From: Campylobacter gracilis
GTDB lineage: Bacteria; Campylobacterota; Campylobacteria; Campylobacterales; Campylobacteraceae
Assembly (NCBI RefSeq): GCF_001190745.1
Contig: NZ_CP012196.1
Span: 868,001-932,000, forward strand
DNA: 64,000 bases
Reading direction: 5' to 3'
Made by a program: the position numbers and the translations under genes. Positions 1-64,000 of the stretch are shown here, piece by piece; position 1 is the stretch's first letter; each line of letters starts with the position of its first letter. Below the pieces are notes generated by a model. That model had not been told where the DNA came from, did no database searches, and worked only from the letters and a program-made list of their open reading frames with translations.

Positions 1-1176
1 GATTTCGGCGAAGTAATACCAGCCCAAAATCGTGGTAAATGCGAAGAAAAACAGGCAGATCGCCACGAAGCCGTAGCCGCCGCTGCGACCCAAAATCTGC
101 GATGCGAAGGCTTCCTGCACCAGCGAGATGCCCGAAAATACCGCCTTGCCGTTTTCGAAGGTGACTACGTCGGTACTGAGTACGACAAAAACGGTGATAT
201 TAAGCACGATGAAGGTATCGACGAAAACGCCCATTATGCCGAGCACGGCTTGATCTACGGGGTGTTTGACGTTCGCTGCGGCGTGTGCGTGCGGCGTCGA
301 GCCCATACCCGCTTCGTTTGAAAAGAGCCCGCGCGCGATGCCGTATCTCATCGCAGTAGCGATCGTAGCGCCCGTAGCGCCGCCCCAAGCAGCCGATGGA
401 TCAAATGCGGCTTTGAATATCAGCGCGATGACGGATGGAATTTTATCGAAATTTGAGCCGATGATGACGAGACCTACCAGCACGTAGCAGATCGCCATTA
501 GTGGCACGACCTTTTCTGCTACGCGTGCGATCGCTTTGACACCGCCGAAAAAGATGACGCAGCAGATGAGCGCCAATGCTGCGCCGCTCACCCACTTCGG
601 GATTCCAAATGCGCTGCTAAAGCCGTCTGAGATGGAGTTTGCCTGCACCATATTACCCATGAAGCCCAAAGCAAAGATGATGGCTAGCGCAAAAAACGCC
701 GCTAAAGGCTTGGCTAGGGGGTTTTTAAGTCCGCGACTGATGTAAAACGCGGGCCCTCCGATCATATGTCCGCTGTCGTCCTTGGTGCGGTAAATTTGCG
801 CGAGGCAGATCTCGGCAAAATTCGTCGCCATGCCTAAAAACGCCGCGCACCACATCCAAAATATCGCGCCCGGCCCGCCCATCACTAACGCAGTGCTGGC
901 GCCTACCAGGTTGCCCGTGCCGACTTGCGCCGCGATCGCCGTGGCGACGGCTTGGAACGAGCTCATGCCGCTTTTACCCGCAGCCTCGCCGTGCAGGGAG
1001 AAGTTGCCGAAAAGCTTGCGCGCACCCATTCTAAATTTAAAAATTTGCACTAAATGCAAGCGTGCCGTAAAATACGCGCCGGTGCCGCAAAGTAGGGCGA
1101 TCAGAAAATACGGACCCCACAAAAAGGAGTTGATCGCGTCAATTGTGGCAGTGAGTTTGTCGAGAAAATTTTGCAT
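1..1176 (-). CDS. Sodium:alanine symporter family protein (AGCS), C-terminus outside window
   Basis: Inner-membrane secondary transporter expected to import alanine or glycine with Na+. The open frame runs 392 codons from the ATG at 1176 to the window edge, so roughly the last 60-90 residues of a typical family member are missing. The translation is strongly hydrophobic and holds the family hallmarks MGGPGAIFWMW near residue 140 and RGLFSNEAGMGSTPHAHA near residue 305. It reads away from the window, and its upstream side faces the 3' end of a methyltransferase pseudogene, so it is probably a single-gene unit here. Family assignment is firm; the substrate is inferred. Confidence 0.93.
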   Translation of the reverse strand, partial: MQNFLDKLTATIDAINSFLWGPYFLIALLCGTGAYFTARLHLVQIFKFRMGARKLFGNFSLHGEAAGKSGMSSFQAVATAIAAQVGTGNLVGASTALVMGGPGAIFWMWCAAFLGMATNFAEICLAQIYRTKDDSGHMIGGPAFYISRGLKNPLAKPLAAFFALAIIFALGFMGNMVQANSISDGFSSAFGIPKWVSGAALALICCVIFFGGVKAIARVAEKVVPLMAICYVLVGLVIIGSNFDKIPSVIALIFKAAFDPSAAWGGATGATIATAMRYGIARGLFSNEAGMGSTPHAHAAANVKHPVDQAVLGIMGVFVDTFIVLNITVFVVLSTDVVTFENGKAVFSGISLVQEAFASQILGRSGGYGFVAICLFFFAFTTILGWYYFAEI

Positions 1177-1402
1177 GATCTTTTCCGTGAATTTAAGATG
1201 CGAAAATATATTTTAAAAACTCTTAAATTCCTATAAATCGAGAGAAATTTAAGCGAAATTTTAAAGCGTTTTTATAATTTTACTCAGCATTAAGCAAAGC
1301 GGTATGTGCCGTTTGCTCTGCATGCCAGCTTGCCAGATAAGCAGCTTAGAATTCCCGCCTTAGCTGTCGAAATTTGCAAAGCAATCAACTGAAATTTTAG
1401 GC

Positions 1403-2233
1403 CTATTCATCACCGCCGATTTTGAAAACGAACATCTTGCATGCGTTGCAAAAGGCGGGTATCAGACTAAAGAGGCGCGCTTTAAGGCTCCAGTGCTCGC
1501 GATACATTTTCATCATCGCGGCTTCTTTTATAAAGCGGATACGCTCAGGCTCCCAGCTCTGCACCTCTGCGCCGCCACTGATACCCATTTTAAAGGGCGC
1601 GTTTTGCATATGTCGCATCGCATCGTGGCGCTTGGAGTCGAATTTTCTTATCGAAAACTCGCTCATAAAATCACTCAGCACGTAGCCGCTAAATTTTTGC
1701 GAAAGCGCGATAAAAAATTTCTTAAATTCCTCCTTTTCAAAATACATACTCACGCCCTCTAAGATGAAGATGTAGCCCATGCTGCCGTGCTTTGCGACTA
1801 GCTCGTCCATCCACGAGGGATCTAGCATCGAGTAGGACAGGCTGAAGTTATTCTTTGCTTTGGGCAACAGCTCGTCGCGCACGGAGATGACGTCGGGCAG
1901 GTCGAGGTCGTAAAATAGGGCGTTTGGTAGGGCCTTTTGCAATCTAAGCGGGCGAGTGTCGAGTCCCGCACCGAGCTACACGATGATAGGGCGATCAAGC
2001 TCTGCTGCGAGCCGCAGCGTCTCGTCGTCAAAAAATTTCGCGCGTATCACGGTACCAGTTTTGCTAAGGCGCGCGTCGTCGAATTTCGCAAAATCATAAT
2101 CGATCTGCTCTACGACGGCGCTTGAAAAGGGATCGTTTAGGATCGGACCCCTGTCTTTGAAATCCAAATGGCGCATATAGACATTGATTAGCAGCGTCTC
2201 GGAGACGTTATTTTTAAAATTTAACTTTTGCAT
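1403..2233 (-). pseudogene. Class I SAM methyltransferase of the leucine carboxyl methyltransferase-like family, interrupted by in-frame TAG
   Basis: Two open stretches in the same frame are separated only by a TAG at 1976-1978 (codon 86 counting from the ATG at 2233). The part before TAG ends ELDRPIIV and the part after resumes LGAGLDTRPLRLQKA. Together they form the uninterrupted SAM-binding motif I of the bacterial LCM/PPM1-like methyltransferases (class I fold). Downstream residues such as FILEGVSMYFEKEEF are also typical of the family, and the C-terminus looks intact, so the TAG is the only visible lesion. The ATG at 2233 has AAAGG about six bases upstream. The gene is either a recent nonsense mutant, a sequencing error, or read through. 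Confidence 0.85.
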
Positions 2234-2585
2234 AAAGTGCCTTTCTTGCAGTATCGTTGCGAGCAAAATACTGCTTATTTTTAATATGCATTATTATATC
2301 CTTGCTAAATAAAATTTCAATAAAATGATATGAATTTTTATTTAGAGACAGAATTTTAAATTCGTACCGCGGGTTTTGGCCATAATATTGTCGCGTAAAG
2401 CTCATAAATTTTTGAAATTTTACGCTATGCAAAGCGCGGGTAAAATTTAGAATTTTAAAAGCTATAAAATTTATTAGCTCCGGCGACCTAGATGCGCAAT
2501 CATAGTGCGAATGGTAAATTTCATCCGTGCAGCTTTATCTTTGTCTAAATATTTCATTGTATAATTCTTAGCTTTTGGAGGTTAT
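2234..2585. other. Divergent spacer between methyltransferase pseudogene and CRP/FNR gene
   Basis: No credible gene. The stretch is AT-rich with several AAATTT words and holds the promoter of the CRP/FNR-type gene at its right end. Confidence 0.6.
2560..2565 (+). promoter_or_regulatory. Candidate -10 box (TATAAT) for the CRP/FNR-type gene
   Basis: Perfect TATAAT 20 bases before the ATG at 2586, preceded by T-rich sequence as in Campylobacter vegetative promoters. A GGAGG ribosome site lies at 2577-2581, so the leader would be very short. Confidence 0.55.
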
Positions 2586-3224
2586 ATGGAAAAATCGCGG
2601 CTGGGACTACTGCAAACCGAGGCTATCGCCACGCTTAGCGACGAGGAGCTTGCAATGTTCGAGCACCAAGTCATCAAAAAAGGCTATGTTTTTTATAGCG
2701 AAGCGCCTAAAGTTTTTATTTTTAAAAGCGGGCAGGCGAAGCTTTCGTTTTTTGAAGACGGCGAAGAATTCATCATCAACTACCTAAACAAGGACAATAT
2801 TACCATTCTTAATGAAATTTGCGCGCTTGAGTTTTTAGAGGATAGCGAGATTTACACGATCGATGCGAGCGGACTAGGGGAGATCTTGGCAAATCGCAGC
2901 TTTTGCGAGGCATATATAAAAATTTTAACAGAGATAATTCTGCTGCAGCGCAAAATCACGCGCTCTATACTTTTTGAAAATGCAAAAGGGCGCATCGCGA
3001 GCTTTTTGATCGAGCTTGCAAACGAGCAGAATTTTCATCAAAATGGCTACAAATATGTCTTTTTGCCCTTTTCGCTAAAGGTGCTTTCATCCTTTGTAGG
3101 GCTCAAGCGTCAAAGTGCGAGTACCGCGTTTAACGAGCTTGTAAAAGATAACGTAATTCAAAAAATTAGCCAGCACGAGTTTTTGATCCTGGACTACGAC
3201 AGGTTGCTTAGCTACTGTGTTTAG
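2586..3224 (+). CDS. CRP/FNR-family transcriptional regulator
   Basis: Predicted DNA-binding regulator of 212 residues. Residues 1-130 fit the cyclic-nucleotide-binding-like beta-roll (VFIFKSGQAKLSFFEDGEEF), followed by the long dimer helix and a C-terminal winged helix (LSSFVGLKRQSASTAFNELV around residues 165-190). The N-terminus lacks the cluster of four cysteines that binds Fe-S in FNR, so the effector is unknown. ATG at 2586 follows GGAGG by four bases. It stands alone, but it is the only regulator near the hydrogenase operon, whose end lies 474 bp away, so a role in controlling hyf/fdhF is possible but only inferred from position. Confidence 0.88.
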   Translation: MEKSRLGLLQTEAIATLSDEELAMFEHQVIKKGYVFYSEAPKVFIFKSGQAKLSFFEDGEEFIINYLNKDNITILNEICALEFLEDSEIYTIDASGLGEILANRSFCEAYIKILTEIILLQRKITRSILFENAKGRIASFLIELANEQNFHQNGYKYVFLPFSLKVLSSFVGLKRQSASTAFNELVKDNVIQKISQHEFLILDYDRLLSYCV

Positions 3225-3636
3225 GCGCGGACTAGAGTTTTGAGAGCATTGTGCGGCTTACGTTACGGCTTAAGCGCGAAATTTTGTCTAAAGTTACGGC
3301 GTAGAATTTTACCTAGATTTACAGCGTAAAATTTTTATCAAGAGCTTGGTTTTGGAATTTCATCCCGAATTTCGCTTAGGATTTCGTCTAAAATTTTAAC
3401 TTATATAAAATTTGGGTTTGTGACCTCGTTTAAAATTCTGTTTTGAATTTACTTAAAATTTTAACACGTAATTCGCTTTTTGATTTTATCCTCTATCCTA
3501 AAACGCGAAGCTTTGGAATTTTAAATTTAGCGGCAATATGAAATTTAAAATTTTAAATCGAGCTGGAATTTTATGTGTTGCAATGGAATTTAAAATTTTG
3601 GATCGAACGAAATTTTACGCATCAAAATTTAAGAAA
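3225..3636. other. Non-coding AT-rich spacer, AAATTT words
   Basis: Between the CRP/FNR gene and the end of the hyf-focA operon. It consists of imperfectly repeated phrases around AAATTT/AAAATTTT separated by GC-richer words. I see no gene or RNA in it. Confidence 0.55.
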
Positions 3637-3663
3637 CTAAAAATGCGCGGCAAAGTGCCGCGC
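3637..3663 (-). terminator. Rho-independent terminator of the hyf-focA operon
   Basis: Seven-base perfect stem GCGCGGC/GCCGCGC (3645-3663) with a five-base loop. On the minus strand it is followed by ATTTTTAG. It sits 36 bp past the focA stop codon. Confidence 0.75.
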
Positions 3664-3698
3664 CGTATTTTGATTATATCGTGCTGAAGCGCGGTAGA

Positions 3699-4562
3699 TT
3701 AGTCTTTCTTTTTCATATCGTATTTATTTACCATAAATCCGACCAAGCCTACGAAAAATAGACCACCGCAGATGTTACCTAGCGTAACCGGGATCATATT
3801 TTTAACGATGAAGTTTCCCCAGTTTATTGAATCTATTTGAGCCGCCGTTACGCCGTGAAGCGAGCTTGCAAGAGCATTTACATCGCCACCCGCAGCCGCA
3901 AGATAGTGGCCTTTAGCGATGATGCCTTCAGTTAGGATAAACATATTTGCCACGCAGTGTTCCATCGAGCAAGCTACGAATGCGCCGATCATCCACATAA
4001 TTGCAAAGAATTTACCCGATAGATTGCTCTCGCTGGTCGCAGTCCAGATAGACATACATACAAACACGTTACAAAAAATTCCGCGGATGAATAGCTCATG
4101 AAAAGGTGCGTTTATTTTGCCTGCTGCTGCAGGAATGAAGTGCTGCAAGATGTAGCCATCATATTTAAGCGGAAGTCCTGAGTAATAATACATATACGCG
4201 ATTAACGCGCCACCTACAAAGTTAAAGCACCAAACGATAGCCCAATAGCCGATAGTTTTACCTAGCGGTAATTTGCCATCGGCGGCAGGTACGCCCGTTA
4301 AAACCGAGCTAGTAAATAGATGCCCACCGTAAAAAACCACCATCATCAGACCGCAGCTAAAGGTAATACCGCCGATGAAATTCGATAAGCCAATAGATTG
4401 CTTTTCAGCCATCCCGACGGTCGAGTGAGCCCAGAAAATATCGCCCATAGCGATTGCAGCGCCCGCCATTATAGCTAGAAAAATTATGCTAATTAGCGGG
4501 GTATGCGCCTTGTGTTGCATCGAACTAGACACCGCTTGCGCGGTTTCTGCAGGATTTAACAT
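3699..4562 (-). CDS. focA: Formate/nitrite transporter family formate channel FocA
   Basis: Inner-membrane pentameric FNT-family channel for formate, supplying or exporting the substrate of formate hydrogenlyase. It has 287 residues (E. coli FocA 285), is strongly hydrophobic with six apparent membrane segments, and holds the FNT signature SMEHCVANMF with the gating histidine at residue 202. The start ATG directly abuts the hycI stop (TAAATG), and a terminator follows, so it is the last gene of the hyf operon. Formate rather than nitrite is inferred from the operon context. Confidence 0.93.
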   Translation of the reverse strand: MLNPAETAQAVSSSMQHKAHTPLISIIFLAIMAGAAIAMGDIFWAHSTVGMAEKQSIGLSNFIGGITFSCGLMMVVFYGGHLFTSSVLTGVPAADGKLPLGKTIGYWAIVWCFNFVGGALIAYMYYYSGLPLKYDGYILQHFIPAAAGKINAPFHELFIRGIFCNVFVCMSIWTATSESNLSGKFFAIMWMIGAFVACSMEHCVANMFILTEGIIAKGHYLAAAGGDVNALASSLHGVTAAQIDSINWGNFIVKNMIPVTLGNICGGLFFVGLVGFMVNKYDMKKKD

Positions 4563-5015
4563 TTACTCCTCCTCATTTAAATTTGAATCAATTTCTAAGA
4601 TACGCTCATAAGCTTTTTGCGCACTTTTTTTTGCGCTCTCGCTTAGCCCTTCTTTAAAATCAAGGACGTTATCGAGCAGCACACTTATGCCCAAAAACAA
4701 TGTTTTTGGGCAAATTTTGCGCAGATAGCTTAGAAGCACCGGCGTAGGTAGGTTATGCGTCGAGTAGATATAGTCGCGATCGTTGCTAAGATCAAAGAAT
4801 TCTATCTTATCCTCATCAAAGCCGCTCATCGCATCTACTACGATCAGAATTTCAGGGGCGAATTCCCTAAGGGCCGCAAATTCGTTTTCGGGCACATCCT
4901 GCCCATAAAAAACGTGCCAGTCTTTTAAGTTCGCCTCGACTATTCGCCCCGTTTCATTGCCCACGTCGTCGTCGCCGCGAAGGGGATTGCCGATACAAAG
5001 CAACGCCTTTCGCAT
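4563..5015 (-). CDS. hycI: Hydrogenase maturation protease HycI-like
   Basis: Endopeptidase that removes the C-terminal peptide of the hydrogenase large subunit once nickel is inserted. The N-terminus reads LLCIGNPLRGDDDVG, the family motif GNxLxGDDGxG with the nickel-sensing aspartate, and VDAMSGF follows further in. About 150 residues, as in E. coli HycI. The ATG at 5015 overlaps the preceding stop (TGATG) and has AAAGGA seven bases upstream; a TTG three bases earlier is less likely. Its substrate is surely the HyfG product six genes' worth upstream, which still carries the cleavable tail. Confidence 0.9.
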   Translation of the reverse strand: MRKALLCIGNPLRGDDDVGNETGRIVEANLKDWHVFYGQDVPENEFAALREFAPEILIVVDAMSGFDEDKIEFFDLSNDRDYIYSTHNLPTPVLLSYLRKICPKTLFLGISVLLDNVLDFKEGLSESAKKSAQKAYERILEIDSNLNEEE

Positions 5016-5359
5016 CAAAAATCCTTTCTTAGCACGAAGTATCCTTCGCGCATATTTTTTAGCAGATCTTTAAGCTCACATTCGCAAAGCTGAGGGATTA
5101 GCTTGGCTGCGTGCTCGGCAAAAATTTCAATCTCGAAATACTTGCTTAGGTTACCGATCTTAAATTTAACGTAGTCGCCCGAATTCTCGATGATGCGTTT
5201 AAATTCTTCATCGTCTATCTCAAGCACCTTTTCGCTAAAATCGATCGTACCTACGCCGTGACCGACGCAGGTGGAAAAAACCTTGATATCCTTTAGCTCT
5301 TTGGGTAAATTTTCGTTTTCGTCCATATGCCGCTTTGTAAGCTTAAAAACCTCAATCAT
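5015..5359 (-). CDS. Formate hydrogenlyase maturation protein, HycH/HyfJ-like
   Basis: Small cytoplasmic protein of 114 residues, similar to E. coli HycH (136 residues), which helps in maturation of the formate hydrogenlyase large subunit. The conserved block STCVGHGVGTIDF matches the HycH phrase around GHHLGVID, and a KYFEIEIFAEHAAKLIP segment follows. No enzymatic motif is visible. Its start overlaps the hyfI stop (ATGA), and its stop overlaps hycI, so it is translationally coupled on both sides. The assignment rests on this block plus position between hyfI and hycI. Confidence 0.82.
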   Translation of the reverse strand: MIEVFKLTKRHMDENENLPKELKDIKVFSTCVGHGVGTIDFSEKVLEIDDEEFKRIIENSGDYVKFKIGNLSKYFEIEIFAEHAAKLIPQLCECELKDLLKNMREGYFVLRKDF

Positions 5360-6180
5360 CGTTTACTCCAGACCTCTTTTTGCGGATCGATTTTAAATTC
5401 CTCCGTAGCGCGGGCGTATTTTAGATATACGTCATTGTGCAATAGTGCCATACACTCCGCGTATCTAGGATCTTCTTCGGTGTGGATAGCGTTAAGTAGA
5501 GCCTCACGAGAAGCTTTTGGATCGTGAACGTCAGATGAGGTTTTGATCGCATCCATATATTTTGCAAATAAAACTCTTCCGAAAATATAGCTCATCAGCC
5601 TTTTTGCCTCGGCTTGCAAGTCGCGCTCGAATAAAATATCGCCGATGACGGATCTCTCAACCGGTGGCGGAAGAGTGCTATCTTGCTCGTAGCTCTTCTT
5701 TTGAAGCTTTTGATCAATAATGCCAAGTGCCATGCCAAGACCATAGATGATGCTAGCAGGATGCGGAGGGCAGCCGGGGATATAAACATCTACCGGTACA
5801 ATCTTATCGATGCCGCTCCATACGCTATATGCGTCGTGAAAAATTCCGCCAGTACTTCCGCAGGCTCTCAGAGCTACTACAATCTTTGGATCGGGCGCAG
5901 CCTCATAAGCGCGAAGCAGTGGATAATACATTTGGCGAGTAACCGGACCGGTGCAGACTAAGATATCTGCGTGACGAGGGTTGGCTACGAGTTTAAAACC
6001 AAAGCGCTCCGGATCCCACATCGGCGTGATAGAAGCAAAAATTTCGATTTCACAGCCGTTGCAACTTCCGCAATCGATACGATAAACGCTGAAGCTTCGT
6101 TTGATATTTTTCAAAAGCTCCAATTTTGCGGTTAGATCGTTTGCGTTTTTAATATTTTCGGGGACTTGATACAAACTCAT
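5356..6180 (-). CDS. hyfI: Hydrogenase-4 / FHL small subunit HyfI (NuoB-like)
   Basis: Electron-transferring small subunit of the membrane-bound [NiFe] hydrogenase. It binds the proximal 4Fe-4S cluster through CGSCNGC near residue 38, the cysteine of RACGSTGG near residue 105, and PGCPPHP near residue 135. The phrase LVCTGPVTRQMYYPLL is typical of the NuoB/HycG/HyfI family. At 274 residues it is slightly longer than E. coli HyfI because of an extended C-terminus. Overlaps hyfH upstream by four bases and the hycH-like gene downstream by four. Confidence 0.94.
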   Translation of the reverse strand: MSLYQVPENIKNANDLTAKLELLKNIKRSFSVYRIDCGSCNGCEIEIFASITPMWDPERFGFKLVANPRHADILVCTGPVTRQMYYPLLRAYEAAPDPKIVVALRACGSTGGIFHDAYSVWSGIDKIVPVDVYIPGCPPHPASIIYGLGMALGIIDQKLQKKSYEQDSTLPPPVERSVIGDILFERDLQAEAKRLMSYIFGRVLFAKYMDAIKTSSDVHDPKASREALLNAIHTEEDPRYAECMALLHNDVYLKYARATEEFKIDPQKEVWSKR

Positions 6181-6716
6181 TTTATTGCCTCCTCTAAGCC
6201 TTTAGTCATTCTCTCAACCGCTTGAGCTTTTTTGCATTCAGGACAGATATAGAGATATTTTTTAGCTTCTTCTAATCTGCCTGGGAGCAAATTTGCCGTA
6301 CTTAGCTTTTCTAGCGTGTAGTTGATGAGCCTTTTTGGGGTCATCGGCTTGCCGCAGCAGCTGCATTTCTCCATCTCGAGCTCGCCGTGTTGGATAAGCG
6401 CGCTTTTGTCAAATTTTACCGCTAGCTCAAAGCTATTGCCTAGCCTTACCGCTCCTGTAGGGCATACCTCGTCGCAGCGACCACAAAATATGCAACGCCC
6501 GCAATCAAATTCCCAAATTAGTTTAGTTTGGGCTTCGTTCATCTTAAGCTCAATCGCATTGGATGGGCAGGCGATACCGCATGCAGCACAGCCTATGCAA
6601 AGCTCGTAGGTGTATTCAGGTTGCCCGCGAAAATTCTCGGGCACGATGTATGGCTCAAACGGATAAGCATAGGTCGCCTTACCATATTTTTCGGTAATGT
6701 CGAATAATTTCATCAT
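6177..6716 (-). CDS. hyfH: Hydrogenase-4 / FHL ferredoxin-like subunit HyfH (NuoI-like)
   Basis: Polyferredoxin subunit that wires the hydrogenase to its electron donor. Two 4Fe-4S motifs are plain: CIGCAACGIACP near residue 41 and CIFCGRCDEVCP near residue 75. A further cysteine set near the C-terminus (CSCCGKP and CPECKK) resembles a zinc or rubredoxin-like knuckle, as also seen in HycF/HyfH. 179 residues, the same size as E. coli HycF. The start overlaps the hyfG stop (ATGATG leaves two possible starts three bases apart). Confidence 0.94.
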   Translation of the reverse strand: MMKLFDITEKYGKATYAYPFEPYIVPENFRGQPEYTYELCIGCAACGIACPSNAIELKMNEAQTKLIWEFDCGRCIFCGRCDEVCPTGAVRLGNSFELAVKFDKSALIQHGELEMEKCSCCGKPMTPKRLINYTLEKLSTANLLPGRLEEAKKYLYICPECKKAQAVERMTKGLEEAIK

Positions 6717-8449
6717 CTTAAATCCTTTTTGCTAACCTTGCCGTCTTGGCAAAATTTCTTAAGGTCTTTTTCGGTTAGAATTTTACTCTTTCCGCTATTA
6801 ATATCGACTAAAGTTACGCGCTCGGTGCATGAGTAGCACGGATCCATCGAGCATACGATTAGCGCCGCATCGGAGATGTTATTTCCACGGAATTGAAATC
6901 GCAAGCTCGGCCAGTTATTATACGTAGCGGCGCGACATCTCCAGCGGTAAACCTTCTGAGCGTTGCCTTGCATGATCCAGTGGACATTTTCGCCGCGCGG
7001 TGCTTCGTCGTGACCTAAAGCGTAGTTTTCCGGTCTGATCATAGTCTGTGGATCGATCATTATCGGAGTTTGCGGCATTTGATGCAAGCACTGCCTGATG
7101 ATGTGGATCGATTGTTTAAGCTCTTTATATCTTACGACTTCACGGCTGAATACATCGCCACCGTGCTCTACGGCTACTTCGAATTCTATCTTGTTGAAGA
7201 AATCATAAGGGTGATCGTAGCGGTTATCGCGTTTAAAACCGGAAGCTCTCATATTTGGACCTACCGGGCTAAAATCACGCGCCACTTTGCGATCTAATAC
7301 GCCCACACCTTTCCAGCGACCGATTTGGCGTTTATCCTCCATAACGGCGTCCCAAATTTCAGAAATTTGAACATCGAGCTTGTTGATGATCTCGATGCTC
7401 TTGCGAATTTCATTATCGGTCATATCGCGGCGAAGTCCACCCATAATGACGTTGCCATAAGTCTTGCGGCCGCCGGTTACGAGCTGAGCTAGCTCCATGG
7501 AGTATTCGCGCACCCTAAAGATATGCATAAAGGCGTTGTAGTTACCTGTTACCTCGCAGGCTAGACCGATATTTAAAAGATGGCTGTGAAGGCGCTCGAT
7601 CTCAAGACAGATGACGCGGATGGCTTGCGCACGAAGTGGAATTTCAAGCTTGATGGCTTTCTCTGCTGCTTCAATACACGCAATCGCGTGAGCGTAGCCG
7701 CAAATTCCGCAGACGCGCTCTGCTAAATAGCCCATCTGATCGTAATTCATTCGGTTTTCAGCTAGCTTCTCCATACCGCGGTGTTGATAAAATAAGCGGT
7801 AGTCCGCATCGATAATCTCATCGCCGTCGCAAAATAGTCTAAAGTGTCCCGGCTCATCGCTCGTTACGTGAAGAGGTCCAAGTGGAACATCTACTACGCC
7901 ATCGCCGCTAGGAAATAAAAACTCTGCATTAGGCTCGTCTTTATGATCTACAGGATCGGGCCTATAGCGGTAGTCCATCGCGTCTTTGCGAAGCGGATGA
8001 AGTCCATCCGGCCAATCGTCGCTTAACACCAAACGGCGTTTATCAGGCAAGCCCTCAGCGATTAAACCAAACATATCGAAGGCTTCTCTTTCGTACCATA
8101 CGCAAGCAGGCACTAAAGGAGTAACCGACGGGAACGTAGGATCCGATCCGGGAATTAGCGTTCTAACGGTGATGAAGCATTTATCCTCTGCGGCGAAATC
8201 CTCCGCTTCGGTCATCTTACCACCTTCCATAGATATTGCATAGTAAAGCGCGAAATTTCCGTTTAGCTCGCGCTCATCGTTAGGGATCATCGTGCTGATA
8301 AAACCGCCGATGTCATAATATAGGGTCTTAACCGCAAGCGGCAGATCATTTCTATCCACTAAAACGGTGATTTGATCCTCGGCTTGGCGGGTAACTTCTA
8401 AGACCTTAACTTTGGTCTTTAAAATTTCTATAAATTTATCGCCTCTCAT
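6713..8449 (-). CDS. hyfG: Hydrogenase-4 / FHL catalytic large subunit HyfG (NuoC-NuoD fusion type)
   Basis: Catalytic [NiFe] subunit expected to reduce protons to H2. The first ~170 residues are the NuoC-like (30 kDa) domain, the rest the NuoD-like large subunit. Nickel ligands are the pairs CGIC at residues 247-250 and DPCYSC at 536-541. After DPCYSCTER there are 34 more residues, the cleavable tail removed by HycI in the E. coli homologue HycE. 578 residues, close to HycE (569). All four metal cysteines are present, so the enzyme should be active. Starts three bases after the hyfF stop. Confidence 0.95.
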   Translation of the reverse strand: MRGDKFIEILKTKVKVLEVTRQAEDQITVLVDRNDLPLAVKTLYYDIGGFISTMIPNDERELNGNFALYYAISMEGGKMTEAEDFAAEDKCFITVRTLIPGSDPTFPSVTPLVPACVWYEREAFDMFGLIAEGLPDKRRLVLSDDWPDGLHPLRKDAMDYRYRPDPVDHKDEPNAEFLFPSGDGVVDVPLGPLHVTSDEPGHFRLFCDGDEIIDADYRLFYQHRGMEKLAENRMNYDQMGYLAERVCGICGYAHAIACIEAAEKAIKLEIPLRAQAIRVICLEIERLHSHLLNIGLACEVTGNYNAFMHIFRVREYSMELAQLVTGGRKTYGNVIMGGLRRDMTDNEIRKSIEIINKLDVQISEIWDAVMEDKRQIGRWKGVGVLDRKVARDFSPVGPNMRASGFKRDNRYDHPYDFFNKIEFEVAVEHGGDVFSREVVRYKELKQSIHIIRQCLHQMPQTPIMIDPQTMIRPENYALGHDEAPRGENVHWIMQGNAQKVYRWRCRAATYNNWPSLRFQFRGNNISDAALIVCSMDPCYSCTERVTLVDINSGKSKILTEKDLKKFCQDGKVSKKDLR

Positions 8450-8451
8450 TT

Positions 8452-9936
8452 TTAACCTCTCATCATTATTCTAACGCCGTTTTCGACGAGCATCCAAAAA
8501 TCACCTACGTGCCATACGCCGAAAATTATCACTAAAGCGCAAAGCAAGATTAGCGGTAAATTTTCAAACAAGCTCATCTCTTTAGCATAAACCACTTCAC
8601 CTTTAGGTGTACCGAAGCTCGCTAGATTAAAGTGCGCGAAGTCCGCGATGAAAATAATTACGAGCGCGATTGCAAATAATGCTACGGCTATGTATTGACC
8701 GCTAGCTATCGCGCCTTTGAAAACGTTAAATTCGCTTACAAAGATCGCAAACGCAGGAACGCCTACGAGCGAGCAAACCGCAGCACCAAACATTATCGTA
8801 GTAAGCGGAGCGATTTTTACCATACCGCCCATTCTAGACATATCTTTGTGACCGTAAATTCTAGCGATATTGCCGGTAGAGCAGAATGCAAGAGCCTTGG
8901 TAAAGCTGTGAGCTAAGCAGTGAAAGATCGCGGCAAGCAAGCCGAAATATCCGCCGATACCTAGCGCAAATGCAATAACACCCATATGAACGACCGAGTG
9001 GTAAGCAAACATCCTCTTTACGTCGTGCTGGCGAACGAGGAAAATTCCTGCTATAAATAGCGTGATCGTACCGGAAATTAACATTACGGATTGAACAAAG
9101 TCAAAGCCTACGGCTTGAGCTGTGATAGCGTAATATCTAAATATCGCTAGCATCGCACATTTTAAAAGCACACCCGAAAGTAGTGCCGAAATCGGAGCCG
9201 GACCTTCTGCGTGAACGTCGGGAAGCCAAGTGTGAGTAGGAGCAAGTCCTGCTTTGGTTCCAAAGCCGATTAGAGCGAATATAAAGATAAGCTTAGCGGC
9301 ATCGCCGTTTAAATTTTTGGCATTATCCATAATGCTCGTCCAAAGCATAGAAGCCTCGCCGTCGCCTGTAATTTTGAATGTAGCCGCATATAGTAAAACG
9401 GTCGCATAAAGCGCGAATGCTAAGCCGATCGAGCAGATGACGATATATTTGTAACCGCTCTCGGTAGATTTTTTATCTTTATGAATAGCGACCAAAAATA
9501 CCGAAGCTAACGTAGTAGCCTCTACCGCAGCCCACATAAACGCAACGTTGTTACAGATCACGCTAAGCGTCATCGTAAAAACGAAAACGTGGCAGAGCGA
9601 GTAGTATTTTCTTAGATCGCTAAGATCCAGATGACCGCCTTGTATCTCCCACTTCATATAGGTGGTGGAGTATAAATTCACCAAAAAGCCCGTTACGGCG
9701 ATTAGCACTAAAAATACGCAACCTAGGCTATCTAGGAATAGGAATTTATCGTATGCATAAAACGCCTCGGCATTGCCGCTTAGAAGCTTGCCTACGTTAC
9801 AGAGTAGCCCTGCGGAAGTAACTGCAGAAATCAAAACGTGTAGCGTGCTTAGGAGCTTGAAATTCTTAGGGCATAAGAATAATATCAGCGCTCCGAGCAA
9901 CGGAAAAATTAATATAAAAGCTAAACTATTCATCAT
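8452..9936 (-). CDS. hyfF: Hydrogenase-4 membrane subunit HyfF (antiporter-like, ND4/ND2 family)
   Basis: Integral membrane, Mrp-antiporter-like subunit thought to move ions when hydrogenase runs. 494 residues with about a dozen membrane segments; the phrase FGTKAGLAPTHTWLPDVHAE near residue 230 carries the lysine and histidines conserved in complex I proton-pumping subunits. E. coli HyfF is 526 residues. Its ATG shares bases with the hyfE stop (TAATG), and another ATG lies three bases on. There is no neighbouring hyfD, so HyfB and HyfF would be the only antiporter-like subunits. Confidence 0.93.
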   Translation of the reverse strand: MMNSLAFILIFPLLGALILFLCPKNFKLLSTLHVLISAVTSAGLLCNVGKLLSGNAEAFYAYDKFLFLDSLGCVFLVLIAVTGFLVNLYSTTYMKWEIQGGHLDLSDLRKYYSLCHVFVFTMTLSVICNNVAFMWAAVEATTLASVFLVAIHKDKKSTESGYKYIVICSIGLAFALYATVLLYAATFKITGDGEASMLWTSIMDNAKNLNGDAAKLIFIFALIGFGTKAGLAPTHTWLPDVHAEGPAPISALLSGVLLKCAMLAIFRYYAITAQAVGFDFVQSVMLISGTITLFIAGIFLVRQHDVKRMFAYHSVVHMGVIAFALGIGGYFGLLAAIFHCLAHSFTKALAFCSTGNIARIYGHKDMSRMGGMVKIAPLTTIMFGAAVCSLVGVPAFAIFVSEFNVFKGAIASGQYIAVALFAIALVIIFIADFAHFNLASFGTPKGEVVYAKEMSLFENLPLILLCALVIIFGVWHVGDFWMLVENGVRIMMRG

Positions 9937-10580
9937 TAACCCCTTAAATTCGAAGCTTTAGACGTATCAAGTCCGTCATAAGCTTTGTAAAATCTAACCG
10001 CCAAAACGCTCATAATGATAACCGCAAAGATCGCGTCGGTTAAAATTCCAAGCTCGACTAGCTCGTGAGAGTTGTAAGCCATAAGCGCAAGGCTTAGGTG
10101 GATGCCGTTTTCAAATAGGCAGTAGGCCAGAATTTGCTTGATGAAAGAATTTCTTAGCATGAAGCCGAAAATTCCCATCATAAATACGGTTACTGCCGCT
10201 ATTAGAACGATTCTTTCTTGAATAAGAGAGAATTGAAGCAAGATCGGATTGATTGTCATCGCAATCGCTAGCGAAAATCCCATCGCAATAACGGGGCTTA
10301 CGAAAAAGCCGCCTACCGGCTCATCCTCGCTGATCACATCCAGCTTTTTAACTAGCCAAAATAAAATTCCAGGTACGAAAATAACCTTCGTAAAAAATGC
10401 CACTATCGCCCAAATTCTAAGCTGCGGCGCATTGAAGTTAGAATATAGCATAAAAAATATGCTTACCAAAAGTAGCGTCTGAATCGCGTAAATTCCGATC
10501 GAAAGCTTTAAATTTCTAAGTCCGAATACCGCGAGTGACGTTACGATCATACAAATTGCTAAAATATCGATACTATTCAT
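9936..10580 (-). CDS. hyfE: Hydrogenase-4 membrane subunit HyfE (NuoK-like)
   Basis: Small integral membrane subunit of the hydrogenase-4 arm, 214 residues (E. coli HyfE 216), with about six predicted helices. The C-terminal half (MRNSFIKQILAYCLFENGIH, then GILTDAIFAVIIMSVL) resembles NuoK, including the glutamate in a membrane helix used for proton transfer in complex I. HyfE exists in hydrogenase-4 but not in the smaller E. coli hydrogenase-3 complex, so its presence makes this an Hyf-type rather than Hyc-type enzyme. Starts two bases after the hyfC stop. Confidence 0.92.
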   Translation of the reverse strand: MNSIDILAICMIVTSLAVFGLRNLKLSIGIYAIQTLLLVSIFFMLYSNFNAPQLRIWAIVAFFTKVIFVPGILFWLVKKLDVISEDEPVGGFFVSPVIAMGFSLAIAMTINPILLQFSLIQERIVLIAAVTVFMMGIFGFMLRNSFIKQILAYCLFENGIHLSLALMAYNSHELVELGILTDAIFAVIIMSVLAVRFYKAYDGLDTSKASNLRG

Positions 10581-10581
10581 C

Positions 10582-11511
10582 TTAAAATCCTACTACGTAA
10601 AGCGTTAATGCCGCAAAAGCGATGGCAAGAGCACCGCATGAAATTTTGCGCATGCTCGAAGTCATTCTAAAGCGCGGTCCAAAGTTGTCGATGAAAACGG
10701 CTGCTACGTAAAATACGCCGGTTTTTAGCACAAAGATTATGATTGCTAAAAGCGGATTGCTAAAATTCCACGGCTCAAATATCGTTAGGAATAATCCGAT
10801 CATCGCAAATTGCTTCAAAATAAGCGCCGCTTGCACTAAGCCTAGATCGCTGCCTGCATATTCGCCCAGAAGTCCTTCTTGAAGCTCTTGCTCGGCTTCG
10901 GCAAGATCAAATGGCTTTCTGCCGGTCTCGACATACATACACCATAAAAATGCAATCGAAGCTACGGCAAAGCTTGGAATTTGATAGCCGATCTGACCGC
11001 TGCGTACCATCTGCTGGATCTCAACTAAATTTGAAGTTCCCGCAGCCATCATTACTACAATTAGGCACATCATCATAACAGGCTCGACAAAAACGGCAAG
11101 CATCTGCTCGCGTCCACCGCCGGTTGCGGCAAACGGGTTACCGCTGTCTATCGAAGCCGCACCGAATACAAAGCGCAAAAGCGCGCCTAGATATAGGATA
11201 ACGAAAATATCCGAATACGCTCCGAAAAGGGTATCTTTGCTGTATGTAATAGGAATAGCCGCCAAAATCGCCGCCGAAGTAGCGAAAAGGAAAAACGGCG
11301 CCCATCTAAATACCCAGTGGCTGCACGCGGGAACGGTTCTGCCGCGCTTAAAAAGCTTAATAATATCGCGGTAAGTCTGGAAAAAATCGCTTCCTTGTTT
11401 CGACTGAAGCTTGGCTCGAAGTTTTCTCGCCATACCGTCGAAGAGTGGAGCGACTAGGACGATAACCGCGACTTGAAATATCATTAAAAATATAGTTTGT
11501 ATAGTCTGCAT
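10582..11511 (-). CDS. hyfC: Hydrogenase-4 membrane subunit HyfC (NuoH-like)
   Basis: NuoH/ND1-type membrane anchor linking the hydrogenase peripheral arm to the antiporter-like subunits. 309 residues with about eight membrane segments. The phrases SKQGSDFFQTYRDIIKLFKR near residue 40 and ETGRKPFDLAEAEQELQEG near residue 195 are the conserved cytoplasmic loops of the HycD/HyfC family. Length is typical (E. coli HyfC 315). About ten bases separate it from hyfB and two from hyfE. Confidence 0.94.
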   Translation of the reverse strand: MQTIQTIFLMIFQVAVIVLVAPLFDGMARKLRAKLQSKQGSDFFQTYRDIIKLFKRGRTVPACSHWVFRWAPFFLFATSAAILAAIPITYSKDTLFGAYSDIFVILYLGALLRFVFGAASIDSGNPFAATGGGREQMLAVFVEPVMMMCLIVVMMAAGTSNLVEIQQMVRSGQIGYQIPSFAVASIAFLWCMYVETGRKPFDLAEAEQELQEGLLGEYAGSDLGLVQAALILKQFAMIGLFLTIFEPWNFSNPLLAIIIFVLKTGVFYVAAVFIDNFGPRFRMTSSMRKISCGALAIAFAALTLYVVGF

Positions 11512-11521
11512 CTTAAACCTC

Positions 11522-13495
11522 CTAGATCAAGAAAAAGCCCACGCCCAGTACGGCGCAAAGATAGATTAGGATGTAAAGCGTATATAAATTTGCATAGCCG
11601 CTTTGAATAATTCCTATCTTATCGGCGACCTTCTTACTCCAATCGATTACCGGTTGATAAATCATCGTCCACCAAATGTCTTGTGGGTGGTTGTGATACT
11701 CGATCGGTCCGAAGTAGCCGTTTTGCTCTATTCTGCGTTTATGACCTCTAAATAGCCAGTCCATAATCTTTCTTAAATCGCCGGTAAAAGGACCGCCGGT
11801 CATCTGCATGCGAGGGCTATATTTAAAGCCGCATGCCCAAGGATCGGTCTCGCGAGGTTTGTCACGATTTGCTTTCATAACTGCTAGGATGATAAACGGA
11901 AGCAGCATTGTAGAACACAAAATCACTGCAATAAGAGGAGTTGAAACGATACTTCCCAAAGGCGAAGTGATTGACGAAGCGCCTAGGCTTGCGACAAATT
12001 CTCTATTGGAAGTGATAGAATTTACCGCCTGCATTATGTAATCGACTATGAAGTGTGCGCCTACGCCAAATCCCACGCAGCCTATCATCAAAATGATCAT
12101 TCCTAAAACCATTCCTAATGGGCTTTCTTTTGCGTTCTCCCAAATTTTTTCATCCCTTGGGGTTCCTGCGAAGATTACCGCATAAAGCTTAAGGTGCATA
12201 CCGACCAAAACGCCGGTGAGTGCAAGAGCGACCACCGCTAAAGAGAAGGCGTATCTGATGAAAATTCCGCTTTCCTTAGCACCTTGAAGCATTCCTTGAT
12301 AGGTAAACCACTCTGAAACGAAGCCGTTTACCGGAGGAAGCGCTGCGATACCCATGATACCGATAAACATACCGACAGCAGTTAGAGGCATTTTTTTAGC
12401 TAGACCTCCTAGCACGTCCATATTTTGCGTATGAGTAGCGTGGATTACAGAGCCTGCACATAAGAATAGCAAGCCTTTGAATATCGCATGGTTTACTACG
12501 TGGTAGCAGCCTGCTAAAAATCCGACTGCGGCTAGCGTTACATTGCCTGCTGCGACGCCGTAAATTCCGGTGCCAAGGCCTAGCAAGATAATACCGATAT
12601 TTTCGACCGAGTGATACGCAAGAAGCGCTTTAAAGTCGTGCTGGCACAACGCGTATAAAACGCCAAAAAGCGAGCTGGCTGCTCCTAGGATCAAAACTGC
12701 AAGCCCAAAATAAATGCTTAGCGGTAAAAATAGCGTAAATTTAACAAGCGTAAAGAGCGCTACTTTAATCATAACGCCGCTCATCAGTGCAGAGACATTC
12801 GATGGAGCCGCAGGGTGAGCTTGCGGTAGCCAAACGTGAAAAGGCCACATTCCCGCTTTTGAGCCGAAGCCGACCAAAAACAAGATGAATGCTGCTACAG
12901 AAGCGCCCATCGGCATATTTACTTTTCCCCACTCTGCAAATTCGAAGCTTCCTGCGTAGTTTGCAATGATAAGTAATCCACAGGTGATACAAAATGCACC
13001 GATCTGCGCTATGCCTAGATATACCATAACGGCTTTGAGCGTGCCTTTGCCGTCGTTTACTATGATTAGAAATGACGAAATTAACGTCATAAGCTCCCAT
13101 AAAACAGCGAAGCAAAATACATTATCTGCGCTGATGACTAAAAGCATAGATAAGATGAAAGTATTAAATAAACATGCAAAAACGCCGATATTTGCCTTTC
13201 CGATATATTCCTCAGCATAGCTCATACCGTAAACGCTGCTTGCAAAGCCTATAAAAACGACTACGAAGCTGAAGAAATTTCCAAGCGGGCTTAAAGCAAA
13301 TTTTGGCGCATATAAGAAAGTACCGCCCAAAACGAAGCTATCACTTACGCCCATATTGGCTACGAAATGACACATCGCATAAAAACAGCTGATAGCACCT
13401 AATCCAAATCCCACCTTAACGGCAGTTTTTGGAGCGCAGTATAAAAGAATACTAATTACTGCACTGACGATAAATAAAGTATAGACGCTTATCAT
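11522..13495 (-). CDS. hyfB: Hydrogenase-4 membrane subunit HyfB (antiporter-like, ND5 family)
   Basis: Large Mrp/NuoL-type membrane subunit, 657 residues from the ATG at 13495 (E. coli HyfB 672). Conserved ion-path phrases VGFGSKAGMWPFHVWLPQAH near residue 215 and the DFKALLAYHSVENIG helix near residue 292 are clear. Start choice: ATG at 13495 overlaps the hyfA stop (ATGA) and has GGAGG seven bases upstream; a longer frame reaching 13525 would begin inside hyfA with an arginine-rich stretch and is unlikely. The C-terminal region contains YHNHPQDIW, as in other HyfB/HycC proteins. Confidence 0.94.
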   Translation of the reverse strand: MISVYTLFIVSAVISILLYCAPKTAVKVGFGLGAISCFYAMCHFVANMGVSDSFVLGGTFLYAPKFALSPLGNFFSFVVVFIGFASSVYGMSYAEEYIGKANIGVFACLFNTFILSMLLVISADNVFCFAVLWELMTLISSFLIIVNDGKGTLKAVMVYLGIAQIGAFCITCGLLIIANYAGSFEFAEWGKVNMPMGASVAAFILFLVGFGSKAGMWPFHVWLPQAHPAAPSNVSALMSGVMIKVALFTLVKFTLFLPLSIYFGLAVLILGAASSLFGVLYALCQHDFKALLAYHSVENIGIILLGLGTGIYGVAAGNVTLAAVGFLAGCYHVVNHAIFKGLLFLCAGSVIHATHTQNMDVLGGLAKKMPLTAVGMFIGIMGIAALPPVNGFVSEWFTYQGMLQGAKESGIFIRYAFSLAVVALALTGVLVGMHLKLYAVIFAGTPRDEKIWENAKESPLGMVLGMIILMIGCVGFGVGAHFIVDYIMQAVNSITSNREFVASLGASSITSPLGSIVSTPLIAVILCSTMLLPFIILAVMKANRDKPRETDPWACGFKYSPRMQMTGGPFTGDLRKIMDWLFRGHKRRIEQNGYFGPIEYHNHPQDIWWTMIYQPVIDWSKKVADKIGIIQSGYANLYTLYILIYLCAVLGVGFFLI

Positions 13496-14091
13496 TTTGC
13501 GCCTCCTTCTTTTTTGGCGACGCAACTGATTTCGCCGTTTAATACGTCTTTTGCAAAAGCATTAGCCGCATCGTAGTCTATCGCAAAGCCCAATTTATGC
13601 TTACCCTCTTTAGGATCTATCATAATGATAGCGCTAGTTGGGCAAACCTCGACGCATGCAGGACCATTCTCGCGTCCGTTGCATAGATCGCATTTGATGG
13701 CGGTGCTTTTGGCGCCCGCTTGGCTTTCGATCTCGAGATAATACTTCGGCTCGACCGCATAATTTACTGACGGCATAAGCTCGGCATTCGAGCTGATCGC
13801 GCCATAAGGACAGGCGAGCGTACACATCTTACATCCGATGCAAATTTCTTCGTGCAATTCAATATAGTTATTATCGAAGCGAAGCGCGCCGGTAGGGCAG
13901 ACATTTGCACATGGTCCGTCATCGCACTGCCTGCACTGCGTAGGCATAACGCCGTAAGCCTGTCTAAGCACGGTAAGTCGCGATTTAGCAAGCTTGCCGC
14001 GCTCGTAGGCACTTGAGTAACAGGCCGCCATGCACGTCGTGCAACCGATACATCGTTTGTAATCACAGATTACAAATTTATGTTGTTTCAT
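13492..14091 (-). CDS. hyfA: Hydrogenase-4 / FHL ferredoxin subunit HyfA (HycB-like)
   Basis: Four-cluster ferredoxin that carries electrons from FdhF to the hydrogenase. Cysteine motifs occur in order: CIGCTTCMAAC (residue 16 on), CRQCDDGPCANVCP (~53), CIGCKMCTLACP (~84), and CDLCNGRENGPACVEVCP (~130). That is the full HycB/HyfA pattern. 199 residues, against 205 in E. coli HyfA. First gene of the operon; GGAGAAAGGT lies just before the ATG, and a TATAAT lies 57 bases upstream. Confidence 0.94.
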   Translation of the reverse strand: MKQHKFVICDYKRCIGCTTCMAACYSSAYERGKLAKSRLTVLRQAYGVMPTQCRQCDDGPCANVCPTGALRFDNNYIELHEEICIGCKMCTLACPYGAISSNAELMPSVNYAVEPKYYLEIESQAGAKSTAIKCDLCNGRENGPACVEVCPTSAIIMIDPKEGKHKLGFAIDYDAANAFAKDVLNGEISCVAKKEGGAK

Positions 14092-14147
14092 ACCTTTCTC
14101 CTTGACTTAAGGAATTTTAAAAATTTTTTACTAAAAATTTTGGTGTA

Positions 14148-14153
14148 ATTATA
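14148..14153 (-). promoter_or_regulatory. Candidate -10 box (TATAAT) for the hyf operon
   Basis: ATTATA on the plus strand, TATAAT on minus, about 57 bases before the hyfA ATG. The dyad at 14175-14190 lies just upstream, where the -35 region or an activator would sit. Confidence 0.55.
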
Positions 14154-14174
14154 TTTAAGTCCGCAAAAAAATTC

Positions 14175-14190
14175 CGTCATTTATCTGACG
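14175..14190. promoter_or_regulatory. Inverted repeat CGTCA-N6-TGACG, candidate operator
   Basis: Perfect five-base arms with six bases between, centred about 32 bp upstream of the hyf -10 box. Position fits a transcription factor site, but the factor is unknown. Confidence 0.4.
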
Positions 14191-14419
14191 ATATTTGGAA
14201 TTTATTTGATAAATTTGCTTTCAAAGCTTAAATTTAAAAACTAATTTCTTTTTTAAACCGGTTCATTGATTATTTGCTTTAAAAGTCTAGTATATCAGTA
14301 TTAAAGTATATTTTAAAATTTAAATTACTACTTAAATTACCCCAACTTACTCCTAATTATGATTGAAAAATTCTTTTAGCTTAAGGCAAAATTTCAATTT
14401 TATTTTAGGTAAGAATTTA

Positions 14420-14425
14420 TATAAT
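14420..14425 (+). promoter_or_regulatory. Candidate -10 box (TATAAT) for fdhF
   Basis: TATAAT 60 bases before the fdhF ATG, in a T/A-rich context with a preceding TTTTATTTTAGG stretch. Confidence 0.55.
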
Positions 14426-14484
14426 TGTGCCGAAATTGCATATATGGTAATTTTGCATGTTTAGTATTTTCGAAAGGAGAAAAT

Positions 14485-16752
14485 ATGGCGAATAAAGGCA
14501 AGGTCATATGCCCTTATTGTGGCACAGGCTGTCAAATTGAGCTGACTGCGGAAGACAACTATATCAAATCCGCAACCGGCGTAAGCGACAACCCCGTAAA
14601 TCAGGGTTGTTTATGTTTGAAAGGTTATTACGGATGGAATTACGTAGGCTCTAGAGATAGGCTTACTACTCCGTTAATTCGTAAAAAGAATGGCAAATTT
14701 AGTAAAGACGGCGATTTGGTCGAGGCTAGCTGGGACGAAGCGCTTGATTTGGTTGCTAAAAAGATGCTAGAAGTCAAAGAAAAATACGGCGCCGACGCGA
14801 TAGCCGGAAACTATTCTGCACGCTGTACGCATGAGGATAACTACGTAGCGCAGAAGCTACTTAGAATTTTAGGCACGAATAATATCGATCACTGCGCGCG
14901 CATTTGACACGCTCCGACTGTGGCAGGTCTTGCCAAAACAATCGGTAACGGAGCGGCTACAAATAGCTTCACGGAGATCGGAACTCACAGCAACTGCATT
15001 ATGATGATCGGCTCAAACCCTGAAAACGGCCACCCGATCGTAGCTATGCACGTTCAAAGAGCGTTAAATAGAGGCGCTAAACTCATCGTCATCGACCCGG
15101 TTAAGACGGAATTTGCAAATCGCGCAGATATCCACCTCCAGCTTGAGCCGGAGCACAATATCCCAGTCATCAATGCTCTAATCCATGCTATTATCGACGA
15201 GGATTTGGTAAATCACGAATTCGTTGAGAAATACACCAAGGGCTTTGAATATGTAAAAGAGGCGGTTAAGGATTATTCGCCCGAAGCCGTAGCCAAATAC
15301 ACTAGGCTAAACGCCGAGGATATTAGAAAAGCGGCTAGAATTTATGCTACTACGCGACCTGCGGTTATCACGCACGGCATGGGTGTAACTCACTTCAACC
15401 ACGGCGTAGGCGGAGTTTGTGACATTTCAAATTTAATGCTCGTAACGGGCAATGTGGGCGAGCTCGGAAGCGGCGATCTACCGATCCGCGGACAAGAAAA
15501 CGTTCAAGGCTGCTGCGATATGGGAATGCTTCCTAACGTATTTACCGGCTATAAAGCCGTAACCGACGAGAGTGCCCGTGATTGGTTTGAGCGCCAGTGG
15601 AATTTACCAAAAGGTCATCTAAACGGCAAGATCGGCATTCATAAAACCGAAGTGCCTGACGCAATTCTTGATGGTAGGGTAAAATTCTTCTGGACGATGG
15701 GCGAAAACCCGGTTATGACCGATCCGAACGCAAACCACTTCTTGCGCGCGATTTCGCAGGTAGAGATGTATGTGATCCAAGATATTTTCTTAACCGAGAC
15801 GAGCCGCAAAGCAGATGTTGTGCTTCCTGGAGCTTGCAGCGGCGAGAAAGAGGGTACTTACACCAACGCCGAGCGCCGCGTACAGCACAGCGAGATCGTC
15901 GTAACGCCTCCGGGACAAGCTAGACAAGACTGGGCTATCATCTGCGAGCTTGCCAGACGTTTAGGTCTAGGAGATTATTTCACATTCCAATCTCCAGAGC
16001 AGATTTGGGAAGAGGTGCGCAGGGTAGCTCCACACAACTACGGCGGAATGAGCTATTACCGCATCAAAAAATACCACGGACTTCACTGGCCGTGCCCTGA
16101 TGAGAATTCTATGGGCGGACCTGCATTGTATCTTGATAAGAAATTCTTTACCCCGGACGGTAAAGGAAATTTCGTACCAGTTCTATTTGTGGATGATAAG
16201 AGTAAGATCGAAAGCGCCAAAGAGGAATTTGCAAAACGTATGAATATGCCGAAAGATTATCCTGTAATGGCAGGCTCGGTCGATGAGAAGACCGACGAGG
16301 AGTTCCCAATCCAGCTTCTAACTACGCGTAAGGTTTACGAGTACGCAGGAGGCGCGATGACTAGGCGCTCTAAGACCGTCGAGCAGGGCGGCGACGCGAT
16401 AGGACCGATTGCGGAAATGAATCCGAAACTCGCCGAACGATATGGAATTTCACAGGGAGATTTCATCGTCGCGTGGAGCCGCTACGGCTATATCGCGATC
16501 AAAGCGGACATTACCGAGTGTATAATGGATGGTATCATTCAGATGTCTTATCACTACTGGGAGAGCTGCTGCAACGAGCTAACGAGCGGCGGCTGGGATC
16601 TTATCGCCAAAACGCCTACGTTTAAGGCGGCGATTCAGATTAAAAAGATCGACGAAGAGGAATTTTTGCGTATCCGCGAACTTAAGCGCATTAAATTTCA
16701 AACCAATAAAGTCGTTTACGACGACTTCCACCACCATCCGATTAAATTCTAA
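14485..16752 (+). CDS. fdhF: Formate dehydrogenase H, selenocysteine-containing (FdhF), reads through UGA at 14905-14907
   Basis: Cytoplasmic molybdenum/tungsten-bisMGD formate dehydrogenase that oxidises formate to CO2 and passes electrons to the Hyf ferredoxins. 755 residues counting selenocysteine at position 141; E. coli FdhF has Sec140. The N-terminal 4Fe-4S motif is CPYCGTGC (9-16) with a fourth cysteine in NQGCLC near 45. The in-frame TGA lies in HCARI-U-HAPTVAGL, the exact active-site context of FdhF. The conserved histidine follows, and the HGMGVTHFNHGVGG and GENPVMTDPNANH blocks come later. There is no Tat signal, so it acts inside the cell, unlike the periplasmic FdhA of C. jejuni. 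ATG at 14485 follows AAAGGAG. A terminator follows the stop. Confidence 0.95.
14905..14907 (+). other. In-frame UGA selenocysteine codon of fdhF
   Basis: TGA directly followed by CAC, as in E. coli fdhF, inside an otherwise open frame of 756 codons including the final stop. Decoding needs SelA, SelB and the selC tRNA, which are not in this window. Confidence 0.93.
14921..14935 (+). promoter_or_regulatory. SECIS-like hairpin of fdhF
   Basis: TGGCA-GGTCT-TGCCA forms a five-base-pair stem with loop GGUCU, thirteen bases after the UGA. E. coli fdhF has GCAGGUCUGC in the same place, with the loop recognised by SelB. The match of loop, spacing and context is close. Confidence 0.8.
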
Positions 16753-16770
16753 GAATTTAATCTTATCCGT

Positions 16771-16803
16771 AGATTCGGGGCTATGCTCCCGAATCTATTT
16801 TTT
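16771..16803 (+). terminator. Rho-independent terminator of fdhF
   Basis: AGATTCGGG / CCCGAATCT nine-base-pair stem (16771-16796) followed by a run of T, starting 19 bp after the fdhF stop. Confidence 0.82.
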
Positions 16804-17328
16804 AACAATCAATTCAAATAATATGAAATTTTTAGCGATCTAGCCGTCTTGTGATATTTTAAATACGCCTCTTTGCGTGGTCGCACTATTGATAAGAGAG
16901 CGATTGAAATTTATCTGCTATTGTATTTAATAGATGCGGCGGCAGAGACCAGGCATTCGTGATTTGTCAAATCCTAATAAATGTAGTCTCAATAAGAGCG
17001 GCGCAATGGAGTAAATTTTAAAGATAAGCATGATAATAAGGCTATTTTATTGCGACAAATCTTACCAAATTACATTATTGATTAAATTTTAGCGTGCGTA
17101 GGCTGATTTTATGCGAATTAGTCTATATTGTCAAGTAGCGCTGTAATTTTAATAACGCAAATGCAATTTTTGTGATTTTAATAGATGAATGCAAAAGGCT
17201 CATAGGCTTTTTAAAGCGCAAGACTCGGCTTTTAGTCTTAATGGTCGCAAATGCCGGTTTCTGGCATAGCTGAGTAGTTTCTCGCTCCGCCTGAAATCCA
17301 TAAATTTTGATTTTAAAATTTTAGATTT
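16804..17328. other. Non-coding spacer after fdhF
   Basis: About 525 bp without a believable reading frame. It is less rich in AAATTT words than other spacers. It contains a small dyad GATTTGTCAAATC near 16960, and it ends at the hairpin at 17329-17367, which leaves room for an unannotated transcript. Confidence 0.45.
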
Positions 17329-17370
17329 AAAATTCCGAATTCCGTCGTGCTTGGAGTTCGGAATTTTTAG
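17329..17370. terminator. Strong orphan hairpin, terminator-like in both directions
   Basis: AAAATTCCGAATTCC pairs with GGAGTTCGGAATTTT (15 pairs, one G-U) around a nine-base loop. It ends in TTTTT on the plus strand, and A-rich/T-rich flanks occur on the other. It may end the TRAP binding-protein transcript (minus, 307 bp away) or an unknown plus-strand transcript. Confidence 0.55.
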
Positions 17371-17673
17371 AATTTTATTTTATCGCGTTTATCGCGTGTT
17401 TTTGGCATTCTATTTTTCACGCGGGAGCCCTTTGCTGCGCCAGATCGCGCCGCTTGCGATGTTAAAACCATCGCGCCAAAGTTCTGCCTGCTTGCGGAGG
17501 AGATTTATGAACTGGGCTCCGGCATTGAAGTTATTGCGCCAAAGCTGCTGCGGCAGAATTCCATTTACTTTATGCAAAAGTAGTTAAAATTCCTGCCGCT
17601 TGTCGCAATTGAGTTACTTATTGCGCCAGATCTATTCGTCGCGCCTTAATTTTTATCGCTCGCAGCACCCGCT

Positions 17674-18867
17674 TTACTTTGTCGCGCCTAAATTTTTGCC
17701 GTCCGTCGCATTAGAATCGCTCGCAGCGCCGTGATTTTCGCTGCTTGCAGAATCTGAGTTTGTCGTACCGCTAGAGCCTGCGGAGATTGGATTTGCTGCA
17801 CTTTCGCCCGCGATACCGCTTACGTTATTTATGTAGGCTACGGTGCTTATTTTATTCCATTCTCTACCGATTTTCAAAAATGCGCGCTGGCTGTCTAGGA
17901 TCTCTTTAAACATCGGATCTTTCGCCGCTTCTTCGTCTAAAATTTCATTCGTTGCTTTTTTAAGCGCGGCTATCACGTCTGCAGGGAAGTCACGCACCTG
18001 CACGTCCGGAAACTGCGCTTTTAGCTCCGCCCAAATGCGAGCGTTTTCGTAAAAGCCCTTATTTTGGAAGTTCTCTCCGGCAAGTCTTGCTGCAGCCTCT
18101 AAGATCGCTTGAAGATCCGCAGGCAGCTTCTCTAGCGCCTTTTGATTTACCAGCAGCTGACAGTCTCCCATAGGCTCTTGCCAGCCTGTGTAGTAGTATT
18201 TAGCCACTTTGTGAAATCCAAGTGGCATATCATAGACAGGGCTTACCCACTCGACCGCGTCAATCGTACCCATCTCTAACGCCATAAATAGCTCGCCCGT
18301 AGGCACTGTGTTTATAGTGGCACCCAGCTTGCTCATCACCTCTCCGCCTAGCCCCGGTATGCGGAATTTAAGCCCTTGCAAATCTGCGACCGAGTTGATC
18401 TCTTTTTTAAACCAGCCACCCATTTGCATGCCGGTAGATCCCATCAGAAAGGTCTTCATGCCGTATTGCGCGAACATCTTATCATTAAGCTCTCGCCCAC
18501 CACCATAGTAATACCACGCGTGCTGCTCATCAGTAGTCATACCGAAAGGCACCGCCGTCCAGAGCATAGTTTTGGCGTCTTTGCCTTTATAATAATAAAG
18601 CGAAGTATATCCTAGATCGTATTGACCGCTTTTGACGAAGTCGAATATGCCAAAGCTTGCCTTGTGCTTGCTCGGCGTATCGATGCGGATCTGAAGCCTA
18701 CCACCACTAAGGCTTTCGGCATAGTTTTTAAAATCCTCAGCAGCAGCGCCCAAAACGGGCGTAGTCGCCTCCCACGTACTAGCAAGTCTTAGGCGATATA
18801 CCTTATCGTCGCCGAAAAGCTGCGAGCCCAAAAGCATGAGACATGCAAACAAAAAAATCTTTTTCAT
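17674..18867 (-). CDS. TRAP transporter solute-binding protein, DctP/TakP type
   Basis: Periplasmic receptor of a tripartite ATP-independent transporter for an organic acid. Residues 1-19 are a signal peptide (MKKIFLFACLMLLGSQLFG). The body shows AWYYYGGG near 123, KFRIPGLGGEVMSKLGA near 168 and GTIDAVEWVSP near 205, where the R and W/E/D positions match the TakP (2-oxo acid) subgroup. It is 397 residues, versus about 330-365 for the family. The extra is a tail of some 45 residues made mostly of Ser, Ala, Asn, Gly and Thr. No DctQ or DctM gene lies beside it, so its membrane partners must be elsewhere. RBS AAAGGA before ATG. Confidence 0.9.
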   Translation of the reverse strand: MKKIFLFACLMLLGSQLFGDDKVYRLRLASTWEATTPVLGAAAEDFKNYAESLSGGRLQIRIDTPSKHKASFGIFDFVKSGQYDLGYTSLYYYKGKDAKTMLWTAVPFGMTTDEQHAWYYYGGGRELNDKMFAQYGMKTFLMGSTGMQMGGWFKKEINSVADLQGLKFRIPGLGGEVMSKLGATINTVPTGELFMALEMGTIDAVEWVSPVYDMPLGFHKVAKYYYTGWQEPMGDCQLLVNQKALEKLPADLQAILEAAARLAGENFQNKGFYENARIWAELKAQFPDVQVRDFPADVIAALKKATNEILDEEAAKDPMFKEILDSQRAFLKIGREWNKISTVAYINNVSGIAGESAANPISAGSSGTTNSDSASSENHGAASDSNATDGKNLGATK

Positions 18868-19931
18868 TTATATCCTTTCATAAAGTTTTAAATTCATAAA
18901 ATTTCAAAATTTAGCGCGACGCCTGCTTAAAATTTAATCGCGTTCTGCGTTACTGCTACGAAATTCTGCTTCACGGTGTCTATTTTATCGACACATTGCT
19001 TTCTATTCTATTTTACGACGCTTCATCTTATCGGCACCTTGCTTTGCAAGCGTCTTATTTCGCGATATTTTGTTTCTAAGTGCTCTACCCAGGCTTTTTA
19101 TTTTACAATGCCTGGCTTTGCGACGATAGAGTGCCGCGTTCGTTTAATTTCGCTACGTTCGGATGTTACCACACCTGCACCATATCTAGCGATAATATTT
19201 TATCAAGCGCGCTTGCTTAAAAGCTTCCGGCGCGGATCTTTTTCTCTTAGAAATGACAAAAGTATCTTAAAATGCCATCTCTGCGCTTTTGCAGATAAAA
19301 TTCTCCCTTCCTTTCAAAGCGAGCTTTGTCATTTCAGCAAGCTTAGACGCTACGCCATTTCTTTGATCTTAGACGGCAGAATCGTGTTTTTAAATTTAAA
19401 ATCCACGATCTGCGCACTCTTCGCGCCACACTGGCAAGCGGAAAGTGCGCCTTTATATTTGAATTTTGCGCTTTAGTTGAGCGCAAAATTCCGCGCGGAG
19501 TTTTGATGCAAATTCCGCGCGAAGCCTAGATTAGAATTTTACGCAGAGCCATCCCGCGTTGTCTAAAATTTTTTACAAAATTCCATGCCGCAAAATGCAC
19601 TTAAAATTTCGAATTTGCTATTGCGCGGAATTTCTTAGCGTAAATTCTAAGCCTTGAAATTTTGCTCTTGTTTGACGGCATAAAATTTTAAAACAAAATT
19701 CTGCAGCCCCATGCCTTAAAATTTTATTTGCAAAGCCTGCCTGCTAAATTTTAAAATTTTGAGCCTAAGTCCGCAAAATTCCGCATTCCGCATTTTAGAA
19801 ATTCTATTTCGCAAAATTTTATCTCGCGGATTTCTCGCTCCGTAAATTTCTGCGCTAAATGAAATTTTACTTCGCATAGTTTGCGCTTAGTAAAATTCTA
19901 GCTCGCAAAATTTCGCTTAAAATTTCGCGAG
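18868..19931. other. Long spacer with AAATTT-type repeats, no convincing gene
   Basis: 1.06 kb. A plus-strand frame (18976-19476) is open for 166 codons but has no ribosome site, family resemblance or protein-like composition. From 19477 on, the DNA is a mosaic of AAATTTTA, AAAATTCC and GCGCAAAATT phrases. Confidence 0.5.
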
Positions 19932-20174
19932 CTAGCCCTTATTTTCAAATAGCTCCGCGTGTTTGTCGCGCAAAAACTCGACCACGGCGATCACCTCGTC
20001 CGCGCCGCTAGCGTCAGAGTTCGCAAGCACCGTATCGATGTTTTCGATATACAGCTGCGCCGCATCGGCTAGCCGCTCGCGTCTCACGCCCGCATAAAGC
20101 AGCATCGCGTCAAGCAGGATATTGATCTCGTAGATGAGGTCTTGCTCAGCGATTTTTTCGTCATTATTTTTCAT
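19932..20174 (-). CDS. Hypothetical small protein downstream of DHH phosphoesterase
   Basis: 80 residues, acidic and helical (EQDLIYEINILLDAMLLYAG and ADEVIAVVEFLRDKHAELF), with no cysteines and no membrane segment. The start lies 11 bp inside the upstream DHH gene, which argues for translational coupling and a real gene. I do not recognise a family. Its position suggests a helper or regulator of the phosphoesterase, but nothing in the sequence shows this. Confidence 0.65.
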   Translation of the reverse strand: MKNNDEKIAEQDLIYEINILLDAMLLYAGVRRERLADAAQLYIENIDTVLANSDASGADEVIAVVEFLRDKHAELFENKG

Positions 20175-21216
20175 CTTCTTCCTTTGAAATTTGAGTTTTT
20201 TTCTCGATTAGATCCACGATTTGCGCCTTTACGGCTTCGTATGAGCTCGCGTCCTTAAAGCCCGCAAACATCCCGCCGCTCGCGTTTACGTGCCCGCCGC
20301 CGCCGAGGAGCAGCTTTGCCATTTCGCTTACGTCGATCTTGCCGTCGGCGCGAAAGCTGAGCGTTTTTTTGCTCGTTACGTCGATGAAAAAATCGACATC
20401 GGGGTTCTGTGTCAAAAAATCGTTGCCGATGACGCTTACGTTGCCGATATTGTAGGTCAAAATGCCCTTTTTATCGAGATATCTGATCTCAAAGCGCTGC
20501 TTTTGGGCGCTTAGGCGATCGACTACGAAGTGCGAAACGAGATTGCTTAGCGTATCGTCGCGCTCGATTTTAAAAAATTCTTTCTTTATGCCGTGCAGTG
20601 CGCTATCTAGCGCGATGTGTGCGCTCGGCTCGTCTTGAAATTTAAAAATTTTTTCTAACAAGAAAAAGATATAATCCCTACTCTCCCGCTCAAACATGAT
20701 CTTATTGATCTCTTTCGCGCCCGAGACCATGCCGAGGCAGACCTTGCCGAGCTCAAACTCGCTTTCATCCTTCAGCCAGATGTCCACGGCGTTTACGACG
20801 CGCACGAGCTTATCCAGCCGCGGCGAACCGCCGAACATCGCACTGAAAAAATCATAGGTGATCTTCGTGGCGCAGCGCGATGAATCCAAAAAATACCACG
20901 GGAATTTTTTCGCGCACTCAAGCCCGCTTTGATGATGATCTAAAAGGATCACGCGGGCGTTGCGACGGGCTATCTCGCCGCTAAATTTCTCGCACTGCGC
21001 GGACAGTAAATTTAGATCGGTGATTAAAACCAGGCTTTTCTCGTCCGCGTCTACGGCGAGCCGCTCGTCGATATGAGCGAGGATGAGATCAAATTTTTCG
21101 TTTATCTCCTTGCCGTAGTTGGCGTTAAAAAATTCCACATCCGTCAAATAGTGCGCTGCGACGAACTGCGCGCCGTAGCCGTCTAGATCGGTGTGGCTTA
21201 GGTGATATATTTTCAT
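20164..21216 (-). CDS. DHH-family phosphoesterase (oligoribonuclease-like)
   Basis: Metal-dependent phosphoesterase of the DHH/DHHA1 superfamily, probably acting on short RNA or a nucleotide. Motif I is HTDLDGYG (8-15), a variant of the usual DxD pattern. Motif II is ITDL (65-68), the DHH triplet is at 93-95 (LLDHHQSG), and the DHHA1 domain near the C-terminus has GGGGHVNASGG. All metal-binding positions appear to be present. It resembles the NrnB-like group more than RecJ in size (350 residues). The start overlaps the stop of the upstream Rrf2 gene by four bases, so the three minus-strand genes form one operon. Confidence 0.86.
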   Translation of the reverse strand: MKIYHLSHTDLDGYGAQFVAAHYLTDVEFFNANYGKEINEKFDLILAHIDERLAVDADEKSLVLITDLNLLSAQCEKFSGEIARRNARVILLDHHQSGLECAKKFPWYFLDSSRCATKITYDFFSAMFGGSPRLDKLVRVVNAVDIWLKDESEFELGKVCLGMVSGAKEINKIMFERESRDYIFFLLEKIFKFQDEPSAHIALDSALHGIKKEFFKIERDDTLSNLVSHFVVDRLSAQKQRFEIRYLDKKGILTYNIGNVSVIGNDFLTQNPDVDFFIDVTSKKTLSFRADGKIDVSEMAKLLLGGGGHVNASGGMFAGFKDASSYEAVKAQIVDLIEKKTQISKEEDEK

Positions 21217-21626
21217 TTGCGCTCTTTGCCGATAATGTCTGCTAGCGTGATCGTATCCATATACTCATCGACTTTCTCTTGAAGTTCGCCAAACATTAGA
21301 TTGACGCGACATAGCGTGCGACCGTTCGGGCAGGCGTCGATCCCCTCGGCGGTGCAGTCAAACACCGTCGCCTTGCGTCTTTCGGCGCTTTTGATGATCT
21401 CGCTTAGCGTGATCTTATCCGCATTGCGCGCGAGCACAAAGCCGCCCTTGGCGCCTTTGAAGGAATTCAAAAGTCCCGCGCGAGCTAAATTTTGTAAAAT
21501 TTTAGCCAAAAAGCTGCGTGAAATTCCAAGCTCGCTAGAGATCGAATCGACATCCATCGATTCCTCCTTACCCGCGATGCAGATCATTGAAAGTAGGGCG
21601 TATTCGCTTGCTTTTGTAAAAAGCAT
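21213..21626 (-). CDS. Rrf2-family transcriptional regulator with three cysteines
   Basis: Winged-helix repressor of 137 residues. The N-terminus MLFTKASEYALLSMICIA and the wing FKGAKGGFVLAR are standard for Rrf2 proteins. Three cysteines at 91, 99 and 106 (DCTAEGIDACPNGRTLC) correspond to the Fe-S ligand cluster of IscR/NsrR-type regulators, so it probably senses iron-sulfur, nitric oxide or redox state. Spacing differs slightly from both E. coli IscR and NsrR, so I do not choose between them. It is the first gene of a three-gene operon with the DHH protein and diverges from rpsO. Confidence 0.88.
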   Translation of the reverse strand: MLFTKASEYALLSMICIAGKEESMDVDSISSELGISRSFLAKILQNLARAGLLNSFKGAKGGFVLARNADKITLSEIIKSAERRKATVFDCTAEGIDACPNGRTLCRVNLMFGELQEKVDEYMDTITLADIIGKERK

Positions 21627-21693
21627 TTATTTTCTCCTTTGGTGTCAAAGCGTGCATTTTACACAAAGAAAGCAAAAATTTAGGTTAATTAAG

Positions 21694-21699
21694 TATAAT
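21694..21699 (+). promoter_or_regulatory. Candidate -10 box (TATAAT) for rpsO
   Basis: TATAAT 31 bases upstream of the rpsO ATG; the ribosome site AGGAGG follows at 21720-21725. Confidence 0.6.
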
Positions 21700-21730
21700 C
21701 GCTTCCTATTTTACCGATCAGGAGGTCATC

Positions 21731-22003
21731 ATGGCTTTAGACACGGCTCAAAAAGCACAGATAGTTGCGAAATTCGCTAGAAGAGAGAAAGATACGGGCT
21801 CTGCGGAGGTGCAAATCGCGCTTCTTACCGAGAGGATCACGCTTCTTACCACTCATTTGCAAGCAAATCCGAAAGATTTTTCATCTCGCTTAGGACTACT
21901 AAAGCTAGTAGGTCAGCGCAAAAGAATGATGAAATATCTTAAAAACAAAGACTACGCAGTTTACTCCAAGCTCGTTAGCGAGTTAAATTTAAGAGATAAA
22001 TAA
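21731..22003 (+). CDS. rpsO: 30S ribosomal protein S15
   Basis: Primary 16S rRNA-binding protein of the small subunit platform. 90 residues, the usual length. Typical phrases are KDTGSAEVQIALLTERI, LQANPKDFSSRLGLLKLVGQR and RRMMKYLK-like KRMMKYLKNKDY. Strong ribosome site (AGGAGG, five bases before ATG). Single-gene unit with its own promoter and terminator. Confidence 0.98.
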   Translation: MALDTAQKAQIVAKFARREKDTGSAEVQIALLTERITLLTTHLQANPKDFSSRLGLLKLVGQRKRMMKYLKNKDYAVYSKLVSELNLRDK

Positions 22004-22053
22004 GCTCCTTTACTCGCGGCGGCGTTTATTTTGTCCGTCGCGACTTATACACG

Positions 22054-22082
22054 GCATCCGCCAAACGGCGGACGCTTTTTTT
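22054..22082 (+). terminator. Rho-independent terminator of rpsO
   Basis: TCCGCC-AAAC-GGCGGA stem (22057-22072), extended by two more pairs across an A-C mismatch, followed by seven T. Confidence 0.85.
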
Positions 22083-22468
22083 ATGCTCGAAATTTAGACA
22101 GCCACACTTTTTCAATTTTTGAATTTTTTGAGAATTTTGTAAAATTTATGAATTCTGCTTGGATTATGAAATTTTAAAATTTCATAGAATTTTTGAAATT
22201 TTGCCGAATTCTAATAATTTGCGCAGTTCACATCCACGACGGAATTTTGAAATTACAAACGGCGATAAATTTTATCTGCGCCGTCTTGCGTGCAGCCAGA
22301 ATTATACATTCGCGCTGTTTGAATCATCCAATCTGCATCAAAATTTAATTGTCAAATTCCAAAGAGTTTAGATGAAGCTTTTACCATGCCGCCAAAAATA
22401 GGGCGGCTCGTAGAATTCCGTTTTTTGGAATTTTTTAAAAATAATTTTGCTTCTTGCAATTTGAACTT
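22083..22468. other. Non-coding spacer between rpsO and cmoA
   Basis: AT-rich, with repeated GAATTTT and AAAATTT words. The open frames on both strands lack ribosome sites or recognisable protein sequence. Nothing else seen. Confidence 0.5.
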
Positions 22469-23173
22469 TCATTTAAACGCCGCAAAGCTCATAAAATTCG
22501 CCCATTTAAAGATACTCTCGACGCGCTTAAAGCCCGCGCTTAGCGCCAAGGCGCGGTTTTCCGCCTCGGTGTAGGGCACGAGCACGTTTTCAAGCGCCTC
22601 GCGTTTTTGCGCGATTTCGTAGCGCGAGTAGCCCTGTGCGCGCTTGTAATCCTCGTAAATTTCGATCATCTGACGCGCGAGCGCAGGCTCTTCGTAGACG
22701 ATCTTTTCGCTAAAGATCAAAACCCCGCCCTCGCGCAATCCGTCGTAAATTTTACTCACGAGCGCGGCGCGGCGCGGCGGCCTGATGAACTGCAGGGTGT
22801 AGTTTAAAATCACGGCGTCGCAGTCCGCGAGGCTCGCATCCAGCACGTCCGATACGCTAAGCTCGAGCTTGGCGCCGAACGCCGCCGCCTTAGCGCGGGC
22901 GTTTTGTATCATCGCCTCCGAGCTGTCGATGCCGCACAGCCGCAGATCGGAGCGTAGCGCAAACAGCGCCAGTAGCGCGGTCGCAGTCGAGCAGCCAAGA
23001 TCAATCACGCGGGCATTTTGCGGCAGTATCCGCGCTAAAAGCTCGCTGCTAAGCCGCGTGCTAGCCTCATAAAACGGCACGCTGCGCCCGATCATATCAT
23101 CAAAAACCGACGCGACGCTGGCGTCAAACTCAAACTGTTTTTTGATAGGCTCTTTAAAAATTTCGTCTTTCAT
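22469..23173 (-). CDS. cmoA: Carboxy-S-adenosyl-L-methionine synthase CmoA
   Basis: Makes carboxy-SAM from SAM and prephenate for the cmo5U34 wobble modification of tRNA. 234 residues. SAM motif I is VIDLGCSTATALL at 56-68, preceded by the CmoA-specific SVFDDMIGRSVPFYE at 22-36. VILNYTLQFIRPPRR and ALVSKIYDGLREGGVLIFSEK segments match the family. The partner CmoB is encoded about 14.5 kb away at 37639-38532. It is 850 bp downstream of ribF and probably has its own promoter. Confidence 0.93.
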   Translation of the reverse strand: MKDEIFKEPIKKQFEFDASVASVFDDMIGRSVPFYEASTRLSSELLARILPQNARVIDLGCSTATALLALFALRSDLRLCGIDSSEAMIQNARAKAAAFGAKLELSVSDVLDASLADCDAVILNYTLQFIRPPRRAALVSKIYDGLREGGVLIFSEKIVYEEPALARQMIEIYEDYKRAQGYSRYEIAQKREALENVLVPYTEAENRALALSAGFKRVESIFKWANFMSFAAFK

Positions 23174-24023
23174 CCATTTCCTTTTAGTTTTGCTATTTAC
23201 GCAGCACTCGATTTATACTTCCTGCTTATGCTAAGCGCAGAATTCTCACACCGTGCTTCCTGCACTTGCGCAACACTCGATTTGCGACCGCTACGCATGG
23301 AATTTTTGCGCTTAGTTTGCCCCGCGTGTAAGCATACCTAAATTTTAAACGCAGCATGAGCGCTTTTAATGCGAGCGAGCTGCATCCCAGTTTGCGCCCA
23401 ACTTCTAGCCCAGATACGCTCGATGCATGATTAAATTTCGCGCCTTGCTTGACACGCCCTAAAATTCCGCGCCGCGCAAATACATCCTTAAAATTTTGCG
23501 CTGTATTTAGCGGGCTTAGAATTTCTCAGCATTAAATTTTACGCCGCCAAATCTCGCACTGCCAAAACAGCTCCTTTAAATTCTTTAATTACGAACTTAA
23601 ACTAAAAGCATAGCCAAAGCTCCATTAGTAGAATTTCGCGCCCATTTTGCGATTTTATGCGCCGTAAATGGAGGCGCTTGGTAAAATTTACGTTTGACTA
23701 TGCGTATAATTTAGCCGCTCTCGACTCTTACTTAGCGGCGGCCCTGCTAAATTTTAAAGCTTCACAGCGCAACTAAGATTTTTTATTGCCCTTGATTCTC
23801 GGTGCAGCTGACACTTACCTCGCCTTACATAAGCCCAAGCCCAAGGTGCGTTAAAGCCCTACAGGCGGTGACCAAGTATTCTCAGTGACAACGGGCGCAC
23901 GACTTTTATACGGGACGACGCGGACGGCTCATTTAATGCGCCGTAGATGCAAAACGCGGGCAGACACATCAAATTTCAAGCACACAGCCCGCAAATTTCA
24001 TCTTTAAGCTTACAAGCCGTAGA
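23174..24023. other. Long spacer upstream of cmoA
   Basis: 850 bp without a believable gene. The left and middle parts have the common AAATTT/GCGC mosaic. The stretch about 23790-23940 differs: it lacks AAATTT words, is GC-richer, and has the direct repeat GCCCAAGCCCAAGG. I could not match it to SRP RNA, tmRNA, 6S or RNase P RNA hallmarks. Confidence 0.45.
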
Positions 24024-25406
24024 TTAAAATTTATAGCTTCGCAGTACCGCCTCCGCCTCTGAAGCGTCTTTTAAAATCTGCTCTTTAAGCTGCGCTAGGT
24101 CGGTAAAATTTTGATTTTCGCGCAGGAACTTTATAAATTTCACGCAGACGAATTTCACGCCGCCGTTTTTGTCCACAGCCTCTAAATTTTTATTTTTGGC
24201 CCTCAAGCTCTCGCTCGCCGCAAAATTTTGTGTAGAAATTTCTACTGAATTACACGCCGAAATTTCATCTAAATTTCGCGCAGAATGTGCAGTTTGCCCC
24301 CCGCAGCACGGCGCGTGATCTTGCGCGGAATTTAAACCCACCTCAAAGCCTGCAAAGTCCCCTAAAATGTGCGTTTCAAGCGCAAAAGCTCCGTCGGTGC
24401 TGAGCCTGTGCCCCAAGAAGCTCACGCTTGCAAATTCCTTGCTTTCGGCGCGCGCCAGGGTCGCATACACGCCGCTTTTTGGCATAAAATAGCCGCTCGC
24501 ATCAAGATTTAGCGTCGCTACGAACTCTCGCGCCCCGCGCCCTTGACCGCGCACGATCCGCCCACAGATCTCGTAATCTCGCCCTAAAAGCTCCGCCGCC
24601 TCTTCGCACCGGCCGCGCGATAAAAGCTCCTTGATCCTGCTTGAATGCACGCCGCCACCGCTTAAGCAAAACTCTCCTACGACGCAGGTTCGCCCGCGAA
24701 ATTCGCGCCTTAAAAACTCCACGTCCCACGCCCTATCGCGCCCAAATCTAAAGTCCTCGCCTACGACAATTTTTTGTAAATTTATGAAATTCTGCCTTAA
24801 AAGTGCGATAAATTCGCCTCCGCTAAGGCTTTTGATCGCGCGCAGATCGCAATAAAAAATCTTTTTGTCCGTAAAAGCCTGCCGCGACGCAAAAGGGGTG
24901 AGCTTCGTGCCACCACCTGCTAGGATTACGATTATTGCGCCGTGCTCACCTAAATTTTCAAATAATTTTTGATGTCCAAGGTGCATGCCGTCGAAGTTAC
25001 CGATCGCTACGGCGCGAACCTCCTCGCGGTTTGCGCCTTGTAACGTTGCGAAAAACTCGCCACGTGTGAACTGCTCGCTTAGGCGCGCGCGTAGTACTTC
25101 CGCACAAGCAGGAAGCATGCCCTGGGCTTGCGCGTCTACACCATTGTCGCAAGTGCTGCCATAAGCCGTTTCGTTACTGCAAGCGGCGTCAGTATCTGCT
25201 TCATCTGCGCGGTGTGCATCGCCGGTTTTGTTTTCGCGTAGCTCTTGCTTCGGGTGTTCGATACTTTTAGATGAATTTCCCCCATTGCTTGTGGAATTTC
25301 GTTCCGTAAAATTTTGCAAGCTGGAATTCTGCGCTACAAAATTTTGCTCTTTAAAATTCCGCAGCGAAGCCTTTGTATGGTCTTTACATGATTTTTGATT
25401 AGCCAT
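24024..25406 (-). CDS. ribF: Bifunctional riboflavin kinase / FAD synthetase RibF, with extra low-complexity segments
   Basis: Converts riboflavin to FMN and then FAD. The adenylyltransferase domain starts near residue 130 with VAIGNFDGMHLGHQ and continues to VVGEDFRFGRDR and GGVHSSRIKELL. The riboflavin kinase domain follows (RIVRGQGRGAREF, then LETHILGDFAGFEVG). At 460 residues it is far longer than usual (about 280-310). Residues 1 to ~125 are a Ser/Asn/Glu-rich extension with no family match, and residues ~358-416 are a second low-complexity insert inside the kinase domain. The ATG at 25406 overlaps the lipocalin stop (TAATG), but Met97 (25118) is a possible internal start. Confidence 0.92.
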   Translation of the reverse strand: MANQKSCKDHTKASLRNFKEQNFVAQNSSLQNFTERNSTSNGGNSSKSIEHPKQELRENKTGDAHRADEADTDAACSNETAYGSTCDNGVDAQAQGMLPACAEVLRARLSEQFTRGEFFATLQGANREEVRAVAIGNFDGMHLGHQKLFENLGEHGAIIVILAGGGTKLTPFASRQAFTDKKIFYCDLRAIKSLSGGEFIALLRQNFINLQKIVVGEDFRFGRDRAWDVEFLRREFRGRTCVVGEFCLSGGGVHSSRIKELLSRGRCEEAAELLGRDYEICGRIVRGQGRGAREFVATLNLDASGYFMPKSGVYATLARAESKEFASVSFLGHRLSTDGAFALETHILGDFAGFEVGLNSAQDHAPCCGGQTAHSARNLDEISACNSVEISTQNFAASESLRAKNKNLEAVDKNGGVKFVCVKFIKFLRENQNFTDLAQLKEQILKDASEAEAVLRSYKF

Positions 25407-25918
25407 TATTGCTGCTTCGTCCAGATGATTTTTTTGGTGTCGTAACCGCTATGCTTCGCCTTTTTTAGATATAGGATGCGGATCGGCTCAGGCAAGGTTT
25501 TGGTGCGCGAGAGGATGTAAAGCTCGCTCGTATCGGCGCCGAAGATCAGGGCGTAGCGATAGTCGCCGTCGACCTGCGCCACGCGGTAGAGGGAGTCGGA
25601 AATCAAACCTTTTTGATAGAGCAGGCCTACGCTTTTATCGCCCGCAAACTCCAACACGTGCTGCTCGTTTTCGATTTTGCCAGAGCTTGTTTTGGCGGTT
25701 TTTAGAAGATTGATCGTGGAGTTTTTATCGATAAAGCACTCGTACGCGGTGTTTTGCAGCTCGCCGCCGCCCTTCATGCGGGCGATCTCATACCAGCCGC
25801 CGCTAAATTTAGCGATGTCGAAATTTTTTACCAGCGGCGCTTTCGGGCTCAGGCTTTTGGCGCATGCGCCCAAAAATAGCGCGCAAAACGCCAATATAAT
25901 TAAGTTTTTAAATTTCAT
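25406..25918 (-). CDS. Lipocalin-family lipoprotein (Blc-like)
   Basis: Membrane-attached lipocalin that may bind or carry fatty acids or lysophospholipids. Residues 1-20 form a lipoprotein signal with lipobox LGAC at 17-20. The lipocalin start motif GGWYEIARMKG is at about 40-50, and YILSRTKTLPEPIR near 130 matches the C-terminal motif of bacterial Blc. 170 residues, typical. Its ATG lies inside the last codons of tlyA (overlap 11 bp) with an AGGA site, and its stop overlaps ribF, so it belongs to the same operon. Confidence 0.9.
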   Translation of the reverse strand: MKFKNLIILAFCALFLGACAKSLSPKAPLVKNFDIAKFSGGWYEIARMKGGGELQNTAYECFIDKNSTINLLKTAKTSSGKIENEQHVLEFAGDKSVGLLYQKGLISDSLYRVAQVDGDYRYALIFGADTSELYILSRTKTLPEPIRILYLKKAKHSGYDTKKIIWTKQQ

Positions 25919-27086
25919 CGTTCATCCTTTTTAGAAGATAGAAAAATTCCCTATTTCCCTCTTTACCCGTGATTTTGCAGGCGCTAGCGTGTAGCACAGC
26001 AAGTCCCAGCTCGGCGCATAGCTGCTCAAATTTCGCCCGTGCGGCGCGCACTGCTTTTTCGTCCTTAAGCACGCCTTTTTTATTTCGCTTGATCTCCGCA
26101 CCGACTTCAAATTGCGGCTTAAATAGCACGATGAGAGCGTTTTTGGCGAGGCTCGCGAGGCTTTTTAGGATCAAATTTAGCGATATGAAGCTCACGTCGC
26201 AGGTGATGAGATCAAATTTCTTCTCGCTTGCAAACTCCCTGATGTCGGTATTTTCGCGCACGATCACGCGAGGATCGCGCCGCAAAATTTCGCTTAGTTG
26301 CGAGCTGCCGACGTCAAGCGCGGTCACGCTCTTTGCGCCGCACTGCAATAAAATTTGCACGAACCCGCCCGTGCTGCTGCCCACGTCCAAAACATCGGCT
26401 CCCGCTAAATTTAAAATGTCTTTTTGCGAGGGCTTTGTTTGTATCGCCCCTGTGCTGCTTTCTCTGCGGCACACGCCCGCCTTGCCGCCCGATTTAGAGG
26501 CTTTCGCCGCATTTAAAATCTCTGCCATCTCGGCGCCTTTGCCCGTCTGCAAAAATTCCACTGTTTGCTTGTCTGCACCGGTTTGTAGAAGCACAGCCGT
26601 ATCGGCGCTAGTTTTTGCGTTACGAATCGCCTTAGTATTTGTTTCTGCGATCTTTGTCGCCGTTGCGCTTGGAATTTTAGTCGCTTCGTCTGCGCTCAAA
26701 ATTTTATCCGTAGCCGCAAAATCTGCGCTTGAAATTTGCGTCGTTACTGCGCCCGCCTTTTGTGTCGCTGCCGCTTTGCTATCTGCGCTTTTTGCGCCGC
26801 TGTGCGGCTTTAAAATTTCTGCCGCCGCGCTAGGTAAATTTGCACCGCAGCTTGCCAAAAGCCCGTTTTCAGCGAGCTCGTCCAAAAAGCCCGCAAGCTT
26901 GAGCGCGCCCCTGCTTACGTAAATTTGATCAATCGCGCTGATTTCGCCGCTCTGCTCGGGCGCGATCTGCGCAGAGGGTCTGTTTTGCACGGCGCCTCGC
27001 AGCAAAATTTTATCCTGTTTTATCAGTGCGGCAGCTTGATTTCTACTGATTTTAAGAGTGTTTGCGACGAGCAGATCAAATCTCAT
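25908..27086 (-). CDS. tlyA: TlyA-family rRNA 2'-O-methyltransferase with a ~150-residue insertion
   Basis: Methylates ribose of rRNA cytidine (known for 23S C1920 in Campylobacter, which sets capreomycin sensitivity). The N-terminal S4-like RNA-binding domain (MRFDLLVANTLKISRNQAA) runs to about residue 76 with YVSRGALKLAGFLDEL. The methyltransferase domain restarts near 229 with ADVLDVGSSTGGFVQILL and contains ITCDVSFISLNLIL, LFKPQFEVG and KITGKEGNREFFY. Residues ~77-228 are an Ala/Thr/Lys/Ser-rich insert absent from usual TlyA (~250 residues total). The catalytic parts look intact. Overlaps neighbours on both sides. Confidence 0.92.
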   Translation of the reverse strand: MRFDLLVANTLKISRNQAAALIKQDKILLRGAVQNRPSAQIAPEQSGEISAIDQIYVSRGALKLAGFLDELAENGLLASCGANLPSAAAEILKPHSGAKSADSKAAATQKAGAVTTQISSADFAATDKILSADEATKIPSATATKIAETNTKAIRNAKTSADTAVLLQTGADKQTVEFLQTGKGAEMAEILNAAKASKSGGKAGVCRRESSTGAIQTKPSQKDILNLAGADVLDVGSSTGGFVQILLQCGAKSVTALDVGSSQLSEILRRDPRVIVRENTDIREFASEKKFDLITCDVSFISLNLILKSLASLAKNALIVLFKPQFEVGAEIKRNKKGVLKDEKAVRAARAKFEQLCAELGLAVLHASACKITGKEGNREFFYLLKRMNDEI

Positions 27087-27652
27087 TTTGTCTTTTCTCC
27101 GCGCGGCGGTGAAATTTTAAAGCTTACGCAGTTTTTGTGCAGCCTTGAGCTTAAAATTTTATCGCGCATAGCAAAGTTGCGGGCAGCAGCGCCGCAAGGC
27201 TCAAATTTTAGCCCGCGCCGCGCCGCAAATTTAGCCATACTGCGCATTGTAAATTTCTGCTCGCCGTGCGTTGCAAATTTTATCTTGCCACTAGCGGAAA
27301 TTTTAAAATTTTTCCTATCGGTGCAGTGTTTGAGCGGCGTAAGATTTGAGATATTCTTACTTGCAGCCGCATCTATCGACATCGAGCCCGCCGTCTTAGC
27401 GCCGCGGCAAGCGGAGCCCGCGCACCTCGCAGAGACCGCCTCCCTGTTTGCCGTTTTTACGCACGCCTTAGAGCCCAGCGATCTTGCAGCGGCCGCTCGA
27501 TTTGTTGCTCTTGCCGCTTGCTCGTGCGCTACAAAATTTTTAAAATTCTCGCGCTTCGTAAAACACGCAAGCGCCGCAGGACGGAGATTGCTTTTAAAAT
27601 TTAACCCCGTGCCGTTTGCGTGCGGGTTCGGCACCAAACAAAAAACCTTCAC
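27083..27652 (-). CDS. Hypothetical low-complexity ORF bridging ligA and tlyA
   Basis: 189 codons from a GTG at 27652 that overlaps the ligA stop (GTGA), ending in a stop that overlaps the tlyA ATG (ATGA). GGGGAG sits six bases before the GTG. The product is basic, rich in Ala, Lys, Asn and Phe, with repeated NFK/KFA/KIS-type phrases caused by AAATTT words in one phase. No signal peptide, membrane segment or family is visible. It may be a translated spacer that only couples ligA to tlyA, or a real disordered protein. C. jejuni has an unrelated gene at this place. Confidence 0.4.
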   Translation of the reverse strand: MKVFCLVPNPHANGTGLNFKSNLRPAALACFTKRENFKNFVAHEQAARATNRAAAARSLGSKACVKTANREAVSARCAGSACRGAKTAGSMSIDAAASKNISNLTPLKHCTDRKNFKISASGKIKFATHGEQKFTMRSMAKFAARRGLKFEPCGAAARNFAMRDKILSSRLHKNCVSFKISPPRGEKTK

Positions 27653-29655
27653 TTGCTGCTCCCCGCGAGCGCTTCAGGCTCGCTCTTGCCGGGTGGATTT
27701 GCGCCGAGCGTCGCCAGGCTCGCGAGCGCTTCAAACTCGCTCTCGTCGATCACCCGCACGCCAAGCGAGCGAGCTTTTTGCAGTTTGGAGCCCGCCTCTG
27801 CGCCTGCAAGCACGAAGTCGGTCTTGGCAGATACCGAGCCCTGCACCTTGGCGCCCATTGCCAAAAGCTTGGCCTTAAACTCGTCGCGCGGACGGCTGAG
27901 CGTGCCGGTGATGACGACGCTGCGGTCTGTGAAAGCGCTTTTGACGGTCTGCATTTGGGGTGCGCGCGGCGCGATGATTTCGCTTAGATTTAGAATTTTT
28001 TCGCGATTTATCTTGCAAAACTCCGCTAGGCTCCTTGCCATCGCCTCTCCAAAGCCCTCCAGGCGCAGGATTTCATCCTCGCTCGCATCCAGCCAATCCT
28101 GCCCGAATGCCGCGGCGATCTTGCGCGCGGCTACCTCGCCGATGTGCTCGATCCCCAAAGAGGCGATGAAGCGCTCAAGCGGCGCGTTTTTGCTCGCATT
28201 TATCGCGCCCAAAAGATTTGAAATTTTTTTATCCGCAAAGCCCTCAAGATCCGCCAAATCCTGCGCGCCGAGAGCGTAAATGTCACCGATCTTTGAAATT
28301 TTGCCGCTTTCAAAAAGCTGCGTGATCGTCGCATCGCTTAGCCCTTCGATATTCATGCATTTTTTGGAGCAGAAATAGATCAACGAGCCTATCACGCGCG
28401 CCTTGCAATCGAGGTTTTGACACTTTATGAGCGCGCCTTCGTCAAGTAACTTCTCGCCGCAAACCGGGCAGCGATCGGGGCGCGAAATTTCACTCTGCGT
28501 GCCGTCTCTGCGCTGTTTATAAACGCTCGTGATCTTCGGGATCACGTCGCCGCTACGGATGATGCCTACGAAGTCATTTTTCATCAGCCCCAGCCGCGCG
28601 ATCTCGTCGAAATTATGAAGCGTCGCGTTTGAAACGTTCGCGCCGTCGATATTTACGCTATATACGACGGCTACGGGGGTGACCGCGCCAGTGCGGCCGA
28701 CCTGCAGATTGATCTCGCGCAGCCGCGTTACCTTTTCGACCGCGGGGAATTTATACGCGACCATAAAGCGCGGAAATTTCACCGTATAGCCCATCTGCGC
28801 GCACTTTGAAAGCTCGTTTACGCGGATTACCATGCCGTCTAGCATCAGATCTTTGCTCGCGCGCATGCTATGCAGCGCCTCGTACGCAGCCCTGATCTCG
28901 CTTGCGCTCTTGCAGATGCGGCAAAACTCATCGCGCAAAAAGCCGAGACTGCGCACAAACTCCATTATCTGCGAGTGCAGCGCAAAACTTAAGGAATGCT
29001 CGCCCACTCCCCACGGGATAAATTTTAGCTTCCGCTTCGCTACGATCGCGCTATCCAGCTGGCGCAGGCTTCCCGCGGCGGCGTTGCGCGGGTTTGAAAA
29101 CAGGCTCTCGCCGTTTGCGGCGCGCTCGTCGTTTAGCGCGTCAAAATCGCTCTTTGCGATCAGCGTCTCGCCGCGGATCTCGATCCTTCCCGCGTAGGGG
29201 ATCTGTAGCGGCACCGATTTGATCGCTCTTGCGTTTTGCGTCACGTCCTCGCCTATAAGCCCGTCGCCGCGCGTCGCCGCGCTTATTAGCACGCCGCCTT
29301 CGTAGGTCAAATTTAAGCTCGCGCCGTCAAATTTCGGCTCGACGTAAAACTGTGCGCCGCTCTTCTCGCCGCGAGCTAGCCACGCCAAAAGATCCGCATC
29401 GTCGAAAATATCCTCCATCGACCACATCTGCGCGCCGTGAGCGAGCTTAGAAAAGCCCTCGCTGATCGCGCCTCCTATGCGCCTTGTGGGCGAGTAGGAC
29501 AGCGCTAGCTCGGGGTTTTGCTCCTCGAATTTCTCCGCTTGCGAATAAAGCTCGTCGTACTCCTCGTCGCTTGCGATCGGCCGATCGTCGGTGTAATATG
29601 CCCGCGCCCACGCATTTAGCGTATCTACTGCGGATCTGTATTCATCGTAATTCAT
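27649..29655 (-). CDS. ligA: NAD-dependent DNA ligase LigA
   Basis: Essential ligase sealing nicks in replication and repair. The adenylation lysine is K108 in EPKFDGASL. NTase phrases RNAAAGSLRQLD and MVIRVNEL, and the OB-fold VGRTGAVTPVAVV, follow. The four-cysteine zinc finger is CPVCGEKL...CQNLDCKA, then helix-hairpin-helix repeats, and a C-terminal BRCT domain beginning near VVITGTLSRPRDEFK. 668 residues, normal. The start ATG overlaps the stop of the small upstream ORF (ATGA), and no clear ribosome site precedes it, so translation may depend on coupling. Confidence 0.97.
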   Translation of the reverse strand: MNYDEYRSAVDTLNAWARAYYTDDRPIASDEEYDELYSQAEKFEEQNPELALSYSPTRRIGGAISEGFSKLAHGAQMWSMEDIFDDADLLAWLARGEKSGAQFYVEPKFDGASLNLTYEGGVLISAATRGDGLIGEDVTQNARAIKSVPLQIPYAGRIEIRGETLIAKSDFDALNDERAANGESLFSNPRNAAAGSLRQLDSAIVAKRKLKFIPWGVGEHSLSFALHSQIMEFVRSLGFLRDEFCRICKSASEIRAAYEALHSMRASKDLMLDGMVIRVNELSKCAQMGYTVKFPRFMVAYKFPAVEKVTRLREINLQVGRTGAVTPVAVVYSVNIDGANVSNATLHNFDEIARLGLMKNDFVGIIRSGDVIPKITSVYKQRRDGTQSEISRPDRCPVCGEKLLDEGALIKCQNLDCKARVIGSLIYFCSKKCMNIEGLSDATITQLFESGKISKIGDIYALGAQDLADLEGFADKKISNLLGAINASKNAPLERFIASLGIEHIGEVAARKIAAAFGQDWLDASEDEILRLEGFGEAMARSLAEFCKINREKILNLSEIIAPRAPQMQTVKSAFTDRSVVITGTLSRPRDEFKAKLLAMGAKVQGSVSAKTDFVLAGAEAGSKLQKARSLGVRVIDESEFEALASLATLGANPPGKSEPEALAGSSK

Positions 29656-29903
29656 CTTGCGCTCGCATCTTTAAATTTTAAAATTCCGCGCGCCGCTGAA
29701 ATTTTACGTCGCATTAGAATTTTACGCTCCGCGGCAGGCCCCTGTGCCCCAAACACTGCGCCGAGCGGCTCGTTAGTTTTAAATTTAATGCCGCGCGCAG
29801 AGTTAAATTCCGCGTTGCGCAGCAGCTCGTTATCGTTAAATTTTATGTCGCGTAGCCTGCTCGCTTTAAATTTCGTGCTTAAAAAGGCGCGATCAAATTT
29901 CAT
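29652..29903 (-). CDS. Hypothetical small ORF bridging kdsB and ligA, pentapeptide-like periodicity
   Basis: 83 residues from the ATG at 29903, which lies 11 bp inside kdsB and has a good AAAGGAG eight bases upstream. The stop overlaps the ligA start (ATGA). Residues 4-27 show Phe/Leu every fifth position (DRAFL STKFK ASRLR DIKFN in blocks), faintly like pentapeptide-repeat proteins. All AAATT(T) words keep the same codon phase with spacings of 24, 33, 30 and 27 bp. No known family can be named, and the product is short and basic. It could be a real small protein or a translated spacer. Confidence 0.45.
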   Translation of the reverse strand: MKFDRAFLSTKFKASRLRDIKFNDNELLRNAEFNSARGIKFKTNEPLGAVFGAQGPAAERKILMRRKISAARGILKFKDASAR

Positions 29904-30615
29904 TGCCAAACTCCTTTAGCGCGCGTTCGTAATCAGCCGGCGTATCGATGCCGATGCTTTTGGTTTCGATCTCAAGCATCGCGATCTTTTCGCCTGCGCT
30001 TATGGCGCGAAGCTGCTCGAGTTTTTCGGTATCTTCCAGCGCTGAGGCGGGCAGGGCGCAAAACCGCTTTAAATTCCGCACGCTGTATGCGTAGATGCCG
30101 ATGTGTCCGAGGTAGCACTCGCATGCCGCGCGCGGGTAGGGGATGAGCGAGCGCGAAAAATAGATCGCAAAGCCCGCATTATCAAGCACTAGCTTGACTA
30201 AATTCGGATCCTCCGCCGCCTGAGGGCTTATGTATTTGTAGCAGCTCGCCATGAATGCGCCCTTTTGCGCGATCTTCTCGCGCGCAAAATCTTTAAATTT
30301 AATCAAATTTTCGCTCTCGAAAAAGGGCTCGTCGGCTTGGATATTGATGATGATCTCGTTCTCCGCAAGCGCCGCGTTTGCGACCGCTTCAGCGATGCGA
30401 TCGGTGCCGCTTTGATGCTCTCGCGCGGTGAGAACGGCGTCAAAGCCGTAATCTTGCGCGATCTTTAAAATTTGCGGCTCATCTACGGCGATTAGCACGC
30501 GGTCTGCCTTGGCGGCATTTTGAGCCGTTTTGATAAACATCGGCACGCCGTCAAACTCACATAAAATTTTATTTTTAAAGCGCGTCGAAGCAAGGCGCGC
30601 GGGGATTACTATCAT
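29893..30615 (-). CDS. kdsB: 3-deoxy-manno-octulosonate cytidylyltransferase KdsB
   Basis: Activates Kdo as CMP-Kdo for lipopolysaccharide inner core synthesis. Starts MIVIPARLASTRFKNKIL, the nucleotidyltransferase loop; REHQSGTDRIAEAV and INIQADEPFFE hold the metal and substrate residues; LGHIGIYAYSVRNL follows. About 240 residues, normal. The ATG at 30615 overlaps the thrC stop (ATGA); a GTG twelve bases upstream is possible but inside thrC and off the family consensus. Neighbouring lpxK supports an envelope role for the cluster. Confidence 0.96.
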   Translation of the reverse strand: MIVIPARLASTRFKNKILCEFDGVPMFIKTAQNAAKADRVLIAVDEPQILKIAQDYGFDAVLTAREHQSGTDRIAEAVANAALAENEIIINIQADEPFFESENLIKFKDFAREKIAQKGAFMASCYKYISPQAAEDPNLVKLVLDNAGFAIYFSRSLIPYPRAACECYLGHIGIYAYSVRNLKRFCALPASALEDTEKLEQLRAISAGEKIAMLEIETKSIGIDTPADYERALKEFGNEI

Positions 30616-32153
30616 TTTTTGATCCACTCCATTATGGCGTTTTTGATCTCGCTTTGCTCCACGACGCTAGAATGCACCTGCGGCGCGCTAAAAAGGCGCG
30701 AGATCTGCGGCGGAATGTCGCTGCGAAATTCCTTCGAAAGCGCGATCATATCGGCTCGTTCGTCCTCGCAAGCTCTGCCTTTGATCGCGCCGATCATCGA
30801 CGGCGTAAATTTGATCCACTTTGCGGTCGAGATGACGAGATTTAGGCGGCTTTCGTCAAGCAGCTTGAAGCAGGTCGCCGTGTGTGGGTCGATCAGCACG
30901 CCGCGGCTGCTTTCTTGCTTGATAAACTTAGCGCACTGCGTATCGTCGCAAAAATCCGCCTCGAAGACCTCGCGCAGCTTCGCAAGCTCGCTTGCGTCTA
31001 GCTTATAAAATTTATCTCGCGCCAGGCTCTGCATCAGCTCGCTCGTGCGCGCATCGCCGAACATATCGCTAAGCAGCCGCTCGACGTTGGAGCTAATCAA
31101 AATATCCATCGCAGGGCTGATCGTACGGATAAGCTCGCGATTTCGTAGATCGTAGATGCCGCGCGTAAAAAGCTCGGTCAGGATATTGTTTGCGTTTGAA
31201 GCGATCTTGATTTTGCCGATCTTTGCACCCATTTTTTTTGCGAAATACGCTCCCAACGCGTTACCGAAATTTCCGCTAGGCACTATGACGTCGAAAGTGT
31301 TAAATTTAGCGCTCTGCGCGCTATTTGCGCCCGCTGCGCCGCCAAAATTTTTGCCGCACGCCTGGCACTGATCGCTTTGCTTTAAATTTTGCTCGGGGCT
31401 CAATACGCCGTGCTTTGAGAAATAGATGCTAGCATAGAGGTAGTAGATGATCTGAAATAAAATCCTGCCGAAATTTACCGAGTTTGCGGCGCTTAAATTT
31501 AAATTTGCCCGCGCGAGCTCGTTTTTGAAATCCTCGTCAGCCAGCAGTGATTTTAGCGCGCGTTGCGTATCGTCGAAGTTGCCGCGCACGCCTAAAATTT
31601 TAAGATTTGCCGCGCTTTGCTTTACCATCTGCTGGCGCTGTATCTCGCTCGTGCCGCCCTGCGGATAGAGGCAGACCGCTTTGATGTTTTCGTCGTCCGC
31701 AAAAGCCTCCAGCGTCGCAGGTCCCGTGTCGCCGCTCGTAGCGCACATTATTAAAAATTTTTCATTTCTAGCTTTTGCGATGCTTTTTAAAAGCGCGCCG
31801 AAAGGTTGCAGCGCCATATCCTTAAACGCAAGCGTCGGGCCGTGATAAAGCTCCAAAATATAGGCATTCTCGCTTAGCTTTTTGATCTGGACGGGGCAGG
31901 CGGAATTTTCAAATTTATCGTAGCGCCTTAGCGCGCTCTCAAAGATCTCGCTGCTTACGTCAAAACCAAAGCTCTCGATGATTTTAAGCGCGATCTGTTT
32001 GTAGCTCAGATCCTCGCACTGCTTAAAAAAATCCTCGCTCAAAAGTGGCAGCCGCTCGGGGCTGAAAAGCCCGCCGCCGCGCGCGCTCGGATTTAGCAGC
32101 GCGTAGCTAAGATCCGCTTTTTGCGAAAAATCTCTCGTAGAAACCAGTTTCAT
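30612..32153 (-). CDS. thrC: Threonine synthase ThrC
   Basis: PLP enzyme converting O-phosphohomoserine to threonine. The PLP lysine is K111 in LYHGPTLAFKDMALQ. SGDTGPATLEAF near 140, YPQGGTSEIQRQQM near 163 and IVPSGNFGNALGAYFAKKMG near 290 are class II threonine synthase signatures. 513 residues, somewhat long because of a short insert around 252-285 (KQSDQCQACGKNFGGAAGAN), which has two CxxC-spaced cysteines. The insert sits between the large-domain strands just before the phosphate-binding SGNFG. Same thrC-kdsB order as in C. jejuni. Confidence 0.96.
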   Translation of the reverse strand: MKLVSTRDFSQKADLSYALLNPSARGGGLFSPERLPLLSEDFFKQCEDLSYKQIALKIIESFGFDVSSEIFESALRRYDKFENSACPVQIKKLSENAYILELYHGPTLAFKDMALQPFGALLKSIAKARNEKFLIMCATSGDTGPATLEAFADDENIKAVCLYPQGGTSEIQRQQMVKQSAANLKILGVRGNFDDTQRALKSLLADEDFKNELARANLNLSAANSVNFGRILFQIIYYLYASIYFSKHGVLSPEQNLKQSDQCQACGKNFGGAAGANSAQSAKFNTFDVIVPSGNFGNALGAYFAKKMGAKIGKIKIASNANNILTELFTRGIYDLRNRELIRTISPAMDILISSNVERLLSDMFGDARTSELMQSLARDKFYKLDASELAKLREVFEADFCDDTQCAKFIKQESSRGVLIDPHTATCFKLLDESRLNLVISTAKWIKFTPSMIGAIKGRACEDERADMIALSKEFRSDIPPQISRLFSAPQVHSSVVEQSEIKNAIMEWIKK

Positions 32154-32273
32154 CTTTTTCCTTTTTAAAATTTTAAAATTTACGCCCGCCTAGGCGCTTT
32201 AAATTTGATCGTTTGGACTTTTTGCGCGTGCTCGCGGCATTGCGGTTTTAAGCCTGCTGCCCCCCGCTCACGC

Positions 32274-33131
32274 CTAAATTTCTTCCTTTATCAAACTTCC
32301 TATGCCGCCGTCCGTGAAAAGCTCAAGCAGGATCGAGTGCGGAATTTTGCCGTTGATGATATGCGCGGCATTTGCGCCGTTTCGCACGCATTGCAGGCAC
32401 GCATCTACCTTTGGGATCATGCCGCCTGCGATCGTGCCGTCCTTTTTAAGCTTCGAAATGAGCGCGGCATCGAGCTTGCTGATTAAATTTCCCTCTTTAT
32501 CGAGCACTCCGTCAATGTCGCTTAAAAATATCGCCTTGCTCGCTTTTAGCGCGGCTGCTATCCTGCTAGCGCAGAGATCGGCGTTGATATTAAAGCTCAC
32601 GTTTTCGTCCGTCTCGCCGCCTGCAAGCGGGGCGATCACCGGCAGATAGTCCTTTTGTAACAGGTCATTTATCAGCTTGGTATTTACCTCGGTGATCTCG
32701 CCTACGAAGCCGTATTTTTTCTCATCGAGGAATTTTGCCCTCAAAAGCCCGCCGTCTTTGCCGCTGATACCGATCGCTGGCGCACCATTTTGGTTCAAAA
32801 GCGCCGTGATCTCTTTATTTACCGCGCCGCTTAACACCATCTCGGTGATTTCGATCGCGTCTTTACTCGTTACGCGAAGCCCGTCGCAAAATTCGCTCTG
32901 CACGCCGATCTTATCCAGGGTCTGATTGATCTTTTTGCCGCCGCCGTGCACGACGATGATCTTGATGCCGACCATATGCAAAAGCACGATATCGCGGGCA
33001 AAATCAAGCTTGAGTGCATCGTCGGTTTGCGCCGCGCCGCCGTATTTGACGACGAAAATTTTATCTCTAAATTTACGGATATAGGGCAGCGCGGAGATGA
33101 TTACTTCGGCGGTTTTGCTCTTTTTTATCAT
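32274..33131 (-). CDS. argB: Acetylglutamate kinase ArgB
   Basis: Second step of arginine synthesis, phosphorylating N-acetylglutamate. 285 residues. FVVKYGGAAQTDDALK near residue 26, VHGGGKKINQTL near 60, NINADLCASRIAAALKA near 185 and DGTIAGGMIPKVDACL near 232 match the family's ATP and substrate loops. It lies 18 bp after lpxK and 120 bp before thrC, so it probably shares the long operon. Confidence 0.97.
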   Translation of the reverse strand: MIKKSKTAEVIISALPYIRKFRDKIFVVKYGGAAQTDDALKLDFARDIVLLHMVGIKIIVVHGGGKKINQTLDKIGVQSEFCDGLRVTSKDAIEITEMVLSGAVNKEITALLNQNGAPAIGISGKDGGLLRAKFLDEKKYGFVGEITEVNTKLINDLLQKDYLPVIAPLAGGETDENVSFNINADLCASRIAAALKASKAIFLSDIDGVLDKEGNLISKLDAALISKLKKDGTIAGGMIPKVDACLQCVRNGANAAHIINGKIPHSILLELFTDGGIGSLIKEEI

Positions 33132-33149
33132 AAAATTCCTTTAAAAACT

Positions 33150-34256
33150 TTATTTTATCATAGCTTGGTTTATGTAGTTTTGAATTTTGCGGATAAAGTT
33201 TTCGCTTAGCTTCAAATTTAACAAAATCACCGAAATTTCCGCGCTCAAATCCCTCAATTTCACGTAATCTTTCGCCGTGCATAGGATATGCTCCGCGTCC
33301 TCGCGCCTTAGCAGCTCTAAAATCTGCTCTTTTTTGAAATCGTAATGATCCGGAAAGAAGGCGTGCGCTTTTGCGAGCGGTAAAAATCGCTCTAAGCGCC
33401 AAGGCTTGGCGATAGCGCTGATTAAGATCGTGCGGGATCTCTCAAAGCTCGCTTCTTTGGGGCTTGAAATTTTATCCTCGGCGGTTTTCAAATTTAAATC
33501 CGAAATTTTATCCGCGGCGCGATTTAAATTTGAATCCGAAATTTTATCCGCGGCGAAATTTGAAATTTCATCCGCAGGATTTAAAATTTCATCCGCGCCG
33601 TTTAGCTTACTTTGCAGATCCGCTGCCGAAACGATCTTAAAGCTCTGCGCAATATCGCTGGGTGCGGGTATGAAATCCGCAAATTTATAAAAAAACGGCG
33701 GGTAGCGATACGCAGCGAACGGCAGGCAAAAGGGCAGCTTCGGCGCACTTTGCGGGCGCAGCAAGATATCAAATTTAGAGATATTAAATTTAGAAAACCC
33801 GTCGTCTAAGATCACCAGCTCAAAGCCGAGAGTTTGCGCGCGCAAAATCCCTGCGGCGCGATCTTCGCTGACGATTACGTTTGCGCCGCGTAAAAACAGC
33901 GCGTATTCCATCGCCTCATCGCCGCTTTGCTCTACGTCGCAAAGTATCCGTCCGCCGAGAGCTACTTCGAGCAAGCCTCTACTTTTGCGCCCGTATCCGC
34001 GAAGGATGATGCAGGTTTTAAACTCCCCGTTAAATTCTTTAAAAAGCGCCCGCACTAGCGGGGTTTTTCCGCTGCCGCCGAGGGTTAAATTTCCGACGCT
34101 GATTATTGGAATTTTAAATTTTTGCGGCTTAGCAAAGAGCCTTTTTATGCAGACGATAAGCGTATAAAGCAGCGATAACGGCGCTAAAATCACTCCGAGC
34201 GCAAGCCACGCGGGGCTCGGGTCGTATAAGTTTCGCTCGATTAGGAGTTTAAACAC
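33150..34256 (-). CDS. lpxK: Tetraacyldisaccharide 4'-kinase LpxK with internal repeat insert
   Basis: Adds the 4'-phosphate of lipid A at the inner membrane. N-terminal membrane helix (LGVILAPLSLLYTLIVCI, 20-37), then SVGNLTLGGSGKTPLVRAL (53-71), the P-loop, and RGYGRKSRG (86-94), VILDDGFSKF (148-157). 368 residues, longer than the ~305-330 expected. Residues ~217-268 consist of repeated AADKIS(D)xNL units encoded by a 36-bp tandem repeat, between the two kinase subdomains. The C-terminus FPDHYDFKKEQ is conserved. The start overlaps the DegT-like gene by eight bases. Confidence 0.94.
   Translation of the reverse strand: MFKLLIERNLYDPSPAWLALGVILAPLSLLYTLIVCIKRLFAKPQKFKIPIISVGNLTLGGSGKTPLVRALFKEFNGEFKTCIILRGYGRKSRGLLEVALGGRILCDVEQSGDEAMEYALFLRGANVIVSEDRAAGILRAQTLGFELVILDDGFSKFNISKFDILLRPQSAPKLPFCLPFAAYRYPPFFYKFADFIPAPSDIAQSFKIVSAADLQSKLNGADEILNPADEISNFAADKISDSNLNRAADKISDLNLKTAEDKISSPKEASFERSRTILISAIAKPWRLERFLPLAKAHAFFPDHYDFKKEQILELLRREDAEHILCTAKDYVKLRDLSAEISVILLNLKLSENFIRKIQNYINQAMIK
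33466..33597. repeat. In-frame tandem repeat inside lpxK (GAAATTT(T/C)ATCC core)
   Basis: Cores begin at 33466, 33502, 33538, 33562 and 33583, spaced 36, 36, 24 and 21 bp, all multiples of three. Units at 33502 and 33538 share 18 consecutive bases. They encode the AD(E/K)IS phrases of the LpxK insert. Confidence 0.8.
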
Positions 34257-35385
34257 GATTTTGCGCTATCTCTTTGATCTGCTCGCAGATGTAGCTCACA
34301 TCGTCGTCGCTAAGCGCCGTGTAGATCGGCAGGGATAAAATTTGCTGATAGTTTTTAAGCGCATTCGGAAAGTCATTGACCTTGTAATTATATTTGCTTT
34401 TGTAGTAGCTTAGCAGATGCACCGGCACGTAGTGCAGCGATACGCTTACTCCGCGCGCGATCAGCGCTTTGGCGAAATCGTCGCGGTTTTTGTCGATCTT
34501 TACGATGAATTGAGTGTAGATATGCTCCTCGCTATCGCTTGGAAGCGTCACGTGCGGGCAGTTTGCGAGCTGCTCGCGGTAGGCTGCGGCGATCTGCTTG
34601 CGGCGTTTTATAAAGGCGTCGGTTTTTTCAAACTGAGCGATGGCGTAGGCGGAATTTATAGCGTTAAGATCGTATTTTTGACCGATGCGATCGACGTCGT
34701 AGGTAAAGGACATATTGCCGTCTTTGTAAAAGGCGTCTCCCACGATGCCGCCGTTTCTTAAAATTTGCGCGGCGCTTGCTATCTCATCGTCGTTCGTAAC
34801 GAAAAAGCCCGCCGTAGAGATCGCGTCTTGCGCTTGAGGATTGATCTGAAAGCACGATATGAGCGAGCTTTTAAGCGCTCCGATTTTTGCGCCTTTATAG
34901 GTAGCGCCCATAGCGCGGCACGCATCGTCTATAAGGATGATATTTTCGCTTTTGGCGACCTCGCTGATGGCGTCTATATCCGCAGCAAGTCCTGCGATGT
35001 GCGAGATGAAAGCGCATTTTAGCTTTTTGTGGCGGTTCTGATCTATCGTGCGAGCAAGGCTTTCGCTCGTGATATTAAAGCTTATCGGATCGATGTCTAC
35101 GAAAACGGGCTCTGCGTCGAAGTGGCGGATCACTTCGGCGACGTTGGGAAAGGAATTTACGGAGCATAAAATTTTATCCCCACGCTTAATATCCATCGCA
35201 CAAAGCGCCAGATGCAGCGCCGTCGTGCCGCTCGTAGTCGATATGGCATGCTTTACGCCGAAGTATTTGCAAATATCCTCTTCAAAAATTTCGCTATATC
35301 TTATATCGCTATTGTAGAGGGCGCTTTTAATTAAGTCTTCCTCTTTTTTATCGATTTGAGCCTTATAAAACGGTATCTCTTTCAT
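34249..35385 (-). CDS. DegT/DnrJ/EryC1/StrS-family protein lacking the PLP lysine
   Basis: Fold type I aminotransferase-like protein of 378 residues, the class that aminates nucleotide sugars. SGTTALHLAL (52-61), FVDIDP (95-100), and IDDACRAMGATYKG (152-165) align with the family. In the loop that normally reads SFHxxK and holds the PLP lysine, the sequence is SCFQINPQAQDAISTAGFFVTN (177-198), with no lysine or histidine at the position. The usual GEGG is also changed to STAG. It may therefore be a non-aminating relative or a regulatory/structural protein. It lies between nadE (11 bp) and lpxK (overlap), which suggests an envelope link. Confidence 0.85.
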   Translation of the reverse strand: MKEIPFYKAQIDKKEEDLIKSALYNSDIRYSEIFEEDICKYFGVKHAISTTSGTTALHLALCAMDIKRGDKILCSVNSFPNVAEVIRHFDAEPVFVDIDPISFNITSESLARTIDQNRHKKLKCAFISHIAGLAADIDAISEVAKSENIILIDDACRAMGATYKGAKIGALKSSLISCFQINPQAQDAISTAGFFVTNDDEIASAAQILRNGGIVGDAFYKDGNMSFTYDVDRIGQKYDLNAINSAYAIAQFEKTDAFIKRRKQIAAAYREQLANCPHVTLPSDSEEHIYTQFIVKIDKNRDDFAKALIARGVSVSLHYVPVHLLSYYKSKYNYKVNDFPNALKNYQQILSLPIYTALSDDDVSYICEQIKEIAQNRV

Positions 35386-35395
35386 AAATCTCTCC

Positions 35396-36199
35396 TTAGT
35401 GTGCAGGCTCTATGCGAGCGACCGCGGGTTCGCGAAGCTTAAAATTATTTTTAAGAATTCTACGGACGACAAATTTCACCAGTTCTTGATTGTGGCGCGA
35501 GTTTTGCAGATATTTTAGATCGTTTGCGTTTATTCGCTCGCCTGAGCGAAATTTCATCCGCAACGCTTCGTGTGAAAAAATATCTCTTAGCACGCTATCT
35601 AAAATCTCGTAGCTGTATCCAAGCTCACGCTCGTCGCTTTGGTTTTCCCATAGATCGGCGCTTGGGGCTTTTTTTATGATCGCATCGTCTATGCATAAAA
35701 TTTTTGCGAATTTAAACAGATCGGTTTTTAAAATTTCTCCGATCGGATTAAACGCGCAGGCCAGATCGCCGTAGATCGTGCCGTAACCTAGCATCCTCTC
35801 GCTAAGATTGCTCGTGCCTACGACTACACCACGCTTAGCCACGCTGTAATCATAAAGCAAGCTCATTCTTACGCGCGCGGCGAAATTTCCGATGCGAAGA
35901 GCGCTTGCACCGGGATTTAAAGCGGTAAAATTTTCTACAAATGGCGCGATCTCTTGGATTTCGTAGGGGATATTAAAGGATTCGCAGTGAAAGATGCCGT
36001 CTGCCATATTTTCTAAATTTGAACCCGCGCTAGGCAGGATAAGCCCGTAAGTGGGGATCTCGGTAAGTGCACAAAGCGCAGAAACCACGGCGCTGTCAAG
36101 CCCACCGCTGATGCCTACTACAAAGGCGTCCGCGCCCGTTTCATCGAGTCTCTCCGATAAAAAATCGGTCAGTTGCGGCAGCAAATCGTCCAAAAACAT
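35396..36199 (-). CDS. nadE: NAD+ synthetase NadE
   Basis: Last step of NAD synthesis, ammonia- or glutamine-dependent amidation of deamido-NAD. The PP-loop is VVGISGGLDSAVVSAL (27-42). VVGTSNLSERMLGYGTIYGD near 125 and FNPIGEILKTDLFKFAK near 150 are the substrate loops, and KAPSADLWENQSDERELG follows. 267 residues with no glutaminase domain, so it should use ammonia. First gene of the long minus-strand run; diverges from the metallo-hydrolase gene 95 bp away. Confidence 0.96.
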   Translation of the reverse strand: MFLDDLLPQLTDFLSERLDETGADAFVVGISGGLDSAVVSALCALTEIPTYGLILPSAGSNLENMADGIFHCESFNIPYEIQEIAPFVENFTALNPGASALRIGNFAARVRMSLLYDYSVAKRGVVVGTSNLSERMLGYGTIYGDLACAFNPIGEILKTDLFKFAKILCIDDAIIKKAPSADLWENQSDERELGYSYEILDSVLRDIFSHEALRMKFRSGERINANDLKYLQNSRHNQELVKFVVRRILKNNFKLREPAVARIEPAH

Positions 36200-36294
36200 A
36201 ATATTTAGCCTTAAAATTTTACGTTAAATTGCGCGAATTTTAACTATTTTTGGCTAAATTACGGCTTTAATTTAAGCTTAAAAGGAGGATTTAA

Positions 36295-36894
36295 ATGCAA
36301 ATTTTAAAAAAAGCTTTCGGTGAATACGCGACGAACTGCTACATTCTAAAGGGCGAGCAGGGCGATCTAGTGATCGATCCGGGCGAGGGCAGTTTTGATT
36401 GGGTGATGCAAAATACGGGAAAGATCGCCGCGGTTTTGAATACGCACGGGCATTTCGATCATGTTTATGACGATGCGAAGCTGCAAAGGGCGGGCGCTAA
36501 AATTTATATCCACGAAAGCGACGCTTTTATGCTGCGGGCGGATCCTTTTGAGACGATGCCGGAGCTCATAGAAGCGGACGTACTCGTAAAAGGGCAGGAG
36601 CAAAGCTTTGAAATAGCGGGCTTTAACGTTAAATTTAGCCTTTTTGCAGGACATACGCCGGGCAGCTGTATGATCGAAGCAGGCGGCGCAATCTTTAGCG
36701 GCGACGTAATATTCAAAGGCTCTATCGGCAGGTGGGATTTTCCGTTTTCGGATGCGGTACAGATGAGAGAGTCTTTGCATAAAATTTTGCAGATAAAGGG
36801 CGATTTTACGCTCCATCCTGGGCACGGAGCAAATACTAGCCTAGCGACCGAGAGGCAAAATTTAAAATATTTTCTGCAACTTTTTGAGCGCTGA
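36295..36894 (+). CDS. Metallo-beta-lactamase-fold hydrolase (glyoxalase II-like)
   Basis: Cytoplasmic di-metal hydrolase of 199 residues. The motif THGHFDHVYD (near residue 45) supplies the zinc ligands HxHxDH; FAGHTPGSCMIEAG (near 120), FSGDVIFKGSIGRWDFP (near 138) and HPGHGANTSL (near 178) supply the rest. This is the YcbL/glyoxalase II-like small group. The substrate is unknown and may be a thioester. ATG at 36295 follows AAGGAGG. Single-gene unit. Confidence 0.93.
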   Translation: MQILKKAFGEYATNCYILKGEQGDLVIDPGEGSFDWVMQNTGKIAAVLNTHGHFDHVYDDAKLQRAGAKIYIHESDAFMLRADPFETMPELIEADVLVKGQEQSFEIAGFNVKFSLFAGHTPGSCMIEAGGAIFSGDVIFKGSIGRWDFPFSDAVQMRESLHKILQIKGDFTLHPGHGANTSLATERQNLKYFLQLFER

Positions 36895-37114
36895 TCGTTT
36901 AAATTTAATTGCGCTTCGTCGCACAATAAGCGGTAAAACGGTGTGAAGCGGGTCGGCGTTAAATTTTATACCGCTTTGCTCGTAGGCGCCAAAATTGATG
37001 CCGCTTTACTCGCATTGCAGGCGCCGAAATTTACAGATTTATTTGCCGCCGCGAGCGTTGAATTCTGCGCTAAGTTCGCACCACGCGCGCATTGGCGAAG
37101 ATGCGTAGATAAAC
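36895..37114. other. Non-coding spacer before transglutaminase remnant
   Basis: Short repeated phrases around ACCGCTTTxCTCG and GGCGCCxAAATT. No gene seen. Confidence 0.4.
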
Positions 37115-37272
37115 TTCGAAGTGCAAATCCGCGAGCGAAATACTGATTTCAGCAAGGTGAGCTTTAACGAAAATGAGCGTCTGCGTCTGGGCGTCGAGGA
37201 ATTTTTAAAGCCCTCGGCGCAAAGTGGGATCGTGAAGCAAAAATCAGACGAGATCGCAGGCGGCATAAAATT
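37115..37272 (+). pseudogene. Remnant of a third transglutaminase-like gene
   Basis: Reads FEVQIRERNTDFSKVSFNENE (shown to residue 20: FEVQIRERNTDFSKVSFNEN) and later EEFLKPSAQ and VKQKSDEIAGGIK, matching the middle of the two intact paralogues at 38639 and 40051. Open for about 53 codons, with a stop upstream in frame and no start. The match breaks exactly where the DNA turns into AAAATTTTTAAAATTT. Its first half resembles the 38639 gene and its last part the 40051 gene. Confidence 0.8.
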
Positions 37273-37638
37273 TTTAAAATTTACCGCCGCTTGATTAAAT
37301 TTAGTAAAATTTCGCGCCGCTGCGCATGCAAGACGCAAAGCGTAGCGCAAAAGCAAAATTTAAAATTTGCGCCGCCGCGCGTGTAAAACGTAACGCATGA
37401 AGCGAAATTTAAAATTTTGCGCCGCACTGATCCTGGTCGCTACAATTCGATCAATCCGACTTGAGCCCGCTAAATTTAGTCAAATTTCACGCTCTGCCGA
37501 ACGTAAAATTTTCCCCCGCGAGCCGATAAATTCGATAAAATTTTGCGAAAATTTTACGCGTTTTAAAGGCGCAGATCATGCCCGAAGCTCATTTCATATC
37601 GGTGCGCGAGTGCACGAAAAATGTTTCAAAGGCGCAGA
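37273..37638. other. Non-coding AAATTT-rich spacer downstream of cmoB
   Basis: Repeated AAATTTAAAATTT and GCGCCGC phrases. No gene supported. Confidence 0.45.
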
Positions 37639-38532
37639 TTACGCCCTAAGCCGCACGTAGATACGCCGCGGGGCGGGATAGCCCTCGATCGTGCGCGAGC
37701 CGTCGAGCGGGTCAAGGAAATTCTCCAGGCTCTGCCCGTCGATCCACTCCGTTTTGCGCTGTTCGCTAGCATCCGTGGGCTTTTGAGCCAAAATTTCAAA
37801 ATCTCTAAATTTCGCTCGCTCGCACCAATTCTGAAGCGCGCCGACGGTCGGGACGAAGTAGATATTTGAAATTTTTGAGTAGCTGTTTTTCGGGCACAGC
37901 GCGAAATCGCCCGCTCCTTCGATATACATCGTGTCTAAAAACACCTCGCCGCCCGTATTTAGCGAGGCTCGCAGATCTTTTAGCATCTTTACGGGGTCGC
38001 TACGATGGTAGATGACGCCGAGGCAGAAGATCGTATCGAATTTGTGCTCGTAAAAGGGCAGATGCTCCACGCCCAAAAGCTCGAATTTCGCGCCGCTGCG
38101 GAGGAATTTCTCGATGAAGCGAAACTGCATATAAAATAGCGCGCTCGGATCAAACCCCACTAGCCGCGCAGGCGCTAGCTCGCTTGCGCGAAACATGTAG
38201 TAGCCGTTGTTACAGCCCACGTCGGCGACGGTTTTGTCGCTCAGATTTAAAAACGGTCGCAGCAGGTTAAATTTCACGAAGCTTTGCCATTCGGCGTCGA
38301 TAAAAAGATCGTTCAGCGCAAAAGGCCCCTTGCGCCACGGCTTTAGCGCTCGCGCGATACGCAAAATTTCATCTCTTTGCTCCGCGCTTGCGTTAAAACT
38401 CGCCCGCACAACGTCGCCGCACTCGCAGTCGCACTTGTCTATTTGCAGCGCCTCGATCGCGCTTAAAATTTCGCGGTTTTGCCCGCTTTGCAGCTTTTTA
38501 AAGTTTTCGTCTCTGATTTTTTGCAGATCCAT
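37639..38532 (-). CDS. cmoB: tRNA U34 carboxymethyltransferase CmoB
   Basis: Transfers the carboxymethyl group from carboxy-SAM (made by CmoA) to 5-hydroxyuridine at tRNA position 34. 297 residues. KPWRKGPFALNDLFIDAEW at 64-82 and the SAM loop DVGCNNGYYMFRASEL at 104-119 are diagnostic; GFDPSALFYMQF and LGVIYHRSDPVKMLKDL follow. Its active site uses the asparagine-rich loop rather than a plain GxGxG. It lies alone on the minus strand between the transglutaminase remnant and the first intact copy. Confidence 0.94.
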   Translation of the reverse strand: MDLQKIRDENFKKLQSGQNREILSAIEALQIDKCDCECGDVVRASFNASAEQRDEILRIARALKPWRKGPFALNDLFIDAEWQSFVKFNLLRPFLNLSDKTVADVGCNNGYYMFRASELAPARLVGFDPSALFYMQFRFIEKFLRSGAKFELLGVEHLPFYEHKFDTIFCLGVIYHRSDPVKMLKDLRASLNTGGEVFLDTMYIEGAGDFALCPKNSYSKISNIYFVPTVGALQNWCERAKFRDFEILAQKPTDASEQRKTEWIDGQSLENFLDPLDGSRTIEGYPAPRRIYVRLRA

Positions 38533-38638
38533 TTTAATCCTAAAATTTCAAAATTTAGCGCCATTTTAACATAAAATTTTATCCATTTTAAGGCGCAAAG
38601 AGATAAAATCGACTTGCAATTTAAGCAAAGGAGCAAAA

Positions 38639-39694
38639 ATGCAAGAAGCAAAAACGAGAAAATTTAGTCTCAGGTTTAATCACGAAATTTCAAGTAGCGG
38701 CGCAGAGGTACGGCTTTGGTTGCCGTTAGTGTTGCAAGAGCCGTATCAGAGGTTGCTTGGCGAATATCATGCCCGCTCAAATGCACAAGAGTCGGCTATC
38801 TGCGGAGATCATATAAGCACGTACTACGCGTGCTTCGCACCCGATAAAGAGGCAAGAGCGGGCGTCGGCAAATACGGCGAGCAAGGTGTCGTAGGCGAAG
38901 ATGACGATTATTTTGAGCTTAGCTTCGATATTGAAATTTCGGAGCGAAACACCGATTTTAGCAAGGTAAGTTTTAATGAAAACGAGCGCTTGAGCCCTGA
39001 GATCGAGGAGTTTTTAAAGCCATCAAAGCTAATTCCAGTAGAAGGCGCTGCGAAACAAAAATCAGACGAGATCACCGGCTCGCTTAAAGGCGATCTGGAA
39101 AAGGCGCGCGCGATTTATGAGTGGGTCGCAAAAAATATGAGCCGCGATAATAGCGTGATCGCATGCGGCAGCGGCGATGCAGCGGCGATTTTAAGCAGCG
39201 GCAAGCTAAGCGGCAAATGCGCCGATATTAATAGCGTGTTCGTTGCGCTCTGCAGGGCAGCTGGCATTCCTGCGCGCGCTATTTACGGCATCCGCACGGG
39301 CGCGGCGCAGAAATTTTCGCCTGAAATGGGCGTCATGGGCGCTCTAAGCGGCGGTGCGCTTGAAATTTCCGGCGCGCAGCATTGCAGAGCGGAATTTTAT
39401 CTAAAAGGCCACGGCTGGATCCCGGTTGATCCCGCGGACGTTACAAAGGTGCGATTGGGCGAGAACTTAAGCGAGGATGATTCCAAGCTGGCGCGGGTGC
39501 GCGAGTATCTTTTCGGTAACTGGGAGCCGTGCTGGCTGGGCTTTAACTACGCTCGCGAAATCGTGCTAAATCCGCGCCCGGCGCACGTTCCGATCGAAAT
39601 TTTTTCGCATCCGTATTGCGAAGTGGGCGGCACGCCGAAAGATCCGTACTCGCCTAAAAATTTTATCTACGAGTATTTTTCGCGAGAAATTTAA
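38639..39694 (+). CDS. Transglutaminase-like domain protein, copy without signal peptide
   Basis: 351 residues. The transglutaminase-like core has the catalytic cysteine in SGKCADINSVFVALCRAAGI (near residue 200), the histidine in GAQHCRAEFYLKGHGW (near 255) and aspartate in PVDPADV. These folds act as cysteine peptidases or amidases in bacteria; the substrate is unknown. The N-terminus MQEAKTRKFSLRFNHEI starts directly in the conserved region, so this copy is probably cytoplasmic, unlike the next gene. AAAGGAG precedes ATG at 38639. It shares a near-identical 93-bp stretch with its neighbour. Confidence 0.87.
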   Translation: MQEAKTRKFSLRFNHEISSSGAEVRLWLPLVLQEPYQRLLGEYHARSNAQESAICGDHISTYYACFAPDKEARAGVGKYGEQGVVGEDDDYFELSFDIEISERNTDFSKVSFNENERLSPEIEEFLKPSKLIPVEGAAKQKSDEITGSLKGDLEKARAIYEWVAKNMSRDNSVIACGSGDAAAILSSGKLSGKCADINSVFVALCRAAGIPARAIYGIRTGAAQKFSPEMGVMGALSGGALEISGAQHCRAEFYLKGHGWIPVDPADVTKVRLGENLSEDDSKLARVREYLFGNWEPCWLGFNYAREIVLNPRPAHVPIEIFSHPYCEVGGTPKDPYSPKNFIYEYFSREI

Positions 39695-40050
39695 TCCTCT
39701 GGTGGCTTGCATTTTACCGCCGCATTTTGCTTAAGCTAAGCTACCGCGCTTCGTCGAAGCTTAACCGTTTCATCGAAGCGCACGCTTGGCTTTGCGACAG
39801 CGGCGCTTTTGCGTGGTTTTGCCTACGCCGCCGTATACCGCCTGCGCGCCTAGTTTGCGGGCTATCATACCCGCTTTGGCGAAATTTCGCGCTATGTCTT
39901 TGGGCGAAATTTTGAAATTTTAAATATGGATAGAATTTTAAAATTTACGGCTTGCGGAATTTTAAATTTAGCGATTTCAAAGCCGCAAAAGGCTAAAATC
40001 AGCGCGTAAATTAGGGCTAAGGCTTGGCCATTTTATTTTGAAGGCATTTC
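39695..40050. other. Spacer between the two transglutaminase-like genes
   Basis: 356 bp, mixed GC-rich and AAATTT-rich parts; the plus-strand frame at 39727-39915 has no ribosome site or family resemblance. Nothing supported. Confidence 0.45.
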
Positions 40051-41121
40051 ATGCAAAGACGCGATTTTTTAAGAAACACTGCGATTTTAGGCGCCGTTAT
40101 GGCAACTCCGAGTACCATTTTGGGCGGGGAAAAAGTCATTGGCAAAAAGAGAACTTTCGGGCTATCGCTAAATCACGAAATTTTGGAAGAGGGCAAGCAG
40201 ACGCGGCTTTGGATACCGCTTCCTCTTATCACGAAATATCAAAAGGTAAGCGACGTAAAATTTGACGGCAATTTCAACGATCCGTCCGTGGACTATGGCG
40301 AAATTCCGACGCTCTATGCCGGCTACGTCGGTGTGGCAAAGCCCACGCTAAATATTAAATTTAGCGTCGAGACCTTTGAGCGAAATACCGACTTTAGCAA
40401 GGTAAAATTTAATCCGAACGAAAAGCTTAACCCCGAGGTAGCGAAGTTTTTAGAGCCTAGTGCGCAGATTCAAATCGACGGCGTCGTTAAGCAAAAATCA
40501 GACGAGATCGCAGGCGGCATCAAGGGCGATCTGGAAAAGGCGCGCGCGATTTATACGTGGGTGGCAAACACTATGCAGCGCGATAACAGCGTGCTAGGCT
40601 GCGGGCTAGGGGACGTGAAGCAAATTTTAAGCAGCGGCAAGTTAAGTGGCAAATGCACCGACATAAATAGCGTTTTCGTCGCACTTTGCCGCGCGCAGGG
40701 CATCGCCGCAAGAGAGATGTTCGGCATCCGCGTCGGTGCGTCGAGATTTAGCGCTCAAATGGGCGCCGCGCCTAAAGACGGCGTCAGCCATATCTCGGGC
40801 GCGCAGCACTGCAGGGCGGAATTTTATCTAAAAGGCCACGGCTGGATCCCGGTCGATCCTGCGGACGTTACAAAGGTGCGATTGGGCGAGAAGCTAAGCA
40901 ATGACGACAGCAAGCTCGCTAAAATCCGCGAGTATTTATTCGGCAACTGGGAGATGTGCTGGATCGGCTTTAACTACGGCAGAGACTTCACGCTAAGCCC
41001 ACGCCCAGCGCAGTTTCCGATCAATAATTTCGGCTATCCTTACGGCGAAGTGGACGGCAACACGCTAAATTACTATTCGCCGAAAGATTTCAGCTACGAT
41101 TACAGATCGAAAGAGTTGTAG
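40051..41121 (+). CDS. Transglutaminase-like domain protein with Tat signal
   Basis: 356 residues, paralogue of the gene at 38639. It begins MQRRDFLRNTAILGAVMA, a twin-arginine signal (RRDFLR) followed by a hydrophobic core, so the folded protein should be exported to the periplasm. The catalytic set is present: Cys in SGKCTDINSVFVALCR, His in GAQHCRAEFYLKGHGW, Asp in PVDPADV. It also keeps the ERNTDFSKVKFNPNE block found in the third remnant. A peptidase or amidase role is inferred from the fold only. The two intact copies differ mainly in export and in surface loops. Confidence 0.88.
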   Translation: MQRRDFLRNTAILGAVMATPSTILGGEKVIGKKRTFGLSLNHEILEEGKQTRLWIPLPLITKYQKVSDVKFDGNFNDPSVDYGEIPTLYAGYVGVAKPTLNIKFSVETFERNTDFSKVKFNPNEKLNPEVAKFLEPSAQIQIDGVVKQKSDEIAGGIKGDLEKARAIYTWVANTMQRDNSVLGCGLGDVKQILSSGKLSGKCTDINSVFVALCRAQGIAAREMFGIRVGASRFSAQMGAAPKDGVSHISGAQHCRAEFYLKGHGWIPVDPADVTKVRLGEKLSNDDSKLAKIREYLFGNWEMCWIGFNYGRDFTLSPRPAQFPINNFGYPYGEVDGNTLNYYSPKDFSYDYRSKEL

Positions 41122-41503
41122 CGGTTCGCGTTTTGCTATGCGGCACGTCGAACTACTTGAGCTTTTTGAGTAGGTATACAAGAAAGGCTTCCCGCTAGAC
41201 GACTTTGGGCGGATGTGTAAAAGCGCGCCTAATCTACGTGCTGCCGCGTCTGCATTGGAAAAAAATTCTGCGCTTTATTTGGCGTGGAATTTTAAAATTT
41301 TTTAGAATTTTGTGAGCGGCGAAATTTTAAAATTCCAAGATGAATAAAATTTTGAAATTTTTCGGCGCGCAAAATTCTGGAATTTACGGCTTGCAGAATT
41401 TAAAATTTCGCCTCTTTGCGCGAAATTTTGCGGCGGATTTGCGAGTAAATTTCGCGTGCTGGACTAGCGGCGGCACGGCAATACCTATACTGAAAGGTAA
41501 AAT
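41122..41503. other. AAATTT-rich spacer before merT-like gene
   Basis: Dense in AAAATTTT and GAATTTT words, for example at 41280-41450. No gene seen. A ribosome site AAAGG at 41493-41497 serves the following TTG start. Confidence 0.5.
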
Positions 41504-41905
41504 TTGAAAACCGAACTAGAAAATCCCGCGCAAGAAACCCCAGCGCAAAAGCGAGAATATCCTGGCAAAAATCGCTTCAGCACGCGCAGTCTGTGGCTGA
41601 TATTCGCCGCGATTTTTAGCGCGGTTGCGGCGACGTTTTGCTGCCTGCCCGCGCTTTTATTTTTGATTTTCGGCGCGAGCTTTTCCATTTTTTCAGGCGC
41701 GGAGGCGCTGGAAGGTTACCGCGCGCCACTCTCTGTGCTAGCGCTTTTTTGCTTCGCGCTCTCGGCGTTTTTCTTTTTCAAAAAGCCGCGCGCATGCTCG
41801 CTGCAAAGCAGGCGCAAAAAATGGATTCTGATCTACGCGCTTTTAGGAGCCTTGCTTGCCTTTATGCTTACATATCCCGAAATTTTAGGAGGGCTTTATG
41901 CGTAA
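41504..41905 (+). CDS. MerT-like small membrane transport protein
   Basis: 133 residues with three hydrophobic segments (about 31-55, 63-84, 100-125). The first contains a vicinal cysteine pair, ATFCCLPALLFLIFG, where MerT proteins hold the CC that passes Hg2+ across the membrane. The start is most likely TTG at 41504 with AAAGG seven bases before; there is no nearby in-frame ATG. The stop region overlaps the next gene, a MerP-like protein, by eight bases. There is no merR or merA nearby, so the metal may not be mercury. Confidence 0.75.
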   Translation: MKTELENPAQETPAQKREYPGKNRFSTRSLWLIFAAIFSAVAATFCCLPALLFLIFGASFSIFSGAEALEGYRAPLSVLALFCFALSAFFFFKKPRACSLQSRRKKWILIYALLGALLAFMLTYPEILGGLYA

Positions 41906-42158
41906 AATTTTGTTTTTGATGCTTGGATTTACGGCGCTTTTTGCCGACAAAGAGGTTAAAATTTACGTGGAAAAAATCCACTGCCCGCTCTGCACTACGA
42001 TCGTGCGAAAGGCGCTTTTGCAAACGCCAGGCGTGATAAGCGCGAAGGTTTCGCAGCAGAGCAAAACCGCGACCGTCGCGGCAAAGGATGATGCAAACGA
42101 GACCGCGATGCTTGAGGCGATCGCTAAAACGGGCTATGAAGGCGTAATCGTAAAATAA
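41898..42158 (+). CDS. Periplasmic heavy-metal-associated domain protein (MerP-like)
   Basis: 86 residues. Signal peptide MRKILFLMLGFTALFA, then an HMA domain with KIHCPLCTTIVRKALLQ, the CxxC metal site. The second cysteine motif usually reads GMTCxxC; here it is CPLC. GVISAKVSQQSKTATVAA and TGYEGVIVK complete the ferredoxin-like fold. It should bind a soft metal in the periplasm and hand it to the MerT-like partner. Overlapping genes mean they are made together. Confidence 0.87.
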   Translation: MRKILFLMLGFTALFADKEVKIYVEKIHCPLCTTIVRKALLQTPGVISAKVSQQSKTATVAAKDDANETAMLEAIAKTGYEGVIVK

Positions 42159-42437
42159 AAATCCCCGGCAAAATTCTGACTAAATTTTAAATAAAATTCT
42201 TGCTAAATTTCGGTAAAATTCATGCGACTTTGCATAAAATTTCATTTTGCGCGGCTTGCCTGCAGCGTAAGCTAGCGCGATTGAAATTCTGCGCGTATTT
42301 TGCGGAAGCGCTATGTCGGCGCGGTCGCGTTTAAATTTAGCAGAATTTCGCAAGCGCTTAAGCGAGTGCGGTTGCTTTTAAATTCAACGGGCGTGTCGCA
42401 ATAACGCGCGAATATAATAAATTCAAAAGGAGCAAAC
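42159..42437. other. AAATTT-rich spacer before pepD
   Basis: Short AAATTT/GCGC mosaic with AAAAGGAG ribosome site at its right end. No gene. Confidence 0.45.
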
Positions 42438-43715
42438 ATGCAAAAAAACGAGGTTATGAATGATTTTAAAAAGCTGTGCGAGATACCTCACTGTAGCTGC
42501 GAAACGGAGCAGATGAGGGGGTTTTTAGCGGATTTTGCGCGCTCCCAGGGCTTTAGCGTAAACGTCGATGAGGCGGGTAACATCCACGCCGTAAAGGGCG
42601 AGCCTAAAATCTGTCTGCAAAGCCACTACGACATGGTTTGCGTGGGCGCAGCGCCGAATTTGCAGCTCATCGAAGAAAACGGCATCCTAAGGGCGAAAAA
42701 CTCGAGCTTGGGCGCTGACGACGGTATCGGCGTGGCGATGATGATGGGCGCGATGCGGGAGTTTGCGAACTTAGAGTGCCTATTTACCAACGACGAAGAG
42801 GTCGGGCTCGTGGGCGCAAACGCATTTAAGGGTAAAATTCTATCGCCTAATCTGCTAAATTTAGACAGCGAAGAGGACGACCGCGTGACGCTGGGCTGCG
42901 CCGGAGGCATAAACGTAAGCGCAAAAATCAGCGCGCAGACTGTCAAAAAGAGCGGTAAAATTTACGAGATCGGCGTCACCGGGCTTAGCGGTGGGCACTC
43001 GGGTAACGAAATACACAAAAATATCCCAAATGCGACGAAGCTGCTAGCGAAATTTCTCGCCGAGGAGGGCTGTGAGCTAATCAGTCTGGATTTTGGTGAG
43101 AGGAGCAACTCGATCCCCGCAAACGCCGTGTGCAAGGCGCTCTGTACGCATGAACCAAAGCAGCGCGGCCTCGCGTGGGTAAAGAGCCTGGGCGAGGGCG
43201 AAGCGGACGTGCTGGTAAATAGCGGCAAAATTTTGGCGCTCATCAACTCTTTTGCCCAGGGCGTGCGCAGCTACGATACCGAGCTTAATATGGTAAATGA
43301 AAGCATAAATCTCTCGACCGTTAAGCAAAAAGAGGGCGTGATCGAGTTTGACTTTTTTGGACGCGCGATGAAGCGCGAAGGGCTCGAAAATCTAGGCTTT
43401 GAGACCGCTACGCTGGCTGGCGCGCTTGGTTTTGAGGTCAGAGTAGCCGACCGCTCGGCGAACTGGGCGCCGTGCATCAGCGACTTCGCGCATCTAGTAC
43501 TTGAGGAACTGCAAAAACAAAAGCCGCAGGCTAAATTTGCCGCCGTGCACGCAGGCCTTGAGTGCGGCGTACTGGTCGCAAAACAGCCCGAGCTGCAAGC
43601 CTGCTCCATAGGCCCAAATATCCACTCGCCTCACTCCGTAAACGAGCACTGTGAGATAGCGTCGGTGGAGATGATAGCGGAAGTCGTAAGAAGCATCATT
43701 GCTAGACTACAATAA
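42438..43715 (+). CDS. pepD: Aminoacyl-histidine dipeptidase PepD (M20C)
   Basis: Di-zinc peptidase splitting Xaa-His and other dipeptides in the cytoplasm. Metal-site phrases are LQSHYDMVCVG near residue 62, SLGADDGIGVAMM near 90, TNDEEVGLVGA near 117 and LNLDSEEDDRVTLGCAGG near 140; the terminal histidine lies in SIGPNIHSPHSVNEH. 425 residues, a little shorter than E. coli PepD (485). ATG follows AAAAGGAG. Single gene, convergent with nth. Confidence 0.94.
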   Translation: MQKNEVMNDFKKLCEIPHCSCETEQMRGFLADFARSQGFSVNVDEAGNIHAVKGEPKICLQSHYDMVCVGAAPNLQLIEENGILRAKNSSLGADDGIGVAMMMGAMREFANLECLFTNDEEVGLVGANAFKGKILSPNLLNLDSEEDDRVTLGCAGGINVSAKISAQTVKKSGKIYEIGVTGLSGGHSGNEIHKNIPNATKLLAKFLAEEGCELISLDFGERSNSIPANAVCKALCTHEPKQRGLAWVKSLGEGEADVLVNSGKILALINSFAQGVRSYDTELNMVNESINLSTVKQKEGVIEFDFFGRAMKREGLENLGFETATLAGALGFEVRVADRSANWAPCISDFAHLVLEELQKQKPQAKFAAVHAGLECGVLVAKQPELQACSIGPNIHSPHSVNEHCEIASVEMIAEVVRSIIARLQ

Positions 43716-43738
43716 ATTTAGCGGCTTGTCTTTTTTCT

Positions 43739-43840
43739 TTATACGTCGTTGGAAACTCGGTCGGCTTCGGTCACGTATTGCGTATACGCTTCCTCGCCTC
43801 CGTCGTTTCCGCCTAGTCTAAAGAAAAAATACTTCGCCAT
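43739..43840 (-). CDS. Short 33-residue ORF of unknown nature in the pepD-nth gap
   Basis: ATG at 43840 to TAA at 43741-43739, encoding MAKYFFFRLGGNDGGEEAYT (first 20) and ending VTEADRVSNDV. The composition is protein-like, but there is no clear ribosome site. The same DNA contains the perfect palindrome GCGTATACGC and near-complementary ends (TTTTTTCTT and AAAGAAAAAA), so it might rather be a structured or repetitive element. It lies just past the pepD stop, so it could also serve as a transcription end. Confidence 0.35.
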   Translation of the reverse strand: MAKYFFFRLGGNDGGEEAYTQYVTEADRVSNDV

Positions 43841-44163
43841 TAAAATTTAACGGCGACTCCTCTTTTGAGCGTCTTTATAGAAATTACGCTTGCGGCGTCG
43901 CTACGCTGATTTTGAAATAAATTTTGAAAATTTTAATCTAAGATAGGCTTTATGCCTAGCCTTAATTAAAATTTTCTGCACGACTTTCAAAACGACCTCA
44001 CGATACTTTGTCTTAGCTTCTTGCATTACAAATTTGATTTTAAAATTTGCAGCGATTTTTATAAAATACAGATCATAATAAACACAGCTACCAAGAATCA
44101 AAATTCTAAAATTCCGTCAAATTTAAGCCCGTAAATTTAAGCTCGCATCTGCAGGCCAAAATT
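43841..44163. other. Spacer downstream of nth
   Basis: AT-rich with AAAATTTT words; a minus-strand frame at 43901-44101 shows no family resemblance. Nothing supported. Confidence 0.45.
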
Positions 44164-44799
44164 TTACGGAAAATTCTTATCCTTGCTGCTGCACAGCTCG
44201 TTTAAAAAGCACTCCTTGCAGTTCGGCTTTATCGCTTTACAAGTGTAGCGGCCGAAAAGCACCATGCCTTGATGCAGCTTGCCAAGATCCGTCTTAAAAG
44301 CCTCGCTTAGATCGCGCTCCGTAAGCTCGGGCGTCTTTGCACGGCTCAGCCCCAGGCGATGCGCGACGCGAAAGACGTGCGTATCCACCGCCATCACGTT
44401 TGCGCCCGCGCCCTCTAAAAGCACGACGTGAGCGGTCTTTTGCCCCACGCCCGCAAGAGATTTTAGCCCCGCTTCATCAAGCGGCACGACGCCGTCAAAG
44501 TCGCGAACCACCGCTTGCGCCATTTTGATTAAATTTACCGCTTTGTTGTTGTAGAAATTGCACGAGCTAATTAGCAGCTTTACGCTTGCCAGATTGGCTT
44601 TTGCAAGCTCTGCAACGCTAGGAAATTCCGCAAAAAAGCGCGGCGTGATCAAATTTACCCGCTTGTCGGTACACTGCGCGCTAAGCATCACACAGACCAA
44701 AAGCTGATAGTTATCTTTAAATTTCAGCTCGCTGCGCTCTTCTGCGAAGTTTTGCAAAATCCTCTTTTTTATCTCTAAAATATCTTTTTTACTTCTCAT
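44164..44799 (-). CDS. nth: Endonuclease III (DNA glycosylase/AP lyase)
   Basis: Base-excision repair enzyme that removes oxidised pyrimidines. The helix-hairpin-helix LAGVGQKTAHVVL holds the catalytic lysine, and MAVDTHVFRVAHRLGL the aspartate. The Fe-S loop has cysteines at 187, 194, 197 and 203 (C-x6-C-x2-C-x5-C). ATG at 44799 is eight bases after GAGG; the ATG at 44805 is too close to it. Divergent from peb4, as in C. jejuni Cj0595c-Cj0596. Confidence 0.95.
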   Translation of the reverse strand: MRSKKDILEIKKRILQNFAEERSELKFKDNYQLLVCVMLSAQCTDKRVNLITPRFFAEFPSVAELAKANLASVKLLISSCNFYNNKAVNLIKMAQAVVRDFDGVVPLDEAGLKSLAGVGQKTAHVVLLEGAGANVMAVDTHVFRVAHRLGLSRAKTPELTERDLSEAFKTDLGKLHQGMVLFGRYTCKAIKPNCKECFLNELCSSKDKNFP

Positions 44800-44847
44800 T
44801 TGCATTTCCTCAAGGTGGAATTCTACCCTAAAATTCTAAAGTACAGT

Positions 44848-44875
44848 TTGATTGTTAACAACTTTGAGTTATAAT
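44848..44875 (+). promoter_or_regulatory. Candidate promoter of peb4 (TTGATT-N16-TATAAT) with palindrome
   Basis: -35-like TTGATT at 44848-44853, sixteen-base spacer, TATAAT at 44870-44875, 27 bases before the peb4 start. The spacer contains the palindrome TTGTTAACAA at 44852-44861, which could be an operator. Confidence 0.6.
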
Positions 44876-44901
44876 CGTCATTAAAATTTTTTTAAGGAAT
44901 T

Positions 44902-45714
44902 ATGATGAAAAAAGTTTTATTTACAGCACTTAGTTTGGCTGCCGCTATCAGCCTTAACGCTACCGTTTACGCTACCGTAAATGGCAAAGACGTAACCGAA
45001 AAAGAGCTTGCTCCGCTACTTCAAGGCATAGGCAATGTAGATATTGCCGCTCTTAATGCAGAGCAAAAAAAGGAGCTTATCGATAAAGGCATCGATCTGA
45101 TGCTGCTAACGGATGAAGCTAAAAAATCTGGCGTTATGGACGAAGACGTTTATAAAAAAGAGCTTGAAATCGTAAAAGATAACTTAGCACTTCGCGTATG
45201 GCAGGCTAAAGAAGCCAGCAAAATAAATATCGACGATAAAGAAATAGCCGATTTTTATAACAAAAACAAAGCGCGCTTTACCGAGCCTGCGAGAATCAAA
45301 GCGGCTCAGATCGTAGTTAAAACCGAAGCTGAGGCAAACGATATTATTAAGCAGTTAAAAGGGCTTAGCGACAGTGCGCTATTTACTAAATTTGCAGAGC
45401 TTGCCAAAGCTAAATCTATCGATCCGCAGGCCAAACAAACTAGCGGCGAGCTAGGCTGGATGCCTAGTGATCAGGTCAAGCCTTTTGCCGATGCGATCTC
45501 TAAGATAAAAGATGGTCAAATCACTACTAAAGCGATTAGAAGCAGAGTCGGATATCACGTCGTGTTAAAAGAGGAGTCTCAAGCTAAAAAGCAGTTAAGT
45601 CAAAGCGAGGCAAAGCCTTTTATTGAGCGCGTGCTTAGACAGCAAAAAGCGGCAAAAGTAGTCGAGCAAAAAGCGGCAGATCTTCACAAAAACGCTAAAA
45701 TCGAGTATAAATAA
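44902..45714 (+). CDS. peb4: Periplasmic peptidyl-prolyl isomerase / chaperone, PEB4 (CBF2) type
   Basis: Exported parvulin-family chaperone for outer-membrane proteins; in C. jejuni PEB4 is a major antigen. 270 residues: signal peptide ending near SLNA (residue 20), N-terminal SurA-like helices, and the PpiC rotamase domain from about 128 to 225 (PARIKAAQIVVKTEAEA, SGELGWMPSDQVKPF, GYHVVLKEE). The order nth / peb4-fba matches C. jejuni Cj0595c-Cj0597. Good promoter upstream and 14 bp to fba. Confidence 0.94.
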   Translation: MMKKVLFTALSLAAAISLNATVYATVNGKDVTEKELAPLLQGIGNVDIAALNAEQKKELIDKGIDLMLLTDEAKKSGVMDEDVYKKELEIVKDNLALRVWQAKEASKINIDDKEIADFYNKNKARFTEPARIKAAQIVVKTEAEANDIIKQLKGLSDSALFTKFAELAKAKSIDPQAKQTSGELGWMPSDQVKPFADAISKIKDGQITTKAIRSRVGYHVVLKEESQAKKQLSQSEAKPFIERVLRQQKAAKVVEQKAADLHKNAKIEYK

Positions 45715-45728
45715 TATAGGAGCTAAAA

Positions 45729-46793
45729 ATGGGCGTTTTAGATATAGTAAAACCGGGCGTTTTAAGCGGCGATGACGTAAGTAAGGTCTATGCGTATGCG
45801 AAGCAGCAGGGCTTTGCGATCCCTGCGGTAAACGTAGTGGGATCAAATTCCATAAACGCCGTCTTGGAAAGCGCTAAAATCGCAAATTCGCCCGTAATAA
45901 TTCAGTTTAGCAACGGCGGCGCAGCGTTTTATGCGGGTGCTGCTTGCCCTAATGCCGCAGTTTTGGGCGCTATCGCAGGCGCGCATCAAGTGCATGCTCT
46001 GGCGGCTCATTACGGCGTTGCGGTGATTTTACATACCGATCATGCTGCAAGAAAGCTGCTTCCGTGGATCGACGAGCTTATCAAAGCTAATACCACTCAT
46101 AAAAAAGCTCACGGCGTGCCGCTTTTTAGCTCGCACATGCTCGATCTTAGCGAGGATGATTTGGAGCTAAATTTAGCGACCTGCGAGAAGTATTTGGAAA
46201 TTTTAAGCGATCTTGGAATTTCGCTTGAGATCGAGCTTGGCGTCACAGGCGGCGAAGAGGATGGCGTCGATAATACCGGTGTCGATAACACGCGGCTTTA
46301 CACCCAGCCCGCAGATGTCGCACTCGCCTATGAGCGACTTGGCAAAATCAGTGATAGATTCAGCATTGCAGCGAGCTTCGGTAACGTCCACGGCGTGTAT
46401 AAGCCGGGCAACGTCGTGCTGAGACCTGAAATTTTGAAAAATTCGCAAAAATTCGTGCGCGAGAAATTTAACCTACAATCTGAAAAGCCCGTAAATTTCG
46501 TCTTTCATGGCGGCAGCGGCAGCGAGACCTCTGACATCAAAGCGGCCGTTAGCTACGGCGTCGTTAAGATGAATATCGACACTGACACGCAGTGGGCGTT
46601 TTGGGACGGCGTGCGCGCTTATGAGGCCAAAAATCGCGGCTATTTGCAAGCTCAAATCGGCAATCCGGAAGGTGAGGATAAACCGAATAAAAAATTCTAC
46701 GATCCTCGCAAATGGCTGAGAGCAGGCGAGCAGAGTATGGTGGCGCGCTTGCAGGTCGCATTTGACAATCTAAATTGCCTAAATAGGAACTAA
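45729..46793 (+). CDS. fba: Fructose-bisphosphate aldolase class II
   Basis: Zinc aldolase of glycolysis/gluconeogenesis, essential for sugar synthesis in Campylobacter, which do not ferment sugars. 354 residues. Zinc ligands in LHTDHAARKLLPW (near 105), LGVTGGEEDGVDN (near 172), SFGNVHGVYKPGN (near 218) and FHGGSGSE (near 258). The catalytic aspartate lies in HTDH. ATG follows AGGAG; in operon with peb4 and the motor-like pair. Confidence 0.97.
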   Translation: MGVLDIVKPGVLSGDDVSKVYAYAKQQGFAIPAVNVVGSNSINAVLESAKIANSPVIIQFSNGGAAFYAGAACPNAAVLGAIAGAHQVHALAAHYGVAVILHTDHAARKLLPWIDELIKANTTHKKAHGVPLFSSHMLDLSEDDLELNLATCEKYLEILSDLGISLEIELGVTGGEEDGVDNTGVDNTRLYTQPADVALAYERLGKISDRFSIAASFGNVHGVYKPGNVVLRPEILKNSQKFVREKFNLQSEKPVNFVFHGGSGSETSDIKAAVSYGVVKMNIDTDTQWAFWDGVRAYEAKNRGYLQAQIGNPEGEDKPNKKFYDPRKWLRAGEQSMVARLQVAFDNLNCLNRN

Positions 46794-46794
46794 T

Positions 46795-48084
46795 ATGGAT
46801 CGCCCAAATAACGAAGTGCTCGATATTACGCTACCTGAGGCGAAGGAGCGCTCGCTAGCGGGCGTTTTTTTTAAGATCGCAGCTCTGCCGATCGCGGTTT
46901 TTGTGGTGTTTTTGCTGGGCTATTTGGGGCTTATCGGGCTGAAGGTAGAGACGCACTCGATCCTGATGCTTGCGGTTTTGCTCATTATTGCACTAATTTT
47001 AGCTCGTCATAATGCAGAATATGGTTGCTTAAATTTTCAAAATAATATCGATGATTTCAAGCGCGAGCTAAAGAATTACATCGTCGCCAATCTTCTAAGC
47101 ATTGGTGGTAAGAAAAAATCAGATGCTAGCTTTGATCTTTTTGTGGACGAATACGGCTACTCGCTGCGTAATCAAAACTACGCTTCCGTCGCATCGGCAG
47201 TCTTTCCGATGCTTGGAATTTTAGGAACTTTCATCTCGATTGCGATTTCGATGCCGCACTTTTCCTCAAACAACATCGATGGGCTCGAAACCGAGATCGC
47301 GCAGCTTCTAGGCGGCGTAGGTACGGCGTTTTACGTCTCGATCTATGGAATTTTTTTAGCGCTTTGGTGGATATATTTTGAGAAAAAGGGCATTAGCAAA
47401 TATGAGCGACTGCTCATCAAATACAAAAATTCCACTAAAAATTTTTTCTGGAACAAAGACGAAATAACACAGGGCTATCTGAGTGAAATTTTAAACGCTA
47501 ATTCTGAAATTTCGCGCTCGTTTGCAATGATGAGCTCTACGAATTTTACCGAAAGACTAAACCGCCTAATTGATGAAAAAATCGGCGCTTTTGAAAGCGT
47601 GATGGAAGCCGAGAAGCGAAGTATGGCGATTACACAAGAAGAGCTTGAAAAAGCAGGAGAGATGATCCAAAGGACAAATCTCGCTCACGGTGAGCTAGAT
47701 AAGAGCTTCGCTCAAATTTTATCTGCGCTTAAGTCCGTGTCTGCAAGCCTAATCGAAATTCAAAATGGAATTTCCGCGCAGTATCTAAGCCAGTCTAAGG
47801 CTTTAACGGACGGGCAAGGCGAGCTGGCTAACGTTACGAGTGCATTAAGCGCTCAAATCAAGAGCCTAAATGCCTCCTTAGGCGGGTTTGCGGGCGAAAT
47901 TTCAAGTTCGCAGAATGCTTACGCTGCTAAAATTGACGCTAGCTTTAAGGGGCTAAGCGCGGATTTGAAGGCACTTTTAGCTGGAGAGGACACTGCGCGG
48001 ACGAGCAACGAAAGCATCATCGAAGAGCTTCGAAAAACGCTTGCGAGCATCGATGAAAAAGCACTTTTAGATGAAAACGAATAA
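46795..48084 (+). CDS. MotA/TolQ/ExbB-type proton channel family membrane protein
   Basis: 429 residues: two N-terminal membrane helices (about 25-45, 50-65), a cytoplasmic segment, then two helices around 140-200 with MLGILGTFISIAISMP and GGVGTAFYVSIYGIFLALWW, the core motif of MotA/ExbB/TolQ channels. After residue 215 comes a long helical, probably coiled-coil tail (to 429). Matches the position of C. jejuni Cj0598. With the overlapping OmpA-like gene it should form an ion-driven complex tied to peptidoglycan. ZorA of Zorya systems has a similar channel-plus-long-tail plan. Confidence 0.88.
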   Translation: MDRPNNEVLDITLPEAKERSLAGVFFKIAALPIAVFVVFLLGYLGLIGLKVETHSILMLAVLLIIALILARHNAEYGCLNFQNNIDDFKRELKNYIVANLLSIGGKKKSDASFDLFVDEYGYSLRNQNYASVASAVFPMLGILGTFISIAISMPHFSSNNIDGLETEIAQLLGGVGTAFYVSIYGIFLALWWIYFEKKGISKYERLLIKYKNSTKNFFWNKDEITQGYLSEILNANSEISRSFAMMSSTNFTERLNRLIDEKIGAFESVMEAEKRSMAITQEELEKAGEMIQRTNLAHGELDKSFAQILSALKSVSASLIEIQNGISAQYLSQSKALTDGQGELANVTSALSAQIKSLNASLGGFAGEISSSQNAYAAKIDASFKGLSADLKALLAGEDTARTSNESIIEELRKTLASIDEKALLDENE

Positions 48085-49093
48085 CGAAGAAAAAGAGACC
48101 TTTTGGATCGCGTATGCCGATTTGATGGCGGGGCTGCTTTTTGTTTTCGTGCTTTTAGTAGGCGGCATCATCGTCAAATACTTCCTCACGCAAAGCAACC
48201 TGCAGGAGAAAGAAAGCCAAATTTCAAGCGCGCTAGCAAGCCTTCAAAGCCAGGAGAAAAAAAGCGCCGAGCTTGAGGCGCTGAATAAAATTTTTAGCGA
48301 CCAGCTCGAGAAGCTAAACATCGAAAACACCGACCTTCGCAAGCAAAATTCCATCTATTTCATACAGATCGAAGATCTAACCGAGATGGCGGAAAAGCTG
48401 AAAAAAGAAAATTTAGACATCAACTCGCTTCTGCAAAAAGCGCGCGAGGACGCCAACGCTACGATCAGCCAAAACGAACTTAAAATCGCCTTTTTGCTTG
48501 ATCAGCTCACGAAGAAGGAGAGCGATTTTAATAAAATTTTACAAGACCTCAACGTCACGAAAAACCGCATCCGTAACCTAACCGGAATGAAGGTTAAGAT
48601 CATCGCCGATCTGAAGGAGAAGCTGGGCGGCAAGATCCGCATCGATAACGAAAGCGGCGCGATGACGCTAAGCTCGTCGATCCTTTTCGACAAGGGCTCA
48701 AGCGAGCTGAAAGAGGGCGCCAAAGAGACGCTCCGCTCGACGCTACAGAGCTATTTCGCTGCGCTTTTGAATAACGACGAAATTCGCGAAAATTTAGATC
48801 AGATCATCATCGAAGGGCACACGGACAGCGACGGCGGGTATTTGTACAACCTTGAGCTCTCGCAAAATAGGGCGTTTGCCGTGATGGATTTCATCAACTC
48901 GTGGAATAAAGATGAGCGGCTGCAAAAATATCTCATCGCCAGCGGTCGCAGCTACACGCAGCCCGTGATGCGCAGAGGCGTCGAGGACAAGGACGCCAGC
49001 CGCCGCATCGAGATAAAATTTACCCTTTCAAACAAAGAGGCGATGGATGAGATCAGGAAATTTTTGCAGTTCGACGCGAACGCTACGAATTAG
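48071..49093 (+). CDS. MotB/OmpA-type peptidoglycan-binding membrane protein
   Basis: 340 residues. The single N-terminal helix begins FWIAYADLMAGLLFVFVLLVGG, with an aspartate at the head of the helix where MotB-like proteins carry the proton-binding residue. A coiled coil of about 130 residues (30-165) is followed by an OmpA C-terminal domain with IIEGHTDSDGGYLYNLELSQ and ASRRIEIKFTL, which binds peptidoglycan. The start lies 14 bp inside the channel gene, so the two are made together. Same pairing as C. jejuni Cj0598-Cj0599. No defence genes follow. Confidence 0.9.
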   Translation: MKTNNEEKETFWIAYADLMAGLLFVFVLLVGGIIVKYFLTQSNLQEKESQISSALASLQSQEKKSAELEALNKIFSDQLEKLNIENTDLRKQNSIYFIQIEDLTEMAEKLKKENLDINSLLQKAREDANATISQNELKIAFLLDQLTKKESDFNKILQDLNVTKNRIRNLTGMKVKIIADLKEKLGGKIRIDNESGAMTLSSSILFDKGSSELKEGAKETLRSTLQSYFAALLNNDEIRENLDQIIIEGHTDSDGGYLYNLELSQNRAFAVMDFINSWNKDERLQKYLIASGRSYTQPVMRRGVEDKDASRRIEIKFTLSNKEAMDEIRKFLQFDANATN

Positions 49094-49433
49094 CGGCTCG
49101 CCTTTAACGGCTCGCTCGAAATTTTAGCCCGCAAAGGGGAGGCTTAAAATTTTAAAATTCTTAAAGAATTAACGGCTCATCTGAAATTTTAACGGCGGCG
49201 AAACGCATCCTTTTATTTTGGCGCAAATATCGTAAATAGCGCGCGCTAAATTTTACGCAGCGCCTACGCAGCGCCTACGCAGCATCTGCCGCGGCAAAAA
49301 GAGTTTAAATTTAGACTCGCGCATTTTGACGCGCTTTTAGTACCGCCGCGCGGATAATATAGTCTAAATTTATACTTTTAATTTAAGCCACAAATTTAAG
49401 CGAACTTCGCGAGCGGCTTCAAATTTAAATGAA
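49094..49433. other. Spacer with short tandem repeat after the motor pair
   Basis: 340 bp with AAATTT words and an 11-bp tandem repeat (see 49254-49286). No gene. Confidence 0.5.
49254..49286. repeat. 11-bp tandem repeat TACGCAGCGCC
   Basis: Two perfect units at 49254-49264 and 49265-49275, then a third with the last bases changed (TACGCAGCATC). Confidence 0.75.
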
Positions 49434-51230
49434 TTAAAATCCTTGCTCGTTTAATTTTTTATAGGTGTAGCAACTACGCTTGATCCCTAGATTGCAGGCT
49501 TTACCATAGTATTTTTTCGCCATACTCTTATCTTTTTTTACCCCTTTGCCAGATTCATATAAATATCCAAGATTATTGCACCCTTCGGCAATTTCTAAAT
49601 CACAAGCCTTGGAAAATAATTTATTTGCTATTCGGTAATCTTGTTTTACACCTTTACCAGATTCATATAGATGTCCGAGGCCATCACACCCTTCACCGGC
49701 TTCTAAATCACAAGCCTTAGAAAACAATTCGCTCGCTTTTTCGTAATCTTGCTTTGTGCCTGCGCCTGAATAATATAAAAATCCAAGATTATGACATCCT
49801 ATACCATATTCTAAATCACAAGCTTTGGAATATAGTTCACTTGCTTTTTTATAGTCTTGGTTTACACCGTAGCCTGAATGATATAAAAATCCTAGATTGT
49901 AGCACCCTTCGGCAATTTCTAAATCACAAGCCTTGGAAAATAATTTATTTGCTATTTGGTAATCTTGTTTTACACCTTCTCCCTGTTCATATAAAGCTCC
50001 TAAGTTGACACACCCTAGTCCATCTCCAAGATTGCAAGCTTTAGAATACAGGTCTTTTGCTTTTTCAAAGTCTTGTTTTACACCTTTACCAGACTCATAT
50101 AGAACCCCGAGACTATTGCAACCTTCACCGACATCCAAATCGCAAGCCTTAGAATATAGTTCATTTGCTTTGTTATGGTTTTGCTCTATGACTTTCCCTT
50201 GCTCATATAAAACTCCTAGATCGCTACATCCTAGCCCGTTTCCCAAATCGCAAGCTTTGGAATATAGTTCACTTGCTTTCTTGTAGTCCTGTTTTGCACT
50301 TTCGCTGGAACTATACAAAACTCCTAGACTATAGCATCCTGTGCTATGCCCTAAATCGCAAGCTCTAGAATATAAATTTATTGCTTTTTCAAAGTCTTGT
50401 TCTATGCCTTCGCCTGAGGCATACCAAAACCCTAGAGCATAGCATCCTATGCTATATCCTAAATCACAAGTCCTAGAAAACAATTCATTTGCTTTCTTAT
50501 AGTCCTGCTTTGTATGATTACCCAAATAGTATGAAGCTCCAAGATTGTAACATCCTTCGGCAACTTCTAAATCGCAAGCTTTAGAATAGAATTGATCCGC
50601 TTTTTGGTAGCTTTGTTTTACGCCTTCCCCTTTTTCATATAAAATTCCAAGATTATGGCAGCTTTCGCCATGTTTTAAATCGCAAGCTTTCAAATATAGC
50701 TCGCTTGCTTTTTTATAATCCTGTTTTGCGCCTTCGCCCGAGGCATATAAAAGCCCGAGATTGTAGCATCCGCGGCCTTCTTGCAAATCGCAAGCTTTGG
50801 AAAGCAGTTCGGTTGCTTTTTTGTAATCTTGCTTTACTCCTTTGCCTGAGTAGTATAAAACACCCAGATTGCCGCAAGCTATGCTATTTTTTAAGTCGCA
50901 GGCTTTAGAATATAGTTCAGTTGCTTTTTTATAATCTTGCTCCGCGCCCTTGCCGTATTCATATGACGCCCCTAAGGTGGTACAACCCCAGCCGTCGCCC
51001 AAATTACAGGCTTTGGAGTTTAGCTCCTTAGATTTTTCATAATCCTGCTTCACACCATCCCCTGAATAGTATGCCATGGCGAGATTTACGCATGCTAAGG
51101 TGTTGTTATTATCGCATTTGCTTCGCAACTTGCTTATACCGGGATCCTCTTGTTCCGTCGATGACAAAGCTGTGGCTTCTGCTAGCGATAAAACCGCCGT
51201 GGCGATCAGCGCCAAAAATATCTTTTTCAT
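49434..51230 (-). CDS. Exported Sel1-repeat, cysteine-rich Hcp-like protein, 16 repeats
   Basis: 598 residues: signal peptide MKKIFLALIATAVLSLAEA, then fifteen full 36-residue Sel1-like repeats and part of a sixteenth. Each has a cysteine pair (SKACDLxxxxGC) that forms a disulfide inside a helical hairpin in Helicobacter Hcp proteins, plus LGxLYxxGxGVKQDYxKA. H. pylori HcpA/HcpC are shorter (about 7 repeats) and are secreted, penicillin-binding and immunogenic. A peptidoglycan- or host-related role is inferred. Repeats 11-12 and 14-15 are nearly identical, a recent internal duplication. Confidence 0.92.
   Translation of the reverse strand: MKKIFLALIATAVLSLAEATALSSTEQEDPGISKLRSKCDNNNTLACVNLAMAYYSGDGVKQDYEKSKELNSKACNLGDGWGCTTLGASYEYGKGAEQDYKKATELYSKACDLKNSIACGNLGVLYYSGKGVKQDYKKATELLSKACDLQEGRGCYNLGLLYASGEGAKQDYKKASELYLKACDLKHGESCHNLGILYEKGEGVKQSYQKADQFYSKACDLEVAEGCYNLGASYYLGNHTKQDYKKANELFSRTCDLGYSIGCYALGFWYASGEGIEQDFEKAINLYSRACDLGHSTGCYSLGVLYSSSESAKQDYKKASELYSKACDLGNGLGCSDLGVLYEQGKVIEQNHNKANELYSKACDLDVGEGCNSLGVLYESGKGVKQDFEKAKDLYSKACNLGDGLGCVNLGALYEQGEGVKQDYQIANKLFSKACDLEIAEGCYNLGFLYHSGYGVNQDYKKASELYSKACDLEYGIGCHNLGFLYYSGAGTKQDYEKASELFSKACDLEAGEGCDGLGHLYESGKGVKQDYRIANKLFSKACDLEIAEGCNNLGYLYESGKGVKKDKSMAKKYYGKACNLGIKRSCYTYKKLNEQGF
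49578..49979. repeat. Recent 324-bp internal duplication in the Sel1-repeat gene
   Basis: Bases 49578-49655 recur at 49902-49979 with one mismatch (C/T), exactly 324 bp (three 108-bp units) apart. Confidence 0.8.
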
Positions 51231-51377
51231 ACATCGCTCCGTTTAAAATTTTGGCTATTTTATTTCATTTTCGCTTAATCTTTTGAAAATCGGTGAGCTG
51301 TAAATTTACGCAGTCGTAAGCTTAAAGGCAAAATTTAGCAAAAAGCGTTAAAATTCCAAGCAAAACAAGGAGCGAAA

Positions 51378-52667
51378 ATGAAAATTTTAAGAAGCACGGA
51401 CGCAAATTTCAAAGAGGAATTTGCGAGGTTGGTGCGCCGCGGCGAGACAGATATGAGATCGGTAACGCCCGTTGTTAGCGGCATCATCGAGGAGATCAGA
51501 GCGCGCGGCGATGAGGCGCTAGTTGAACAGATTGAGAAATTTGATAGATGGCGCGTACAGGGCGATTTGGCTATCACGCAAGAGCAGATGAGCCGTGCAT
51601 ATGAAGGCTTAACTGCAGAGCTAAAAAATGCGCTTCAGATCGCATACGAGCGCATCTACGCCTATCACGAAAAGCAGCTTGAGAGAAGCTGGTTTAGCTT
51701 CGATCCAAGCGGCGCGATGCTTGGGCAACAGATTACGCCGGTAGATCGCGCGGGGCTGTATATCCCGGGCGGTAAGGCGGCGTATCCGAGCTCGCTTCTT
51801 ATGAATGCGATCCCAGCAATCGTCGCGGGCGTGGAGGATATCAGCGTCTGCACCCCTGCCGTGGGCGATGTCGTAAACGAGCTACTGCTTGCGGCGATGC
51901 ATGTACTGGGGATCAAAAAAGCCTACAAGGTGGGCGGCGCCAGCGCGATCGCGGCGATGGCATACGGCACACGCACGATCGGTAAGGTCGACGTCATCAC
52001 GGGCCCCGGGAATATCTTCGTCGCAACCGCTAAAAAGCTCGTATTCGGCGACGTAAATATCGATATGATCGCGGGCCCTAGCGAAGTGGGTATCATCGCA
52101 AACGCCGCGGCAAATCCGCGCAACATCGCCGTGGATCTACTCAGCCAAGCCGAGCACGACGAGATCGCGAGCAGCTTTTTGATAAGCGACGATGAAAAAT
52201 TCGCTCTTGCCGTTGCAGAGCACATCGAGCGCGAGCTTCCTACGCTCGCGCGTGAGCCGATCGCCCGCGCCAGCGTGCAAAACAAAGGCGCGATCATCAT
52301 CGCGCGCGATATGAACGAATGCGTGGAGCTGATGAACGAGCTTGCAGTCGAGCACCTCGAGATCGCGACCGAGAACGCCTACGAGCTGCTTCCGCGCATA
52401 CGCCACGCAGGCGCGATATTTTTGGGTCACTACACGCCAGAAGCGATGGGCGATTACCTAGCAGGTCCCAACCATACGCTGCCGACCGGCGGAAGTGCGC
52501 GATTTTTCTCGCCTCTGGGGGTTTATAACTTCATCAAACGAAGCTCGATCATAGCGCTAAATAAGTGCGCCATAGACGAGCTAGGCGGCGCGTGCATGGC
52601 GCTAGCAGATGCCGAAGGGCTGGGCGCGCACAAAAAATCGGTGCAGATTAGATTTGAGGAGAAGTGA
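51378..52667 (+). CDS. hisD: Histidinol dehydrogenase HisD
   Basis: Last two steps of histidine synthesis, NAD-dependent zinc enzyme. 429 residues, standard. YIPGGKAAYPSSLLMNAIPA near 127, TGPGNIFVATAKKLV near 203, IAGPSEVGIIAN near 227, LSQAEHDEIASSF near 252, the catalytic EHLEIATENA near 325 and GPNHTLPTGGSARFFS near 365 are family signatures, and the zinc/base histidines are present. ATG after AAGGAG. Divergent from the Sel1-repeat gene. Confidence 0.97.
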   Translation: MKILRSTDANFKEEFARLVRRGETDMRSVTPVVSGIIEEIRARGDEALVEQIEKFDRWRVQGDLAITQEQMSRAYEGLTAELKNALQIAYERIYAYHEKQLERSWFSFDPSGAMLGQQITPVDRAGLYIPGGKAAYPSSLLMNAIPAIVAGVEDISVCTPAVGDVVNELLLAAMHVLGIKKAYKVGGASAIAAMAYGTRTIGKVDVITGPGNIFVATAKKLVFGDVNIDMIAGPSEVGIIANAAANPRNIAVDLLSQAEHDEIASSFLISDDEKFALAVAEHIERELPTLAREPIARASVQNKGAIIIARDMNECVELMNELAVEHLEIATENAYELLPRIRHAGAIFLGHYTPEAMGDYLAGPNHTLPTGGSARFFSPLGVYNFIKRSSIIALNKCAIDELGGACMALADAEGLGAHKKSVQIRFEEK

Positions 52668-53004
52668 TTTTGCAGCGGTAGCGAAATTGCGAAATGAAAT
52701 TTTAAAAAAGCGGCTCAGGGCTTAAAATTTGCCCGCATGTAGCTTAAAGCGGTTCGCATGCAGCTTAAAAATTGCGAAGCGAAATTTTAAAAAGCACCGG
52801 CGGCAGTTGCGAAACCAAGAGCTTAAATTTTAAAATTTAAAGACAAGTTAAATTTTAAAAAACGTAAGCGTCGCGGCGAGAGTAAAATTTTAAAATTTCA
52901 AAAGCGCTATAAATTTAAAAAAACGGTCGTATTTGATTAAAATTTAAGGCAAATTTACTAAGCGAAATGATATACTTTCGCTGATTTTTTACAAGGAGAG
53001 AAAA
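52668..53004. other. AAATTT-rich spacer, promoter of small exported protein
   Basis: 337 bp of AAATTTTAAA repeats with CGGTTCGCATGCAGCTTAAA-like echo phrases near 52730-52770. TATACT at 52971-52976 is the likely -10 of the following gene. Confidence 0.5.
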
Positions 53005-53295
53005 ATGAAAAAATCACTTTTAGTTTTGGCTAGTTTTGGCTTTGCGCTAAGTCTTAGCGCCGCAGATCTTTCAGATAGCTGCAAAGAGTATTTCGCAGAT
53101 CTTGATAAGATGGTCGATACCTACAAACAAGCCGGTCAAGAGCAGCAGGTCAAGATGTATGAGGATCAAAAAAAGCAGTCTATGGATCAGATCAGCGCGC
53201 TTCCTAAGGAGCAGCAAGAGGCCACTTGCAAGCAAGCTAAAGAAATGTTTAAGCAGATGATGGATCAGATGAAACAACAAGGCGTTATGAAATAA
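53005..53295 (+). CDS. Small exported protein, DUF5339-like
   Basis: 96 residues: signal peptide MKKSLLVLASFGFALSLSAA, then a short, highly helical mature part rich in Gln, Lys and Met (KMVDTYKQAGQEQQVKMYED, MFKQMMDQMKQQ). Two cysteines, in DSCKEYF and EATCKQAKE, could bond. It resembles small periplasmic proteins annotated DUF5339 in Campylobacter and Pasteurellaceae; no role is known to me. GGAGAG before the ATG, -10 TATACT upstream, terminator downstream: a single-gene unit, likely well expressed. Confidence 0.8.
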   Translation: MKKSLLVLASFGFALSLSAADLSDSCKEYFADLDKMVDTYKQAGQEQQVKMYEDQKKQSMDQISALPKEQQEATCKQAKEMFKQMMDQMKQQGVMK

Positions 53296-53328
53296 ATACC
53301 TTCGCGGGCACGATGATGCCTTCTTCAG

Positions 53329-53365
53329 TCGCGGCGATGCGATATCGTCGCGATTAATTCTTTTT
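53329..53365 (+). terminator. Rho-independent terminator after the DUF5339-like gene
   Basis: TCGCGGCGAT-GCGAT-ATCGTCGCGA, ten pairs including one G-U (53329-53353), followed by TTAATTCTTTTT. Confidence 0.75.
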
Positions 53366-53754
53366 AAACTCACACTTTTATTTTAAAAATTTTTAAATTT
53401 TAAAATTTGGATGTTTTATCCTCGTTGCTTTCAGGGCGCACTAAGAATTTCAGATTTTGATATTTAGCTTGTTGCAGGAAGTCAAAACCAATAAAGCGCT
53501 CGCCGTCGTTAAAATGCTCCGTAAGGCGATGCATCTTGGCATGGTGCCTGCAGCGCACTTAAGATTTACGAGCCGTTTTGGCGCGGCTCGAAACAGCGCC
53601 TCATCAATGTGACGAATTCAAGGCTCGGTTTAAGCGTTATTTTATCGCGATTTGAAATAGCCGTGGCTCATAGATAGAGCGAATTCACGTCTCAGTTTAC
53701 GGCTCTGCCTATGAAATTTACGGCCAAAAACATCTCGCAAAATCGCCTCGGATT
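53366..53754. other. Non-coding spacer with degenerate direct repeat
   Basis: About 390 bp. Two similar segments around GCGAATTCAxGxCTCxGTTTA occur near 53611-53632 and 53678-53699, period 67 bp. No gene or RNA recognised. Confidence 0.4.
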
Positions 53755-54372
53755 TTAATCCTTAGTAACGATCGCGCCGTTTTTTATTTCGTGCACGCAG
53801 GTATTTCCGTGCAGCTCCTTACCGGCATCTAAAGTATAGTAGTGCGTTGTTACTGTGCAGCGTAAATTGGCGTCGATAACAAACTCCTGCTTGGCGCGCA
53901 TCGGCGGCTTGCTTTTACCGCAGTGCACGTAATCGGCGTAAATTTCGCGACAATCGCTTATGCGAAATGCGTCGTTTAAAAGGCACATAAAAACGTATTC
54001 GTGCCCGCGTTCGCTATCTTGAAAATCCATCAGATAAAGCCTTAGCAGAATTGTTTTAGCGCTCTTTTCGGGCAAACGACAAGCTCTTATGTCTTTGATC
54101 CTCTTCCGATACGCGCTTAGATTGTCGATTAAAAAATTCTTCTTTGCGAACGAAAACAGCTCATTTTTATCAAGTAAATTTTTATCGATAGCCGCTAAGG
54201 GCGAAATTTCTCCCGGATAGCGCATTGGCAGTTGCGCGATCGGTAGATCGTCGTAAATATATTTCATACTCTGATAAATCTCTAGCCGCGGCGCATCGTC
54301 TCCCTTAGCCGCGGCATTTTCCATGCCGCATAGCGCAAGTAGGCACAGCAAAGATATCCACACCTTCTTCAT
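53755..54372 (-). CDS. Hypothetical exported protein
   Basis: 205 residues from the ATG at 54372 (AAGGGGGA seven bases upstream; the frame is open for 15 more codons upstream but with a non-signal start). Signal peptide MKKVWISLLCLLALCGMENAAA. The mature part has five cysteines (ACRLPE, FMCLLN, SDCREI, VHCGKS, LRCTVT) plus NTCVHE near the end. I recognise no family. Probably a periplasmic protein stabilised by disulfides. Confidence 0.72.
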   Translation of the reverse strand: MKKVWISLLCLLALCGMENAAAKGDDAPRLEIYQSMKYIYDDLPIAQLPMRYPGEISPLAAIDKNLLDKNELFSFAKKNFLIDNLSAYRKRIKDIRACRLPEKSAKTILLRLYLMDFQDSERGHEYVFMCLLNDAFRISDCREIYADYVHCGKSKPPMRAKQEFVIDANLRCTVTTHYYTLDAGKELHGNTCVHEIKNGAIVTKD

Positions 54373-54574
54373 AGCATTCCCCCTTGTTTCGGTCGTGATC
54401 CCTTTTCTCCTAATCATACTGCAAATTTTAAAGCCTTAATATGAAGAAAAAGATCAAAAATCAAAGCGCCGCTTTTACAGCCATCCTTAGCCGTCTTTTT
54501 TTCTATTCTGCCCTTGCTTTTGGGCCAATTTAATCCGAGTCCTCTTGTTCTTGTGTGAAACGGACGATGCGCGG
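54373..54574. other. Short spacer
   Basis: Holds nothing recognisable apart from upstream signals of the exported protein gene. Confidence 0.3.
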
Positions 54575-55270
54575 CTATTCGCCTTCCGTAGCCTTTTCGG
54601 TGAAGCTAACAATGTGCGGAGCTGCGATGCGCGCGTAATCCTGTGCGTTTAGGATGATCGAGTGATCGAGCAAGCCCGCGTTGAAAGCGATCTCTTCAAA
54701 GCGTCCGAACAGCGACGGATCGGCGATTAGCAGCAGCTTGTCGTGGAAGCTAAAGGGCGGCACCGAGCCGATGACGCAGTCCGTGAGATCGCCCACTTCA
54801 TCGGGGCTTACGAGCGATGCTTTCGTGCCGCCGAGCCCCTGTGCCAGGCGCTTTAGATCTGTTTTGTGATCGGCTGCGAAGACCGCTAGGACGTAGATCC
54901 TGCCGTTTCTGCCCGCGGGTTTGTCGCTAGGAAGCTTCAGCTGCTGCGGCACGTTTGCGCAAATTTGATCGGCGGTTAAAGTTAAATTTCCCGCGCAGGC
55001 GCCATTTTCGCAGCCTTGAGCGCTCGCAACGCAGGAAGCGTTGGGGTTTTGCGCGTTATCCGCTAAATTTAAATTTTGCGCGAAAGAAATTTGCCCGTCC
55101 TTAAAGCCCTTGATCGTGCAAACCAGCGCCTTTGCGCCTTGACCTAGCTGCGTGCCGCGGATTTTGGCGACTTCGGCGGAGGTGCCCGCGCTTTCGTGAG
55201 CTACGAGGCGGAAGCACGCCCCCTGCTGCGTCAAAAGCTCTTTTAGGCTTTCAAAAATTCTCTCTGACAT
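54575..55270 (-). CDS. YbaK/EbsC-family aminoacyl-tRNA deacylase-like protein with insert
   Basis: Cytoplasmic trans-editing protein of the YbaK/ProX fold, which removes wrong amino acids from tRNA. RLVAHESAGTSAEVAKIRGT (21-40) with GQGAKALVCTIKGF is the usual start; FAADHKTDLKRLAQGLGGTKASL (~130-152) contains the conserved K, and GSVPPFSFHDKLLLIADPSL (~168-187) the GxxPP motif. 231 residues versus ~160-170: residues ~57-120 form an Asn/Ala/Cys-rich insert with four cysteines. AAGGAGAG before ATG, and TATAAT upstream at 55293-55298. Which tRNA it edits cannot be told. Confidence 0.85.
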   Translation of the reverse strand: MSERIFESLKELLTQQGACFRLVAHESAGTSAEVAKIRGTQLGQGAKALVCTIKGFKDGQISFAQNLNLADNAQNPNASCVASAQGCENGACAGNLTLTADQICANVPQQLKLPSDKPAGRNGRIYVLAVFAADHKTDLKRLAQGLGGTKASLVSPDEVGDLTDCVIGSVPPFSFHDKLLLIADPSLFGRFEEIAFNAGLLDHSIILNAQDYARIAAPHIVSFTEKATEGE

Positions 55271-55765
55271 GCTCTCTCCTTGTTTTTGCGAAATTATACT
55301 AAAATTTTAACCAAACGACGCATCGGCGCCAAATTTTGCAGCCTTGTCGCCTTCACCGGCGCAATGCTGGCCGCCGCCGCGCGAGCTATGTATGTCGCGC
55401 ATTTTACGGCTAAATTTTTAAAATTTAAAAAGCGGATAGGCTAGGGCTCGCTAAATTGCGATGTACAGATCAAGGGCGCTAAATTTTGGCGCACAGGCGA
55501 GAAAAGGAGGGCTGCTAAATTTTACGGACGCAATCTACGCAAAAGTGCGATGAAATTCTACCGCACGCAAAATTTGCGCACAGATGCAGCAAAATTTCGC
55601 GATTAAAATTTACGCAAAGGCGTAGCCTGGTTTTTAAAAATGGCGGTTAAATTTTCTGCGCGCAGTTCGGCTAGCTAGCTCGTTTGCGAACGGCTAGGCT
55701 TTTCTGCGGCGCGGACATCTATCGGCGGGTCTCAAAAGCGGACCGTATATCTCATTTGCAGGCGG
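55271..55765. other. Spacer with duplicated fragment
   Basis: AAATTT-rich at 55300-55650. The 18-bp phrase CGGCTAGGCTTTTCTGCG occurs at 55691-55708 and again at 55763-55780, where it is the 3' end of the neighbouring pseudogene, so part of that gene end was duplicated. Confidence 0.55.
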
Positions 55766-56275
55766 CTAGGCTTTTCTGCGTGCACGCACCCGCGCGACGA
55801 CCTGCCAGAGCCCCGCATCGCTTCGCAGCTCCTTCCGCCACGAAAACGACGCCTCGCTCATCTGTGAAAAGAGATAGCGCATCGCCCCCTCGCCGTTTTG
55901 CACGAGCACGATCTATTCCGCTTCCTTGTGCGCAGTTAGGCGAAGTGCCGTGCCGACACAGCCGTAAAAAATATCCCACGTCCCGTTTGCGGGCTCATAA
56001 ATCCTTATCGTCGTGCCGTATTCGGCGTCCGCTTGCGGATTTGCGAGCCGTTGCGCGCGCGAGGGCACGATAAACACGTCCTGCACCGCGGATCCGTCCA
56101 AAACTCGCGCGAAGAGCCACTCGCCTCTGACTTCGCGCGGCGTGCCGCTCTGCAGACCGTCCGTCCACCATATATCCCAATCGCCGATGAGCGGTGCGAA
56201 AAAATCGTGCTCGCTCGGTATCTTTGCGCTCCGCGCGTCGCTGCACAGAGCCTTTGCAAATCCGCTTTTTTGCAT
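55766..56275 (-). pseudogene. DUF1579-like hypothetical protein gene interrupted by in-frame TAG
   Basis: From the ATG at 56275 (GGAG five bases upstream) the frame reads DFFAPLIGDWDIWWTDG, FARVLDGSAVQDVF, IRIYEPANGTWDIFY, then stops at TAG 55915-55913 (codon 121). In the same frame it resumes IVLVQNGEGAMRYLFSQM, ASFSWRKELRSDAGLWQ, ending RARRKA. The continuation is the usual C-terminus of this small beta-barrel-like family (F-S-W-R followed by a Trp and a basic end). Without the TAG the product would be about 169 residues. It is a second nonsense-cut gene of a recognisable family in this window. Confidence 0.75.
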
Positions 56276-56291
56276 TAACACTCCTGCAAAA

Positions 56292-56717
56292 TCATTTCAT
56301 CTTGCGGATTTTAGGCTCTTTGCTCTCTACGAGCTCGTAAATTTTAAGCTCGACCTTGACGTCTTTGGGCGCCAAAATTCTAATTTCGCCACCGTCGTAG
56401 GCGAATGGATGCGTGAGCTCGTAATAGATCCGCCTCTTTTGCTTCTTGCCGTCGCAGAGCATCAGCGTCTGAGCAAGCTCATCGCCGCCGCTAAACTCGT
56501 AATAAAGCCCGTCCGAGCCCTCTTTTTGCTCTATTTTGCCGCCGATCAGATACGCGTCGTTGCAATCGGCTTTGATCTCTTTCGAAAAGATCGCTTCGAC
56601 TTTAAATTGCTGCGGCGGCATCTTTGACGGCGTTAGCTGAAAGACGTTTAGCTGCTTTTGCGCCTCGCCGCCGAATAAAAACAGCGGCAACAAAAAGAAA
56701 AATACGCTTTTTCTCAT
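56292..56717 (-). CDS. Ecotin-like periplasmic serine protease inhibitor
   Basis: 141 residues: signal peptide MRKSVFFFLLPLFLFGGEA, then NVFQLTP, KADCNDAYLIGGKIE, GLYYEFSGGDELAQTLMLC, DGKKQKRRIYYEL and RILAPKDVKVELKIYE. These align along the whole mature length with E. coli ecotin (VIQLTP, EVDCN..GGKLE, STMMACPDGKKEK, YTPDNVDVKYRVWK). The reactive-site P1 Met84 of ecotin falls on Leu here (QTLML-C), and the two cysteines of the disulfide are kept. It should inhibit chymotrypsin- or elastase-like host proteases. AAGGAG-type site before the ATG. Confidence 0.82.
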   Translation of the reverse strand: MRKSVFFFLLPLFLFGGEAQKQLNVFQLTPSKMPPQQFKVEAIFSKEIKADCNDAYLIGGKIEQKEGSDGLYYEFSGGDELAQTLMLCDGKKQKRRIYYELTHPFAYDGGEIRILAPKDVKVELKIYELVESKEPKIRKMK

Positions 56718-56785
56718 TTTTTGCTCCTTGAAAAGATATTTTTATTCAAAATTTTAGCGAAATTTTTACTCATTAGTCTGAAATT

Positions 56786-57517
56786 TTAATCGACTTCGTT
56801 TTTTCCTATAATACAGATGATGTTTTTTAGCGCCTCCGTCTCTGATTTTAACGCCTCGCTATCGGTTTTTTGCGCGGCACTCTTTTTGTTTGCTAAATTT
56901 TTGCTAGAGCTTTTCGGCGAGGGCTTTTCGCGCGAGTTTAAAGCCTTGACGGCGTTGCGCGATATTTCGCCCTGCGTCTGCACGGCGGAAATTTCGCCGC
57001 TAGCCTCGCCAGCCTTGCTCGCGTGGCGGCTTAGCACGCTTTTGACGCGTATCTTTTCGCCTGCGTAAAACGCCTCGCAAAGCCCTCTTTGCGCCTCATA
57101 GTCGGTTACTTTGACGCCGCCTTCTTGAAATTTATAAAATTTTACCCGTTTTGCTCCTCGTAGCTCCCGGGCTCCGCCCCATACGCCGGCCTCCGCGTCC
57201 AGATCCGCGAGCGAAAATGCGCCGTCTGCCGCCTTATACATATTGCCGAGCCTTATCGGTATGCGTTCGCCGCTCTTTTTGGTAAGCACGAAGCCGATCT
57301 TTTCGCCCTCTTTTGGGTGCGGGCGGAATTGCTTGGAGAAAAACGCCGTGAAAAACGCGACCTCCTTGACCTCGCCGTCGGTGTCTAGGTATCTCGTCCA
57401 GCCATCTTCGGGCACGTCGATCTCGGCGACGTCTCGTCCGTCTTTTGCGCCGCATTTTAAGCTCGCGCAGCCGCTAAGCGCTAATGCCGCAAGCGCGGCT
57501 AGAAATAGGTTTTTCAT
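56786..57517 (-). CDS. Hypothetical lipoprotein with Lys/Ser-rich tail
   Basis: 243 residues. Lipoprotein signal MKNLFLAALAALALSGCA with lipobox LSGC at 14-17. The body (about 30-160) has beta-rich segments such as DGWTRYLDTDGEVKEVAFFT and GEKIGFVLTKKSGERIPIRL; residues ~165-243 are a low-complexity Ser/Lys/Ala/Glu tail of the type seen as inserts elsewhere in this window. No family recognised. Membrane-anchored, probably in the periplasm. Confidence 0.75.
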   Translation of the reverse strand: MKNLFLAALAALALSGCASLKCGAKDGRDVAEIDVPEDGWTRYLDTDGEVKEVAFFTAFFSKQFRPHPKEGEKIGFVLTKKSGERIPIRLGNMYKAADGAFSLADLDAEAGVWGGARELRGAKRVKFYKFQEGGVKVTDYEAQRGLCEAFYAGEKIRVKSVLSRHASKAGEASGEISAVQTQGEISRNAVKALNSREKPSPKSSSKNLANKKSAAQKTDSEALKSETEALKNIICIIGKNEVD

Positions 57518-57579
57518 ATCTTCCCTTCAAATAAATTTTGGCTCAGAGTAGGGCGCTCAGGCACGTAATCCGTAGGGCA

Positions 57580-57936
57580 TTATTTTAGGCTTGCGGGATA
57601 GCCGCTAAATTTTTCGATCCAGCCGTCCTCGCCGTAGAGCTCGCCGCAAAGCCCGTCCGAGAGCTCGGCTAGATTTTCGCCCGCCTCGTCCACAAGCCGC
57701 CAGCGCTCGCTTTGCTCGAAAAAGCTTAGCGTCTCATGCAGGACGTGATCGGTAAGATGCGCGCAAAGCGTCCTTAGCGTCTCCCTCTGCTGCGGCGAAA
57801 AGTCCGCTATCGATGCATATAGTCGCTCGCATCGCGCTCCTTTCATCCGCCCGTTCATGACCCCGTCCAACCACGCCAGCGACCCGTCTCTGAGCTGCCG
57901 CACATACTCTCGCCCGAAACTCTGCAAAACATCCAT
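57580..57936 (-). CDS. Hypothetical cytoplasmic protein
   Basis: 118 residues, helical and acidic, no signal peptide. Phrases such as VLQSFGREYVRQLRDGSLAW, SPQQRETLRTLCAHLTDHVL and LSDGLCGELYGEDGWIEKF look like a real folded protein, but I know no family. A 62-bp gap separates it from the lipoprotein gene. Ribosome site AAGGAG-like (AGGAGTG) before the ATG. Confidence 0.62.
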   Translation of the reverse strand: MDVLQSFGREYVRQLRDGSLAWLDGVMNGRMKGARCERLYASIADFSPQQRETLRTLCAHLTDHVLHETLSFFEQSERWRLVDEAGENLAELSDGLCGELYGEDGWIEKFSGYPASLK

Positions 57937-58305
57937 TTTTCACTCCTTGCATTTAAATTTTAAAATTTTTGGTACCTCGCCTAAATTTAGATCGAAATTT
58001 ACTCCCTAAGCTCGTTTAAGCTTTTTGCGTCCTAAATACGGCGCGCCGCATTCAACTTTTATAAAATTCTACTTAGCGAGCGCCGTTTTTTATCGTTTGC
58101 GCTGCTATTTTATCGCGCCGCAAAATTCGCGCTGCACCTCAAAGCCCAGCGTCGTTTAAATTTTAAAATCCGAAAGCTCGCGACCGAAATTTTAAAATTT
58201 AGGGCTTGATGAAATGCGTTTCGGCGCGACGGTATGCGCCGCTTGAAACTTTAAATTTTAAAAACTCGCACTTCGCCTCAAAGCCCGCTAGCGGGGCTAA
58301 ATTTA
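57937..58305. other. Spacer with palindrome CCCGCTAGCGGG
   Basis: AAATTT-rich. The perfect 12-bp palindrome at 58284-58295 lies 11 bp past the stop of the next minus-strand gene and may serve as a weak terminator, though the following T-run is poor. Confidence 0.45.
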
Positions 58306-58653
58306 TCAAGCCGATGTCGCCCAGATACGTAGAAATCGCTGTCCGCTCGCCTCAAACGAGCACTCCTGCCAATCCCAGTCGTTCTCGCCGCCCATTGCGA
58401 AATTACGAGGCTCGTCTGATAGAGCCGCCGCGCTCAAAGCAGCCGCTATACGCTCTTTCATAAAATCATCGGGCTCGCAGGGCGTAAATTTTTCAAATTT
58501 TATCTCGTAAAGGGAAGCGAGCCCAAAGTCCGCGCGCACGAGCTTGCCGCACTGCTGCGCGAACTCCGCCGCGCTATGTTCGTGCTTTGGGGCGTAGTAC
58601 CAAACCTCCAGCTCCTCGATGCTCTCGCCCTCAAATTTTATGGATTTTATCAT
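58306..58653 (-). CDS. Hypothetical cytoplasmic protein
   Basis: 115 residues from MIKSIKFEGESIEELEVWYY; an upstream start at 58665 is possible. Acidic, with DWDWQECSFEASG and RIWATSA at the end. It has the size and composition of small immunity- or effector-like proteins, but no family can be named and no toxin lies next to it. Confidence 0.6.
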   Translation of the reverse strand: MIKSIKFEGESIEELEVWYYAPKHEHSAAEFAQQCGKLVRADFGLASLYEIKFEKFTPCEPDDFMKERIAAALSAAALSDEPRNFAMGGENDWDWQECSFEASGQRFLRIWATSA

Positions 58654-58813
58654 TTCGTCTCCCATTTCGCTAGTCGCGGCGGTTTAAATTTCGTCGCTTA
58701 AAATTTCACTTGCTCCCATACGGCGCAGGTCTTACGCGCAAGATAAAACCTTCGCCATTCGGCGCAAGCGCGCTGCGCGGTCAAATTTTAAATTTATCCG
58801 CCGCGTTTTAAAT

Positions 58814-59357
58814 TCAGACGCCGAAGTCCGCCCGCATCCCCTCTTTGCCCCTCGGCGTAAAATAGCAAACGACGTAGCAGAGCATTCGGTCTTTGCAATC
58901 GTATTTGGCTTCGAGGCCACGGGTAATGCTCGCAAATTCCTGCGGCGGCTTGTCCGCAAAGGCGCCTCGCAGCTCCTCTGCGGCGATATGTCTTGGACTA
59001 AGGAGCAGATACGCTGCGCCGCCGTCCCCGTCCTCGCTGATGGCGCGTAAAATTTCATCGCTTGCGCGAATGCCCCTTGCCGTCCCACTCTCGCAGGCTC
59101 AAAAAGGTCGTGCCGCCGTCAGCGTCCAAAGCCTTTTCTGTTGGAATTTGAGCGCGTAAGGTGCCTTCATTTAAGCTCTCCTCGCTCGCGACCTCGATAA
59201 AAACGTCCGTGCCGAGCAGATAGCTGGTCCGCTCAAACTCGCTTTCGTACTCCCAGCCGTCAAATTTAGCGGCAAATTCGCGCACCCTCTCGTCCGCTTC
59301 GCAGCCGAACATCATCGCGTCGCTATCTGAAATTTTAACGATATAAGGCTCGTTCAT
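58814..59357 (-). pseudogene. Hypothetical protein gene with a +1 frameshift in a G4 run
   Basis: Begins at ATG 59357 (GGAAAACCTC before it): NEPYIVKISDSDAMMFGCEA and later TTFLSLREWDGKG. The frame then runs into a stop at 59055. One base on, the reading GIRASDEILRAISEDGDGG, AYLLLSPRHIAAEELRGAF and MLCYVVCYFTPRGKEGMRAD continues to a stop at 58814. Removing one G from the GGGG at 59073-59076 restores a single frame of about 180 codons. Family unknown. Either a recent mutation or a sequencing error; the G-run is too short for usual slipped-strand switching. Confidence 0.7.
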
Positions 59358-59373
59358 GAGGTTTTCCAAAATT

Positions 59374-60804
59374 TTATTGCGGCTCGCACTTTCCGTAAAC
59401 CCACTCGCGAGTTTCGTTTAGCTTATACTCGCCGTCCTTTAGAAAATACTGCTTGCTGCTTTTGATCGCGTTTTCGCCCGTAGCTATGTAGTCGCCGATG
59501 AAGCCGCGATCCAGGACGTCGCGCGCTAAAATTTCAGGCTCAAAGACGTTTTGCGTCCTTTGCGTCTCGTGCCATTTGCCGCTCTCATCAGGCTCGCGCA
59601 GGATGATCGAGATGTTATTGCCCGCCTCGTCGTAGTCGTAGATGTACTCGTACTGCTTGCCGTCGGAGGCCGTGCGATTTTTTATCACGTTGCCGCTCGC
59701 GTCGTAGCTAAACTCGTTTTCAAACACGACCTCCCAGCGCTGCGACTCCTCCCGCCAAAGCGCGGTTTGCTCGCGTAGAGGCCTGCTCTCCTCGGTCTCC
59801 TCGTGCACGTTTTTGTAGTACTCTCTCCACTCGCTTTTTGCGGCGTCCCAGCGCGATCTTAGCTCGCTAAAGCGCCTATACTTGGGCTCGATCTTGCGCA
59901 AGATCTTTTCATCGCGCCCCCAGGCGCCGTCGCGCCACACAAAATTTATCTCGCTGCGCGTCCCGTCCGTGGCCGTAAAGACGGTATGTTTTGTAAGCGG
60001 TACCCATTTGTCGCGCCACGCGTAGCCTTCGGAGCCCGTGTAAACGTCGCCGTTGTAGTGATATATCGATTTTTCGTACGGCATCCATTTTTTCGCTTTG
60101 GCGTTCCATTCATAGGTCGATACGAAATTGTTTCTGTCGCTTTCATCGACAATCCTTTTTGTAAGGTATGTCGGCGTCCATCTACCCTTTTTTAGCGTGA
60201 AATTTTGCAAAATTTCCGTTTTGCCCTCGCGCTTTTCGACGACTTTTTCCCCATCGTATGGCTTGCCGTCCTTGCTTTGCAGGCTGAAATAAATTTTTGA
60301 GCCGTCCTTTGCGATCTCCTGCTTGCTTATCGCCGTTTCGCGAAATTTGTTTGTATTCGCGTCCCAGTCGTATTCGACATTTTCGATCTCGCGCTCGCCG
60401 CTTTCGTCAAATTTGCTAAAGCTTTTCGATACGGACGCTCCCTCTTCGCTGCTTTTTCTGTAAATTTTTTCTAAGCGGCGGGTTTTGGCGTCGTAGTTTT
60501 GGCTCACTTCATATTCATAGCGCGGCACGGCTCCGCCTTCTGTTTTATAGCTCGTCTTTTGCAGGCAAATTTTATTCGCCGCCGAGTGTTTTGCTGCCGC
60601 CTCGGTCGCGCCCGCAGGCATCGCGAGCGCTAATGTCGCCGCCAAAATAGAGCCTGCTAAAACTGCCGTCCGCGCCCGAAGCTTGTCTGCCGAAACCGCC
60701 GTCTGCACCCCAAAAGCACCCGCCGAAATAATCGCTCGCGCCTTTAAATTTGCCGCCGCAAAATCTGCCGCATCCTTGGGTGAAATTTTAAAAACACCTC
60801 TCAT
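59374..60804 (-). CDS. Large exported Trp-rich repeat protein, paralogue 1
   Basis: 476 residues. The ATG at 60804 has a strong AAAGGAG site. About 45 residues precede the hydrophobic signal core (TAVLAGSILAATLALAMPAGA), an unusually long n-region. The mature part has irregular repeats of 25-30 residues built on W-x-n-x-W and aromatic strands (YEWNAKAKKWMPYEKSIYHY, GYAWRDKWVPLTKHTVF, FVWRDGAWGRDEKI, YDYDEAGNNISI). This looks like a beta-repeat surface or periplasmic protein; similar W-rich strands occur in Bacteroidetes proteins. Function unknown. Paralogue of the next gene. Confidence 0.8.
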   Translation of the reverse strand: MRGVFKISPKDAADFAAANLKARAIISAGAFGVQTAVSADKLRARTAVLAGSILAATLALAMPAGATEAAAKHSAANKICLQKTSYKTEGGAVPRYEYEVSQNYDAKTRRLEKIYRKSSEEGASVSKSFSKFDESGEREIENVEYDWDANTNKFRETAISKQEIAKDGSKIYFSLQSKDGKPYDGEKVVEKREGKTEILQNFTLKKGRWTPTYLTKRIVDESDRNNFVSTYEWNAKAKKWMPYEKSIYHYNGDVYTGSEGYAWRDKWVPLTKHTVFTATDGTRSEINFVWRDGAWGRDEKILRKIEPKYRRFSELRSRWDAAKSEWREYYKNVHEETEESRPLREQTALWREESQRWEVVFENEFSYDASGNVIKNRTASDGKQYEYIYDYDEAGNNISIILREPDESGKWHETQRTQNVFEPEILARDVLDRGFIGDYIATGENAIKSSKQYFLKDGEYKLNETREWVYGKCEPQ

Positions 60805-61039
60805 GACCGCTCCTTTTATTGTCTAAATTTTAATCCATGCTACGTCCGCTAAATTTAAACGCAAAGCTCGCGCAACGCCGCGTCCGCATAAATAGCGCCG
60901 ATTTAACCGCGACGTTCGCGCGACGCCACGCCTGTCAAATTTAAACGCGACGCCGCACCTGCTAAATCTAACCGCGCAGCACTCGTAGATCGCGCAGATA
61001 AAATTTAGCCGCGAAATTTTACCTGCGCATCTTCAAACG
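60805..61039. other. Short spacer between the Trp-rich repeat genes
   Basis: Imperfect GC-rich direct repeats around CGCGACGC and TAAATTTAAACGC. No gene. Confidence 0.4.
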
Positions 61040-62275
61040 CTACTTTATCTTTTTATATTTCCACGTCTGCTCCGTTATGAGCTCGGACTTGCCGTCTTTA
61101 AGCTTAAATTCCTTAAAGCTCGTTATCGCGTAGATGCTAGGCATCTCAAACATCATCAGCGCGGCTCCGTATCCCACGCTATCAGCCGGGATTTGGGTAT
61201 CGTAAGTGGCCTCCGAGCGCCCGGTTTGCACCCATTTGCCGCTCGCGTCGAGTTTGTAGATATCCATCGCGGTATTGCTGCCGTGCTTGTCGTAGCTATA
61301 GACGTATTTGCCGCTACTGGAATTTGATTCGTGGCTTTGCACGAGCGGGCGCTCGCCCGATTTATCGTAAATTTCGCCGTTTGAGTAGCTTTTGACCCAA
61401 TCTTTAAGCTGCTCATCCCACAGATAAGAGGTCATATTAAGATCCGCGCCCTTCTTGATAGCGGTCTGTTTGCTCATATTATCCCACGCGCGCTTCTCGT
61501 CGTTCCAGATGAAGCTCGTAACGATCTCCTCGCCCTTTGCGGCATCCAGCTCGTGCTTGCTCATCGTCGCGTTTTGCCATGCGCCGTTTTGGAAAGTGCT
61601 GCGGATCTGCTCGTAGCTGCCGTTTCGATCGCCGTTAAGCATCTCTCGCTCGCTGTTTTGCCACGCGCCATTTGCAAACTCGTAGGTTACGTATCCGCTC
61701 ATCTCTCCTGAGCCGTCGTAGAAAATTTCGGTCTTATCTTTGGGCTGCCAGCTCTTGCCGTCCCATTTGAAGCTTATCGTAAGCTCCTCCTTATCCCACG
61801 CGTTTTTTACGGATCTGTTCATACTCTCTTTCTGCCATTTGCCCTTTGCAAGCTTATATCGCACATCTTCGGTCGCGTTGCCGTCGTAGCTGGAGACGGT
61901 TTTGCTGGCATTGCGCGTGCCATCATCCGCTATCGAATTGCTCTCGCGCGTCGTGATGCCGTCTTTGACACTTTCCGTGTAGTCTTCTATTTTTTTCCAC
62001 TTGCCGCTTTTAAGATCGAGGCCAAATACTTCAAATTTAACCATATCCCCCTTTTCGTCAAAGTAGCTGATCTCTTTGTAGCTAGAGCCCAGGCCGTCCG
62101 AGGAGTTCGTATCTCTTACCTGCTCTAGCTTGCGCGCCGCCGCGTCGTAGCTTAGATGCGTGCTCTCCTTGCGCTGTCCGAGTGAGCTGTAGCTCATGCT
62201 TTGCACCATATACTCATACTCCTTGGCAAACGCCGCCGCACAGAGCAGCGCAAGTATCGTAGCGAGCTTTTTCAT
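61040..62275 (-). CDS. Large exported Trp-rich repeat protein, paralogue 2
   Basis: 411 residues: signal peptide MKKLATILALLCAAAFA, then repeated aromatic strands (YSSLGQRKESTHLSYDAAAR, LDLKSGKWKKIEDY, FKWDGKSWQPKDKTEIFY, YEFANGAWQNSEREM, FIWNDEKRAWDNMSK, YLWDEQLKDWVKSY). It shares with paralogue 1 the layout of Trp-containing strands and a C-terminal FKLKDGKSELITEQTW block. Exported, possibly surface or periplasmic. AAGGAGAG site and a TATAAT at 62303-62308 upstream mark its own promoter. Confidence 0.8.
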   Translation of the reverse strand: MKKLATILALLCAAAFAKEYEYMVQSMSYSSLGQRKESTHLSYDAAARKLEQVRDTNSSDGLGSSYKEISYFDEKGDMVKFEVFGLDLKSGKWKKIEDYTESVKDGITTRESNSIADDGTRNASKTVSSYDGNATEDVRYKLAKGKWQKESMNRSVKNAWDKEELTISFKWDGKSWQPKDKTEIFYDGSGEMSGYVTYEFANGAWQNSEREMLNGDRNGSYEQIRSTFQNGAWQNATMSKHELDAAKGEEIVTSFIWNDEKRAWDNMSKQTAIKKGADLNMTSYLWDEQLKDWVKSYSNGEIYDKSGERPLVQSHESNSSSGKYVYSYDKHGSNTAMDIYKLDASGKWVQTGRSEATYDTQIPADSVGYGAALMMFEMPSIYAITSFKEFKLKDGKSELITEQTWKYKKIK

Positions 62276-62302
62276 CCTCTCTCCTTGGAAAAAATTTTGA
62301 TA

Positions 62303-62308
62303 ATTATA
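62303..62308 (-). promoter_or_regulatory. Candidate -10 box for Trp-rich repeat paralogue 2
   Basis: TATAAT on the minus strand, 28 bases before the ATG. Confidence 0.5.
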
Positions 62309-62687
62309 TAATGTTCGTATATAAAAACGGATAAAATTTCGCCGCGCGGCTAAATTTAAAAAACTTCGATTTTTAGGCGGTAGCGGTGAAATTTTACGTC
62401 GCCAAACTGCTGGAATTTTAGTAATATTTTGATCTGATTTTGCGTTAGTTGTCGATATAATTTATGCGAAATAGAATTGCGTGCGAGCTTCTGCTAAATT
62501 TTAAACAGATCTAGGCTGATTTATATCAAAGCTTCACTGCGTGCCGTTAGTGATAAAATTCTACGTAATAAAATTTTAAATTCACGCGCAGATCCGTTTG
62601 AGGAGATAAAAATGCAATACTAAATTTTTGGCAGCTCAAAATTTCAAATAATGCCGGTTTTTAAAGAGTGCCGCTGATTAGGCGATA
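62309..62687. other. Spacer, no gene seen
   Basis: About 380 bp of AT-rich DNA with AAATTT words; no reading frame with a ribosome site. Confidence 0.45.
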
Positions 62688-63386
62688 CTAATCGCAGAAG
62701 CGCTTATCCGCGTTATTTGCTTTGCGCTTGGCTAGGAAGTCCGCCTTTTTAGCGGGGTCTGCGAAAAACTCGTCCTGCCTAAGTAGCGCGGCGTCCATTT
62801 TGTCCTCGGCTGCCTTGAGCGCGGCGGCGCGATCTACGAAGCGAGACGGAAATTTCTCATCAAATATCGCTTTATACGGGTGCGCCTTGACCCAGTCCCT
62901 AGCGCGTGCCGCCGCATCGCGCTGTTTAGCGAGATCGCAGAATGCGTATGGATTTACCACGTTGCCGACGAGCTGTAAAAACGCCGCATTCGCGGACTCG
63001 GTCTGGCGAAACATCTCGTCCTTGATGTCGATGACGCGAGCGAAGGTTAGGAATCGATTTTTGCCTGCGTAGAACCAAAACACCGCATCGTCCTTAAGCC
63101 CTAGATCATAAGCGCGCGCAGCGACCGTCATCAGCGTGGTCGGAGCGACCATATCCGGGGCGTCTTCGATAATTTTGATCGCCTTTTTTAGGCTCGCCAC
63201 GTCGTTTTTCATCAACAGATCGTCGATCGGCTCGTAAACGTGCACGTATTCGGGCTTGCCCTCCTTAGCCGAATAAAACGGCGAAATATAGATGTCGATC
63301 GAAGTGATTTTTTCTACTTTATCCTCACCCTGGGCGCTCAAAGTCGCAGCCGCCGCACAGAGCAGCAATGAGCGAAATTTTTTCAT
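62688..63386 (-). CDS. Hypothetical exported protein
   Basis: 232 residues. Signal peptide MKKFRSLLLCAAAATLSAQG. The middle holds VAARAYDLGLKDDAVFWFYAGKNRF, a helical phrase I associate with uncharacterised proteobacterial periplasmic proteins, and the C-terminal half is helical and charged. Cysteines in YAFCDLAKQ and RFCD may pair. AAGGAGAG before the ATG and a TATAAT at 63425-63430 upstream give it a separate promoter. No function assigned. Confidence 0.72.
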   Translation of the reverse strand: MKKFRSLLLCAAAATLSAQGEDKVEKITSIDIYISPFYSAKEGKPEYVHVYEPIDDLLMKNDVASLKKAIKIIEDAPDMVAPTTLMTVAARAYDLGLKDDAVFWFYAGKNRFLTFARVIDIKDEMFRQTESANAAFLQLVGNVVNPYAFCDLAKQRDAAARARDWVKAHPYKAIFDEKFPSRFVDRAAALKAAEDKMDAALLRQDEFFADPAKKADFLAKRKANNADKRFCD

Positions 63387-63424
63387 GGTCTCTCCTTCGG
63401 TTAAATTTTGTAAATTTCCTCGTA

Positions 63425-63430
63425 ATTATA
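63425..63430 (-). promoter_or_regulatory. Candidate -10 box for the 62688-63386 gene
   Basis: TATAAT on the minus strand, 39 bases before the ATG. Confidence 0.5.
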
Positions 63431-63658
63431 CCCTTAAATTTAAGAGCGCGAGCTTGATTTTTAACGAATATATTTTTGCGGAATTTTAATTTTTGCAGCA
63501 GCTCTATTTTCTTTTGATTCGGCTTCAACGCGACGCTTTACGCGGCTGAATTTAAGCCTTGCTAGTCGTAAAATTTAGCTTATAATTTAGATCGTATGAA
63601 ATCGCTCGAAGCCTTACTAAAATTTTAAAATTTTACTCTTTTAAGCATCGTATGCTAG

Positions 63659-63850
63659 TCATTTATCGCTGAATGCGGCTATAAACTGGTCGTGGCGCGC
63701 CGTGCAGTATCGCACAAGAAAATTTGCCAGTCCGCGGTAAGCCATGAAATCAAAGGCATAAGTGTTCTCGTGCTGGTTCTTGATATGCGCGAAATAAAGC
63801 CACCGAAGCGCCACCAAAGTTTTAGTTGCTAGAAAATACTGCTCCGTCAT
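63659..63850 (-). CDS. Short hypothetical ORF
   Basis: 63 residues, MTEQYFLATKTLVALRWLYF (first 20), aromatic-rich and protein-like but without a clear ribosome site. It could be a real small protein or a gene fragment. Confidence 0.35.
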   Translation of the reverse strand: MTEQYFLATKTLVALRWLYFAHIKNQHENTYAFDFMAYRGLANFLVRYCTARHDQFIAAFSDK

Positions 63851-64000
63851 TTCGCAATGGAATTAAATTTAGCAAATTATATCACGACATAAACGCGACG
63901 TTGCTGCTCGTAATCTCGTAGCGAAATTAAATTTATCTGCAGCCTCTGACTTTACGGTCTTTGGCTACGCTTTAAATTTTACTTTCAAAGCCCGTTTCTG

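Follow-up and report, generated by a model that had tools for sequence, protein, structure and literature searches.

Sugar aminotransferases of the DegT fold, such as ArnB, PseC and DesI, are recognized by a Schiff-base lysine in an SFxxxK loop, by a GEGG-like glycine turn and by the residues that contact the PLP cofactor. A DegT enzyme without the lysine cannot form the internal aldimine. ArnB is the UDP-4-amino-4-deoxy-L-arabinose aminotransferase and carries K188 and AEGG, while PseC is the UDP-4-amino-4,6-dideoxy-N-acetyl-altrosamine transaminase, with an SFHPK...GEGG loop. The ColD/RfbH dehydratases have the same fold without the Schiff-base lysine and carry a His together with an intact GEGG loop.

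We have analyzed a window of 64,000 nucleotides from the genome of Campylobacter gracilis (2.28 Mb, a single contig; NZ_CP012196.1, positions 868,001 to 932,000) that contains a gene, called X here, coding for a protein of this fold. The assignment to Campylobacter also follows from its orthologues and from the gene content. ArnB (PDB 1mdo, 8sng and 4oca) gave the best sequence-profile (E 2.4e-64) and fold match (TM 0.87-0.88), and shares with X the C-terminal HxxxxH...YY[RK]x[RK] pattern and the equivalent of D154. However, X has Ala and STAG in place of K188 and AEGG, and scored 205.1 bits against the cut-off of 631 for the ArnB family (NCBIfam NF008658). In the case of PseC (PDB 2fnu, TM 0.90), which provided the best NCBIfam model and has a similar HYIPxH segment, the loop is again missing from X and the score is also below the cut-off (TIGR03588, 265.1 vs 423.5 bits). 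Actually, no sugar-aminotransferase NCBIfam family reached its cut-off with X. As for ColD/RfbH, X lacks the GEGG and, as a sequence-only reading of this DNA had remarked, the His as well: none is found at residues 178-193, which rules out a His-type dehydratase, and the RfbH model gave only 109 bits against a cut-off of 423. A genuine RfbH-type His dehydratase (L001, SFYPPHHMTMGEGG, 664 bits with the same cut-off) is encoded in the same genome at C1:1983223-1984374.

A literature search covering the X family, DegT genes beside lpxK or nadE and lysine-less DegT proteins found no description of this group. The closest published parallel is Rv3778c of M. tuberculosis, a lysine-less homologue of PLP-fold enzymes that is expressed and was judged noncatalytic (PMC12910592). 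It belongs to the cysteine-desulfurase lineage, not to DegT, and that paper describes neither an order-wide family nor a linkage to lpxK.

The X gene, its neighbours and its relatives

An ORF check on the minus strand placed the ATG start codon at 35385 and the stop at 34249, giving 378 aa and agreeing exactly in position, strand and length with the earlier call (Table 1). The Pfam domain DegT_DnrJ_EryC1 (PF01041) spans residues 14-370 with 284.8 bits (cut-off 19.8, E 1.5e-84), and is matched by 39/39 X orthologues of set A1. The AlphaFold model (pLDDT 90.5, pTM 0.89) has the type I aminotransferase fold, and the structure search returned ArnB, PseC and GDP-perosamine synthase as the nearest structures, with TM of about 0.87-0.92 to the first two. 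The full-length match and the confident model bear out the earlier statement that, outside the loop, the fold is well kept.

Table 1. Features of the X locus (positions in the window; residue numbers are those of X)
Feature	Position	Strand	Remarks
X, DegT-fold protein without Schiff-base lysine	34249..35385	-	378 aa, P0001
lpxK (lipid A 4'-kinase)	33150..34256	-	GTG start; shares its first 8 bp with the end of X
nadE (NAD synthetase)	35396..36199	-	upstream; ends 10 bp before the X start codon
Residues 67-77, KRGDKxxCSVN	35155..35187	-	conserved family-specific segment
Residues 87-97, RHFDAEPxFVD	35095..35127	-	conserved family-specific segment
Asp154, pyridine-N1 aspartate equivalent	34924..34926	-	kept in 65/69 family members
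Former PLP-lysine loop, C178-G193 (CFQINPQAQDAISTAG)	34807..34854	-	by alignment; Ala185 at the Schiff-base position, STAG replaces GEGG
Residues 301-305, RDDFA	34471..34485	-	R301 and D302 invariant, 69/69
Residues 315-332, LHYxPxHLLSYYKxKY motif	34390..34443	-	P321, Y327, Y328 and K331 invariant

Downstream of X the genes on the same strand are lpxK, argB, thrC and kdsB, in this order. Wherever enough of the flank could be read X was located directly upstream of lpxK, usually with nadE before it, and the order nadE-X-lpxK or X-lpxK was found in Campylobacteraceae, Sulfurospirillaceae, Helicobacteraceae and the families numbered here f3 and f5 to f13. The cluster of NAD and lipid A genes proposed from the sequence is therefore genuine and conserved in order. 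The lysine-bearing sister proteins L115 and L116, for their part, are encoded next to glycan genes, within glycan clusters. In C. jejuni-like genomes (genus g3, its name being inferred) nadE abuts lpxK and X is absent, a clean loss indicating that X is not essential for LpxK itself. In the same way, LpxK is present in 297/298 genomes and X in 179/298, so that X is accessory to LpxK and not required for it. Two peculiarities of the neighbouring products were also seen. The LpxK of the window has an insertion of about 60 residues with a 36-bp tandem repeat (AADKISDxNLNx, 33466-33604) that none of the aligned LpxK sequences from relatives has, and ThrC (30612-32153, 513 aa) has a Cys-bearing stretch, SDQCQACGKNF, resembling an insertion.

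The 179 genomes with X orthologues, a few of which also carry a lysine-bearing sister caught by the same search, represent 44 of the 58 genera sampled in the phylum. Among the matches listed, all X orthologues belong to the order Campylobacterales. They include the 14/14 genomes sampled for the genus (that of the window among them), as well as Sulfurospirillum and enterohepatic Helicobacter. In a quick tree, built without bootstrap, a branch with SH-aLRT 100 separated the X proteins from 20 DegT proteins that have the lysine and from one RfbH of the His type. The X subtree broadly tracks the host families, suggesting that inheritance has been mainly vertical. Among the nearest lysine-bearing relatives (275-344 bits to the X profile) are the SFYATK sisters L115, L116 and L157-L160, which unlike X have both the lysine and GEGG intact. 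This sister family is sporadic, being found in 6/298 genomes.

A drifting loop and conserved surfaces

Where SFxxxK...GEGG would be expected, X has QINPQAQDAISTAG, and Ala185 fills the lysine column. We compared the loop with those of 21 DegT proteins of Campylobacterota, 20 with Lys and one RfbH with His. By alignment, X has Gln for Ser at 180, Ile for Phe at 181, Ala for Lys at 185 and S190-T-A-G193 for G190-E-G-G193, over a loop of the same length as that of the SFYATKTLSTGEGG (SFYATK-type) sisters. Neither Lys nor His occurs from C178 to G193, and E191 is not retained across the family. The loss of the PLP lysine and the change of GEGG to STAG, both noticed in the first reading, are thus confirmed. 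Asp154, Phe79 and Thr54 are nevertheless present, as in the PLP sugar aminotransferases. In DegT structures Asp154 corresponds to the partner of the PLP ring nitrogen, while the residues equivalent to Phe79 and Thr54 contact the face of the ring and the phosphate, respectively. Besides the aspartate, an aromatic residue or His at 79 is kept in 65/69 members and Thr or Ser at 54 in 60/69. Asp154 has been lost in L105, L107, L110 and L112, which retain the C-terminal motif.

The absence of lysine at column 185 extends to 65 of the 69 non-redundant members (below 80% identity). The other four have loops that read SFNPHK or SFFPDK within an otherwise lysine-less clade; L127, L128 and L130 come from one family and L129 from elsewhere (families f8 and f2). 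On the tree these are apparently two changes inside the clade, two gains being the simplest account.

The sequence-only reading had also taken the loop for an ordered rewrite, which would make it a new conserved motif. This did not hold. Once orthologues were aligned, NPQAQDAI proved common only to the nearest relatives; positions 184-192 drift, with entropies of 2.0-3.4 bits, while other surfaces are invariant, and a motif is rejected in a region whose variability is among the highest in the family. Among the 12 most divergent members identity to the consensus was 29% in the lysine loop vs 46% over the whole protein, and reached 69-83% in segments 66-77, 86-97, 298-305, 315-332 and 346-355 (50% in 226-240). 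Invariant or nearly so are K67 (68/69), R68, N77, R87, F89-D90, E92-P93, D97, Y229, A266, R301-D302, P321, Y327-Y328, K331 (69/69), S351 and P353. A set of family-specific residues, uncommon in the comparison proteins, comprises R68, N77, R87, F89, D90, E92, D230, D302, Y327, K331 and L343. The segment 315-332, conserved from residue 317 as LHYIPLHLLSYYKxKY, is homologous to the substrate-side segment HFxxxHxxxYYRxR of ArnB. In the secondary structure of the model, residues 67-71, 87-92 and 120-121 precede strands of the parallel sheet; by the topology of the fold they would thus face away from the side that holds Asp154 and the cofactor pocket. Conservation has left the lysine loop and is now found in the C-terminal segment and in patches specific to the family.

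Alternative explanations

The loss of a catalytic residue could be the mark of a decaying pseudogene or of a sequencing artefact. Against this, the matches in 179 genomes form a single clade, those listed have no internal stops, and the gene order is conserved. The dN/dS of X was 0.015-0.10, compared with 0.05-0.17 for lpxK and 0.03-0.21 for nadE, and was the lowest in 13/13 pairs of close relatives (simple Nei-Gojobori counts, with some dS values near saturation). With values below those of both flanking enzymes in every pair decay is excluded, as the earlier reading had maintained, and we give a pseudogene or artefact practically no credence. Judged by its sequence, X is a working protein and not a damaged enzyme. 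It might then use non-covalent PMP or PLP for a lysine-free reaction on nucleotide sugars (dehydration, epimerisation or similar), comparable to what ColD/RfbH do with their His. The retention of D154, aromatic 79 and T54 in most of the family is in favor, and the PDB titles of Lys-to-Ala forms of ArnB (4oca), perosamine synthase (3dr4) and WbpE (3nys), crystallised with PLP and/or a sugar ligand, indicate that such binding is possible without the lysine. We still find this unlikely: the loop offers no conserved His or other base, S180, found in 21/21 comparison proteins, is Q, R, G, N or D in half of the X family, the four members that lost D154 keep the family motif, and the same genome already encodes L001, a true RfbH of the His type whose GEGG is intact.

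It is less probable still that the catalytic lysine has moved, the Schiff base being formed by K186, present in many members, or by K331 or K67 of either subunit. The constancy of K331 and K67, the Lys or Arg at 186 in about 46% of members and the four proteins with Lys at 185 itself would fit. However, position 186 is unconserved and is Gln in the window protein, K331 aligns with Arg in ArnB, which makes a basic side chain at this position a common trait of the ArnB group, and Lys185 is confined to two nested lineages. We place equally little weight on a heterodimer in which X would be the non-catalytic subunit and a DegT paralogue with the lysine the catalytic one, an arrangement like that of LCB1 in serine palmitoyltransferase. 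The genome does code for further DegT proteins that have the Lys or a His (the PglE-like L002 and the RfbH L001), but no lysine-bearing partner adjoins X in the loci read, and the closest sister family is too rare, at 6/298 genomes, to be an obligate partner. The GnnB-like paralogue L120 does not track X either. It occurs in 172/298 genomes, with and without X, so mutual exclusion of the two is rejected and L120 does not explain where X was lost.

Proposed origin and role of X

The explanation that we favor, with a probability of about 0.5, is that X belongs to an old, vertically inherited DegT-fold family of the Campylobacterales that derives from an ArnB/PseC-like aminotransferase, lost the lysine a single time, at its base, and was repurposed as a non-transaminating, ligand-binding accessory or regulator of the envelope. 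The ancestor would have been an aminotransferase of nucleotide sugars, and after the loss of the PLP-binding lysine the protein would have been retained for another purpose. X would fold as the usual DegT dimer and would be unable to carry PLP as an internal aldimine, making ordinary ping-pong transamination very unlikely. Since D154, residue 79 and T/S54 are mostly kept, the cofactor pocket has not been erased and could hold PLP or PMP non-covalently. X has probably retained the ability to bind a nucleotide sugar or sugar phosphate, and would hold it by the C-terminal segment that is kept. With this substrate-side segment preserved and new patches of conservation gained, a ligand-binding dimer that does not transaminate is the simplest explanation. 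The gene neighbourhood suggests that X may assist or regulate an envelope step near LpxK, that is, the lipid A/LPS step of lpxK or of the nearby kdsB. Any of the options first raised for this protein, a new activity, sugar binding or regulation, may apply. More tentatively, and with rather less confidence than in the favored explanation, X could represent an order-wide, PLP-independent family that the Campylobacterales have recruited specifically to regulate lipid A/LPS synthesis or to act as its scaffold, and that senses a nucleotide sugar or sugar phosphate rather than transaminating it.

By its DegT match alone X would be labelled an aminotransferase in databases, although nearly the whole family lacks the residue needed. 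Its protein sequence changes more slowly than those of NadE and LpxK, which suggests an important role in most Campylobacterales, not in the C. jejuni-like genomes. With a lysine loss of single origin, followed by two apparent regains, this family would serve as a natural experiment on the conversion of a PLP enzyme into a non-enzyme.
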